A DNA stretch of 42,665 nt, taken from assembly GCA_013791775.1 (NCBI GenBank), contig VMTE01000009.1:1-42665 (forward strand). The letters run 5' to 3'. The notes under the pieces were generated by a model. That model did no database searches. It was not told where the DNA came from and was given only the letters and a program-made list of their open reading frames with translations. Below, in pieces: positions 1 through 42,665 of the stretch. Made by a program: the position numbers and the translations under genes. Positions within the stretch are counted from its first letter, which is position 1. The number at the start of each line of letters is the position of its first letter. This stretch comes from Hyphomonas sp. (lineage in GTDB: Bacteria; Pseudomonadota; Alphaproteobacteria; Caulobacterales; Hyphomonadaceae).

Positions 1-137
1 CTGCCAGCTCCCCGCTCGTTGCCGGAGGCTCCGCACCAGCCGGTTACCCAGCTCGCACGCTCCGGTTAGAAATGGTCGAGAAGGCTCGACCAGAGGCATC
101 CCTGCCTCACTCAACAGATGCGACTTTCTGGTCGCAC
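1..137 (-). ncRNA. 5' part of a probable group II intron (domain I), cut by the window edge
   Basis: On the minus strand the ArdA reading frame loses family resemblance exactly where the sequence GTGCGACC begins at 137, which fits the GUGYG 5' consensus of bacterial group II introns. The RNA then folds into consecutive perfect local hairpins: GCGAC/GTCGC near 120-135, AGGCA/TGCCT with a GGGA loop near 93-106, and GGTCGAG/CTCGACC with a four-base loop near 73-90. Such runs of small stems are typical of structured RNA and not of codons. Orientation matches ardA, as splicing requires. The rest of the intron, including any reverse transcriptase/maturase ORF, would lie left of the window. The intron call is inference from the boundary motif, structure and broken homology; a chimeric ArdA tail is the alternative, since the frame also happens to stay open to the edge. 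Confidence 0.62.
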
Positions 138-357
138 CGTGGATAGCCCATTCTTCGGCATCGGGCTCCGGGCTGGCGCGCAGCATCGCCGAAACTTCGC
201 GCCAGATTTCGTCGGGCGTCGTGGCCTCGATCCAACGTCCGTGCAGGCGTCCGTTGTTGTAGGCCGCGAGGCACGCGACGTAGATGCGGGGCCTGTCCTG
301 AAGGGTTGGCGCACCCGCAGTTCCAAGAAGTGCAACGGTCGTGGTCTGGTCGGTCAT
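138..357 (-). CDS. ardA: ArdA-type antirestriction protein, 5' exon (partial)
   Basis: Seventy-three codons from ATG at 357 give an N-terminus with the ArdA signature: RIYVACLAAYNNGRLHGRW, then TPDEIW and SPEPDAEEWAIH. ArdA proteins mimic B-form DNA and block type I restriction enzymes, protecting incoming conjugative DNA. The start has a good ribosome site, AAGGAGACAGAC before the ATG. After His73 the family normally continues with Asp-Tyr-Glu; here the last base G followed by GTGCGACC departs from the family. This fits interruption between the first and second base of the Asp codon by a group II intron. The remainder of the gene should lie beyond the left edge. Location in a conjugative element, upstream of or near the transfer genes, is typical for ardA. 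Confidence 0.8.
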
Positions 358-438
358 GTCTGTCTCCTTCCCGCCCGTTCTTTTCCGCATCAGGCGGAGG
401 TGGGCGGCGAGAAGGCGCTTGGCCGGAGCGCATAAGGG

Positions 439-515
439 CGCCGCGCAAGGGGAAGCTGTAGGTATGATGCCTACGGACGTTTAAACGCAATCAAGTCCCG
501 CCCCCTTGCGCGGCG
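439..515. repeat. Nested palindromes upstream of ardA (14-bp inverted repeat)
   Basis: The arms CGCCGCGCAAGGGG (439-452) and CCCCTTGCGCGGCG (502-515) are exact reverse complements. The 49 bases between them hold a 10-bp palindrome CGTTTAAACG (478-487) and a GTAGG/CCTAC stem (458-474). The rest of the 358-656 gap between ardA and fic shows no convincing gene. A fold-back structure in front of an antirestriction gene recalls single-strand promoters that fire when transferred DNA enters a recipient; that role is inference. It could also be a regulator-binding region. Confidence 0.6.
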
Positions 516-656
516 ACCGCGCTCTGGCAAACGCGCCGTCCGCCCACCCCCGGCTGAGGAGGAACATAATTGAGGCGGAGGCAAGCTCGATCAGACCTGC
601 CACGCGCGCTGCCAACTGGAATGAGCCGAAGATCAACCCGGCGGGCATGCTTCAGT

Positions 657-1829
657 TCAGAGCGGCTCTGTCCCTGCTTCGAGGAGAGACAGGTATCGCT
701 GATACACAAACACCCGCCCCCGCGCCTTCCCGGTGACCTCCTCAACAATGCCGAGTGCCTGCAGGCGCTCAAGCGCTGCCGTCGCCGTCGGAAACGTAAC
801 GCCGGAAAGCTCAGCCGCCGTGCCGATCGTCAGGAGCGGGCGCTTCTGAAGGATTGCATGCAAAGCCTGAGCGGCCGGCGCCCCACGCCCAAGCCCCGCG
901 ATCTTCGAAGCATCTTCGGCGAAGATCGCAGAAATCGACCGCGCCGCTTCATGCGCCTGGCGCGCCACATCCCGCACACCGGTCAGGAAGAACTCAAGCC
1001 AGGTCTCCCATCGGCCGTGCTCGCGCACTTCCTGAAGCAGCGCGTAATACGTCGCCCGATGGGATTTCAGGTAAAGGCTGAGATAAAGCAGCGGCTCGTC
1101 GAGGATGCCCTGCTCGCAGAGATACAGCGTGATCAGCAGTCGCCCAAGCCTGCCGTTGCCATCAAGGAACGGGTGAATCGTTTCGAACTGCACATGCGCG
1201 AGGCCCGCCTTGATGAGCGGCGGCAGGCCGGAGTCCGTCTCGTGAAGGAAAGCCTCAAGATTGCTCATGAGGTCCAGCACGTGCTGAGGCGGCGGTGGCA
1301 CGAACAGGGCGTTTCCGGGCCGTGTCCCACCAATCCAGTTCTGAGAGCGCCGGAACTCGCCCGGCTGCTGGGTGCTTCCCCTCCCAGAGGACAGGAGAAT
1401 GCCATGCATCTCCTTCAGCAAGCGGAGCGATAGCGGGAACCCGCCGCGGATGCGGTCCAGGCCATGCGTCAGCGCCGCGACATAGGTCGAGACTTCCTCG
1501 ACATCGTCGAGCGGTACGCCGGGCGCGGCCTCATCTTCGTAGAGGAGCAGGTCGGACAGCGAAGACTGGGTCCCCTCGATCTGGGACGAGAGCAGCGCTT
1601 CCTTGCGCACATACATGTAGAGGAAGAGCGAGGTGTCGGGCGCCACGCTGCGAACCCCGTCCAGCCGGCCAAGCGCGAGCATGGCCTCGCTGGCGAGTAA
1701 GGACAGGCCGGTCATGTCGATCGGGGGCCGGGGCGGCAGGTCCGGCGGCAGGAAGGCGCGCACGGTCTCGCCGGTGACAGTGCTCGTCACCCATTTGCCT
1801 TTCCGGCCGCAATCCTGCGGAGCTGACAT
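657..1829 (-). CDS. Fic family protein with C-terminal winged helix
   Basis: A 390-residue protein with a Fic N-terminal domain, the Fic core and a helix-turn-helix tail. The catalytic motif HPFLDGNGRLGR is intact (His near 219), so AMP transfer or a related nucleotide transfer to a hydroxyl side chain is expected. SSQIEG near 81-86 fits the inhibitory-helix motif (S/T)xxxE(G/N) placed before the core, suggesting an autoinhibited enzyme. Residues about 320-380 look like a winged-helix DNA-binding domain (TIGTAAELSG, then TFPTATAALERL), so the protein may repress its own promoter. I choose ATG 1829 over the in-frame ATG at 1853, because the later start has AAAGGA seven bases upstream while the earlier one lies inside the operator-like repeat. 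It is not paired with an evident small antitoxin. Confidence 0.88.
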   Translation of the reverse strand: MSAPQDCGRKGKWVTSTVTGETVRAFLPPDLPPRPPIDMTGLSLLASEAMLALGRLDGVRSVAPDTSLFLYMYVRKEALLSSQIEGTQSSLSDLLLYEDEAAPGVPLDDVEEVSTYVAALTHGLDRIRGGFPLSLRLLKEMHGILLSSGRGSTQQPGEFRRSQNWIGGTRPGNALFVPPPPQHVLDLMSNLEAFLHETDSGLPPLIKAGLAHVQFETIHPFLDGNGRLGRLLITLYLCEQGILDEPLLYLSLYLKSHRATYYALLQEVREHGRWETWLEFFLTGVRDVARQAHEAARSISAIFAEDASKIAGLGRGAPAAQALHAILQKRPLLTIGTAAELSGVTFPTATAALERLQALGIVEEVTGKARGRVFVYQRYLSLLEAGTEPL

Positions 1830-1834
1830 GGTCG

Positions 1835-1906
1835 ATCCTTTAATAGCGCCCATTCGTTATTAAAGGATAACTCTATACGCTTTAATAGCTGATTGGGCAA
1901 TTAAAG
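1835..1906 (-). promoter_or_regulatory. fic promoter with two operator-like inverted repeats
   Basis: Reading leftward, TTGCCC (1900-1895) and TATAGA (1877-1872) are separated by 17 bases and make a plausible promoter for fic. Two inverted repeats with the same half-site surround it: ATCCTTTAATA (1835-1845) with TATTAAAGGAT (1858-1868), and CTTTAAT (1880-1886) with ATTAAAG (1900-1906). The first pair covers the expected transcript start and one arm contains the Shine-Dalgarno bases. This fits autorepression by the Fic protein's winged helix, or an RNA hairpin that masks the ribosome site. Confidence 0.6.
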
Positions 1907-2046
1907 GCTTCCGCCCTGTCCGGAAACGAGAAAATTGCCGGGTTCGGCCCAACCCGCCGAGCAAGAGTCCAAAATGTCCCAGGCAGCCAGGCCAACCTCT
2001 TAAGGACTCGCGCGCCCCGCCCGAATCTTTCCATGACTCCCGTATC

Positions 2047-2454
2047 ATGGCGCTACACATCAGAGACTTCCGTCAGAGCGATGCCGCTGAGCTCACCCAG
2101 CTCAGCGAGTCTGCCCACGTTCTCGGCGCCCTGCCCTCGCCTGAGGCTGGCGCCCGCATACTCATTGGCCTGCGCGGGCACCGGCTCACCGGCGCCATCT
2201 GGTTTACCCTCAAGGGGCAGACCGGCATCATCTCGTGCATCGCGGTCGCCCAGGCCAATGGCTGGCATTCGGATGTCCAAGAACTCATCGTTGAAGCAAG
2301 CCTCTGGCTCAGCTCACGCGGCGCGGCGCACATCGACCTCATGACTATTCCGGGCGACGAGGCCCTCATCGCCTCCCTGATGGAACTAAACTTCAGGACC
2401 GACGAGCGCACGGGCGTCATGCGCCGATTATTGCCCGCTCAGAGCGCTGCCTGA
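2047..2454 (+). CDS. GNAT-like acetyltransferase (putative)
   Basis: A 135-residue cytoplasmic protein. The beginning, LHIRDFRQSDAAELTQL, resembles the first strand and helix of GNAT acetyltransferases, and the second half (helix ELIVEASLWLSSRGAAHIDL, then SLMELNFRTDERTGVMRRLL) resembles the back part of that fold. The acetyl-CoA pyrophosphate loop (Q/RxxGxG/A) is degenerate: VAQANGWHSD occupies the place where it would be expected. Substrate cannot be inferred. It stands alone between fic (divergent) and the DUF2285 gene (convergent), with no strong ribosome site before ATG 2047. Accessory ICE gene; the fold assignment is from pattern only. Confidence 0.6.
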   Translation: MALHIRDFRQSDAAELTQLSESAHVLGALPSPEAGARILIGLRGHRLTGAIWFTLKGQTGIISCIAVAQANGWHSDVQELIVEASLWLSSRGAAHIDLMTIPGDEALIASLMELNFRTDERTGVMRRLLPAQSAA

Positions 2455-2725
2455 ACCGGCCCCGCATCGAGCGGCCGCGACCCCTCTGACCGCCATCGTT
2501 TTGAGCGACCCCGCTCCACCGGTCACCTGCGGACAGTGGGAAGCGCGGCCGCGCGGACCTGCCGGCGAGACCCAGCCACACGGCCTTTTGCCGAATGACC
2601 GGATCCTCATTGAGCCTCGCCGGGCAGCCCGGCGCGCTCGCTTTGTATCCAAACGACACTAGTCCAGCCGGGCGAACAGCCCCGCGCCTCTGGCGCGGGC
2701 AGGCCGCGAAGGGCCTCAGGCCTCC
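2455..2725. other. Intergenic region between convergent genes, with one hairpin
   Basis: No gene is supported here. At 2681-2699 lies a perfect hairpin, CCCGCGCC-TCT-GGCGCGGG, 27 bases beyond the stop of the DUF2285 gene. It has no T tract, so it is only a weak candidate terminator for that gene. Short frames on the minus strand around 2417-2659 lack recognisable domains. Confidence 0.4.
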
Positions 2726-3574
2726 TTACGCCGCGCGCAGATCTCCGCTGATCCGCGCCCCGAGAAGTTCGGTCAGGTATCCACCGTCCCGAAGACTTTC
2801 TGCTTTGCGGATCACATAGCGCAGGGACGCGCGCAGCGCGCTTCCATCATTGCCCCATTCTTCCGCAACGGCGGCGGGGCCGTGAAGGAGCGAGGCAATT
2901 TCGCGCTGGCTCATTCCGGCTTTGAGACAGTCGAGCGCGATGACGCCATTACGCAGGATCTGCGTCGTCTTCGTCCAGCGCGCCGCTGACGTGTCCGGAC
3001 CTTTTCCGTAGAGGCGGAGCGCTTCCTTCTGGACTTTCAGCTTGCGCTCTAAATCGATGAGATCTGGCGTCTGCATTTTCATTCTTACCGGTTCAATACT
3101 GAGATGAGACATGCCGGTGCAGCGCACCTGGACGATGCATCCCTTTCCGCGGATCAGGAGATATTCACGGGCCGCGGTGTCGGTGACGTGTGTAATGCTG
3201 CAGTGATGTACGGTCCGGTCCCAGATATCGCAGCGCTCACCCGGCAGGCGCGGCGTGCAATTCACCTCGACCTGGTCGGGAAACACGTAATGGGTCCAGA
3301 CCGCGTCGGCGTCGATTCCGCTCAAATCCGGATCCGGCATGAGCACCAAGCCCCAGCGCTCTGCGAGGCCCTGCGGCACGCGCGACCGGAGCAGCCGGAT
3401 GGGGGCGCAGGGCGCCTTCCTCTCGGAAATGTCGGCATCCTTCCGGCTGGCCGCATCGCGGCGCAGTTCGTCATTGCGCCGGGCGTACTCCCAGGCCCAG
3501 CGATCCATAGGAAGGCGGGACAGGTAATCGTAGGGGGCAGTCTCTGCGCAGGTCTCGAGTGTAAACGTCTTCAT
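2726..3574 (-). CDS. DUF6499-DUF2285 transcriptional regulator (FseA-like)
   Basis: A 282-residue protein. The N-terminus YDYLSRLPMDRWAWEYARRN is the DUF6499 signature. The C-terminal half, with KEALRLYGKG, DCLKAGMSQREIASLLHG and SLRYVIRKAESLRDGGY, is a DUF2285 helix-turn-helix domain. Proteins of this architecture are common in alphaproteobacterial ICEs. In Mesorhizobium symbiosis islands the equivalent activator FseA is made by ribosomal frameshifting from two genes and switches on excision; here both domains are in one uninterrupted frame. Start ATG 3574 has ACGAGGA close upstream and is preferred over ATG 3613. The gene diverges from trbB, so it may control the transfer operon or the excision gene; that is inference. 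Confidence 0.82.
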   Translation of the reverse strand: MKTFTLETCAETAPYDYLSRLPMDRWAWEYARRNDELRRDAASRKDADISERKAPCAPIRLLRSRVPQGLAERWGLVLMPDPDLSGIDADAVWTHYVFPDQVEVNCTPRLPGERCDIWDRTVHHCSITHVTDTAAREYLLIRGKGCIVQVRCTGMSHLSIEPVRMKMQTPDLIDLERKLKVQKEALRLYGKGPDTSAARWTKTTQILRNGVIALDCLKAGMSQREIASLLHGPAAVAEEWGNDGSALRASLRYVIRKAESLRDGGYLTELLGARISGDLRAA

Positions 3575-3633
3575 TGCAGTCCTCGTTCTGCCCACAGGCA
3601 AAGCAAATTTCATTCCAAAGAAGAAATGTGCGA

Positions 3634-3660
3634 CAATTTTGCCCGCAATAGGGGAAATTG
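3634..3660. promoter_or_regulatory. Inverted repeat between the regulator and the trb operon
   Basis: CAATTT (3634-3639) and AAATTG (3655-3660) form a 6-bp inverted repeat with a 15-base spacer in the AT-richer divergent region 3575-3842. It could be an operator for the transfer operon or for the regulator. I could not define a clear promoter for trbB. Confidence 0.3.
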
Positions 3661-3842
3661 AATCTCCTCCGTATAGGGATCATTAATCTTCAAGGCCGCC
3701 AGTGCTTGCCGGGGGCCATGCCTGGGGACTTGCGGGTGTTTGCACAGGCCTGCCGCAACTTGCACAGGATGGCCCCGCGTCCAACTCACGCGAGCGCCTG
3801 AAAGCTGGGAGCTTGTCCGGGACAGGAGAGGTCCCGCGCCCC

Positions 3843-4838
3843 ATGAGCTACCGCTTACACCAGCAGGAAACAGAATGCCGGCGCAGCCTGATGCTGCGCA
3901 CTGCCTTCTGCCCGGTGGTTCGAGAAGCGCTCGATGCGGCCGACACGATCGAAGTGATGGCCAATCCCGATGGCTCGATCTGGATCGAGAAAGCGGGCGC
4001 AGGCGTCATCGTTTCAGAGCACATCCTGGATGCCGCCGACCGGGAACGTGTGATCCGGCTGGTCGCCTCTGGCGCGGGTGATATCGTCCGCGCGGGGCAT
4101 CCGATCATTTCCGCCGAACTTCCGGGGACCGGCGAGCGGTTTGAAGGCTTGCTCCCACCGGTTTCGACATCGCCGTGCTTTTCGATCCGCAAGCCCGCCT
4201 CGTCGCCGTTCGGGCTCAGCGACTATGTCGAACAGGGTAGCCTGTCGCCTGCCCTTTGCGCGGCGCTCAAGGAAGCGCTCGGCGCGCATGCGAACATCCT
4301 GATTGCGGGCGGCACGTCTTCCGGCAAGACGACGTTCACGAACGCGCTGCTGGCAGAGCCGGTGCTCGCCGCCGACCGGATCATCATTCTTGAAGACACG
4401 CGGGAGCTTAGCTGCGCGGTGCCCAATGCCGTCCAGCTGAGGACCCAGCGCGGCAGCGTCTGCCTGCAGGAACTTGTCCGCTCGACGCTACGCCTGCGCC
4501 CTGACCGGATCATTGTCGGGGAAGTGCGAGGGCCAGAAGCGCTCGAGCTGCTGAAGGCCTGGAACACGGGCCATCCCGGCGGGATCACGACGCTGCATTC
4601 AAATTCTGCGCTCGGCGCGCTGAGGCGTCTCGAACAGTTGACGCTTGAAGCGACACCGCGCGCCCCGTTCGATCTCATCGCCGACGCGATCGACGTGGTT
4701 GTCTTCATGAGCCGCGCGAACGGCGCCCGCCGCATAGAGGAGGCGCTACGCGTCCTCAGCTTCGACGGCGACGGCTACGTGACCGAGCCGCTCGTGTCGC
4801 GGTCCCTTACCCTCGTCAAACACGGAGACTTCACATGA
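3843..4838 (+). CDS. trbB: TrbB, conjugal transfer ATPase (VirB11 type)
   Basis: A 331-residue hexameric secretion ATPase of the type IV transfer machine, acting at the inner membrane on the cytoplasmic side. The Walker A motif GGTSSGKT is at about 156-163, followed by IIILEDTRE (Asp box), DRIIVGEVRG (Walker B) and GHPGGITTLHSNSA (His box), in the order usual for VirB11/TrbB. ATG 3843 is chosen because the family starts near this point and an AGGAGAG ribosome site lies about 13 bases upstream; an open extension back to 3702 has no family character. It is the first gene of the trb operon, and its stop overlaps the trbC start by ATGA. Confidence 0.93.
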   Translation: MSYRLHQQETECRRSLMLRTAFCPVVREALDAADTIEVMANPDGSIWIEKAGAGVIVSEHILDAADRERVIRLVASGAGDIVRAGHPIISAELPGTGERFEGLLPPVSTSPCFSIRKPASSPFGLSDYVEQGSLSPALCAALKEALGAHANILIAGGTSSGKTTFTNALLAEPVLAADRIIILEDTRELSCAVPNAVQLRTQRGSVCLQELVRSTLRLRPDRIIVGEVRGPEALELLKAWNTGHPGGITTLHSNSALGALRRLEQLTLEATPRAPFDLIADAIDVVVFMSRANGARRIEEALRVLSFDGDGYVTEPLVSRSLTLVKHGDFT

Positions 4839-5170
4839 CGAACAACCAGACCGACCATGGCAGGAACAGCGCCCGCAAAGCGGCGATCCTGATTGGCCTC
4901 ACCGCAGCCCTTACCCTTCCGGCCCATGCTGCTGGCACGGGCATGCCCTGGGAAGGTCCGCTCGACCAGATCCTCTCCTCGATCGAAGGCCCGGTTGCCC
5001 GCATCGTTGCGGTGATCATCATCACGATCACGGGTCTCACCCTTGCGTTCGGCGAGACGTCGGGCGGTTTCCGCAAGCTGATCCAGATCGTGTTCGGCCT
5101 GTCGATCGCGTTCGCGGCAACGAGCTTCTTCCTGACCTTCTTCTCGTTCGGCGGCGGGGCATTGATCTAA
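4835..5170 (+). CDS. trbC: TrbC, conjugative pilin (VirB2 type)
   Basis: A 111-residue precursor of the conjugative pilus subunit. A hydrophobic leader (about 15-33) ends at PAHA, a likely signal peptidase site, and two further hydrophobic helices (about 55-75 and 84-108) flank a short charged loop GETSGGFRK, the usual VirB2/TrbC layout. In RP4 the mature pilin is cyclised by TraF; no traF-like peptidase is visible in the window. The start overlaps the trbB stop by four bases, and the stop codon shares one base with the trbD ATG (TAATG), so translation is coupled. Confidence 0.9.
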   Translation: MTNNQTDHGRNSARKAAILIGLTAALTLPAHAAGTGMPWEGPLDQILSSIEGPVARIVAVIIITITGLTLAFGETSGGFRKLIQIVFGLSIAFAATSFFLTFFSFGGGALI

Positions 5171-5424
5171 TGACGGAGGGGTTCGAGATCCCGGTCCGCC
5201 GGTCCCTGACCGAGCCGGTCCTGATGGCGGGCGCGCCGCGCACGGCGGCCATCGTCATCGGGACTGTGGCCGCAGCGGTCGGGCTCGGCCTGCAACTCTG
5301 GATCCCCGGCCTCCTCATCTGGATCGGCGGACATTCTGCGGCCGTGTTCATGGCCCGCCGCGATCCGGACTTCATGACCGTCATGGCCCGCGCGATGCGG
5401 CACAAGGAGTATCTCTCATGCTGA
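5170..5424 (+). CDS. trbD: TrbD, conjugal transfer protein (VirB3 type)
   Basis: An 84-residue inner-membrane protein with the TrbD start (EGFEIPVRRSLTEPVLMAGAPR) and a long hydrophobic hairpin at about 25-60. VirB3-type proteins associate with the VirB4/TrbE ATPase in the inner-membrane complex. The short cytoplasmic tail (ARRDPDFMTVMARAMRHKEYL) matches the family. It overlaps trbE by seven bases, the expected partner gene. Confidence 0.9.
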   Translation: MTEGFEIPVRRSLTEPVLMAGAPRTAAIVIGTVAAAVGLGLQLWIPGLLIWIGGHSAAVFMARRDPDFMTVMARAMRHKEYLSC

Positions 5425-7889
5425 ACCTCGCAGAGTATGCAGACCGCCCGAGGCTGCTGGCCGACTACCTCCCCTGGGCCTGTCTCGTGGCGCCGGGTGT
5501 GATCCTCAACAAGGACGGCGCATTCCAGGCGAGCTTCCGGTATCGGGGACCGGACCTCGAAAGCTCGACCGAATCTGAACTTGTCGCCGTCACTGCGCGT
5601 CTCAACAATGTCCTGCGCCGGTTCGGCACCGGCTGGGCGCTCTTCTTCGAAGCCGTACGCCGCGAAGCGCCGCCCTATCCGGAATGCGCCTTCCCTGATG
5701 CGGTCTCCTGGCTCGTCGACGAGGAACGCGCCATCGCTTCCGATGAGTCCGGCGCGCGCTACGAGAGCGACTATTACCTGACGCTGCTCTGGCTGCCGCC
5801 GGAAGACCTCACAGGTCATGCTGAACGTGCGCTCGTCACCAAGGCGAAGACCGAAGACGCCTATGCCTGGCGTGCAAGGCTGGAAGAGTTCCAGCAGCAT
5901 GCCGCAAGGGCGTTCGACCTCCTCTCCACTGCGCTCCCCGAGATTGCGCGGCTGACGGACAGCGAGACCCTCACCTATCTGCATTCGACTATCTCGACGA
6001 AGCGCCACCCCGTCGCCGTCCCGGAACTTCCCGTCTTCCTCGATGCCGTGCTGGCGGACGAGCCGTTCACCGGCGGGCTGGAGCCGATGATCGGCCAGGC
6101 CCACATCCGTACCCTGACGGTCCTCGGATATCCGGCCTCAACGCTGCCCGGCATCCTCGACGAACTGAACCGTCAGGGGTTCGGCTATCGCTGGGTGACG
6201 CGGTTCATTGCGATGGACAAGGCCGAGGCCGAGAAGCTGCTCTCGAAGAAACGGCGCCACTGGGCCGCCAAGCGCAAGTCGGTTGCCGCGATCCTGCGCG
6301 AGACCATGTTCAATGAGCCGACAACGCTCGTCGACAATGACGCGGACAACAAGGCGCAGGACGCCGACGCTGCGCTGCAGGAACTCGGGAGCGACCTCGT
6401 CTCCTATGGCTATGTGACCACCACGGTCACGGTCATCCATGAAGACGCGCGACTTGCAGAGGAGCAGGCCCGCACGCTGGAGCGGATCATCAACGGCCGC
6501 GGGTTCACGGTGATCGCCGAGAGTCTCAACGCCGTCGAAGCCTGGCTTGGAAGCCTACCCGGTCACCCTTATGCTAATGTCCGCCAGCCGGTGCTGCATA
6601 CGCTGAACCTTGCGCACATGATCCCAGTCTCGGCGGTCTGGGCGGGCGATGCCTGGAACCGCCACCTCAATGGCCCTGCGCTGATCGAAGCCCAGACCGG
6701 TGGGTCAACACCGTTCCGGCTCAACCTGCATGCCGGCGATGTCGGGCATACGATGATTGTGGGCCCGACGGGCGCCGGCAAATCCGTTCTCCTCGCCATG
6801 CTGGCCCTGCAATGGCAGCGCTACCCCGGCGCCCAGGTCTTCATCTTCGACAAGGGCGGATCGGCGAGGGCCACCACGCTGGCGCTCGGGGGCAAACACA
6901 TCCGCTTTGGTGACGGCCGGCAGCCTGACCTCCAGCCCCTGGCGAACATCGATACATGGCAGGGCGCCGGCCTTGCAGCCGGCTGGCTGCAGGGACTTCT
7001 CGAACAAGCGGGCCTCAAGCTGACGCCGGAACTCAAAGCCCGGCTTTGGGAAGCCCTGATGGCCCTCGCCTCTGCGCCGCCGCGAGAGCGCACGCTCACC
7101 GGTCTCTCGCTCATGCTGCAGGACCGCGAGCTGCGCACCGCGCTCGAGCCTTACACACTCGAGGGCCCGCTCGGACGGCTACTGGACGCCGACGAAGACA
7201 CGCTGGCGCTTTCAGATCTCGCCTGTTTCGAGATGGAAGAGCTGATGCACCTCTCCGGAGCGGCGCTCCCCGTCCTGACACATCTCTTCGACCGGCTTGA
7301 AGACCGGTTCGACGGCCGGCCCACGCTGCTGATCCTCGACGAGGCCTGGCTGTTCCTCGACCATACTGCATTTGCGGGCCGCATTCGCGAATGGCTGAAG
7401 ACCCTGCGCAAGAAGAATGTCGCGGTCGTGTTCGCGACCCAGTCCCTTGCCGATATCACCACGAGCAGCATTGCGCCGGCCCTGATCGAATCCTGCCCGA
7501 CGCGGATCTTCCTGCCCAATGAGCGCGCCGGCGAGCCGCAGATGCGCGAGGCCTATGAACGGTTCGGGCTGAACGCCCGCCAGATCGAGATCATCGCGCG
7601 GGGGACGCCGAAGCGGGACTATTACTTCCAGTCGCCCAGAGGCTGCCGCCTGTTCGATTTGAGCCTTGGCCCTGTGGCGCTCGCCTTCGCCGCCGCTGGC
7701 ACCCCGGAAGACCAGGCCACAATCGACCGCGTCATGGCCGAGACCGAAGGCGAGGGCTTCGCCGAGACCTGGCTCCACGAAAAAGGCCTCGCCTGGGCGG
7801 CAGACCTGCTCGCCCGATGGCCGGGCCATCCATCCGCCGAGCAGCCGCACAGCCAAGCCTTCCGCCCACAGATCCTTGCCGCCGAATGA
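5418..7889 (+). CDS. trbE: TrbE, conjugal transfer ATPase (VirB4 type)
   Basis: An 823-residue ATPase that powers pilus assembly and substrate transfer. The N-terminal CagE/TrbE/VirB region (LNLAEYADRPRLLADYLPWACLV) is followed by the C-terminal RecA-like ATPase, with Walker A GPTGAGKS at 449-456 and Walker B LLILDEAW near 636-643. VVFATQSLADI after that is the usual downstream motif. Length is normal for TrbE. The stop overlaps the trbJ start by ATGA. A long open frame on the opposite strand here is a codon-bias shadow. Confidence 0.95.
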   Translation: MLNLAEYADRPRLLADYLPWACLVAPGVILNKDGAFQASFRYRGPDLESSTESELVAVTARLNNVLRRFGTGWALFFEAVRREAPPYPECAFPDAVSWLVDEERAIASDESGARYESDYYLTLLWLPPEDLTGHAERALVTKAKTEDAYAWRARLEEFQQHAARAFDLLSTALPEIARLTDSETLTYLHSTISTKRHPVAVPELPVFLDAVLADEPFTGGLEPMIGQAHIRTLTVLGYPASTLPGILDELNRQGFGYRWVTRFIAMDKAEAEKLLSKKRRHWAAKRKSVAAILRETMFNEPTTLVDNDADNKAQDADAALQELGSDLVSYGYVTTTVTVIHEDARLAEEQARTLERIINGRGFTVIAESLNAVEAWLGSLPGHPYANVRQPVLHTLNLAHMIPVSAVWAGDAWNRHLNGPALIEAQTGGSTPFRLNLHAGDVGHTMIVGPTGAGKSVLLAMLALQWQRYPGAQVFIFDKGGSARATTLALGGKHIRFGDGRQPDLQPLANIDTWQGAGLAAGWLQGLLEQAGLKLTPELKARLWEALMALASAPPRERTLTGLSLMLQDRELRTALEPYTLEGPLGRLLDADEDTLALSDLACFEMEELMHLSGAALPVLTHLFDRLEDRFDGRPTLLILDEAWLFLDHTAFAGRIREWLKTLRKKNVAVVFATQSLADITTSSIAPALIESCPTRIFLPNERAGEPQMREAYERFGLNARQIEIIARGTPKRDYYFQSPRGCRLFDLSLGPVALAFAAAGTPEDQATIDRVMAETEGEGFAETWLHEKGLAWAADLLARWPGHPSAEQPHSQAFRPQILAAE

Positions 7890-8617
7890 GCCGCCCCATG
7901 CGCCGCCACCTTGCCTGCCTGCTGATGACCACCGCGCCCCTGATGGCCGCGCCGGTGACTGGCCTCTTCGCGCCGCCTGCGATGGCGCAGGTCGCCGTCT
8001 ATGACCCGGCAAACCATGCCCAGAACATCCTGCAGGCCGTCCGTGCGCTGCAGGAACTCGAAGGCCAGGTCCAGCAGCTCGCCCATGAGATCGAAATGCT
8101 CGAGAACATGGCGCGTAATCTCGAGACGCTGCCCGTCTCCGTCGCCGAAAGCATCATCGGCCAGCGGATCATCCGCATCCAGGATGTGCTGCGCCGGGCG
8201 CAGGGCATCGGCTACTCGGTCGACGAGATCGAACGCGACTATGAAACCGCCTACCCGGAGGATTACGGGACGACGACACCGGGCTCCGTGCTTGTCGAAG
8301 ATGCCCGGGCCCGCTGGCGCCAGTCGCGGGACGCCTTCCGCGAAACACTCACGGTCTCGGCGGCTGCACTCGAAGACAACGAGACGGATGCGGGCGCCAT
8401 CCGCAGCCTTGTCACTCAAAGCCAGGACGCCGTCGGCGCGCTGCAGGCCGCGCAGGCCGGCAATGAGCTCTCTGCCATGACCAACCAGCAGCTGATGCAG
8501 ATCGAGGCCATGCTCGCCGCCCAGCACCGCGCCGAAGCGCTCGAAGAGGCCCGAAAGCTTGCTGAAGCGGAACGTGGCCGCGCGCGCCTCCAGACCTTCC
8601 TCGGCACCGGAGACTAA
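7886..8617 (+). CDS. trbJ: TrbJ, conjugal transfer protein (VirB5 type)
   Basis: A 243-residue exported protein. A long signal peptide (about 1-35) ends at PAMAQ, with cleavage expected before QVAVYDPANHAQN, the usual start of mature TrbJ. The rest is mostly helical and coiled-coil-like (LQELEGQVQQLAHEIEMLEN; later EEARKLAEAERGRARLQ). VirB5-type proteins sit at the pilus tip or assist its assembly. The start is set by the ATGA overlap with trbE. No entry-exclusion lipoprotein gene trbK follows; only five bases separate trbJ from trbL. Confidence 0.9.
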   Translation: MSRPMRRHLACLLMTTAPLMAAPVTGLFAPPAMAQVAVYDPANHAQNILQAVRALQELEGQVQQLAHEIEMLENMARNLETLPVSVAESIIGQRIIRIQDVLRRAQGIGYSVDEIERDYETAYPEDYGTTTPGSVLVEDARARWRQSRDAFRETLTVSAAALEDNETDAGAIRSLVTQSQDAVGALQAAQAGNELSAMTNQQLMQIEAMLAAQHRAEALEEARKLAEAERGRARLQTFLGTGD

Positions 8618-8622
8618 GCGCC

Positions 8623-9945
8623 ATGGAAGAGATGGATGTCATCGACCGGTTCCTGGCGACCTTCATCCGCTACATCGATAGCGGGTTCGGCCTGCTGCAG
8701 GGAGATGTGGCCTACCTCACCTCCACCCTGATCGTCATCGACATCACGCTGGCGGGCCTGTTCTGGGCCCTGTCGCAGAACGCTGATGTGGTGGCGGGGC
8801 TAATCAAGAAAGTGCTCTATGTCGGCTTCTTCGCGTTCCTGCTCGGCAACTTCGCCGGGCTCTCACAAATTATCTTCGACAGTTTTGCCGGGCTCGGCCT
8901 GAAGGCTGGCTCGAGCCTGATCACCGCCGAAGACCTGATGCGGCCCGGCTACATCGCCGGCGTCGGTTACGGCGCGGCGCTGCCGCTGCTTGAAGAGGCC
9001 GGGGAGATGATGGGGCCGATCGCCTTCTTCGAGAACTTCATCCTGATCGCCGTGCTGCTGATTGCCTGGGCGGTGATCCTGATAGCCTTCTTCGTACTCG
9101 CGGTGCAGCTGTTCGTTGCGATCCTCGAGTTCAAGCTGACCACGCTGGCCGGGTTCGTGCTCGTCCCCTTCGCGCTCTGGAACAAGACCTCGTTCCTCGC
9201 CGAGCGGGTGCTGGGCAATGTCATCACCTCGGGCCTGAAGCTTATGGTGCTGGCGATCATCATCGGCATCGGCTCGACGCTTTTCTCAACCATCACCGAG
9301 GCGTTCGCGGGCACAGAGGATGTCACGCTCGCCGAAGTCATGGGGACGGTGCTCGCGGCAACCGTCTTCCTCTGGATGGGCGTGTTCGGCCCCGGCATGG
9401 CGTCGGGCCTGATCACCGGCGCGCCGCAGCTCGGTGCTGGCTCGGCGATCGGCGCCGCCGCAGGCGTGGCAGCCGGCACGGTTGCCGCCGGCCTTGGCGC
9501 CAAGGCTGCGCTGGGCGCCGCCGCAGGCGGCGCGGCAAGCGCCGTCAAGGCGGGCGCCTCGATGGCCGGCGGCGCCCGCACGGCGTTCGATCTCGGGTCA
9601 ACGGCTTCTGGAAAGAGTGGTACGGCAGGCTTTGTCGCCGGCCTCGGCGGCGTTGCCCAGGCCGCCGGCGACACCGTGCGCCGCGCGGCCTCCGGGCCAG
9701 CCAGCGCTGTCCGCGATGCCTACCGGCGCGGCGCCCGCGGCGCGTTCGAATCCACCAGCGGGTCAAGCTCATCCACTGCCAAGAGCCCATCCTCCTCACC
9801 GCCCGACAAAAGCCCCGGCTGGGCGCGCGGCATGCGCGCCTCCCAGAGGCTAGGCGAGGCCCGCCAGCTCGCCATGCACAGCCTGCGCGACGGTGATCGC
9901 GGCTCTTCGGGCGCCGCCCCCTCCCTGAACAACAAGGACGAGTAA
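8623..9945 (+). CDS. trbL: TrbL, inner-membrane channel component (VirB6 type)
   Basis: A 440-residue polytopic membrane protein. Hydrophobic segments run through about residues 30-290 (for example LIVIDITLAGLFWAL, VLYVGFFAFLLGNFAG, FILIAVLLIAWAVILIAFFVLAVQL in part), as in TrbL/VirB6. The C-terminal third is Ala-Gly-Ser-rich and low in complexity, a common feature of TrbL tails. The ribosome site GGAG lies ten bases before ATG 8623, at the end of trbJ. It likely forms part of the inner-membrane pore for DNA transfer. Confidence 0.92.
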   Translation: MEEMDVIDRFLATFIRYIDSGFGLLQGDVAYLTSTLIVIDITLAGLFWALSQNADVVAGLIKKVLYVGFFAFLLGNFAGLSQIIFDSFAGLGLKAGSSLITAEDLMRPGYIAGVGYGAALPLLEEAGEMMGPIAFFENFILIAVLLIAWAVILIAFFVLAVQLFVAILEFKLTTLAGFVLVPFALWNKTSFLAERVLGNVITSGLKLMVLAIIIGIGSTLFSTITEAFAGTEDVTLAEVMGTVLAATVFLWMGVFGPGMASGLITGAPQLGAGSAIGAAAGVAAGTVAAGLGAKAALGAAAGGAASAVKAGASMAGGARTAFDLGSTASGKSGTAGFVAGLGGVAQAAGDTVRRAASGPASAVRDAYRRGARGAFESTSGSSSSTAKSPSSSPPDKSPGWARGMRASQRLGEARQLAMHSLRDGDRGSSGAAPSLNNKDE

Positions 9946-9949
9946 CCCC

Positions 9950-10648
9950 ATGCGCTTCAAACGCCCCACCACTCACTATGGCACCTCGCCCTATCCCGAG
10001 ACGCCCTACCAGAAAGCCGGACAGGTCTGGGACGAGCGGATCGGCTCGGCCCGGGTTCAGGCGAAGAACTGGCGGCTGATGGCGCTCGGGTGCCTCGCAC
10101 TTTCATTTGCCACTTCCGGCGCGCTGATCTGGCGGAGCCTGCAATCGACGGTGACGCCTTACATCGTTGAAGTCGACGAGACCGGCGCGGCAAAAGCCGT
10201 CGGCCCGGCGACCGAACCCTACACGCCGTCTGATGCGCAGATTGCGCATCACCTCGCCGGGTTCATTTCAGATATCCGCAGTGTCTCCACCGATCCGGTC
10301 GTCGTCCGTGAGAACTGGCTACGCGCTTATGAGTTCGTGACCGCGCAGGCTGCGACCACCCTCAGCGCAGAGGCCGAAGCCAATGATCCGTTTGCGGATG
10401 TCGGCAGGCGCTCGCGGACGGTGGAAGTCGTCAGTGTCGTGCGGGTGTCGGGCAAATCCTTCCAGGCCCGCTGGATCGAGAAGACCTATGAACAGGGCGC
10501 GCTGCGCGAAGCCAAAAGGTTCACCGGCATGTTCAGCGTCGTGACCCAGCCGCCGCGCGACGCGGCGCGCCTGCGCACCAATCCCCTCGGCCTCTACATC
10601 GCTTCGCTCAGCTGGGCGGAAGACCTCGTCACAGGAGACAGAAAATGA
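9950..10648 (+). CDS. trbF: TrbF, conjugal transfer protein (VirB8 type)
   Basis: A 232-residue bitopic inner-membrane protein. A short cytoplasmic N-terminus with the TrbF hallmark TPYQKAGQVWDERIGSARVQAKNWR precedes one transmembrane helix (about 42-62). The periplasmic NTF2-like VirB8 domain follows (TPYIVEVDETG, then the KTYEQGALREAKRFTG region and NPLGLYIASLSW). It bridges inner- and outer-membrane parts of the channel. Its stop overlaps trbG by ATGA. Confidence 0.92.
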   Translation: MRFKRPTTHYGTSPYPETPYQKAGQVWDERIGSARVQAKNWRLMALGCLALSFATSGALIWRSLQSTVTPYIVEVDETGAAKAVGPATEPYTPSDAQIAHHLAGFISDIRSVSTDPVVVRENWLRAYEFVTAQAATTLSAEAEANDPFADVGRRSRTVEVVSVVRVSGKSFQARWIEKTYEQGALREAKRFTGMFSVVTQPPRDAARLRTNPLGLYIASLSWAEDLVTGDRK

Positions 10649-11643
10649 TCCGCAGCCTGCTCATCACCTCATCGCTAGCGGCGCTTGCCGCCTGCACCAC
10701 CCCGCCGGATCCGGAGCCGACGTTCGACGACAGCGTGTTCGTCGCAGCAGTACCGCAGGAGGAACCCAAACCTGAGCGCGTCGAAATCGTCGAGACTGCC
10801 ATCCCCCTGCCGCTGCCCGGCCAGATGAAGCCAATAGATGCAAAAGCAGAAAAGCCTGCCAAAACGCTGTCTCCGGACAAGGCAATCGAAGAAGGCCGTT
10901 CCGGCGCCCTGATTGAGCCCTCGCTCGACGGGTTTGTGAACGCTGTGCAGGTCTATCCTTACACGGAAGGCGCGCTTTATCGGCTCTATGCAAGCCCGGG
11001 CCAGGTCAGCGACATTGCGCTCCAGCCCGGCGAGAGCCTTGTCTCGGTCTCTGCCGGCGACACGGTGCGCTGGGTCGTGGGCGACACCGCTTCCGGATCA
11101 GGCGCAACGGCCCGCGCTCATGTCCTTGTAAAACCGGTCAATGCGGGTCTCCGCACCAACCTGATGATCGCCACCGACCGGCGCACCTATCATCTGGAAC
11201 TCGAATCCACGTCCGGCAGCTATATGGCCGCGCTCTCCTGGCGCTATCCGCAGGACGAGCTCGCCGGGATCGCCGCGCGCAACGCAGCTGCCAGGGAGGC
11301 GGACGCCGCCTCAGTCGATCAGGGCCTGAACCTTGATGCCCTGAACTTCGGCTACCGGATATCTGGCGACAAGCCGGTCTGGACACCTGTCCGCGTCTTC
11401 GATGACGGACGGCAAGTGTTCATCCAGATGCCGGAGGACACTCAGTCCTCTGACCTGCCGCCGCTGTTCGTGCTGGGCACCAGCGGCAAAGCCGAACTCG
11501 TCAACTACCGGGTCCGCGGCAGTTACTACGTCGTCGACCGATTGTTCGAGGCGGCGGAGCTGCGTCTTGGGACAAGCCCGCAGACAAAAGTGCGCATCAC
11601 GAAGGGGGCGGCAAAGCCAAAGCCCCGCCTGTTCGGGGGCTGA
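10645..11643 (+). CDS. trbG: TrbG, outer-membrane complex protein (VirB9 type)
   Basis: A 332-residue lipoprotein precursor with a clean lipobox LAAC (Cys17). After a Pro-rich linker comes the VirB9/CagX domain: VQVYPYTEGALYRLYASPGQVSDI in part, then DLPPLFVLG and NYRVRGSYYVVDRLFEAAELRLG near the end. VirB9-type proteins form the outer-membrane core ring with VirB7 and VirB10; here the lipid anchor is on TrbG itself. It is coupled to trbF by overlap and followed after four bases by trbI. Confidence 0.93.
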   Translation: MIRSLLITSSLAALAACTTPPDPEPTFDDSVFVAAVPQEEPKPERVEIVETAIPLPLPGQMKPIDAKAEKPAKTLSPDKAIEEGRSGALIEPSLDGFVNAVQVYPYTEGALYRLYASPGQVSDIALQPGESLVSVSAGDTVRWVVGDTASGSGATARAHVLVKPVNAGLRTNLMIATDRRTYHLELESTSGSYMAALSWRYPQDELAGIAARNAAAREADAASVDQGLNLDALNFGYRISGDKPVWTPVRVFDDGRQVFIQMPEDTQSSDLPPLFVLGTSGKAELVNYRVRGSYYVVDRLFEAAELRLGTSPQTKVRITKGAAKPKPRLFGG

Positions 11644-11647
11644 TGCG

Positions 11648-12892
11648 ATGACCGAGCCCAAGACGTTCGATGCGCATGCGAAGGGGCTGCAGATCCGGCA
11701 GAAGCCGCGCAGCGTCTCCCGGATCAATCGCAAGGTCCTGATTGCCGGCGCGGGTCTCGGCGCGATGGGCCTGTTTGCGGCGACCAGCATCGCGCTCGCC
11801 CCGCCAAAACTCAATGATCCGGCAGAGGCAAAGGAACTCTACACGGAAGGCAGCACACGAAAGCCGATCGGACTGTCAGCCCTTCCCGCCAGCTATGACG
11901 CGCCGGAGATCCCGAAGCTCGGCCCGCCGATGCCAGGCGACCTTGGCTCGACCATCCTCGAGACCGAACGCAGTTACGGGATCGAAGCAGACTATCAGAC
12001 GGACTTCGAAACCGATTTCCGCCCGAACCCCGTGTCAGAGGCCGAGCGCGCCCGCCGGCTCAAGGAAGCGGCACTTGCCGAGGAAGCCGCCCGCGCGCCG
12101 CTCTTTTTCCGGCTCGAAGACCGCGCGCCGATACCCATCAAAGCTTCATCGCCGGATGTGGCCGCCACGCTGACCTCCGAACTGATTGCGCTTACGCGGA
12201 CGCCGCAAACACAAGTCACTGCCGGTCAGGGCGCAGGTGACCTCAACCTGCAGGACCGCAAGTCAGAGTTCGCGGGCACATCACGCGCCGATACGCGCAA
12301 CCCGAACCGGATCGAAGACCCGGTCTCGCCGTTCCAGCTGATGGCGGGCGCATTGATCCCGGCGAGCCTCATCACGGGTATCAATTCTGATCTTCCGGGA
12401 ACGGTCATCGCGCAGGTCACGCAGAACGTTTATGACACGGTACGCGGCCAGCATCTCCTGATCCCGCAGGGCAGCCGCCTGATCGGGCGCTACCAGTCGG
12501 AAGTCTCGTTCGGCCAGGACCGCGCCCTTGTCGTCTGGGACCGGATCCTGATGCCGGATGGCAGCTCCATCACGATTTCCGAGCCTGGCAGCGACGCGTC
12601 TGGTTATGCAGGCCTCAAGGACCGGACCGATCACCATTGGGACAAGGTGTTCGCAGCTGCCGGCCTCGCCACCCTCCTTGGCATCGGCGCAGAGCTCGGC
12701 CCTGGCGAAGATCGCGATATCGAGCGCTCCATCCGCCTAGGTACCACCGACACGATCAATGAAGCCGGCCAGCGCGCGGTCGATCGCAGCCTCGGCGTCC
12801 AGCCCTCGATCACCGTTAGGCCCGGCTGGCCGGTGCGCGTGATCGTTACCCGCGACCTTGTACTTCGTTCCTACGAGGAGCCTGCCCGATGA
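11648..12892 (+). CDS. trbI: TrbI, core channel protein (VirB10 type)
   Basis: A 414-residue protein with a cytoplasmic N-terminus, one transmembrane helix (about 29-50), a Pro/Glu-rich periplasmic linker and the C-terminal VirB10 domain (FQLMAGALIPASLITGINSDLPG, in two pieces; later QGSRLIGRYQS and RPGWPVRVIVTRDL). VirB10/TrbI spans both membranes and senses ATPase activity. ATG 11648 is chosen because the family begins here; an earlier start would lie inside trbG. It overlaps the DUF2274 gene by ATGA. Confidence 0.94.
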   Translation: MTEPKTFDAHAKGLQIRQKPRSVSRINRKVLIAGAGLGAMGLFAATSIALAPPKLNDPAEAKELYTEGSTRKPIGLSALPASYDAPEIPKLGPPMPGDLGSTILETERSYGIEADYQTDFETDFRPNPVSEAERARRLKEAALAEEAARAPLFFRLEDRAPIPIKASSPDVAATLTSELIALTRTPQTQVTAGQGAGDLNLQDRKSEFAGTSRADTRNPNRIEDPVSPFQLMAGALIPASLITGINSDLPGTVIAQVTQNVYDTVRGQHLLIPQGSRLIGRYQSEVSFGQDRALVVWDRILMPDGSSITISEPGSDASGYAGLKDRTDHHWDKVFAAAGLATLLGIGAELGPGEDRDIERSIRLGTTDTINEAGQRAVDRSLGVQPSITVRPGWPVRVIVTRDLVLRSYEEPAR

Positions 12893-13125
12893 ATCTCCGC
12901 CTCGGACAAATCCCGGACCGCACGCCCGCCAAGCTGACGCTTGCACTCGATCCGGAAACCCATGCCGCGCTGACCGACTACGCAGCGGCCTACCAGCAGG
13001 CCTATGGCCGCGAAGAACGCGCCGAGACACTCGCCGCCGCGATGATTGAGAGTTTCCTGGCGTCTGACGCCGGATTCAAGCGGGCCCGCAGGGCCCTTCA
13101 CACCACCGCCAGCAAAGGAGACTGA
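12889..13125 (+). CDS. DUF2274 domain protein
   Basis: A 78-residue protein beginning MNLRLGQIPDRTPAKLTLALDPETHAAL in outline, the DUF2274 pattern. The sequence PAKLTLALDPETHAALTDYA looks like the start of a ribbon-helix-helix-type domain, but no DNA target is known. Genes of this family almost always follow trbI in proteobacterial ICEs, and here it is translationally coupled to trbI. Function is unknown; a regulatory role in transfer is a guess. Confidence 0.85.
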   Translation: MNLRLGQIPDRTPAKLTLALDPETHAALTDYAAAYQQAYGREERAETLAAAMIESFLASDAGFKRARRALHTTASKGD

Positions 13126-13128
13126 CCC

Positions 13129-13446
13129 ATGGCACAGATCGGCGCATTTACGATGAAGGACGGAACCTGGACGGGGACCATCCGTACGATGACAATCAAT
13201 GTCAAAGCCCAGCTTGTTCCCAACAAGGAGAAGGGAAAGAGCAAGGACACACCGGACTTCCGGCTTTATGCAGGCGGCGCAGAACTCGGCGCGGCCTGGC
13301 GCCAGGACTCAAAAGATGGCGAGACGCCCTACCTCGCGGTCAAGCTCGACGATCCGAGTTTTGCCCAGCCGATGCGGGCAGCCTTCTTCGAGAACGAGTC
13401 CGAAGGCACCGGCGTCATGGTCTGGAACCGGGCAAAACCCGCCTGA
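13129..13446 (+). CDS. DUF736 domain protein
   Basis: A 105-residue cytoplasmic protein with the DUF736 pattern: MAQIGAFTMKDGTWTGTIRT, then PDFRLYAGGAELGAAW, and EGTGVMVWNR near the end. It is a small beta-rich protein common in ICEs and conjugative plasmids of alpha- and betaproteobacteria. Function is not established. It lies three bases after the DUF2274 gene, in the same operon. Confidence 0.88.
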   Translation: MAQIGAFTMKDGTWTGTIRTMTINVKAQLVPNKEKGKSKDTPDFRLYAGGAELGAAWRQDSKDGETPYLAVKLDDPSFAQPMRAAFFENESEGTGVMVWNRAKPA

Positions 13447-13465
13447 GACGTCGGACCTTACGTTC

Positions 13466-13663
13466 ATGAGCCTAAGCCTCAAGGATCTGGAAGAAGGCCG
13501 CCGGATCGCCGCGCTTGTGGTCCGCTACTGCGGTGACAAGTACTTTCCGCTTTTCGACAGGTTCGACCGGGAAGTCCAAAATCGGCGTTCGGCGGCCGAC
13601 CGGATCGAAGCTGCGCTTAGCCGCCCGAACGCCGGCCACCGCTCGGGGAGGCCGAACACTTGA
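13466..13663 (+). CDS. Small conserved-type ICE protein, 65 residues
   Basis: Begins MSLSLKDLEEGRRIAALVVR and is highly charged and helical (FDRFDREVQNRRSAADRIEAAL). It fills the gap between DUF736 and the toxin-antitoxin pair in the same direction and codon style, 19 bases after the DUF736 stop. I do not recognise a named family; it resembles small hypothetical proteins seen at this place in other ICEs, which is memory and not a search. No cysteine pair or membrane segment is present. Confidence 0.6.
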   Translation: MSLSLKDLEEGRRIAALVVRYCGDKYFPLFDRFDREVQNRRSAADRIEAALSRPNAGHRSGRPNT

Positions 13664-13692
13664 TTTCTTCAGAAATAAATGGCATGTATACT
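13663..13692 (+). promoter_or_regulatory. Possible xre operator/promoter
   Basis: ATTTCT (13663-13668) and AGAAAT (13671-13676) form a short inverted repeat two bases apart, and TATACT (13687-13692) could be a -10 element. The stretch is AT-rich compared with its surroundings and precedes the antitoxin gene, where Xre autorepression would be expected. A matching -35 is not evident. Confidence 0.35.
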
Positions 13693-13713
13693 TTCACAGG
13701 AAAGGATGCGGCC

Positions 13714-14091
13714 ATGACCCAGGCAAAGGCAGTCAACGCTCAGGAGCGGGCCCGGATACTGACCATGGCGGTCGTCAGGGCAGCGGAAAAGCTTGGTATC
13801 ACCGGGCGCGACCTCGCCACGATTCTGGGGGTTTCGGAACCGACGATCTCCCGGATGCGCAAGGACGAGTTCCGGCTCGAGGAAGGCACCAAGCCTTTCG
13901 AGCTGGGAGCGTTGTTCGTTCGCCTGTTCCGTTCGCTCGATGCGATCACAGGCGGCGACAGCAAAGTGGCGCACGCATGGCTTCGCAATGAGAACCGGGC
14001 GCTGGGCGGCCGGCCACTCGATCAGATCAAGACGATAGCAGGACTGACGCATGGCCTTGCCTACCTGGATTCCCGGCGCGCTCCGCTCTGA
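13714..14091 (+). CDS. Xre/MbcA/ParS-type antitoxin
   Basis: A 125-residue protein. A helix-turn-helix (GITGRDLATILGVSEPTISRM) is followed by a DUF2384-type toxin-binding part (ALFVRLFRSLDAITGGDSKVAHAWLRNENRALGGRPL). This is the antitoxin of Xre-RES systems, which neutralises its RES partner and represses the operon. ATG 13714 is preferred: AGGAAAGGA lies eight bases upstream, while earlier in-frame starts (TTG 13660, ATG 13684) have none and fall in the putative promoter. It overlaps the toxin gene by 41 bases. Confidence 0.87.
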   Translation: MTQAKAVNAQERARILTMAVVRAAEKLGITGRDLATILGVSEPTISRMRKDEFRLEEGTKPFELGALFVRLFRSLDAITGGDSKVAHAWLRNENRALGGRPLDQIKTIAGLTHGLAYLDSRRAPL

Positions 14092-14788
14092 GCAAAAGCC
14101 GCTGCAAGGCGTTTTCTGGCGCTGCGTGGAGGCACAACATGTTGTATCCACGCTGCAGCTTGTCGACACGCTGGACGAGCAACGCGTCCTTGAAGACATG
14201 CTGGAAGAAACCAAGCCGCCTGTTCCGCCTGAATGCGCAGGCCTGCATTATCTCTACTTGACGCCGTTCCGGTACGGGCTCTATCCGAACGGATCCAGGT
14301 TCCGCCGCGCGGGCCAGACACCCGGCGTCTACTATGTGTCGGAAGAGCCAGCGACGGCCATCATCGAAACCGCGTTTCATCTCCTGCTGTTCTACGCCGA
14401 CTCGCCCGGAACCCCGTTCCCCGCCCAGCCTAGCGAACACACAGCTTTTGACGTGCCGGTGCGCACCGATGCAGCAATCGATCTCTCCGCAAAGCCGTTC
14501 AATAGGGCAAGCGACCTCTGGATGCATCCCTCAGACTACGAACCATGCCAACAACTCGAAGAAGCCGCCCGCGCCGAAAAGGTCCAACTGATCCGCTACA
14601 CGTCCGTCCGTGACCCGCAGCAACGTCCCAACGCCGCAATCCTTAACTGCGCAGCGTTCGCCGCTAAAGCGCCGTCACAAAACCAGACCTGGCGGCTCCT
14701 CTTCAACAAAGCCGGCATGCATGCGATCTGCGAGTTTCACAGGGTCAAGTTCAGCTTACCATCTGATCTGTGGTCGGATGATCCATGA
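14051..14788 (+). CDS. RES domain toxin (NAD-degrading type)
   Basis: A 245-residue RES-family toxin. Typical pieces are FWRCVEAQHVVSTLQLVD at the start, RFRRAGQTPGVYYVSEEPATAIIE in the middle (Arg, Tyr and Glu of the active region, here given in overlapping parts under twenty residues: RFRRAGQTPGVYY and SEEPATAIIE), and LIRYTSVRDP. Characterised RES toxins destroy cellular NAD. The start is inside the antitoxin gene with AGGA eight bases upstream, so both proteins come from one message. As part of an ICE the pair probably stabilises the element. It is longer than the shortest RES toxins but within the family range. Confidence 0.87.
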   Translation: MALPTWIPGALRSEQKPLQGVFWRCVEAQHVVSTLQLVDTLDEQRVLEDMLEETKPPVPPECAGLHYLYLTPFRYGLYPNGSRFRRAGQTPGVYYVSEEPATAIIETAFHLLLFYADSPGTPFPAQPSEHTAFDVPVRTDAAIDLSAKPFNRASDLWMHPSDYEPCQQLEEAARAEKVQLIRYTSVRDPQQRPNAAILNCAAFAAKAPSQNQTWRLLFNKAGMHAICEFHRVKFSLPSDLWSDDP

Positions 14789-15016
14789 TTGATGGAGTTC
14801 GTTTGGTCAAATGGCTGATGGATCGTCAATTACAGTTTTACGCGGCACCGAATTCGGGCGCTTTCGTATGGAAGGACAAGATCTGCGAAGAACCTTAGAC
14901 AGTCTGCATATGGCACAGTAAGAGCCTCTAAAGACTTGGGCCTAGATCGGCCGGGCTTGGCCCAATCCTGCCGATCGGTAGCATTGCTGCGGAGTTAGCC
15001 CGAGCCGCTGCGTCGG
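14789..15016. other. Intergenic, AT-richer, with one doubtful 36-codon frame
   Basis: Separates the toxin-antitoxin pair from the convergent cargo operon. A frame at 14811-14921 (+) could encode MADGSSITVLRGTEFGRF and 18 more residues, but has no well-placed ribosome site and no family I know. It may be debris of an older insertion. No clear terminator hairpin with a T tract was found for either flanking operon. Confidence 0.3.
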
Positions 15017-15766
15017 TTATTCCCTCCGGTGCGCGACAAGCGTTATCACGAGTGCATCCCGAAAGCCGGGCCGACGGGGATCCATACGGCGGATCGGCGC
15101 AACTGCATGCGCCAGGCAGCGGTCATTGAGAAAAACCAAGTCTAGCTCGTTTGCGAGCAAAAGCGCTTGTATCTCCTTGCCGGTCATGTCGGCGACGCGT
15201 GTTGTCCCGCCTGACACATTGAGGCGCTTGATCAGTATGACACAAACCCAGTCTACGCCGTCGCGATGCATGCCTTCGGGTGTCGGAAACGCTTCCTCGT
15301 CAGCGTGAGGCTCAATCCGAAACTGGTGTACCTCGATCCTGTGAACATTTTCCTGACCAGGTTCGAGCTCAGCTATAAGTCGCCCGCACGCGACAACGAG
15401 ATCACGGAGAAGTATGCTTGCGCCGACGGTCGCACCGATTGGCTCGAACCAGCGCTGCACGCCGCCATTAAGCGGGTTGTAGTCGCGGCTTTGGAAGTGA
15501 GGCTGATGTTCACGCCGTAGCAGTACTCCCCGGCGCAATTGAAACACCGCATGGCGACGCCGACGATAGCCGCCGCCGTCTGCCATGTAAGTGTCTGCGC
15601 CTAGATCGTTCCAGCTTTCCGCGAAGGCGTCCCAGCTTTCAATTGATTCACTTGTGAGCAGCAACTTCGTCGCTTCCCCGTTCACGAAAGTGCAGCCAGA
15701 GCGCCGAACCTCATCCCTCATGCGATCGAGCAGCGCCGCGGGACTAGGCGCGGGCGCGCCTGTCAT
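15017..15766 (-). CDS. 2OG-Fe(II) dioxygenase (PF10014 family)
   Basis: A 249-residue cytoplasmic enzyme. The 2-oxoglutarate/iron motif is complete: His167-Arg-Asp169 (in PEGMHRDGVDWV), distal His220 (LNDRCLAHAVAPI) and Arg236 for the co-substrate. The surrounding pattern VHQFRIEPH and VSGGTTRVAD matches the family that includes bacterial free amino-acid hydroxylases such as L-isoleucine 4-hydroxylase. The substrate here cannot be read from sequence. The ATG overlaps the redoxin stop as ATGA, which sets the start over a TTG six bases earlier. It is the last gene of the five-gene protoglobin operon. Confidence 0.82.
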   Translation of the reverse strand: MTGAPAPSPAALLDRMRDEVRRSGCTFVNGEATKLLLTSESIESWDAFAESWNDLGADTYMADGGGYRRRRHAVFQLRRGVLLRREHQPHFQSRDYNPLNGGVQRWFEPIGATVGASILLRDLVVACGRLIAELEPGQENVHRIEVHQFRIEPHADEEAFPTPEGMHRDGVDWVCVILIKRLNVSGGTTRVADMTGKEIQALLLANELDLVFLNDRCLAHAVAPIRRMDPRRPGFRDALVITLVAHRRE

Positions 15767-16299
15767 GAGCAACCATCAGGCGTGCACACACCGCCAAGCT
15801 CACCGCTGGGTCGCGTGCTCCCGAGCGGGCGCTCGCCGATCAGTGTGGCCAATTCTGCACCGAGCTGCAGGTCGGACAGGTGACCGAAAGCATGTGTCCT
15901 CAGACGACCCTGGCGATCAATCAACAGCGTTGTCGGCGTGCCGCGCATTTCATAAGCGCGCATGGTGAGTGGCGGTCCGCCCGAACCATCAGGCTGGTCA
16001 ACACCGACCGGAAAGCCAATGCGGTATTCATGCAGGAAAGCCTCCAGCGACACCGGCATCATCGCCGCGTGGTGCTCGAACACCGTGTGCAGACCAATCA
16101 CGGCTAAATCGTCCGGAGAAAAGGCTGCGCGCGCCCGCTGAGCCTGCGGCAGACCTTGGCTCACGCAGCCGGGGCAGAGCATCTGAAACGCGACCGCGAG
16201 GATAACCTTCCCTCGCAAAGCATCAACTGAGAGAGGCACGTTTGTGTTTAGCCACTGGGCGATTTTCCACTCAGGTGCAGGCGCCGATTGGATCGTCAT
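15763..16299 (-). CDS. AhpC/TSA-TlpA-like redoxin with CPGC motif
   Basis: A 178-residue thioredoxin-fold protein. It has Cys42-Pro-Gly-Cys45 (FQMLCPGCVSQGLPQ), the cis-proline segment GTPTTLLIDRQGRLR, and a second cysteine pair at the very C-terminus (Cys172, Cys177), which could be a resolving or relay site. No signal peptide is visible, so it probably acts in the cytoplasm, unlike classical TlpA. A peroxidase or disulfide reductase role is possible. Start and stop overlap both neighbours by ATGA, so expression is tightly coupled within the operon. Confidence 0.83.
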   Translation of the reverse strand: MTIQSAPAPEWKIAQWLNTNVPLSVDALRGKVILAVAFQMLCPGCVSQGLPQAQRARAAFSPDDLAVIGLHTVFEHHAAMMPVSLEAFLHEYRIGFPVGVDQPDGSGGPPLTMRAYEMRGTPTTLLIDRQGRLRTHAFGHLSDLQLGAELATLIGERPLGSTRPSGELGGVCTPDGCS

Positions 16300-16535
16300 G
16301 CTATCTCCGGATCGAGCCAGTAGGCGTTGGCAGCAGCGATCGTGTTGAAATGCACTGCAACGATGTGGCTGATCTCGATCAGCAGCCCGGCATTCTGGTC
16401 ATAGTCGGATCGAAGGGATCTGCGAATGTCTGCATCTGGCTGGGTTGCCTTCACCGCCAACCGGGCCAGCCGGATGGCGAGGTTGAAGCCTGACAGCGGA
16501 TCGGGTGTGCGCAATGAAAAGACCTCGCCCGTCAT
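16296..16535 (-). CDS. Unknown small protein, 79 residues, in the protoglobin operon
   Basis: I do not recognise a family. The protein has no cysteine and no signal peptide and looks helical: FNLAIRLARLAVKATQP, then LLIEISHIVAVHFNTIAAANAYW. ATGA overlaps at both ends (16532-16535 with the upstream gene, 16296-16299 with the redoxin gene) show that it is a translated member of the operon and not a chance frame. It may be a partner subunit or adaptor for one of its neighbours; that is inference from the coupling only. Confidence 0.7.
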   Translation of the reverse strand: MTGEVFSLRTPDPLSGFNLAIRLARLAVKATQPDADIRRSLRSDYDQNAGLLIEISHIVAVHFNTIAAANAYWLDPEIA

Positions 16536-17290
16536 TGCACGTGACCCGGCAGGCTAAGGTCATCAGAGGCGATATCGAAAACATCGCGCACGCAGAGCAA
16601 GGGCGCATGCACATTGGCATTGACCTGCAAACCAGCCGTCACCGCATCAAACCGGACATCTTTCAGTTCGTATGCATCGGCAAACGGCACCCGTACAGCA
16701 ACAGCGGCTGCATCCATGGTCACTGGAATGTCGGGACTGTCGATCAGGATCGGCAAGCCGGGCCAGGTCGGTGGGACGCGTGGGCTCTCCCCTTCGGGGA
16801 TGTCTTTGACTTTGAGCGCGCCTGGTCCGCAAGCATCATCCGGCGCCAGCACCACCCAATGGCTGTGCCAGAGATAGCCATCATCGTCTTTGCTGCCGCT
16901 TGCGTCTTCATCATAGAGGGGCGTGTCGTCGAAGTCCGGATGGGCGGTGACAGCGAATGCGAGAATTCCCTGATCGGGCTCGAACCCGACTACGGATGAG
17001 TCCAAGGATGTCGGCCAGACGTATGAGAAGACCTCGGCAGAAGCAAGCGTTCCACGCGCTGTCGGGCGGGTATCGCCTGCTTTTCCCGACACATGCATGT
17101 GAAAGACGAGAGCATTCGAGTCCCGGGTGACGCGGGCATGCACGATATCAAAGTCGGCCATCGTCGCATCGGTTTCATCGTGTATCTCGCCTTCCTTGTT
17201 TTCATGAACATGGTGGCCGTGCCCGGCGACCGAACAAGCCGTGCTCAAGGTGGCGAGCGTGCCGAGGAGCACGAGTGAGTGCAAACGCAT
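16532..17290 (-). CDS. Exported (probably lipid-anchored) His-rich protein of unknown function
   Basis: A 252-residue protein. The leader MRLHSLVLLGTLATLSTAC ends in a lipobox-like STAC (Cys19; Ser at -3 is unusual). A histidine-rich stretch follows directly (GHGHHVHENKEGEIHDE), suggesting metal binding. The remainder looks beta-rich (FDIVHARVTRDSNALVFHMHV; YLWHSHWVVLAPDDACG) with two more cysteines and several His-containing strands. I do not recognise the family. It follows the protoglobin gene by 38 bases and is coupled to the 79-residue gene by ATGA. Periplasmic metal, haem or oxidant handling is a guess from composition and context. Confidence 0.75.
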   Translation of the reverse strand: MRLHSLVLLGTLATLSTACSVAGHGHHVHENKEGEIHDETDATMADFDIVHARVTRDSNALVFHMHVSGKAGDTRPTARGTLASAEVFSYVWPTSLDSSVVGFEPDQGILAFAVTAHPDFDDTPLYDEDASGSKDDDGYLWHSHWVVLAPDDACGPGALKVKDIPEGESPRVPPTWPGLPILIDSPDIPVTMDAAAVAVRVPFADAYELKDVRFDAVTAGLQVNANVHAPLLCVRDVFDIASDDLSLPGHVQ

Positions 17291-17328
17291 TTGATCTTTT
17301 CCCTGATGGTTGTGCTTCGATTGAAAAC

Positions 17329-17913
17329 TTAGAAGTCGCCGGCGATGACATAAGGCCGCGCCCAGAGGATGGCGTGCAGCCAGACAGACTTCGTCCAGGC
17401 TGCATGCATGGCGTCTACATCGTCTGGTGAGTTGCCAGACTTTGCGAGGAAAGGCCTGACCGTGACTGAAATCGGGATAGCGAGCGCGAGCAGCTGACTC
17501 ATGGGGATATGCGGCGCGGCGCTGACACTGTCTGTCTTGTTCTTGCCGATACGGTGATGACGCCTGCCGATTTCATCCTGCCAGGCGAGCCAGGCCGCGT
17601 CGAAGTCTGCTCTGCAGGTATCAAGGATCCACTGGCCGAAGCGTTTGCGAACGGCATCCAGATAAGGGCCGACGGGCTCACCGGTTTCAGTGGAGAAGTA
17701 GCGCAGCAAATGGGGATTGCTGCCGACGAAGCCGTACCAAACGTCAAGGATCGCCTCGACCTGCGGGGCCAGAACGTCATAGGCGCGTCGCAGGGCCGCG
17801 ACATCGTCGGGCCCGAACAGTAGTGAGGCTTTCAGTTCCTCGAAGTCCCGAAGAGATACTGGCGAAGGCGGCAGAGCCGGGTCGTTGAGGCGATAGCCGG
17901 GGATCGTTGTCAC
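17329..17913 (-). CDS. Protoglobin, single-domain haem protein
   Basis: A 194-residue globin of the protoglobin/globin-coupled-sensor family (PF11563). Diagnostic stretches are DVWYGFVGSNPHLLRYFS and DEIGRRHHRIGKNKTD; His120 (second of the pair) falls where the proximal haem ligand of archaeal protoglobin is placed. No signalling domain is attached, so it is more likely a ligand carrier or haem enzyme (O2, NO, CO or peroxide chemistry) than a one-protein sensor. GTG 17913 is chosen because AAGGAG lies six bases upstream and it gives the family length; the open extension to 17985 crosses the promoter and palindrome. First gene of the leftward operon. Confidence 0.87.
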   Translation of the reverse strand: MTTIPGYRLNDPALPPSPVSLRDFEELKASLLFGPDDVAALRRAYDVLAPQVEAILDVWYGFVGSNPHLLRYFSTETGEPVGPYLDAVRKRFGQWILDTCRADFDAAWLAWQDEIGRRHHRIGKNKTDSVSAAPHIPMSQLLALAIPISVTVRPFLAKSGNSPDDVDAMHAAWTKSVWLHAILWARPYVIAGDF

Positions 17914-17944
17914 GCAGGTCTCCTTGCGAGGAAGAGGAAAACTC

Positions 17945-17967
17945 GTTAGTATTGACTCAATACTAAC
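17945..17967. promoter_or_regulatory. Perfect palindrome (11-bp arms) in the marR-protoglobin divergent promoter
   Basis: GTTAGTATTGA and TCAATACTAAC flank a single central C. Candidate promoters on both strands have their -10 inside it: rightward TTGCGA (17924-17929), 17 bases, TAGTAT (17947-17952); leftward TTGACG (17985-17980), 17 bases, TATTGA (17962-17957). One bound MarR dimer would therefore shut off both the regulator and the operon. Site and arms are seen directly; the binding is inference. Confidence 0.8.
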
Positions 17968-17975
17968 AGGCTCAG

Positions 17976-18563
17976 ATGGCGTCAATGAAAAAGAGCGACT
18001 CGCTACTAATTTCTTCCGGCTTGCGCGCAGTCCACCTGATTGAGCGGCTCGGGCGATTGCTGCGTGCTGGTGATCATGCGGCCGGGCTCAACCCCGCCCA
18101 GGCCGAAGCACTGCGCTACCTTGCGCGGGCGAACCGGTTTTCGCGCACCCCGGCTGCACTTGCCGAATATCTCGGCTCCACGCGTGGGACGGTTTCGCAG
18201 ACCCTGCTTGCGCTTGAGGCGAAAGGGATGATTGACCGCAAGGCGAACGCCCGAGACGGCAGATCAATCATGCTGGAACTCACCCCTTCAGGAATGGAGT
18301 TTCTCGGCGACGACCCTGTTCGGATGATCGCAAGGGCAATTGACGCAGGCTCCGCCGCGTCGAGCCTGGCGGATGACCTGGAGGCGGGACTGCGAACATT
18401 TATAGCCGAGCGGGGCGGGAGGGCGTTCGGTGCCTGCCACACCTGCCGCCATTTTCGTTTGAATCAACGATCCGGCAATCATCCGCACCACTGTGCCTTG
18501 CTGGATGAACCCCTCAGCGATGCTGATAAGTCGATGATTTGCTTGGAACAGGCTGACGCTTAA
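17976..18563 (+). CDS. MarR-family regulator with four-cysteine C-terminal tail
   Basis: A 195-residue protein. The MarR winged helix covers about 15-145 (LNPAQAEALRYLARAN, then STRGTVSQTLLALEAKGMI as recognition helix, then RDGRSIMLELTPSG as wing). Beyond the usual MarR end is a tail with Cys154-x2-Cys157-x15-Cys173-x15-Cys189 and several histidines (CHTCRHF, HPHHCALL), able to hold zinc or an iron-sulfur cluster, or to act as a thiol switch. It probably represses itself and the divergent protoglobin operon through the palindrome at 17945. ATG 17976 has a modest AGG six bases upstream; ATG 17985 is also possible. Confidence 0.86.
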   Translation: MASMKKSDSLLISSGLRAVHLIERLGRLLRAGDHAAGLNPAQAEALRYLARANRFSRTPAALAEYLGSTRGTVSQTLLALEAKGMIDRKANARDGRSIMLELTPSGMEFLGDDPVRMIARAIDAGSAASSLADDLEAGLRTFIAERGGRAFGACHTCRHFRLNQRSGNHPHHCALLDEPLSDADKSMICLEQADA

Positions 18564-18755
18564 CGCCTGTCAGGCATCATACGCAGGAGCAGCGGAGAAC
18601 CGCCTGATCCATCGTGGCCGCTTAGTTAAGCTCCAACGACGATGTCGCCTTTCGGAGATAAATTGCCGGAGCAGCACCGCATGCGAGAGACAGCTATCGG
18701 CGCAAGAGCGGCCTTTGCAGTGGGCCGCCGGGTGACCGGATGGGCCGCGCACTGC
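18564..18755. other. Intergenic between marR and the convergent integrase gene
   Basis: No gene is supported in these 192 bases and no strong terminator with a T tract was seen. It lies between the cargo module and the integration module and may be an older recombination junction. Confidence 0.4.
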
Positions 18756-20234
18756 TCACTTCCCTGACCTTTGGCGAGGACCGAGATCGCGCGATAACAC
18801 CCCTGAAAGCTTGCCGCCCAACGCCCACTCCGGATTTTCCCGATCAAGTAACGCCATCACGCGAACATCATACGGATGCACAATCTTCAGGAGCTCATCC
18901 CTCCGATATTCCAACGATCCCCCGTCCCCGTAAACCGGCCTCGTCGTCTTGTGACCCATCAGCAAGCAGCGCAGGCCATAGTCGACATTGGCCTCCTGCA
19001 TGCGCTTCTCGAACGCGTGCCTCAGCGAATATATCTTATGATCAGGCGTCTCCAAGAGGCCGCGGTTGCGGAAGTTCTTCATCATGTTTGCCGAGAAAAG
19101 CTCGCCCTTGTCATAGTAGTGGGCAAATGCCCTCGGCGCCGCGCGCCTCGCCGCTTCCAGCGAAATGCCGACCAGCGGGATGTCACGCTCGGATGTGTCG
19201 GTCTTCACCTCCCGGTCATTCCGTGCCCGGATGGAAATATAAGGTACCGGCTCATCGATATGGAAATCCTCGACCCGCAGGTTGATGATCTCGCTCGGCC
19301 GGCAGCCGGTCTCGATCAACATCAGGGTGATGAGCTGAAGTTCCGGGCGCCATTTTCGGGTCGCCCCGGGCGCAAGGATCTTCTCCCGCACCCATTCGCT
19401 TGAGAAGGGCGGAACTTCGGTGCGCGTCTTTGCTTTGAAGTGCATATTGCGGAACGGGTTCGCCCGCTCTTCTTCCCCGACATGCTTGAAATAGTCAGTA
19501 TAGAGGGACCGGATATTGCCGATGTGCCGGTTTGCCGTATTGGGCGCGATGGCCTCTGCCTTGGGATCCTTCGGCTTCACCTGCCCGGCCCAGTGCTTCT
19601 GGTAGTCGAGGGCGAGTTCGCGGGTGATCTCTTCGAGGGGAATGTCGCCCGCGAAGTCGATGAAGTACTGGATGGAGGTTCGCTTGGTCTTCTCCCAGGC
19701 GGCCTGCTGGTTTGGCGATTTGTAGAGCTGCGCGTTGTAGGCAATTTCGCTGACGTAGATCTGGAAGGCCTCTGACACGGTCACCGTGGGTTTCGGCGCC
19801 CCGCCGAGCAGGGCTTCGGCGTCGCGCACCTTGGGTATCTCCTGAGGCCCAGCGCCGTGGTGGACGGCAAGAAGCCGGGCCAGCGCCTCCTCGATGGGCG
19901 CCGCCGTCGCGAGATGATCGATTGGCTGGTAAGTGAACCCGCTGGCAAGCGCCTTGACTGTGGCCATCCGGTAGCGACGGCGGACCGCGTCTCCGGCTTC
20001 CCGATTGGAAGCAGGGCCTGCCTCTTCGGCGATCAAGAGAGATGCCCAATAGTGGTCGTCCGCTTCAGCGAGGAGGTCGCGCTTGTGGCGTGCCTGCTCA
20101 AGGGAGGTTGTGCCCAGGGACTCCTTGATCCGCCGGCGCGTATCGAGACGCGCAAACCGTTCCGGGACCCGGCGGTTGTACCACCAGACCCGGCCTCTTT
20201 GCTCGAGGTAAGAATTGTCTTCGACGCGCTTCAT
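18756..20234 (-). CDS. int: Tyrosine recombinase (ICE integrase)
   Basis: A 492-residue site-specific recombinase that would insert and, with an excision factor, remove the ICE. An N-terminal arm and core-binding region (WWYNRRVPERFARLD; TKRTSIQYFIDFAGDIPLEEI in parts) precede the catalytic domain: Arg312 in TGCRPSEI, Tyr402-Ser-Leu-Arg405 in place of the usual HxxR, His428 in LMGHK and nucleophile Tyr435 in VYGDG. The His-to-Tyr change in box II is tolerated in some family members. Start ATG 20234 (MKRVEDNSYLEQRGRVWWY) is favoured by family pattern; ATG 20267 and 20246 are in frame upstream. It sits 135 bases from the tRNA-Asp 3' end, the usual arrangement. Confidence 0.9.
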   Translation of the reverse strand: MKRVEDNSYLEQRGRVWWYNRRVPERFARLDTRRRIKESLGTTSLEQARHKRDLLAEADDHYWASLLIAEEAGPASNREAGDAVRRRYRMATVKALASGFTYQPIDHLATAAPIEEALARLLAVHHGAGPQEIPKVRDAEALLGGAPKPTVTVSEAFQIYVSEIAYNAQLYKSPNQQAAWEKTKRTSIQYFIDFAGDIPLEEITRELALDYQKHWAGQVKPKDPKAEAIAPNTANRHIGNIRSLYTDYFKHVGEEERANPFRNMHFKAKTRTEVPPFSSEWVREKILAPGATRKWRPELQLITLMLIETGCRPSEIINLRVEDFHIDEPVPYISIRARNDREVKTDTSERDIPLVGISLEAARRAAPRAFAHYYDKGELFSANMMKNFRNRGLLETPDHKIYSLRHAFEKRMQEANVDYGLRCLLMGHKTTRPVYGDGGSLEYRRDELLKIVHPYDVRVMALLDRENPEWALGGKLSGVLSRDLGPRQRSGK

Positions 20235-20245
20235 GGCGCCGCCCA

Positions 20246-20278
20246 TTGGTCCACAATCTGGTCCCAATTTGGTCCACA
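20246..20278. repeat. Three TGGTCC repeats beside the attachment site
   Basis: TGGTCC occurs at 20247, 20259 and 20270; the outer two are in the identical 10-mer TTGGTCCACA (20246-20255 and 20269-20278). Spacing of 12 and 11 bases puts them on one face of the helix. Position between integrase start and tRNA 3' end suggests integrase arm or excisionase binding sites. Confidence 0.55.
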
Positions 20279-20368
20279 GATTCCGGCCATTTTAGGCAAC
20301 GAGATCCAAACGAATCCCGAAAATCCGTTTGAAATCAAGTGCTTATTGGGAGCCCATTTCGTGAGAAA

Positions 20369-20445
20369 TGGCGCGAGTGACGGGGCTCGAACCCGCGACC
20401 TCCGGCGTGACAGGCCGGCACTCTAACCGACTGAGCTACACCCGC
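20369..20445 (-). tRNA. tRNA-Asp (GTC), ICE integration target
   Basis: Read on the minus strand, a 77-base tRNA with acceptor stem GCGGGTG/CACTCGC (one G-T pair), anticodon stem CCGGC/GCCGG around loop CTGTCAC (anticodon GTC), T-arm GCGGGTTCGAGCCCC region, discriminator G and encoded CCA. Its 3' end faces the integrase, so the crossover site probably lies in the 3' half and the ICE extends to lower coordinates. A second copy of the 3' end is expected at the far end of the ICE, outside the window; none is seen inside it. Confidence 0.95.
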
Positions 20446-20633
20446 GTATTTTCTGGCCGCCCCTGCGGGCGAAGCGCCTCTCTAATCGTGTCGCCGGGCC
20501 GGGTCAAGCGCTGCTGTTGCGCGCCGTGCAGCGGTGTGCGTGGGCCAGAATACTGCCATTTATTCTTCATCTGCCATTCAAGCGACACAGTATTTGATCA
20601 TCTGCTATCGAGACCCAGAGAGGGATTCGGACC

Positions 20634-23468
20634 ATGAAGCGTATCGCCCTGATTGCAGGCGGAATTTTGATTGTTTTGATCGGCGGCGTCCTCACCGTCC
20701 CGTTCCTGATTCCGAAATCCGTGTACCGGGCCCAGATCGAGCGCGCCGCCGGCGAGGCGTTGCAGCGCAAGGTCACCCTCGACGGCGACGTGCGCCTGTC
20801 CCTGTTTCCCCGTATTGCCGCCAGTGTCGGCGGCATGAAGGTCGCCAACCCCGACGGGTTCGACGGGCACTACATGATCGAGGCGGGCGAACTGCGCGGC
20901 GCCGTGAAATGGGCGCCCCTGCTGTTCGGTCAGCGTGTGGAGGTGCATGAGCTTGCCTTCATCGACGCGTCCGTCTCGCTCGAGAAGAAGGCCGACGGGC
21001 AGACCAACTGGGTGCTCGAAGAGGCCGCGCCTGCCCAGCCCGGCGTCAAGGCGGGCGGCGGTTTCAACGGCGCGGTCGAGAACCTGCGCCTTGAGAATGC
21101 CAGCCTCACCTTCCGGGACGACGCCGCCGGCACCCGCTACGAGCTGCGCGAACTGGACCTGACGGCTGCGATGACCGCGCTCGACGCGCCGTTCAAGCTG
21201 GACGCCGAGGGTCTGTTCCAGGGCCAGCGCTTCGACATCGCCGCAACGCTGGACTCGCTCGACGCGGCGACCAGCGGCAAGCCGGCCAAACTCGATGCCA
21301 CCCTCGGCACGGCCTTCGTCAAGGCCCGCTATGACGGCGCCATCACGCTCGGCGATGTTCCGTCCCTCGACGGCGCCTTCGATGTCAGCTCCGAAGAAGT
21401 CAGTTCCCTGCTCGAGTATGCCCACATCGACGTGCCTTTCGACCTCTCGAAACTGGGCAAGATCAATGCCGAAGGCGATGTCGCCGGGGCGTTCGAAACG
21501 CTGGCAATCAACGTCAGGAAATTCACCCAGTCCTCGGACCTCGCGAAGACCAGCTTCACCGGCAAGATCAATCTGGGTCCGGCCCCGGCCATCGACGGCA
21601 GCTTCTCGTTCGACGCGCCAAAGATTGACGCACTGGCCAAGTTTGCGGCGCTCGACCTTCCGGTCAATGCCGCGCCGCTCGGCGCGCTGGATGTCGAGGG
21701 CACGCTGAAGGGTTCGCTGACCGAGCCCGCCCTCGCCTTCGAGAAACTGCGCGTCAAGGGCCCGCTCATCACGGCCAACTATGCCGGCGGCATTGCACTT
21801 GGCCCGGCGGCGCAACTCGGCGGCAAGCTCACCTTCGACACACCGAAAGCCGGCGAGCTCGCCCGCCAGCTCAACCTCGACCTGCCCGCCGCCCCGGCGC
21901 TGGAGAAAGTGCACTTCACCGGCAACCTGTCCGGCCCCGTTGATGCGCTCATGCTGACCGGCATCGACTTCAAGCATGACGGCGACTTGCTGAAAGCCAC
22001 CTATACCGGCGAGGTTGCGCTCGCCGCGCCCGGCGCCTTCAAGGGCAAGCTGACGGCCTCGAGCGAGAAGCTGCGCGACTTGCTGGCCGCCGCCGAGGTT
22101 GACCTCGAACCCGGCTCGACGCTGCAGACCTTCGCCGCTACCAGCGATGTCAGCGGCACCTTCACCAACATCGCCCTCAATGCGCTCGACCTGAAACTCG
22201 ACCAGATCAGGGCGACCGGTAATGCCGGCATCGACCTGACGGGGCCAAAGCCGCGCCTCACCGGCAAGCTCAACATGGGCGCGCTGGACCTGTCACCCTT
22301 CCTCGCGCCGGCCGACCAGAAAGCAAAGCCTGCCCAACCGCTGCAGGCCTGGAGCAAGGACAAGCTGGATCTCGCCGGCCTCTCGGCGGCCGACGCCGAC
22401 CTGCAGATCACCACGACCCAGATCACGCTCGGCAGCGTCAAGCTGACCGACGCCGCACTCACGGCGAAGCTGAAGGACGGCAAGCTCGCCGCCGACCTGT
22501 CGAAGTTCAAGGCGTTCGGCGGAAACTGGGAAGGCCGCATGACGGTCGATGCGACCTCGGCGGTTCCGGCGGTCGCCTTCGCGATGCAGGGTGACAGCGT
22601 CGCGATGTCGAACCTGCTCGGCACGCTCGCCGGCTTCGACAAGCTGGCCGGCACCGGCGCGTTCAAGGTGGACGCGGCGACCCGGGGCGACTCGCTGGAC
22701 GCGCTGATGCGCGGCCTGAACGGCGAAATCTCGACCAATCTCAACGAAGGGGCGCTCAAGGGTCTCAACGTCACGCAGATGGTGCGCAGCGCCCAATCGC
22801 TGCAACAGGCCCTCGCCACCGGCAAGCTGAACAGCATCGACTTCCGCAGCGTGCTGTCACCCACGGCGGAAACCGACTTCACCAGGTTCGACAGTGTACT
22901 GAAGATCCAGAACGGCGTTGCGACGGTGGACCTGCTGAAACTGATCAGCCCGGCCCTCGGCATTGACGGAACCGGCAGCATCGATATCGGCGGCCAGAAA
23001 CTGGATGTGCGCCTGGCCACCGCCATCGACAAGACGGGTCAGGGCGAGGGCGCCGTGATCCAGCTGAACGGCATTCCGGTGCCGGTGCGCCTGTCCGGCA
23101 GCTGGAACCAGCTGAAGGTCACGCCGGACTTTTCGGGCGTCCAGTCGGCGCTGGAAGCGGAGATCAAGGGGCGCCTGATCGATGAGATCACCGGCGGCGC
23201 GGGCGGCGACGCAGGCGGCGTACTTGGCGCGGTCCTCGGCATTCCGCCGCCGTCCGCCGATACTGGCACACCCGCCCCGGCGGACGGCGGCGAAGACACA
23301 GGTACGCCTGCCGAAGCGCCGCCGGCAAAGTCGCCGGAAGAGGAGCTGGAGGACGCCGCCATCGACGCGTTGGGCGGCCTGTTCGGGCGCAAGCCCAAGG
23401 CCAAGCCTGCCGATGACCCCGCCCCCGCGGCCCCGGCAGATCCGGCGCCGGAAGAGGCGACTCCCTAG
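20634..23468 (+). CDS. AsmA family envelope protein
   Basis: A 944-residue protein with one N-terminal membrane helix (about 3-26) and a long periplasmic part. RAQIERAAGEALQRKVTLDGDVRLSLFPRIAASV (quoted in outline) and the later LKGLNVTQMVRSAQSL / TDFTRFDSVLKIQNGVATVDLL region (again in parts) are AsmA hallmarks; repeated beta-strand modules lie between. AsmA-like proteins are thought to form lipid-transfer grooves between membranes and affect outer-membrane composition. The last 100 residues are rich in Ala, Pro and Glu and probably disordered. First chromosomal gene right of the ICE. Its TAG stop overlaps that of the convergent GGDEF-EAL gene in the bases CTAG (23465-23468). Confidence 0.88.
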   Translation: MKRIALIAGGILIVLIGGVLTVPFLIPKSVYRAQIERAAGEALQRKVTLDGDVRLSLFPRIAASVGGMKVANPDGFDGHYMIEAGELRGAVKWAPLLFGQRVEVHELAFIDASVSLEKKADGQTNWVLEEAAPAQPGVKAGGGFNGAVENLRLENASLTFRDDAAGTRYELRELDLTAAMTALDAPFKLDAEGLFQGQRFDIAATLDSLDAATSGKPAKLDATLGTAFVKARYDGAITLGDVPSLDGAFDVSSEEVSSLLEYAHIDVPFDLSKLGKINAEGDVAGAFETLAINVRKFTQSSDLAKTSFTGKINLGPAPAIDGSFSFDAPKIDALAKFAALDLPVNAAPLGALDVEGTLKGSLTEPALAFEKLRVKGPLITANYAGGIALGPAAQLGGKLTFDTPKAGELARQLNLDLPAAPALEKVHFTGNLSGPVDALMLTGIDFKHDGDLLKATYTGEVALAAPGAFKGKLTASSEKLRDLLAAAEVDLEPGSTLQTFAATSDVSGTFTNIALNALDLKLDQIRATGNAGIDLTGPKPRLTGKLNMGALDLSPFLAPADQKAKPAQPLQAWSKDKLDLAGLSAADADLQITTTQITLGSVKLTDAALTAKLKDGKLAADLSKFKAFGGNWEGRMTVDATSAVPAVAFAMQGDSVAMSNLLGTLAGFDKLAGTGAFKVDAATRGDSLDALMRGLNGEISTNLNEGALKGLNVTQMVRSAQSLQQALATGKLNSIDFRSVLSPTAETDFTRFDSVLKIQNGVATVDLLKLISPALGIDGTGSIDIGGQKLDVRLATAIDKTGQGEGAVIQLNGIPVPVRLSGSWNQLKVTPDFSGVQSALEAEIKGRLIDEITGGAGGDAGGVLGAVLGIPPPSADTGTPAPADGGEDTGTPAEAPPAKSPEEELEDAAIDALGGLFGRKPKAKPADDPAPAAPADPAPEEATP

Positions 23469-25876
23469 CTGGCCGACAACGAACGCTTGCCTTCGTCGAA
23501 GGCCAACACATTGGCCTCGGCATCCGTGCCGAGCGTCTCGATCGTCGCGCTGCGCTGATCGGTTTTCGGGCGGATGTCGACGATGTGCGACAGGCTGTCG
23601 AGCGGCTGCGCGCGGCTGATGAGGAAGCCCTGCAACTCGTCGCAACCATGGTCACGCAGGAAGTCGGCCTGATACAGCGTCTCGACGCCTTCCGCCGTGC
23701 ACCGCATGCCGAGCGACTTGGCGAGGTTCAATGTGGCGACCGCAATCGCCCGGCTGTCCTGGCGGGTCTCGATGTCTTTCACGAAGCTCTTGTCGATCTT
23801 GATCTTGTCGAACGGGAACGAGCGCAGGTAGCTGAGCGAGGAATAGCCGGTTCCGAAATCGTCGAGCGCAATGCGCACGCCGAGATCGCGGATCTGGTGC
23901 AGCCGCTTCAGCGTGAACTCGGTATCGGTCATCAACACGGATTCGGTGATTTCCAGTTCGAACCGGTTCGGCGCGATGTTGTTGGCGGCCAGGGCGTTGA
24001 CGATGGTTGAAATCAGCGTCGCCGAGTGGATCTGCAACGGCGACAGGTTGACCGCCACCTTCACATGCTCCGGCAGGCGCGCGGCTTCGGCCAGCGCGGT
24101 GCGGATGACCCATTCGCCCATCCGCGTGATCAGGCCGTTGTCTTCGGCCAGCTCGATGAACTGGTCCGGGAATACCAGGCCGCGCGTCGGGTGCTGCCAG
24201 CGCAGCAGCGTCTCGGCGCCGATCATCTTGTGCGTGCGGGCATCCACCTGCGGCTGGAAATAGACGCGCAGCTCGTCCTTGTCGATGGCGTGTTCCAGCT
24301 CGGTCTCGGTCTGCATCCGCGCCTGGGCATGGGCTTCCAGCTGCGGGGTGAACATGCACCACTGCGCCTTGCCGGTCCGCTTGGCATCATACAGCGCAAG
24401 GTCGGCATGCTTGAGGATCTGGCGGGTATCGGTCGTGTACGCATCAAATATCCGGACACCGAACGATGCCGAGCAATGCGCCGTCGAGCCCCAGATATTG
24501 TAAGGCGTGCGCATGTGGTCCGTCAGGCGGTGGAAGAAGTCTTCCAGGGCGCCGCCGGCCGGGCGCTCCACGATCAGCGCGAACTCGTCACCGCCGAGGC
24601 GGGCCACCATGTCGGTCGTTTCGACCATCTCGTTGATGCGTCCGGCCACCTGGCGCAGCAGCTCGTCGCCCGCCGGGTGTCCCAGCGTGTCGTTGACCCA
24701 TTTGAAGTTGTCGAGGTCCATCCAGAGCAGCGCACGCACGGTATGCGGCGCTGGCGGTTTGCGGACGATTTTCTCGAGGTGTTCCTGCAGGGTGATACGG
24801 TTCGGCAGGCCGGTCAGGCCGTCATAGTGCGCCATGTGCGCCATGCGGTCTTCGATCTGCTTCGACTGGGTGATGTCGGCGGCCACACCGCGAAACCCGC
24901 GGAACTGGTGGCCGTCGAAGATCGGCTTGCCGGTCAGCGACACCCAGCACTCTTCGCCGTTCTGATCGCGCACATGCAGCACGACATCGCGGAAGCCCTG
25001 CTCGCGCTTCATCGCCGTTTCCAGAACCTTGCGGGACTCGTCGGCGGCGAACAGGCCGACCAGCGAGGCGCCCTTGGTCATGAACCCGGCGCTGTCGGAG
25101 CTGGTGTCGATCACCAGCGGAATGTCCTCCAGCTTGCCATCGGCGCCGGTCTGCCACAGCCAGTCGGATGTGCTTTCTTCAAAGTCGCGCAGCAGCAGGC
25201 CGATCAGTTCGGACTGTTCGCTCACTGCCGCTTCGCCGAGATGCTGCTCCACGAATTGATTGGTCGACCAGCGAACCGCAAACACGAGAAGGGCCATGTA
25301 GACGATCAGCAACACCGAGATGAACTGGTAGGCCGTGTCCTGCTGGAACTGCATCGACAGGATCAGTCCCACGCCGACCGGAATCGTGAACGACAGGGCC
25401 GCGTCGGGAATGTGCGACAACAGGAACGCGCCGGCAAACATCATCCCGGCCATCACGATGCCCATGACCATCTGACCCTGGGTATCGACCGAACTCATCA
25501 CGACCAGCGGCGCAATCGCCCACAGGAAACCGTTCAGCGTCGCGCCGCGCGTCAGCGATTGCAGCTCCTGCTCGGCGTCGCGGGACTTGCGCCAGCCAAA
25601 CTGTTTCTCGAACAGGTCCTGGCCAAGCGCGAACAGCGAGAACAGGACAAGGCACCCGCCCCACATGGGCAGGAGGTTTCCGATCATCGACTCCCGGAAC
25701 GAAAGCAGGATGACGGCCGCGTTGAGCAGGTTCGCCAGGACAATGACGAGCATGATGCTCCGGAAGGACGCGAGCTGCTTCTCGCGCAAGCTCGAAAGAT
25801 GTTTTTCGGGAATCTCGGCGGCCTTCGTTAGCGAGGTCTTGAACCCCTGCCGTCCGGTATTTTGTTTGGTATCCAT
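23465..25876 (-). CDS. Membrane GGDEF-EAL protein with PAS-like domain
   Basis: An 803-residue cyclic-di-GMP signalling protein. About six hydrophobic segments (roughly 35-220) form an N-terminal membrane sensor. A PAS-type domain follows (DWLWQTGADGKLEDI; GFRGVAADITQSKQIEDR) and then GGDEF (intact, ARLGGDEFALI; start HYDGLTGLPNR) and EAL. The EAL signature reads ETL (GAETLLRWQHP), while NLSPLQ, ITESVL, DDFGTGYSSL and KIDKSFV are intact, so phosphodiesterase activity is likely; whether the cyclase is also active cannot be told. ATG 25876 has GGAGAG nine bases upstream; an open extension to 25963 lacks family character. Confidence 0.93.
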   Translation of the reverse strand: MDTKQNTGRQGFKTSLTKAAEIPEKHLSSLREKQLASFRSIMLVIVLANLLNAAVILLSFRESMIGNLLPMWGGCLVLFSLFALGQDLFEKQFGWRKSRDAEQELQSLTRGATLNGFLWAIAPLVVMSSVDTQGQMVMGIVMAGMMFAGAFLLSHIPDAALSFTIPVGVGLILSMQFQQDTAYQFISVLLIVYMALLVFAVRWSTNQFVEQHLGEAAVSEQSELIGLLLRDFEESTSDWLWQTGADGKLEDIPLVIDTSSDSAGFMTKGASLVGLFAADESRKVLETAMKREQGFRDVVLHVRDQNGEECWVSLTGKPIFDGHQFRGFRGVAADITQSKQIEDRMAHMAHYDGLTGLPNRITLQEHLEKIVRKPPAPHTVRALLWMDLDNFKWVNDTLGHPAGDELLRQVAGRINEMVETTDMVARLGGDEFALIVERPAGGALEDFFHRLTDHMRTPYNIWGSTAHCSASFGVRIFDAYTTDTRQILKHADLALYDAKRTGKAQWCMFTPQLEAHAQARMQTETELEHAIDKDELRVYFQPQVDARTHKMIGAETLLRWQHPTRGLVFPDQFIELAEDNGLITRMGEWVIRTALAEAARLPEHVKVAVNLSPLQIHSATLISTIVNALAANNIAPNRFELEITESVLMTDTEFTLKRLHQIRDLGVRIALDDFGTGYSSLSYLRSFPFDKIKIDKSFVKDIETRQDSRAIAVATLNLAKSLGMRCTAEGVETLYQADFLRDHGCDELQGFLISRAQPLDSLSHIVDIRPKTDQRSATIETLGTDAEANVLAFDEGKRSLSAS

Positions 25877-26109
25877 CTGAAATCGCTCTCCAGCCCTGTC
25901 AGACGGGCCCTGTGCGGGATAAGGACTACCAAAACAGCGTGAATTCAGGCTTCCGGGCGGCACGGCACTTGCGGGCTTTGCGTTTACCGCTCGTTCAGAA
26001 ACAGGCGGGCGAAGCAGGGTTGCCGGGTCAAATGCGCTGCCCCCGATTGCCGCCGGCGCCTTCGGCCCTTAAGTCTCAACTGCCCCGTAACCGATACAGG
26101 AATGACCCC
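25877..26109. other. Divergent promoter region, GGDEF-EAL / cysK
   Basis: No gene is supported. AGGA eight bases before the cysK ATG is the ribosome site. I could not identify a convincing promoter pair or a riboswitch. Confidence 0.4.
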
Positions 26110-27114
26110 ATGGCCGCCCACCGATCGATCGTCGACTTGATCGGCAACACCCCCCTGTTGCGCCTCAACGGCGCGTCTGAGGCCACGGGCTGTGAAATTC
26201 TCGGCAAATGCGAATTTTTGAACCCCGGCCAGTCGGTCAAGGACCGCCCCGCCCTCGGAATCGTCCGCGAGGCCGAGGCGGCGGGCCTCCTGAAACCCGG
26301 CGGAACCATCGTCGAGGGCACCGCCGGCAATACCGGCATCGGGCTCGCCCTGGTCGGCAAGGCGCTCGGCTACCGCGTGGTCATCGTCATGCCGCGCACC
26401 CAGAGCCAGGAGAAGAAGGACGCCATCCGCCTGCTCGGCGCCGAGCTGATCGAGGTGGACGCCCTCCCCTACGCCAACCCCAACAATTACATCCGCTATT
26501 CCGGCCGCCTCGCGGAAGAACTCGCCGCCAGCGAGCCGAACGGCGCCATCTGGGCGAACCAGTTCGACAATCAGGCCAACCGCCGCGCCCACTACGCCAC
26601 AACCGGCCAGGAAATCTGGCAGCAAACTGGCGGCAAGCTTGACGGTTTCATCTGCGCGGTCGGCTCCGGCGGCACGCTCGGCGGCGTCTCGCTGGCGCTG
26701 AAGGAAAAGAACCCGAAGATCCAGATCGGCATCGCCGATCCCGGCGGCGCCGCGCTCTACGAGTATTTCAAGAACGGCGAGCTGAAAGCCGAAGGCACCT
26801 CGATCACCGAAGGCATCGGCCAGGGCCGGATCACGGCCAACCTTGAAGGCATCAAGGTGGACAAGGCCTACCGCATCCCGGACGACGAAGCCCTGAACAT
26901 CCTCTTCGGCCTTGTCGAGACCGAAGGCCTCTGCCTCGGCGGCTCGTCAGGGGTCAACGTCGCCGGCGCGATCCGCCTCGCAAAGGACCTCGGCCCCGGC
27001 CACACGATCGTGACGATCCTGTGCGACTATGGCAACCGCTACCAATCGAAACTCTACAACCCGGAATTCCTGCGCGGAAAAGGATTGCCTGTTCCGTCCT
27101 GGATGGAGAAATAG
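26110..27114 (+). CDS. cysK: Cysteine synthase A (O-acetylserine sulfhydrylase)
   Basis: A 334-residue PLP enzyme making L-cysteine from O-acetylserine and sulfide. Family landmarks are IGNTPLLRL at the start, NPGQSVKDR with the PLP lysine, GTAGNTGIGLAL (substrate loop; TSGNTG is more common), GSGGTLGG (phosphate loop) and LCLGGSSGVN near the end. ATG 26110 is followed by the typical start and has a ribosome site; an open extension upstream has no homology. It heads a run with the sulfurtransferase four bases downstream and cystathionine beta-lyase, a sulfur amino-acid cluster. Confidence 0.92.
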   Translation: MAAHRSIVDLIGNTPLLRLNGASEATGCEILGKCEFLNPGQSVKDRPALGIVREAEAAGLLKPGGTIVEGTAGNTGIGLALVGKALGYRVVIVMPRTQSQEKKDAIRLLGAELIEVDALPYANPNNYIRYSGRLAEELAASEPNGAIWANQFDNQANRRAHYATTGQEIWQQTGGKLDGFICAVGSGGTLGGVSLALKEKNPKIQIGIADPGGAALYEYFKNGELKAEGTSITEGIGQGRITANLEGIKVDKAYRIPDDEALNILFGLVETEGLCLGGSSGVNVAGAIRLAKDLGPGHTIVTILCDYGNRYQSKLYNPEFLRGKGLPVPSWMEK

Positions 27115-27118
27115 GCAT

Positions 27119-27964
27119 ATGGAAACAGGTGATCCCCTCGTCAGCGCCGACTGGCTGCTCGACAATATCGAAGCCCCCGATCTGCGGATCGTGGACGCAA
27201 CCTGGTTTGCGCCGTTCACCAACCCGCCGGAAACCGGCCGCCAGGCCTGGATGCGCGGACACATTCCGAAAGCGGTGCATTTCGATATCGACGATATCGC
27301 CGACACCTCCACCCACCTGCCCCACATGCTGCCGGATGCCGTGAAGTTCTCCTCGCGTGTGCGCCGCCTCGGGCTCGGCGATGGCAACCGCATCGTCATC
27401 TACGACCAGAACAACTTCTTCGCCGGCGCCCGCGCCTGGTGGATGTTCCGCGTGATGGGACACGACGACATCAAGGTGCTCGATGGCGGCCTCAACGCCT
27501 GGGTCGAAGCCGGCGGCGCACTCGACGACCTGCCGCCGGTCACCGGTGAGCGCCACTTCACGCCGCGTGTGCGCACGGACCTTGTGATGGACGCCAAGGC
27601 GCTCGAAAATCTGGTCGGCGCCGCGAAGACCACGATCATCGACGCCCGCCCCGATGGCCGCTTCTTCGGGCGCGATCCCGAGCCGCGCCCCGGCCTGCCC
27701 TCGGGCCACATCCCCGGCAGCATCAACCTGCCCGGCAGCCAGCTGATCACCGGGACCGGCCGGATGAAATCGGCGGCAGAGCTGAAGATGCTGTTCAAAG
27801 ATCCCGCCGCGCCCACGGTCACCACCTGCGGTTCCGGCATCACGGCGGCGATCACCGCGCTGGCCCTCGCCCGCCTCGGCAACTTTGACGTCGCGGTCTA
27901 TGATGGTTCGTGGACGGACTGGGCGTCCGATCCGGCCCGGCCAATCGCCACGAGCGTCTCGTGA
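27119..27964 (+). CDS. sseA: 3-mercaptopyruvate sulfurtransferase (two-rhodanese)
   Basis: A 281-residue protein of two rhodanese modules. The first carries GHIPKAVHFDIDDIAD and the second SGHIPGSINLPG with the active-site loop CGSGITA, the form typical of 3-mercaptopyruvate sulfurtransferase (thiosulfate sulfurtransferases have CRKGVTA-like loops). It moves sulfur from mercaptopyruvate to thiol acceptors or cyanide. The gene begins four bases after cysK and its stop overlaps the next start as GTGA, so cysteine synthesis and sulfur transfer are co-expressed. Confidence 0.9.
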   Translation: METGDPLVSADWLLDNIEAPDLRIVDATWFAPFTNPPETGRQAWMRGHIPKAVHFDIDDIADTSTHLPHMLPDAVKFSSRVRRLGLGDGNRIVIYDQNNFFAGARAWWMFRVMGHDDIKVLDGGLNAWVEAGGALDDLPPVTGERHFTPRVRTDLVMDAKALENLVGAAKTTIIDARPDGRFFGRDPEPRPGLPSGHIPGSINLPGSQLITGTGRMKSAAELKMLFKDPAAPTVTTCGSGITAAITALALARLGNFDVAVYDGSWTDWASDPARPIATSVS

Positions 27965-29127
27965 ACAAGGACGACGCCGCGCCCGAAACACGCCTGATCC
28001 ACACACGCGCCGGACGCCTCGGCCGGGTGACCGTAAACCCGCCCGTCGAGCGCGCCTCCACGGTACTGTTCCGCGACGAGGCTGGCCTCTACGGCGCCAA
28101 GCCGACCTACGGGCGCATGGGCCTGACGGTTCACCGCGAACTCGAGGCTGCCTTGTGCGAACTCGAAGGCGCCACATCGGCCCGCCTCGCCTCGAACGGG
28201 CTGCAGGCCTGCGCGCTCGCCCTCACGTCCTGCGTTTCGTCCGGCGACCATATCCTGTTCCCGGACTGCGCCTACGGGCCGACGGCCCGCTTCTGCGAGC
28301 AGCGACTGCGCGCAACCGGCGTTGAAGCTGCCCGCTACGACCCGCGCATCGGCGCCGGTATCGAGGCGCTGTTCAAGCCCAACACAAAGGCCGTGTTCAT
28401 CGAGTCGCCCGGCTCGCTGACCTTCGAGGTGGCCGATACGCCGGCCATCGTCGCGGCCGCCAAAGCGCGGGGCATCCTGACGATCTGCGACAACACCTGG
28501 GGCGCCGGCCTCCTGCACCAGCCGCTGGCGCTCGGCGCCGATATCTCGGTGCAGGCGCTGACCAAATATGTCGTCGGCCATGCAGACGCGTTCGGCGGCG
28601 CGGTGATGACGCGCGACGCACGCCTCGCCGCGCGGATCGCGGCGACCTCCGAGGAGTGGGGCATCGGCCTGGCGCCGGATGACGCCTATCTCGCGGTGCG
28701 CGGCCTGCGTACGCTGGCCGTTCGCTTGCGCGCGCATGAAGCGTCCGGCCTCGAGATGGCGCACTGGCTGGCCGCGCGGCCTGAGGTGGCCAGCGTGCTT
28801 CACCCGGCTTTGCCTGCCCACCCCGATCATGCGCTGTGGACGCGGGATTTCACCGGCTCCAACGGCCTGTTCGGCGTTGTCCTGAACCCGGTTCCGGACG
28901 GCGGCATGGAGCGCTTCTTCGCAGCGCTTTCCTTGTTCGGTCTCGGCTTCTCCTGGGGAGGCTTCGAAAGCCTGGTCATTCCCTGCGACCAGCAACTGAC
29001 CCGCATGAAGGGCAGCTGGACCGAAGGCCGGGCCGGGCCGCTGCTGCGCCTGCATATCGGTCTCGAGGCGGTTACTGACCTGAAGACAGACCTTGCGGCG
29101 GCGTTTGCGGCATTGTCCGCAGGCTGA
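27961..29127 (+). CDS. metC: Cystathionine beta-lyase
   Basis: A 388-residue Cys/Met-metabolism PLP enzyme that splits cystathionine to homocysteine, pyruvate and ammonia. It shows TRLIHTRAGR at the start, YGRMGLTVHRELEAALCELEG (in outline), CDNTWGAG and ALTKYVVGHADAFGG with the PLP lysine, and the C-terminal SWGGFESLV that separates beta-lyases from gamma-synthases. GTG 27961 overlaps the sulfurtransferase stop (GTGA), which sets the start. Its 3' end overlaps the convergent C13 peptidase gene by 56 bases. Confidence 0.9.
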   Translation: MNKDDAAPETRLIHTRAGRLGRVTVNPPVERASTVLFRDEAGLYGAKPTYGRMGLTVHRELEAALCELEGATSARLASNGLQACALALTSCVSSGDHILFPDCAYGPTARFCEQRLRATGVEAARYDPRIGAGIEALFKPNTKAVFIESPGSLTFEVADTPAIVAAAKARGILTICDNTWGAGLLHQPLALGADISVQALTKYVVGHADAFGGAVMTRDARLAARIAATSEEWGIGLAPDDAYLAVRGLRTLAVRLRAHEASGLEMAHWLAARPEVASVLHPALPAHPDHALWTRDFTGSNGLFGVVLNPVPDGGMERFFAALSLFGLGFSWGGFESLVIPCDQQLTRMKGSWTEGRAGPLLRLHIGLEAVTDLKTDLAAAFAALSAG

Positions 29128-29917
29128 CGTCCGCTTCGGCCTGCAGCATCTCCGGCCGTTCGAAATTCTTGAGGATGAACAGCGTCTCGACGTCTGCGCC
29201 GACTTCAGTTTGCGGCGCTGACGGCGGCCACAGCTGTTCGTCGGTCTCGCGCTGCGCGACACACCGGCGGGCCCGGCTGGCGAGATCGACAAAGTCGTCC
29301 GCACTCGGAAGGGCCTCCAGGACGCAGCCATCAAAATACGGATACTGCACGCCGGGCGCGCACCCGAACGACGAGCGGTCCGGCCGCGCGGCCGTCATCA
29401 CCATCCGGTTCGGCGCCGCCAGCGCGGGAACAAAACCGCCGGAATAGCAGGCCGAAACGATCACAACCGTTGGGCGTTCGCCGCACCATTGATCGACAAG
29501 GCCGGCCAACCGGTCGGGGCTGAGCAGGCCCTCCCGTCCCAGCACCATGCCGTCCGGCGATCCATGCGAGGTGAAATAGAACAGGCATCCGGCCTTTGCC
29601 GCCTCGGCCTTCGACCCGAAGGCGGAGAAGACCACATCGGACGCGAGCGCCCGGCCATTCTGCGCGTTCGGGCGCAATGACAGCGCGGTGATATTGTCCG
29701 GATTGAAGCCGACCGCTTCAAAGCCCTTGGCGAGCGCGCGCCGGGCATTCTCGAAGGCTTCGATCGGCGCCCCGTTGCTGTCGCGCCAGTCGGCCGCCAG
29801 GATTCCGACGGCCCAGTCGTCATACCCGCCGGGCTCGATGGCGACCTGCGCCTGACTGCGCCCCCCGAACATGGCGGCCATCAGGAACACCAATCCAAAC
29901 AGAAGCTGCAAGCGCAT
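29072..29917 (-). CDS. Exported C13 (legumain/caspase-like) peptidase
   Basis: A 281-residue precursor with signal peptide (about 1-23, ending GRSQA). The clan CD catalytic pair is present: His118 in FYFTSHGSPDG and Cys157 in VVIVSACYSGGF, each after a hydrophobic strand as in legumains and caspases. Bacterial C13 proteins are poorly characterised; the mature protein is probably periplasmic or membrane-associated. Cleavage after Asn or Asp is expected from the family, not shown by the sequence. A G-rich ribosome site precedes ATG 29917. Confidence 0.82.
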   Translation of the reverse strand: MRLQLLFGLVFLMAAMFGGRSQAQVAIEPGGYDDWAVGILAADWRDSNGAPIEAFENARRALAKGFEAVGFNPDNITALSLRPNAQNGRALASDVVFSAFGSKAEAAKAGCLFYFTSHGSPDGMVLGREGLLSPDRLAGLVDQWCGERPTVVIVSACYSGGFVPALAAPNRMVMTAARPDRSSFGCAPGVQYPYFDGCVLEALPSADDFVDLASRARRCVAQRETDEQLWPPSAPQTEVGADVETLFILKNFERPEMLQAEADVSLRTMPQTPPQGLSSGQ

Positions 29918-30005
29918 CCCGTTCCCCCGAGGTACAGAGTCCTGTCAGCATATGACCAAGTCTCGCACATGCATGCAATACACATTGCTGTGCGCCTGGG
30001 CGGGT

Positions 30006-30374
30006 CTATTGCGGGTAGGTGTCCAGCGACGGTTCGCGCAGCCAGCAATCGCAGCCGGCGTCATATTGGTAGGCCTCGCCATAATCGTTGATGCGGGTGG
30101 CGGGGACGGAAAAATAGCCCGGCACATAGTCGCTGGCCGGGTCACCATAGCGGTCAGCGTAGCCATCACCGGTATCGTCGCAGACGAGATAGCCATTCGC
30201 ATTGAAGTCGCAGCCATAGGCCGGAACCAGGGTCATGGTGACGGACATCTCCTCCGCCGCCATGTCGAGTCCGGCCGCAAAGGCTTCCAGATCCGCCGTC
30301 TCACAGCCCGCAAGCGCCAGTGCACCCGCGCCTGCAAGCAAAAGGCGCACGCGGACGTCCGCAAGTTTCATCAT
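30006..30374 (-). CDS. Small lipoprotein of unknown function
   Basis: A 122-residue precursor with a perfect lipobox LAGC (Cys24). The mature part carries four cysteines (GCDFNANGYLVC and GCDCWL) and Asp/Tyr-rich stretches such as DDTGDGYADRYGDPASDY, which could bind calcium or simply be disordered. I do not recognise a family. It lies between the C13 peptidase and the reductase gene, all leftward. A G-rich ribosome site stands before two adjacent ATGs (30374, 30371). Confidence 0.75.
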   Translation of the reverse strand: MMKLADVRVRLLLAGAGALALAGCETADLEAFAAGLDMAAEEMSVTMTLVPAYGCDFNANGYLVCDDTGDGYADRYGDPASDYVPGYFSVPATRINDYGEAYQYDAGCDCWLREPSLDTYPQ

Positions 30375-30450
30375 GTCAGCACCCCCAAGGCCCCGATTCC
30401 CTTGACGCTATTTTGCGGGGAGACCGGATGAATGCAAGCTGAACCGGGCG

Positions 30451-31476
30451 TCACGCCGGCTCGTCGCTGACCTTGACCACCAGCTTGCCGAGGTTCTTGC
30501 CTTCGAACAGCCGCGAGAGGCTGGCGGGGGCGTTCTCGAAACCCTCGACGATGTCGGTCTCGAACTTCAGCTTGCCCTCCATCAGCCACATCGCCATCTG
30601 CTGGATGCCTTCCGGGAAGCGCGGGAAATAGTCGATCACGATGAAGCCCTTCACCAGCGTGCGGCGCATCAGCAGGTTCGCGAAATTGTAAGGCCCCGGC
30701 GTCGGCGCGGTGTCGTTATAGGTCGAGATCAGGCCGCACAGCGGCATGCGCGAGAAGTCGTTGAGGCGCGCCATCACGGTGTCCATGATCTTGCCGCCGA
30801 CATTCTCGAAGTTGATGTCGATCCCGTTCGGACAATGCCGGTCGAGCGCGGCGCCGACATCTTCGGACTTGTAGTCGATGGCGGCATCGAAACCCGCCAC
30901 CTCGGTCAGCCAGCGGCACTTCTCCGCGCCGCCTGCGATGCCGACGACGCGGCAGCCTTGTATCTTCGCAATCTGCCCGACCATCGAGCCGACGGCGCCC
31001 GCCGCCGCCGACACCACGACGGTCTCACCCGCCTTCGGTTTGGCAATGTCCATCAGCCCGAAATAAGCGGTCATACCGGTCGCGCCGAGCGGGCCCATAT
31101 AGGCCGTGAGCGGAACACCCGGCAGACGCGGCAGCTTCGCCAGCGATGCGCCCGGCAGCGTGTTGTAGATGGCCCAGCTGGCGAGGCCCGTGTTGACGAT
31201 GTCGCCCGGCGCAAGGCCGTCGAAGCGGCTCTCGGTGACGATGCTGAGACCGCCGCCGCGCATCGGATCGCCAATCTGTACCGGCGGCAGGTAGGCATCC
31301 ATATCGCTCATCCAGATCCGGTTGGTCGGATCGAGCGACAGGTAGATTGTCTTGGCCCGCACCTGACCCTCGCCCAGTGGCTCAAGAGCGCTCTCCACCA
31401 GTTCGAGATCGCCTGGCTTGAGATCGCCCACCGGCCGCTTGCGAAGTACCCAGGTCCTGTTCATTTCATTCGTCAT
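30451..31476 (-). CDS. NADP-dependent oxidoreductase, zinc-free MDR family
   Basis: A 341-residue medium-chain reductase. It begins NRTWVLRKRPVGDLKPGDLEL, has SLDPTNRIWMSD, the nucleotide-binding AAAGAVGSMVGQIAKIQGCRVVGIAG (glycine-rich loop, given in outline) and NFENVGG, the pattern of the curcumin reductase/leukotriene B4 dehydrogenase group that reduces enone double bonds with NADPH. Catalytic zinc ligands are absent, as expected. GGAGGA lies before ATG 31476. The substrate is unknown. Confidence 0.88.
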   Translation of the reverse strand: MTNEMNRTWVLRKRPVGDLKPGDLELVESALEPLGEGQVRAKTIYLSLDPTNRIWMSDMDAYLPPVQIGDPMRGGGLSIVTESRFDGLAPGDIVNTGLASWAIYNTLPGASLAKLPRLPGVPLTAYMGPLGATGMTAYFGLMDIAKPKAGETVVVSAAAGAVGSMVGQIAKIQGCRVVGIAGGAEKCRWLTEVAGFDAAIDYKSEDVGAALDRHCPNGIDINFENVGGKIMDTVMARLNDFSRMPLCGLISTYNDTAPTPGPYNFANLLMRRTLVKGFIVIDYFPRFPEGIQQMAMWLMEGKLKFETDIVEGFENAPASLSRLFEGKNLGKLVVKVSDEPA

Positions 31477-31521
31477 CGCTTCCTCCCGCTCGCTTGCGGG
31501 GCAAGCTAGAGCGAATCCGCC

Positions 31522-31962
31522 TCAGCGCAAGACGCCGCGCTTCATCTGCCAGAACGCGTAGGCGAGGAACACGAAGCCCAGCCCCATGATCAGCCAGGGG
31601 AAGAACTCCTGCCCTTCCATTTTCGGGGCGTTCTTGTCCATGACGTCGGTGACCACGCTGATGATCGACGCGATGAACGCGGCCGCAAACAGCGTGACCG
31701 CCGCTTCGCGTTTCATCAGCAGGGCGATGCTGCCGAGCAGCGCGCCGAACACGCCAACCGCCCAGACACCGAATACCCACCACGGCATGGCAAACCAGTA
31801 GTCGAGCATCTCCTGCGGATAGCCGGCCAGATAGGCCTCGTTCTTCGTGACGGTCATCGTGAAGTCGACGCAGCCGAAGCCGTTCCACAGCACACCGATG
31901 ATGCCGACCAGCCAGATGTGCCAACCCGCCTTCACGCCGTCCGGCGATGTTTGTTCTGTCAT
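31522..31962 (-). CDS. Four-helix membrane protein, paralogue A
   Basis: A 146-residue protein with four hydrophobic segments (about 13-33, 59-80, 87-106, 122-140) and the motif MPWWVFGVWAVGVFGALLGSIALL in its middle; it ends QMKRGVLR. GGAGGG precedes the ATG. The gene to its right encodes a clear paralogue with the same layout and the same C-terminus GVLR. Function unknown; proteins like this are seen as small hypothetical membrane proteins in alphaproteobacteria. Confidence 0.8.
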   Translation of the reverse strand: MTEQTSPDGVKAGWHIWLVGIIGVLWNGFGCVDFTMTVTKNEAYLAGYPQEMLDYWFAMPWWVFGVWAVGVFGALLGSIALLMKREAAVTLFAAAFIASIISVVTDVMDKNAPKMEGQEFFPWLIMGLGFVFLAYAFWQMKRGVLR

Positions 31963-32042
31963 GTGATTTCCCTCCCCAGAGAGGCGCCACCCTACACCGG
32001 TCCGCGCCGTTCACCAATCCACCTCGCCCGGCCGGCGAGCGA

Positions 32043-32516
32043 TCAGCGAAGCACGCCGTGCTTGCTCTGGTGATAGGCGTAGTTGAGGATCAGCAGCGAG
32101 ACGACGATGATGCACACGGCAAACACACGGTTGGCGTCATAGTCAGCCGCCGGCCGCGAGTAGCTCAGCGCGGTCGCGAGCAGCGTGGACGCGGTGGACC
32201 CGGCCAGCACCCGCACCGACCGGCGCTGTCGCCGCAAGAGCATCACCGCGCCGATCAGCGCCGAGAAGACGCCCAGCGCCCAGACCCCGAAGACCCAGGC
32301 CGGCAGGGTCGCCCAGTATTCGCGCGCCGCTTCCGGGAAGCGGTCCATGTAGGGCGGAAACCGGGTGAGTGTCGCAAGGAAGTCGAATACGCCGACAGCG
32401 CTCCACAGCAAGGCTGCTGCACCGATCAGGTAGAGATGCCAAGGCGCCTTGAGCACGGGCTTCTGCACCGGCGGAGAAAGGGCCACGGCTTCGTCGAAGG
32501 CGAGGTCACTTTGCAT
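32043..32516 (-). CDS. Four-helix membrane protein, paralogue B
   Basis: A 157-residue protein with four membrane segments. It shares with its left neighbour the opening pattern WHLYLIGAAALLWSAVGVFDF (compare WHIWLVGIIGVLWNGFGCVDF, in parts), the motif LPAWVFGVWALGVFSALIG and the ending KHGVLR, so the two arose by tandem duplication. An N-terminal cytoplasmic extension of about 25 residues is specific to this copy. Function unknown. Confidence 0.8.
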   Translation of the reverse strand: MQSDLAFDEAVALSPPVQKPVLKAPWHLYLIGAAALLWSAVGVFDFLATLTRFPPYMDRFPEAAREYWATLPAWVFGVWALGVFSALIGAVMLLRRQRRSVRVLAGSTASTLLATALSYSRPAADYDANRVFAVCIIVVSLLILNYAYHQSKHGVLR

Positions 32517-32661
32517 GCCTCATTTTTAACACACTTTCGCAATGCGCAAAGCGGGAATCGGTTCGCCTTACAGTAGTTTAAGCCGGGTGCATTGGTCATT
32601 GACAGTGCAAACCGTTCTGGCACCTCATTGTTCAGATTGTTTGACGGAACTGGGGGACGGT

Positions 32662-33414
32662 TTGTCTGCAACATCAGAACTACCTGTCGCGCGCCGAGAG
32701 CGCTTCTTCGTTTATCTTTCCTGGCTGTTCGTGCTGATCGCCATCGGCGGCTTCATCCCGACCTACTGGTCACCGCTGATCAACGGCACGTTCGGCGGCA
32801 AGCCAGTGCTGCATGTGCACGGCGCGGCGATGCTGGCATGGGTCGGGCTGTATGCCTGGCAAGTCAACCTGGTGGCCAACCGGCAAGTCGCCCATCACCG
32901 GGCCTGGGGCATGGCGGGTGTCGCGGTGCTCACGGCGGTGGCTTTCACCATCGTGCTCTCGGCGATCAACTCGATGAAGGTCGCCGGCGGTATCGGCCTG
33001 CGTGACCAGGCGCTGGCGTTCAGCATCGTGTCGCTCTCAGGTCTGGCGGTGATCGCGGTTCTGGTGGCGCTCGCCGTCAGGAATACCGGCAAGCCGGATG
33101 TCCACAAGCGATTGATGACGTTATCCTTCGTGCCGCTGCTCGAAGCCCCGATGGCGCGGCCGTTCCAGGTCCTGATGACCCCGCCCGGCGTCGTCGGGCC
33201 GCCGCCGGTCTTCGTCACCGTGCTGCCTTCGCTGGTGGTCGATCTCATCATCGTGGCGCTGCTGGTCTATGACAAACGTACGCTCGGCCGCTTCCACCCG
33301 GTGACGCTCTGGAGCGGCGGCGCCATCATCGCCGTGCAGGTACTCTGCATCCCCCTCTCGGGAACACCGGCCTGGATGGCCATCGCCCGGTTTGTGGAAA
33401 GCCTGGCCGGATAG
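32662..33414 (+). CDS. Polytopic membrane protein of unknown function
   Basis: About 250 residues with seven hydrophobic segments (for example FFVYLSWLFVLIAIGGFIP and LVVDLIIVALLVYDKRTLGRF in part). HVHGAAMLAWVGLYAWQV and HHRAWGMAGV place histidines near membrane edges, so haem or metal binding is possible; I do not assign a function. The start is uncertain: TTG 32662 has GGGGGA just upstream and the family-like part begins here, while the open frame reaches ATG 32542, only 25 bases from the divergent gene. The segment 32542-32661 looks like promoter DNA (AT-richer, TTGACA at 32599). Confidence 0.7.
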   Translation: MSATSELPVARRERFFVYLSWLFVLIAIGGFIPTYWSPLINGTFGGKPVLHVHGAAMLAWVGLYAWQVNLVANRQVAHHRAWGMAGVAVLTAVAFTIVLSAINSMKVAGGIGLRDQALAFSIVSLSGLAVIAVLVALAVRNTGKPDVHKRLMTLSFVPLLEAPMARPFQVLMTPPGVVGPPPVFVTVLPSLVVDLIIVALLVYDKRTLGRFHPVTLWSGGAIIAVQVLCIPLSGTPAWMAIARFVESLAG

Positions 33415-33477
33415 GTGCGGATGGGTGACGCGCCCGCCCCCAGCGGCTAAACCCTCCGCAAAGCAGAGGAATCGCCC

Positions 33478-36270
33478 ATGGCCACGGCCCCCGTCACCGA
33501 AAAAAGCCACCTCTACCTGATCGACGCGAGCGCCTATATCTTCCGCGCGTTCCACGCCCTGCCGCCGCTGACGCGCCAATCGGACGGCCTGCCAATTGGG
33601 GCGGTCGCCGGTTTCTGCAACATGCTGTTCAAGCTGCTGGAAGACCTGAAAGGCGCCGAGCGCCCGACGCACTTTGCCTGCATCTTCGACGCCTCGGGCA
33701 ATACGTTCCGCAACGATTTCTTCCCCGCCTACAAGGCAAACCGCGCCGAGACGCCCGAGGAGCTGGTGCCACAATTCCCGCTGGTGCGCCGGGCCTCCAT
33801 CGCGTTCGCGGCCCATGCGGTCGAACTCAAGGGCTACGAAGCCGACGACCTGATCGCCACCTATGCCCGCCAGGCCGAAGCGAAAGGTGCGCGCGTCACC
33901 ATCGTCTCCTCCGACAAGGACCTGATGCAGCTTGTCTCCGGCAAGGTGCTGATGCTCGACCCGATGAAGAACAAGCTGCTTGGCCGGGACGACGTGGTCG
34001 AGAAATTCGGCGTCGGGCCGGAGCATGTCGTGGATGTGCAGTCGCTGTCGGGTGACAGCGTGGACAACGTGCCCGGCGCGCCCGGTATCGGCGTGAAGAC
34101 GGCGGCGCAGCTGATCGGCGAGTATGGCAGTGTTGAAGCGCTGCTGGAACGCGCCGGCGAGATCAAGCAGCCGAAGCGGCGTGAGACGCTGATCGCGTTC
34201 GCCGACCAGGTGCGCATGTCCAAGCGCCTCGTCACGCTGATGGACGATGTGCCGGTGACCGTGACGCTGGAAGACCTTGCGGTTCAGGATCCGGATCCGG
34301 CAATCCTTCTGCCCTTCCTGGAGGAGATGGAATTCCGCACCATAACCCGCCGCGTGCGCGAGCAGATGGAGAAGGAGGGCGCCATCGCGGCGGCCGCGCC
34401 GGAAGGCGCCGCCATCGACCGCTCGGCCTATGCCTGCATCCGCGACCTCAAGACACTCGAAGACTGGGTGGCCCGCGCCACCACACAGGGCTGGGTGGCG
34501 GTGGACACCGAGACCGACGCGCTGGATTCCGTAGGCGGAGGATTGGTCGGTGTGTCGCTGGCGCTGGCGCCGGGTGAGGCCTGCTACATTCCCCTCGCCC
34601 ATGTCGATCCCGACATGGCGGCGGGCAACGGCGACATGTTCGGCGCCGACCCGCCGCGCCAGATCCGGATGGCCGAGGCGATCCAGGCGTTGAAGCCGAT
34701 GCTCGAGGACGCCGCGACCCTGAAGATCGGCCAGAACATCAAGTATGACCTCAGCGTCTTCGCGCGGCATGGCATCCGCGTCGCCCCGATTGATGACACG
34801 ATGCTGATCTCGTTCTCGCTGAACGCGGGCATCCACAATCACGGCATGGACGAACTCTCCGAGCGCTATCTTGGCCACAAGCCGATCTCGTTCAAGGAGG
34901 TCGCCGGCACCGGCAAGGCGCAAAAATCCTTCGCGCAGGTGGCGCTCGACAAGGCCACCGAATACGCGGCCGAGGACGCCGACGTGACGCTGCGCCTCTG
35001 GCAAGTGCTGAAGCCGCGCCTGCGCACCGAGCAGGTGACCACCGTGTATGAAACGCTGGAACGCCCGCTGGTGCCGGTGCTCGCGGCGATGGAACAGGCG
35101 GGCATCAAGGTGGACCGGCAGATGCTGTTGCGCCTGTCGGCGGATTTCTCGCAGCGCATGGCCGGCCTTGAGGCGCAGGCGCACGAGCAGGCGGGGCGCG
35201 CGTTCAATATCGGCTCTCCCAAACAGCTCGGCGAAATCCTGTTTGACGAGATGAACATTCCCGGCGGCAAGAAAACCAAGACCGGCGCCTGGGTGACCGA
35301 CGCAGACGTGCTCGAAGGTCTCGCGGAGGAAGGCCACGCCCTGCCCCGCACGATCGTCGACTGGCGGATGCTGTCGAAGCTGCGCTCGACCTATACCGAG
35401 GCATTGCAGGCCGCCATCAAGCCGGAGACGGGCCGCGTCCATACCAGCTACATGATGGCGGGTGCGCAGACCGGGCGCCTCTCCTCCACCGACCCGAACC
35501 TGCAGAACATCCCGGTACGGACGGAGGAGGGCCGCAAGATCCGCGAAGCCTTCATCGCGGAGGACGGGAACGTCCTCGTCTCCGCCGACTATTCGCAGAT
35601 CGAGCTGCTCATCCTTGCGCACATGGCAGACATCCCGGCGCTGAAACAGGCGTTCAAGGACGGGTTGGACATCCACGCGATGACGGCGAGCGAAATGTTC
35701 GGCGTGCCGGTGGAAGGCATGGACCCGATGGTGCGCCGCCAGGCCAAGGCGATCAATTTCGGCATCATCTACGGCATCTCCGGCTTCGGGCTCGCCCGCC
35801 AGCTCGGCATTCCGCAGGCGGAAGCCGCCGCCTATATCAAGGAATACTTCAAACGCTTTCCCGGTATCCGTCAGTTCATGGACGACACGAAAGCCTTCGC
35901 CCACGAGACCGGCTTCGTGCGCACGGCGTTCGGCCGCAAGATCAACCTGCCGGACATGAAGGCCAAGGGCCCCGCCCGCGCCTTCGCCGAGCGCCAGGCG
36001 ATCAACGCCCCGCTGCAGGGCACCGCTGCCGACATCATTAAGCGCGCGATGATCCGCATGCCGGACGCGCTGGCGTCCGCCGGCCTGAAGGCGCGGATGC
36101 TGTTGCAGGTGCACGACGAACTCGTGTTCGAATGCCCGGAGGCCGAAGCGGCGAAGCTGATCGAGGTCGCGCGAAAGACCATGAGCTCGGCCGACGGCCC
36201 GGCGCTGAAACTCTCCGTGCCGCTGGAAGTCGAAGCCAAGGCCGCGAAGACCTGGGCGGCAGCGCACTGA
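33478..36270 (+). CDS. polA: DNA polymerase I
   Basis: A 930-residue three-domain repair polymerase. The 5'-3' nuclease part starts HLYLIDASAYIFRAFHALPP and has YEADDLIATYAR and SGDSVDNVPGAPGIGVKTA. The proofreading domain is intact, with VDTETDALD (Asp-x-Glu), NIKYDLSVF and YAAEDADVTLRL. The polymerase palm and fingers show SADYSQIELLILAHM, RRQAKAINFGIIYGIS and LLQVHDELVFE. It removes RNA primers and fills gaps. Ribosome site GAGGAAT before ATG 33478. A very long open frame on the opposite strand is a shadow of its codon bias. Confidence 0.97.
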   Translation: MATAPVTEKSHLYLIDASAYIFRAFHALPPLTRQSDGLPIGAVAGFCNMLFKLLEDLKGAERPTHFACIFDASGNTFRNDFFPAYKANRAETPEELVPQFPLVRRASIAFAAHAVELKGYEADDLIATYARQAEAKGARVTIVSSDKDLMQLVSGKVLMLDPMKNKLLGRDDVVEKFGVGPEHVVDVQSLSGDSVDNVPGAPGIGVKTAAQLIGEYGSVEALLERAGEIKQPKRRETLIAFADQVRMSKRLVTLMDDVPVTVTLEDLAVQDPDPAILLPFLEEMEFRTITRRVREQMEKEGAIAAAAPEGAAIDRSAYACIRDLKTLEDWVARATTQGWVAVDTETDALDSVGGGLVGVSLALAPGEACYIPLAHVDPDMAAGNGDMFGADPPRQIRMAEAIQALKPMLEDAATLKIGQNIKYDLSVFARHGIRVAPIDDTMLISFSLNAGIHNHGMDELSERYLGHKPISFKEVAGTGKAQKSFAQVALDKATEYAAEDADVTLRLWQVLKPRLRTEQVTTVYETLERPLVPVLAAMEQAGIKVDRQMLLRLSADFSQRMAGLEAQAHEQAGRAFNIGSPKQLGEILFDEMNIPGGKKTKTGAWVTDADVLEGLAEEGHALPRTIVDWRMLSKLRSTYTEALQAAIKPETGRVHTSYMMAGAQTGRLSSTDPNLQNIPVRTEEGRKIREAFIAEDGNVLVSADYSQIELLILAHMADIPALKQAFKDGLDIHAMTASEMFGVPVEGMDPMVRRQAKAINFGIIYGISGFGLARQLGIPQAEAAAYIKEYFKRFPGIRQFMDDTKAFAHETGFVRTAFGRKINLPDMKAKGPARAFAERQAINAPLQGTAADIIKRAMIRMPDALASAGLKARMLLQVHDELVFECPEAEAAKLIEVARKTMSSADGPALKLSVPLEVEAKAAKTWAAAH

Positions 36271-36284
36271 CGGCCTTTTCAAAT

Positions 36285-36335
36285 GCCCCACCCTGACCCT
36301 CTCCACGCTTCGCGCGAGGAGGGTCAGGGTGGGGC
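36285..36335. repeat. 17-bp inverted repeat hairpin after polA
   Basis: GCCCCACCCTGACCCTC (36285-36301) pairs perfectly with GAGGGTCAGGGTGGGGC (36319-36335) around a 17-base loop, 14 bases after the polA stop. It may act as a transcription barrier but has no T tract; the sequence type (CCCTGACCCTC) resembles dispersed palindromic elements. Confidence 0.75.
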
Positions 36336-36640
36336 GAGGCAAAACACCAACATCCGGACAGGGTCTCCCCTTCCGGTGATTGCGTCGTTCGGGTCCTGCG
36401 GATGGGCGGTGCCCATGGGTGCGGGAACTGAAGCGTAGAAAATAGGGTAGAATAGTCCGGTGTCCCCGTGGCCACGGAGCCCGTTCATCCCAGCCGCTTC
36501 CAACGCTGGCGAAACCATTCGCCGCCGCCGGACCCGCGTGAGGACTGGCCGTTCTCCTCCTCGGCCTCACGCTTGAAGGCAGACTAACCCGGGTGCGGAC
36601 CCGGCCGGATTCGTTTCCTGTGAAAATCTCACCCTACTTG

Positions 36641-36717
36641 TCAATCCCGGCGAACGCCGGGACCCAGACTCTCAAACGCTGCAAGGGTTTCCGGGTCCCG
36701 GCGTTCGCCGGGATTGA
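36641..36717. repeat. 25-bp inverted repeat with nested palindromes (REP-like)
   Basis: The arm 36641-36665 and the arm 36693-36717 are exact reverse complements over 25 bases; each arm contains CCCGGCG-AA-CGCCGGG or its complement, a palindrome inside a palindrome. The core (ATCCCGGCG...CGCCGGGAT) is of the kind scattered in alphaproteobacterial intergenic DNA. Confidence 0.8.
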
Positions 36718-36799
36718 TGACAGGAGAATTTGTGCGAATATTGGCGCGGATGTGGTGCGCAGGACCTTTTCTATGCACCCAATTCCCACCCTCTCCGCA

Positions 36800-36821
36800 G
36801 ATACCTGCGGAGGCAGGTATC
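36800..36821. repeat. 9-bp inverted repeat
   Basis: GATACCTGC (36800-36808) and GCAGGTATC (36813-36821) around GGAG. Third palindromic element in the gap 36271-37133. The rest of this 863-base gap shows no supported gene; open frames through it lack family character. Confidence 0.65.
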
Positions 36822-37133
36822 CAGATGATCCGGCAAAACCTTCGCCATGTCTGGCCCCCTGCCTGCGCAAGGGTCTTCGGTGAGGGGCGCGTTGGGCTCA
36901 CCAGCGCGGGCGCGCGCGGAACAGGCGGCGTTCAAACTTTCACACTTGCGGCGCATTCCGCCGCAATGAATCGCACGGCTGCCGCAATCCGCGCAAACGC
37001 CCGCCGCACTCCGTTGATTTTGTTGAAGCTCCACCAATGGAGGGCTTTTGAAATGAACCGAGCTGTGATTGAACCTACTGGACGCCCAACTGAAGCGCAT
37101 TCAAACTTCCGGCTGGCGGAAAAGGACAAGGCG

Positions 37134-37826
37134 ATGACGACTCTGGCACTGGTGGACGACGACGAAAACATCGTGGCATCGCTCAAGATGTTTTTTGAAG
37201 CCGAAGGCTATCAGGTGCGCACCTACCATGACGGCGAGTCGGCCCTGCCCGCGCTCACCGAGAGCCCGCCGGACATCGCCATTCTCGATGTGAAGATGCC
37301 GAAGATGGACGGGATGGAGCTGCTGCGCCGCCTGCGCCAGACCTCCGAGCTGCCGGTGATTTTCCTGACGTCGAAGGACGAGGAAATCGACGAGGTGATC
37401 GGCTTCAACATCGGCGCCGACGATTTCGTGCGCAAGCCATGCTCCAACCGCCTGCTGGCCGAACGCGTGAAAGCGGTGCTCCGCCGGGCACGCGGCGGCG
37501 TGGCCGGGCCCGAGGAAGGCGACTCCAAGCCCATCGTGCGCGGCAAGCTGGTGCTCGACCCCAACCGCCATGCCTGCACCTGGGACGGCAAGCAGGTGCG
37601 CCTGACGGTCACCGAATTCCTGATCCTGCAGGCGCTGGCCACCCGCCCCGGCTACGTCAAGAGCCGCGACCAGCTGATGGACGCGGCCTATGACGACCAG
37701 ATCTATGTGGACGACCGCACCATCGACAGCCACATCAAGCGGCTGCGCAAGAAATTCCGCGAAGTCACCGATGAGTTCGACGCGATCGAAACCCTCTACG
37801 GCGTTGGCTATCGCTATACGGAATAG
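37134..37826 (+). CDS. chvI: Response regulator ChvI, OmpR family
   Basis: A 230-residue regulator. Receiver domain: acidic DDD near the start ([12 protein letters not shown]), phospho-acceptor Asp in [16 protein letters not shown], and [28 protein letters not shown], a highly ChvI-specific stretch. The C-terminal winged helix has [20 protein letters not shown] (in part) and [16 protein letters not shown], ending YGVGYRYTE. ChvI with ChvG governs envelope, acid and host-related responses in alphaproteobacteria. ATG 37134 has AAGGA eight bases upstream; an in-frame ATG at 37053 has none. Cys follows the conserved Lys-Pro where Phe is usual. Confidence 0.9.
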
Positions 37827-38395
37827 ACCGCCAGCGGAGATCTATATTGGCGGGGCGGGAGACGAGAGCTCCCGCCTCGTCCAGTCCTATGCCGCGTGGC
37901 GGCACAGCCAGATGGCCCGCAGCCGCCGGGTGGAATACCTCCCGCACTGGAAGATCAGCGCCGCGAAACGGCTCGCCGCCGAACTGATGGCCGACGGCCA
38001 TCCGCTCGCCCTGATCGGTCACAGCTGGGGCGCCGACACGGTGCTGCGCACCGGCCCACGACCTGACCGCGCCGGCCTTCGTGCTGGGGGTCGATCCGGT
38101 GGCCAAGCCGGTGACGCGGCTGACCGCGCGCGACGGCCGGCCGGCGGCAGCGGCGCTGGTGATACACGTCGATGCCGCGCCGGAGACCTATGACCGCTCG
38201 GATCTCGTGAAAGCCGCCGGCTTCCTGACCGGCGGCGGAACGCCCCGCGCGTTCCTGAATGCCGACACGCGCATCGACACCGCCCTCAATCACTGGAACT
38301 TCACTGGCATGATGCGGGCGCGCGGGCCGGATGGCCAATCCGCCGAGGACTGGCTGGCCGCCTTTCCCGAACGCCTCAGCCAGACAGCTGGCTGA
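37804..38395 (+). pseudogene. Alpha/beta hydrolase-like gene broken by a frameshift
   Basis: Two adjoining frames read as one protein. The first gives EIYIGGAGDESSRLVQSYA, later LALIGHSWGADTVLRT with a GxSxG nucleophile elbow. The second continues AHDLTAPAFVLGVDPVAKPV and runs to TGA 38395 (NHWNFTGMMRARGPDGQSAE). One extra G near 38053-38054 (ACCGGCCCACG where ACCGCCCACG would stay in frame) separates them. No good start codon is visible near 37828; the frame extends into the chvI end. It could be a decayed serine hydrolase, or intact in nature if the extra base is a sequencing error. The 3' end overlaps the convergent DUF3995 gene by 20 bases. Confidence 0.7.
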
Positions 38396-38849
38396 GACGC
38401 CAGCTCCAGTTCGGCAGGGCGACGGTGAGAAACAGGAAGACGAGACCGACCAGGCCGCAGAGGGGCGAGTAGATCCGCCGGTTGAGCGAGAGGTAGGGCT
38501 GTTCCGGCGCCGCGCGCTCGAAGGCGGGCAGCACGCCCGCGATCCCCCGGCCGAGGAAAACGAAGGACAATAAGAGCCCGACCGGCACCAGGAACGGCTT
38601 GGAGCGCGGCACAGTTTCGCTGAACCCGCCCATCAGGAAGGCCGCCATCGCCGCCAGCAGCAGCAGCAGGCTCAGAACGAGGAAGGCGCGGCGCGACGGC
38701 ACACGGGTGATGCCGCGGCGGCCGATGACGGAGCGGGCGAGCGCCTGTTCGTTGGCAAACGGAAAGGTGAGCCCCGCCGCCCAGAGGAGGTAAAGCAGGG
38801 CGCCGGCGGTCAGCGCCGCCGCCAGACTGTTGCCTACGATCTCGGCCAA
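38376..38849 (-). CDS. DUF3995 membrane protein
   Basis: A 157-residue protein with four hydrophobic segments. AGALLYLLWAAGLTFPFAN near the start and FLGRGIAGVLPAFERAAP in the middle are of the DUF3995 type, with the C-terminal NRRIYSPLCGLVGLVFL. The start appears to be TTG at 38849 with GGGAG upstream. Function unknown. It lies against the direction of the chvI-chvG region. Confidence 0.75.
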   Translation of the reverse strand: MAEIVGNSLAAALTAGALLYLLWAAGLTFPFANEQALARSVIGRRGITRVPSRRAFLVLSLLLLLAAMAAFLMGGFSETVPRSKPFLVPVGLLLSFVFLGRGIAGVLPAFERAAPEQPYLSLNRRIYSPLCGLVGLVFLFLTVALPNWSWRLSQLSG

Positions 38850-38973
38850 TCCATCTTACTCCCGCCAGTTGCCCGTCTGAACTCTACATGCAGGCTTTGC
38901 TTGCCGCCAGACCCGCGATTGAATAGCCAGAAGACCGATCCTTACATCATTGAGAGACAAGAAGGAGTGCCCG

Positions 38974-39438
38974 ATGTCCGATCTAGAGAACACGCTGCTG
39001 CTGGAGACGTCGAAAGGCCTGGTGACGATCCGGCTCCGTCCGGACCTGGCGCCCGGCCATGTCGCCCGCATCAAGGAACTCGCGCGGGAGGGGTTTTACG
39101 ACGGAATCGTCTTCCACCGCGTAATTGCCGGCTTCATGGCCCAGACCGGCTGCCCGAAGGGTACCGGCACCGGCAACTCGAAGAAACCGGACCTGAAAGC
39201 CGAGTTCAACGCCGAGCCGCACGTGCGCGGCACCTGCTCGATGGCGCGCACGTCGGCGCCGAACTCTGCCAACAGCCAGTTCTTCATCTGCTTTGATGAC
39301 GCCTCCTTCCTCAACCGCCAATACACGGTCTGGGGCCAGGTGACCGACGGCATGGACGCCATCGATCAGCTGGCAAAGGGCGAGCCGCCGCGCAATCCGG
39401 ACCGTATCGTGACGATGCGCGTCGCCGCAGACGCCTGA
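38974..39438 (+). CDS. Cyclophilin-type peptidyl-prolyl isomerase
   Basis: A 154-residue single-domain cyclophilin, cytoplasmic (no signal peptide). Active-site pieces are YDGIVFHRVIAGFMAQTG (catalytic Arg), GTCSMARTSAPNSANSQFFI and FLNRQYTVWGQV. It speeds proline isomerisation in folding proteins. ATG 38974 has AAGGAG close upstream; an in-frame ATG 24 bases earlier lacks one. Between it and chvG are 38 bases in the same direction, so it may share a transcript with the kinase. Confidence 0.93.
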   Translation: MSDLENTLLLETSKGLVTIRLRPDLAPGHVARIKELAREGFYDGIVFHRVIAGFMAQTGCPKGTGTGNSKKPDLKAEFNAEPHVRGTCSMARTSAPNSANSQFFICFDDASFLNRQYTVWGQVTDGMDAIDQLAKGEPPRNPDRIVTMRVAADA

Positions 39439-39476
39439 GGCTGGACCGGGAGACGCCGTGAGGGGGACGACAGGGC

Positions 39477-41078
39477 ATGGCCGAGAAAGGGACTCCTCGC
39501 CGCGCCCGTGTGCGCCGGACGACGACGATCCTCGGATCGCGCATCGCCCGGCTGATCTTCGCCTCCAACATGGCCGGCCTCGCGGTTCTCATCATCGGCG
39601 CGATGGTGCTGAACGAGATGCGCGCGGGCTTCGTGGCCTCGAAGAAGCAGGACCTCGAAGCGCAGGCGCAGATCTTCTCCAGCCTCCTGTCCGATGACGC
39701 GACCACGCCTGAGCCGGGCCTCAACCCGGACGCGGCCCGCCAGACGCTGCAACGGCTGAACCTGCCCGAGCGGGTGCGCGCGCGCATCTTCACGCCGGAC
39801 GGCGAACTGGTCGGCGACAGCTATTACCTCTCCGAGCGCGTCGATGTTTCGGCGCTGCCGCCGCTGAGCGAGCCGGGTTTCCTGGCGCGCACGGGACGCG
39901 ACCTTTCCGAATGGTCCAGCAGCGCGTTCGATTTCTTTTCGCCGCGCCGCAGCTCCGAAGCGCTCCGTACGCAGAGCTTCGAGGAGGAGTTCAAGGTCGC
40001 CGCCCTGGGCGGCCAGGCCGCCAGCCAGCGCTTCTCCGACCGGGGCAGCCGGGTGATTTCCGTATCAATGCCGGTGCAGCGCGTGTCGGCCGTGGTGGGT
40101 GTGCTCGTGCTGGAGGCCAGCGACATCGACGAGATCATCCGGGCCGAGCGGGTCGCGCTGGTTCCGTTCATCGGGGTCGCCGTGCTGATGGCCTTCTTCA
40201 CGTCGGTGATGCTGACCCTCGGGATCGCGCGGCCGCTGCGCCGCCTGTCGCTGGCGGCGGACCGGATCCGCTCCGGGGCGTCCGACCGGATCGACGTGCC
40301 CCTGCTGACCCAGCGCACGGACGAGATCGGCGATCTGGCGACCTCGATCCAGAGCATGACCGAGGCGCTGCTGGAGCGCATCGAGGCGAACGAACAGTTT
40401 GCCGCCGATGTCGCGCATGAACTGAAGAACCCGCTGACCTCCATCCGTTCGGCGGTGGAGACGCTGGAGCGGGTAAAGGATCCGGACGCGGCCTTGCGGC
40501 TGCGCCAGGTGATCGCCTCGGACGTCAAACGACTCGACCGTCTGATCACGGACATATCCAACGCCTCGCGCCTCGAAGCCGAGATGACCCGCCTGCCAAG
40601 CGAGCAGATCGACATTGCCCGCTTCGTGCGCGACATCGTGCGCACCTATGAGGGGATCGGCGACGGCGAGTCCGCCGTGCATGTGTCGTTCACCGATGCG
40701 ACCATGGGCGCCCGACTGATCGTGCGCGGCCGCGAGGGACCGCTCGGCCAGGTGCTGAGGAACCTCATCGACAATGCACGCTCCTTCTCGCCGGGCGGAT
40801 CAACCGTCGATGTGCGCCTCGAACAGACCAATGAAGGCCCGCGCACGATTGCGCGCCTGACGGTCGAGGATTCCGGTCCCGGCGTGCCGCCCGACAAGCT
40901 GGAGACGATCTTCAACCGTTTCTATACGGACAGACCCAAGGGCACCGCCTTCGGCAACAATTCCGGCCTCGGCCTTTCCATCGTGAAACAGATCATCGCA
41001 ACGCACCGCGGCAAGGTCTGGGCGGAGAACCGGACGGAAGCCGGCGCGAAGTTCACGGTGGACTTGCCGGCGATTTAG
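39477..41078 (+). CDS. chvG: Sensor histidine kinase ChvG
   Basis: A 533-residue membrane kinase. Two transmembrane helices (about 26-46 and 222-244) bound a periplasmic sensor domain with SYYLSERVDVSALPPL. HAMP follows, then HisKA (FAADVAHELKNPLTSIRSAV, phospho-accepting His) and the HATPase domain (LRNLIDNARSFSPGG; VEDSGPGVPPDKLETIFNRF; NNSGLGLSIVKQII). Sequence and domain order match ChvG/ExoS, partner of ChvI. In relatives the two genes are adjacent; here three genes lie between them. Confidence 0.9.
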   Translation: MAEKGTPRRARVRRTTTILGSRIARLIFASNMAGLAVLIIGAMVLNEMRAGFVASKKQDLEAQAQIFSSLLSDDATTPEPGLNPDAARQTLQRLNLPERVRARIFTPDGELVGDSYYLSERVDVSALPPLSEPGFLARTGRDLSEWSSSAFDFFSPRRSSEALRTQSFEEEFKVAALGGQAASQRFSDRGSRVISVSMPVQRVSAVVGVLVLEASDIDEIIRAERVALVPFIGVAVLMAFFTSVMLTLGIARPLRRLSLAADRIRSGASDRIDVPLLTQRTDEIGDLATSIQSMTEALLERIEANEQFAADVAHELKNPLTSIRSAVETLERVKDPDAALRLRQVIASDVKRLDRLITDISNASRLEAEMTRLPSEQIDIARFVRDIVRTYEGIGDGESAVHVSFTDATMGARLIVRGREGPLGQVLRNLIDNARSFSPGGSTVDVRLEQTNEGPRTIARLTVEDSGPGVPPDKLETIFNRFYTDRPKGTAFGNNSGLGLSIVKQIIATHRGKVWAENRTEAGAKFTVDLPAI

Positions 41079-41175
41079 TTTCTGCCCCGTTCACACTCCC
41101 GTGACTACCAAATTGCGGATTGACGCACGCCCCTGACGCGTGAGACCTTCTACCTTCGGTTAATGGGAGTTCGCG

Positions 41176-42129
41176 ATGTCATCAATCTATTCCGCAGCCC
41201 GTTTGTACGGTGCCGCGTGCGCAACCATCCTCGCAATGCTCGCGAGTCCTGCAATAGCACAAACCGTCTCGGACGACCCCGAGCTTCGTAACCCGAAAGT
41301 GGTCGTCACAGAAACCCGAATGGATCAAGCCAAAGGCTATTTGAAAGAAGTGATGCCGAAGGGCACCGACATTCTCAGAAAAGGCCTGCCGCGTTGGAAC
41401 AGTGAGCTATGCGTGAGCATCATAGGGCCACCCGTGGATCAGGGTCAGTATATCGCCGACCGGATCGCGCAGCGCGCCATGCAGGTCGGGCTGAAAACAG
41501 GTGGACCGGGCTGCGACACGAACCTGCTGATCATCGTGACCGACGCACCGGAAATGCTGCTGCCTCGCGTTATTAAGGAACATGAAGGCGTGTTCGGATA
41601 TCCAGGCGATTCCGGCATCGACGTCTCGGGCACAAGCGGGCTGGCAAAATTCGCAACGGAGCAACGTCCTGTGCGCTGGCGCCAAGTGATTGAGACTGTG
41701 AGCGCAAGCGGCATGCCGCTCGATGGCGACGCCATCACAGGTGATAGTGGTCTGGCGGCGAATATTCCGATCGTGCGGAACGCCGACGCCTCACGAGTGA
41801 GGTCCAACGTGCGGCGCGAAGTGAGCCGGATGATCGTCGTGGTCGATACGGGTGAAACCGCTGGACAACCGCTCAGTGCTGTTTCGGACTACCTCGCTTT
41901 CATATCGCTGGCTCAGGTCGATGGCGAAGCAGAAGCAAACGATTATCCGAGCATTCTGAGCCTGTTCAAGTCGCCCGACCCGCCGCGCGAAATGACCGAG
42001 TGGGACGTCGCTTACCTGTTCGGCACATATGGGTCCGAAGCTACCGCCGTGAACGCCAGTGCGCAACTGCGCGACATTCGGGATCTTATTGTGAAATATG
42101 ACCCGGAAGCGCGGCGGAAAACACACTGA
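41176..42129 (+). CDS. Exported protein of unknown function
   Basis: A 317-residue precursor with signal peptide (about 1-28, ending SPAIAQ). The mature protein has ELCVSIIGPPVDQGQYIADRIAQRAMQ (in outline), one further cysteine in GGPGCDTNLLIIVTD, and a repeated theme of strands and helices; RVRSNVRREVSRMIVVVDT precedes a C-terminal helical part. I recognise the type as an exported hypothetical protein of alphaproteobacteria but not a named family. GGGAG stands six bases before the ATG. It stands alone, 97 bases after chvG. Confidence 0.75.
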   Translation: MSSIYSAARLYGAACATILAMLASPAIAQTVSDDPELRNPKVVVTETRMDQAKGYLKEVMPKGTDILRKGLPRWNSELCVSIIGPPVDQGQYIADRIAQRAMQVGLKTGGPGCDTNLLIIVTDAPEMLLPRVIKEHEGVFGYPGDSGIDVSGTSGLAKFATEQRPVRWRQVIETVSASGMPLDGDAITGDSGLAANIPIVRNADASRVRSNVRREVSRMIVVVDTGETAGQPLSAVSDYLAFISLAQVDGEAEANDYPSILSLFKSPDPPREMTEWDVAYLFGTYGSEATAVNASAQLRDIRDLIVKYDPEARRKTH

Positions 42130-42169
42130 AGCAAGGCCCGGCGCCAGCTGCGAATTGGAGAAGCAGCCT

Positions 42170-42211
42170 ATGAAGCAGACATTGATCGTCGCGGCGCTGG
42201 TCCTTTCCTGA
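42170..42211 (+). pseudogene. Signal-peptide ORF cut by an early TGA
   Basis: GGAG nine bases before ATG 42170 leads MKQTLIVAALVLS, a typical signal-peptide start, which ends in TGA at 42209-42211. If that codon were read through, the frame continues NVSGIAGAETEEAG, a plausible cleavage region, then a Cys-containing tail SGACSRSFKCTGRYRRG before running antisense into acs. It looks like a small secreted protein gene with a nonsense mutation. No family recognised. The remaining bases to 42349 show nothing else. Confidence 0.4.
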
Positions 42212-42349
42212 AACGTCTCCGGGATCGCCGGAGCGGAGACCGAAGAAGCCGGATTGCGCAGCTTACCTTCCGAGATTCACTCGGGGGCCTGCTCACGGAG
42301 CTTCAAATGTACCGGCCGGTACAGGCGTGGACACAAAGCTCGGACATCA

Positions 42350-42665
42350 TCACCTGTTCTGGCGGTTCTCGATCAGGTCGGTGACGACTTCGGGGTCGGC
42401 GAGGGTGGAGGTGTCGCCGAGGCTGGCGAATTCGTTCTCGGCGATCTTGCGCAGGATGCGGCGCATGATCTTGCCGGAGCGGGTTTTCGGCAGGCCGGGG
42501 GCGAACTGGATCAGGTCCGGCGAGGCGATGGGGCCGATCTCGTTGCGGACGTGCTGGACGAGGTTCTTGCGCAGCGCGTCATCCGAGACGACGCCCTGGC
42601 GCAGCGTGACATAGGCGTAGATGCCCTGCCCCTTGATGTCGTGCGGATAGCCGACGACGGCGGCC
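42350..42665 (-). CDS. acs: Acetyl-CoA synthetase, C-terminal part (partial)
   Basis: The last 105 codons of an AMP-forming acetyl-CoA synthetase, entering from the right edge and ending at TGA 42352-42350. The frame reads [19 protein letters not shown], then [17 protein letters not shown] and [19 protein letters not shown], the C-terminal motif with the catalytic lysine that is regulated by acetylation. The enzyme makes acetyl-CoA from acetate, ATP and CoA. The N-terminal part is outside the window. Confidence 0.93.

Follow-up and report, generated by a model that had tools for sequence, protein, structure and literature searches.

A MarR-associated operon of haem, thiol-redox and exported proteins in Hyphomonas sp. 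and its possible place in redox stress

A coupled operon and its divergent regulator

The window, by which we mean the whole stretch of 42,665 nucleotides from Hyphomonas sp. that was analysed, carries five genes, all on the minus strand between positions 15017 and 17913 and placed as stated beforehand (Table 1). The exported gene follows the protoglobin gene after 38 bases, and the remaining junctions are ATGA overlaps, located at 16532-16535 (exported/HTHP genes), at 16296-16299 (HTHP/redoxin genes) and where the dioxygenase ATG at 15766 overlaps the TGA of the redoxin gene. The protoglobin start at 17913 is a GTG, and a relative in another genome (locus L021) has ATG at that place. The original prediction had described a coupled unit, beside its own regulator and carried by a mobile element. 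The three overlaps and the short gap, read from the sequence, confirm the first point; a divergent MarR gene, with a palindrome in between, confirms the second; and trb-type genes, a tyrosine integrase and a tRNA-Asp near the operon agree with the third. From these genes the carrier looks like an integrated conjugative element, for which a search for attachment-site repeats found no second att copy. A search for sigma-70 promoters matched none (1.1 in shuffles).

Table 1. Features of the operon and its surroundings, in window coordinates
Feature	Position	Strand	Basis and remarks
2OG-Fe(II) dioxygenase, PF10014	15017..15766	-	Pfam 2OG-Fe_Oxy_2 5.6e-60; likely ATG start at 15766
Thioredoxin-like redoxin with CPGC	15763..16299	-	Pfam AhpC-TSA 6e-07; alignment matches to 3eyt and 3lor
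HTHP, hexameric tyrosine-coordinated haem protein, PF11534	16296..16535	-	Pfam HTHP 2.9e-28; PDB 2oyy 2e-20
Exported protein, unnamed family, His-rich N-terminus	16532..17290	-	conserved HPDFDDTP and WHSHWVVL
Protoglobin, GTG start, PF11563	17329..17913	-	Pfam Protoglobin 5.4e-31; PDB 2veb 4e-57; pocket residues kept
Perfect palindrome GTTAGTATTGACTCAATACTAAC, probable MarR operator	17945..17967	.	between MarR and operon
MarR regulator, C-terminal CX2C-Xn-C-Xn-C	17976..18563	+	MarR_2 1e-13; start may be 17985
Tyrosine integrase of carrier element	18756..20267	-	Phage_integrase 6e-06 (just under cut-off); DUF6538 2e-08
tRNA-Asp, probable integration site	20369..20445	-	ARAGORN

The regulator has the MarR domain, a MarR-like fold (AlphaFold pLDDT 86.5, with MarR proteins as the best Foldseek matches) and a palindromic site by its own gene, to which its binding is putative. 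Its four-cysteine motif is present in 67 of 68 relatives, the lone exception being cut by a contig end, and the four Cys residues are invariant in all 32 aligned sequences; they probably form a zinc or Fe-S site. The palindrome is unique in its own genome within three mismatches, and we therefore discarded the idea of a regulon reaching beyond the operon. Operator-like sites lie near 61 of 80 MarR relatives, as against 2 of 1346 control windows, and sites paired 50-58 bases apart occur at 28 of the 37 relatives that have the first site type (4 of 810 control windows), the patterns having been derived from the same loci in which they were counted. The first site type, allowing two mismatches or fewer, occurs in 22 of 23 relative genomes, in many of which a reversed-pattern control is equally frequent; a second place in one of them (G658) is the site of another Cys4-MarR gene, beside a small protein whose SPW match falls below the cut-off. 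A strict search for the second type located it in 3 of 17 genomes, a single time in each, and its coordinates are those of the module's own site.

A search for the gene order in other genomes, proposed with the original prediction, recovered parts of it in many genomes and the order of MarR/protoglobin, exported protein, HTHP and redoxin in one, L021 (about 90% DNA identity). The DNA similarity between the two loci spans window positions 15504-18658, and dN/dS values of 0.14-0.22 for MarR and four operon genes reveal purifying selection; on both counts the window operon stands above chance level. The five operon proteins match no PADLOC model, and a role in anti-phage defence was set aside; MarR gave weak PADLOC matches to CARF3/Csa3, which we read as common winged-helix similarity.

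Protein families encoded by the operon

Two of the five products are haem proteins. The one first listed as an unknown 79-mer belongs in fact to a known family, HTHP, scoring 98.4 bits against the PF11534 cut-off of 25, and its haem-ligand tyrosine, Tyr45, stands at the aligned place and is invariant in four sequences. Haem ligation by tyrosine and peroxide electrocatalysis have been described for HTHP (PMC4813847, in excerpt); no report of a cellular role was found in the open-licence papers searched. The second is a protoglobin, in which the family match is joined by the proximal His F8 and the distal Trp/Tyr/Phe. It is 48% identical to the protoglobin of Methanosarcina acetivorans (92 of 192 alignment columns) and preserves positions W60, Y61, F93 and H120 of its haem pocket, residues whose roles are treated in PMC3680402 (in excerpt), whereas F145 is replaced by Leu. 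The M. acetivorans protein isomerises peroxynitrite (PMC4020757, in excerpt), and the excerpt of PMC3680402 describes the biological role of the best-studied protoglobin as unknown; unlike the M. acetivorans gene, that of the window belongs to a regulated operon in a bacterium. Many haem proteins show NO chemistry in vitro.

An alignment of the redoxin with four relatives matched 3eyt (2e-86) and 3lor (3e-59) in the PDB, and the match to 3eyt, together with a CPGC active site that is present in 45 of 54 relatives, assigns it to the 3EYT/3LOR group. No signal peptide was seen on inspection by eye. The peroxidatic motif of AhpC peroxiredoxins is PxxxTxxC; here FQMLCPGC stands in its place, and we rejected an assignment to that family.

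The dioxygenase combines its PF10014 match with the HxD, distal H and R that we take to be the ligand positions, and its HRD, H and RD positions align with 3pl0 and 9dqp, its best PDB sequence matches. It shares Pfam family PF10014 with the IDO/HilB amino-acid hydroxylases, and its active-site pattern aligns with their family structures; its operon partners, however, differ from theirs, and an identification as the HilB isoleucine dioxygenase was rejected (44.1 bits against an NCBIfam equivalog cut-off of 350). Enzymes of PF10014 hydroxylate free amino acids (PMC3684760, in excerpt), and the gene occurs in the window, in a further locus (L046) and on a Novosphingobium plasmid, so that the operon could be thought to build or break down a small molecule by oxygen chemistry centred on this enzyme. 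We consider this quite improbable, as the gene is labelled in only 1 of the 80 kept loci, is broken in L021, and is accompanied by no transporter or further pathway gene; 11 fetched loci of dioxygenase relatives had neither the exported nor the redoxin gene.

The exported protein represents an unnamed family with at least 581 confirmed relatives. No convincing Pfam or NCBIfam match was obtained for 43 members, no Pfam match for the window protein at E up to 1 and no convincing match among PDB sequences; single-member Pfam matches (best E 0.018) were disregarded as too weak. The family is a sizeable group of unannotated proteins linked to a single type of regulator. In its earlier description as a His-rich exported protein, the His-richness applies to the N-terminus only, and the family conserves other parts. 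The conserved His/Asp cluster, the Cys4 tail on MarR and two HTHP genes that adjoin mercury or heavy-metal genes would suit a response to metal, metalloid or haem/iron stress, with MarR as the metal sensor and the exported protein as a periplasmic metal binder. This appears unlikely to us: no metal transporter, efflux or metallothionein family is recurrently labelled near the module (fixed reference set and clusters in at least four loci), and the AlphaFold model of the exported protein (pLDDT 62.6; best Foldseek E 0.11), from which no fold was assigned, is too poor to reveal a site.

A common core with variable partners

Reduced versions of the locus occur in Proteobacteria, Deinococcus, Bacteroidota and one Sericytochromatia bin. 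Their common core consists of MarR, the exported protein and the CPGC redoxin, to which haem proteins, a Trx-like protein, DUF2024, an AhpD-like protein, MOSC or the 2OG-Fe enzyme are variably added. The exact five genes are intact only in the window; the original grouping therefore holds as regards coupling and not as a fixed set of five. Two smaller versions (L172 and L173) have protoglobin adjacent to redoxin, followed in L173 by catalase and cbb3-oxidase genes, and a Hymenobacter plasmid carries hmpA, Rrf2, catalase, exported, HTHP, protoglobin, DUF2024 and MarR genes in a single stretch. The module families were compared by distance correlations, which common host ancestry can also produce. 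That gene content varies so widely might suggest that unrelated cargo genes came together on a mobile element by chance; we regard this as very improbable, given the ATGA overlaps, the low dN/dS, the recurrence of core and operator-like sites across phyla and the co-occurrence of exported and HTHP genes in 3 of 397 genomes besides the window's (p 0.002).

In Ruegeria pomeroyi DSS-3, MarR is divergent from exported, HTHP and redoxin genes in the same order as in the window; protoglobin and dioxygenase are absent among the features listed, and MOSC and PDR/VanB reductase genes are present instead. The structures 2OYY (HTHP) and 3EYT (redoxin) are sequence-identical to neighbouring genes of this one module. 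We found no paper treating these genes as a unit, locus-tag queries returning none, nor any on the window operon in the open-licence literature searched.

MOSC enzymes reduce N-hydroxy compounds, and MarR proteins commonly respond to organic ligands. The module could accordingly detoxify an organic compound that reacts with thiols or is N-oxidised (quinone, nitro, N-hydroxy, isothiocyanate or antibiotic). MarR would sense this compound, the thiol and haem enzymes would reduce it, and it would be modified by partners of the MOSC, reductase or 2OG-Fe kind. MOSC genes occur with the module in 8 of 80 kept and 4 of 16 evenly sampled loci, adjoining the reductase in R. pomeroyi, and an AhpD-like protein is found in 15 of 80 (labelled with a fixed reference set and with clusters present in four or more loci). 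The conserved Cys4 tail, however, suggests redox or metal sensing over a small-molecule pocket, and no MOSC or reductase gene was among the window-operon ORFs scanned; we give this explanation roughly one chance in a handful.

A possible peroxide and nitrosative stress cassette

We favour, tentatively and at slightly under even chances, an inducible cassette against peroxide and nitrosative stress (NO/peroxynitrite, peroxide). A MarR dimer would occupy the palindrome and repress both divergent genes until a reactive species modifies the C-terminal four-cysteine site and releases it, upon which the operon would be transcribed as one message. Protoglobin may then handle NO or peroxynitrite, the HTHP ring may consume peroxide, and the redoxin may supply or restore thiol reducing power in the cytoplasm, while the exported protein would act on the same stress in the periplasm, perhaps through its His/Asp cluster. 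The dioxygenase would be an optional extra, and fits no clear place in this scheme.

Defence against NO or peroxide, one of the roles originally suggested, is a sensible proposal, and there is a modest link between HTHP and NO genes. NO-defence genes are found at 4 of 13 HTHP loci and in none of 20 control windows (p 0.017), counts that are small and in which two of the four positives are matches of 31-36% identity; of the 80 kept loci, those with HTHP have NO genes or catalase nearby in 4 of 8 cases, again a small count, and those without in 8 of 72 (p 0.015). The core module alone does not point to NO, since the 16 evenly sampled core loci had no NO genes and one catalase. Genes of the NsrR/Hmp type (Rrf2 regulator, flavohaemoglobin, truncated haemoglobin, hemerythrin, NnrS) adjoin several HTHP-bearing relatives, whereas the window operon has its own MarR in place of Rrf2 and none of these genes.

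More broadly, we put at about one in two the chance that these loci form a previously undescribed, modular, horizontally moving redox-stress system across several phyla, with a Cys4-MarR sensor, two operator classes (which often occur as pairs spaced by about 55 bases), the unnamed exported family and the CPGC redoxin, into which haem proteins (HTHP, protoglobin), Trx-like, DUF2024, AhpD-like, MOSC and 2OG-Fe proteins can be plugged; it would be a physiological home of HTHP. HTHP, redoxin 3EYT and protoglobin are thereby brought together in a single regulated module that also has its own sensor, operator-like sites and an exported partner, which makes their purpose answerable by deletion and an inducer screen in a laboratory strain. 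The 3EYT structure was deposited as that of an uncharacterized protein, and the structure of HTHP has also been solved.

Gene content of the operon and its carrier element

The five genes had been predicted to form a coupled unit, and their spacing bears this out, with ATGA overlaps of 4 bases at three junctions and a gap of 38 bases between the protoglobin and exported-protein genes. Pfam searches identified the protoglobin, placed the redoxin in AhpC-TSA and the 2OG-Fe enzyme in PF10014, and assigned no family to the exported protein, which has a His-rich N-terminus. The 79-residue protein, originally taken as unknown, is HTHP, a hexameric tyrosine-coordinated haem protein, so that the operon encodes two haem proteins, not one; the founding HTHP paper is reportedly that of Jeoung (2007). 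The redoxin is a CPGC thioredoxin-like protein in which inspection by eye revealed neither a signal peptide nor a peroxiredoxin motif, and because it is thioredoxin-like and lacks that motif it was assigned a putative role in thiol reduction, not in direct peroxide turnover. In 23 of 54 redoxin relatives the C-terminus ends in a further Cys pair, for example CTPDGCS, which may have a resolving or shuttle function.

From its gene content the carrier looks like an integrated conjugative element, in line with the mobile element of the original prediction: conjugation genes of the trb type are followed by DUF736, an Xre/RES pair, the operon, the MarR gene, a tyrosine integrase, which the operon adjoins, and tRNA-Asp. 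A search for an attachment repeat at the element found none. Four genomes of an evenly drawn phylum sample, two from the same genus and two from the same family as the window, lack the family of the exported protein (the exported family), which fits mobility.

Coordinates of features in the window and at related loci
Feature	Location	Remarks
Five-gene operon	window 17913 to 15017	minus strand
Dioxygenase gene	window, start at 15766	most likely start, ATG
MarR gene	window 17976-18563	divergent from operon; four-cysteine C-terminal tail
Xre/RES pair	window 13660-14788	toxin-antitoxin; directly before the operon's end
Fic-domain protein	window 657-1853	PADLOC SoFic model, 3e-119; same contig side as conjugation genes
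RovC-type DNA-binding domain protein	window 2726-3613	4e-11; beside conjugation genes
Dioxygenase remnant	L021 9525-9912	cut by apparent insertion-sequence remnant
Trx/glutaredoxin-like protein	L016 5097-5342	tiny; mostly with CxVC motif; 26 labelled copies, relatives included
Second, distant Cys4-MarR	L199 4878-5927	30% identity to window MarR; divergent from small protein with below-cut-off SPW match; own operator-like site pair, 48 bases apart

Related loci and the core module

The operon, judged by sequence, is real, conserved and regulated, and is one form of a widespread module for which we found no published description in the open-licence literature. Searches there by title and abstract start (HTHP, locus tags, protoglobin, DUF2024) found no account of operon or module among the papers listed, in line with the earlier statement that no described system with this set was known.

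A scan of genome contigs yielded at least 581 confirmed relatives of the exported protein. The best 80 of these, a top-scoring and not a random set, were kept, and their loci carry MarR (60/80), redoxin (42/80), Trx-like (19/80), DUF2024 (18/80), AhpD-like (15/80), HTHP (8/80) and MOSC (8/80) genes, with protoglobin and dioxygenase at 1/80 each, the broken dioxygenase of the closest relative being unlabelled. In the phylum sample the exported family is found in 15 of 398 genomes; leaving out that of the window, 14 genomes hold 16 loci, with MarR at 13, redoxin at seven, Trx-like at five, DUF2024 and MOSC at four each and HTHP at one, and with an internal stop in the exported gene at one. The tiny Trx/glutaredoxin-like gene is often the one immediately preceding the exported gene, where the window has protoglobin. 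Pairwise distances of exported protein, redoxin and MarR correlate over 47 loci, with r between 0.47 and 0.60 and none of 2000 shuffles reaching such values, a correlation that shared host ancestry gives too.

The five-gene order, which the original prediction proposed to look for in other genomes, recurs in part. The closest relative, L021 (Hyphomonadaceae bacterium BRH_c29), has the order MarR, protoglobin, exported, HTHP, redoxin, and its DNA is 90.3% similar over window positions 15504-18658, with two short matches elsewhere; dioxygenase homology ends after about 87 codons, followed by the apparent end of an IS3-type transposase (read by eye). Because it is cut in the closest relative, the dioxygenase may be dispensable. 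Across the five genes compared, dN/dS was 0.14 to 0.22. Dioxygenase relatives were found in 13 other genomes of 385, and neither the exported nor the redoxin gene at any of their 11 fetched loci. Protoglobin matches occur in 7 of 385 genomes, full-length in two besides that of the window; the arrangement is MarR, protoglobin (80%), redoxin in L172, and protoglobin, redoxin, catalase and cbb3-oxidase genes in L173. Other arrangements are MarR, Trx-like, exported, redoxin, dioxygenase (L046); MarR, Trx, redoxin, dioxygenase, MOSC on a Novosphingobium plasmid, the exported gene being absent from the listed features; and exported, HTHP, protoglobin, DUF2024, MarR on a Hymenobacter plasmid. Ruegeria pomeroyi DSS-3 has MarR, exported, HTHP, redoxin; its adjoining HTHP and redoxin genes encode the proteins of the solved structures 2OYY and 3EYT.

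The MarR regulator and its candidate operator

The MarR tail keeps all four cysteines in each of 32 aligned sequences; of 68 relatives, 67 carry the motif, the lone exception being cut by a contig end. This MarR family may control more than the module of the window operon. Between the MarR and protoglobin genes lies a perfect 23-base palindrome, a candidate operator and the sole such place in its genome at up to three mismatches. Sites related to it fall into two types, TAGTWTYGANTCRAWACTA and TTAGGANTCCTAA. Of 80 MarR relatives, 61 have one or the other close to their start (37 first type, 24 second; neither at 19), a figure that is partly circular since the patterns derive from the same loci; among 1346 control windows of these loci, 2 have such a site, a rate that is not circular. 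By our own count, the regulator is divergent at 37/37 first-type loci and heads the operon at 22/24 second-type loci. At 28 of the 37 first-type loci another site is found at a distance of 50-58 bases, as against 4 of 810 control windows; this spacing (examples in L081, L089 and L145) equals about five helical turns. No clear second operator-like site was seen in the window, the best candidate having 5 mismatches.

Association with HTHP and possible function

HTHP is present in 9 of 398 genomes of the phylum sample. With the genome of the window left out, it occurs together with the exported family in three, against 0.28 expected from 14 and 8 of 397 genomes (p 0.0018); of these three, only G658 has the two genes adjacent. 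Among 72,556 plasmid records, protoglobin (E up to 1e-5) was found in 7 and HTHP (E up to 1e-3) in 27, with 2 common to both (p 3e-06), an overlap made somewhat easier by large plasmids.

In the class and phylum samples, 4 of 13 HTHP loci have NO-defence genes (Rrf2/NsrR, flavohaemoglobin (hmpA), truncated haemoglobin, hemerythrin and NnrS types) within about 7 kb, two via weak matches, compared with none of 20 control windows drawn from eight of the genomes concerned (p 0.017); in a hand-picked, partly overlapping set, 6 of 13 HTHP loci have them. Of the 8 HTHP-bearing loci among the best 80 of at least 581, 4 have NO genes or catalase nearby, against 8 of the 72 lacking HTHP. For the core module (MarR, exported protein and CPGC redoxin), the 16 loci of the phylum sample include none with NO genes and one with catalase. 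Thus, the NO link is a trait of the HTHP-bearing versions, that of the window included, and not of the core. For the operon itself, defence against peroxide or nitrosative stress is our best, if tentative, reading; organic detoxification ranks next.

Free amino acids are hydroxylated by PF10014 enzymes, according to PMC3684760, and peroxide electrocatalysis by HTHP is described in PMC4813847. The protoglobin of M. acetivorans carries out peroxynitrite isomerisation and nitrite reduction in vitro (PMC4020757); with residues named as in PMC3680402, four of its haem-pocket positions are common to the window protoglobin, whereas F145 is not kept.
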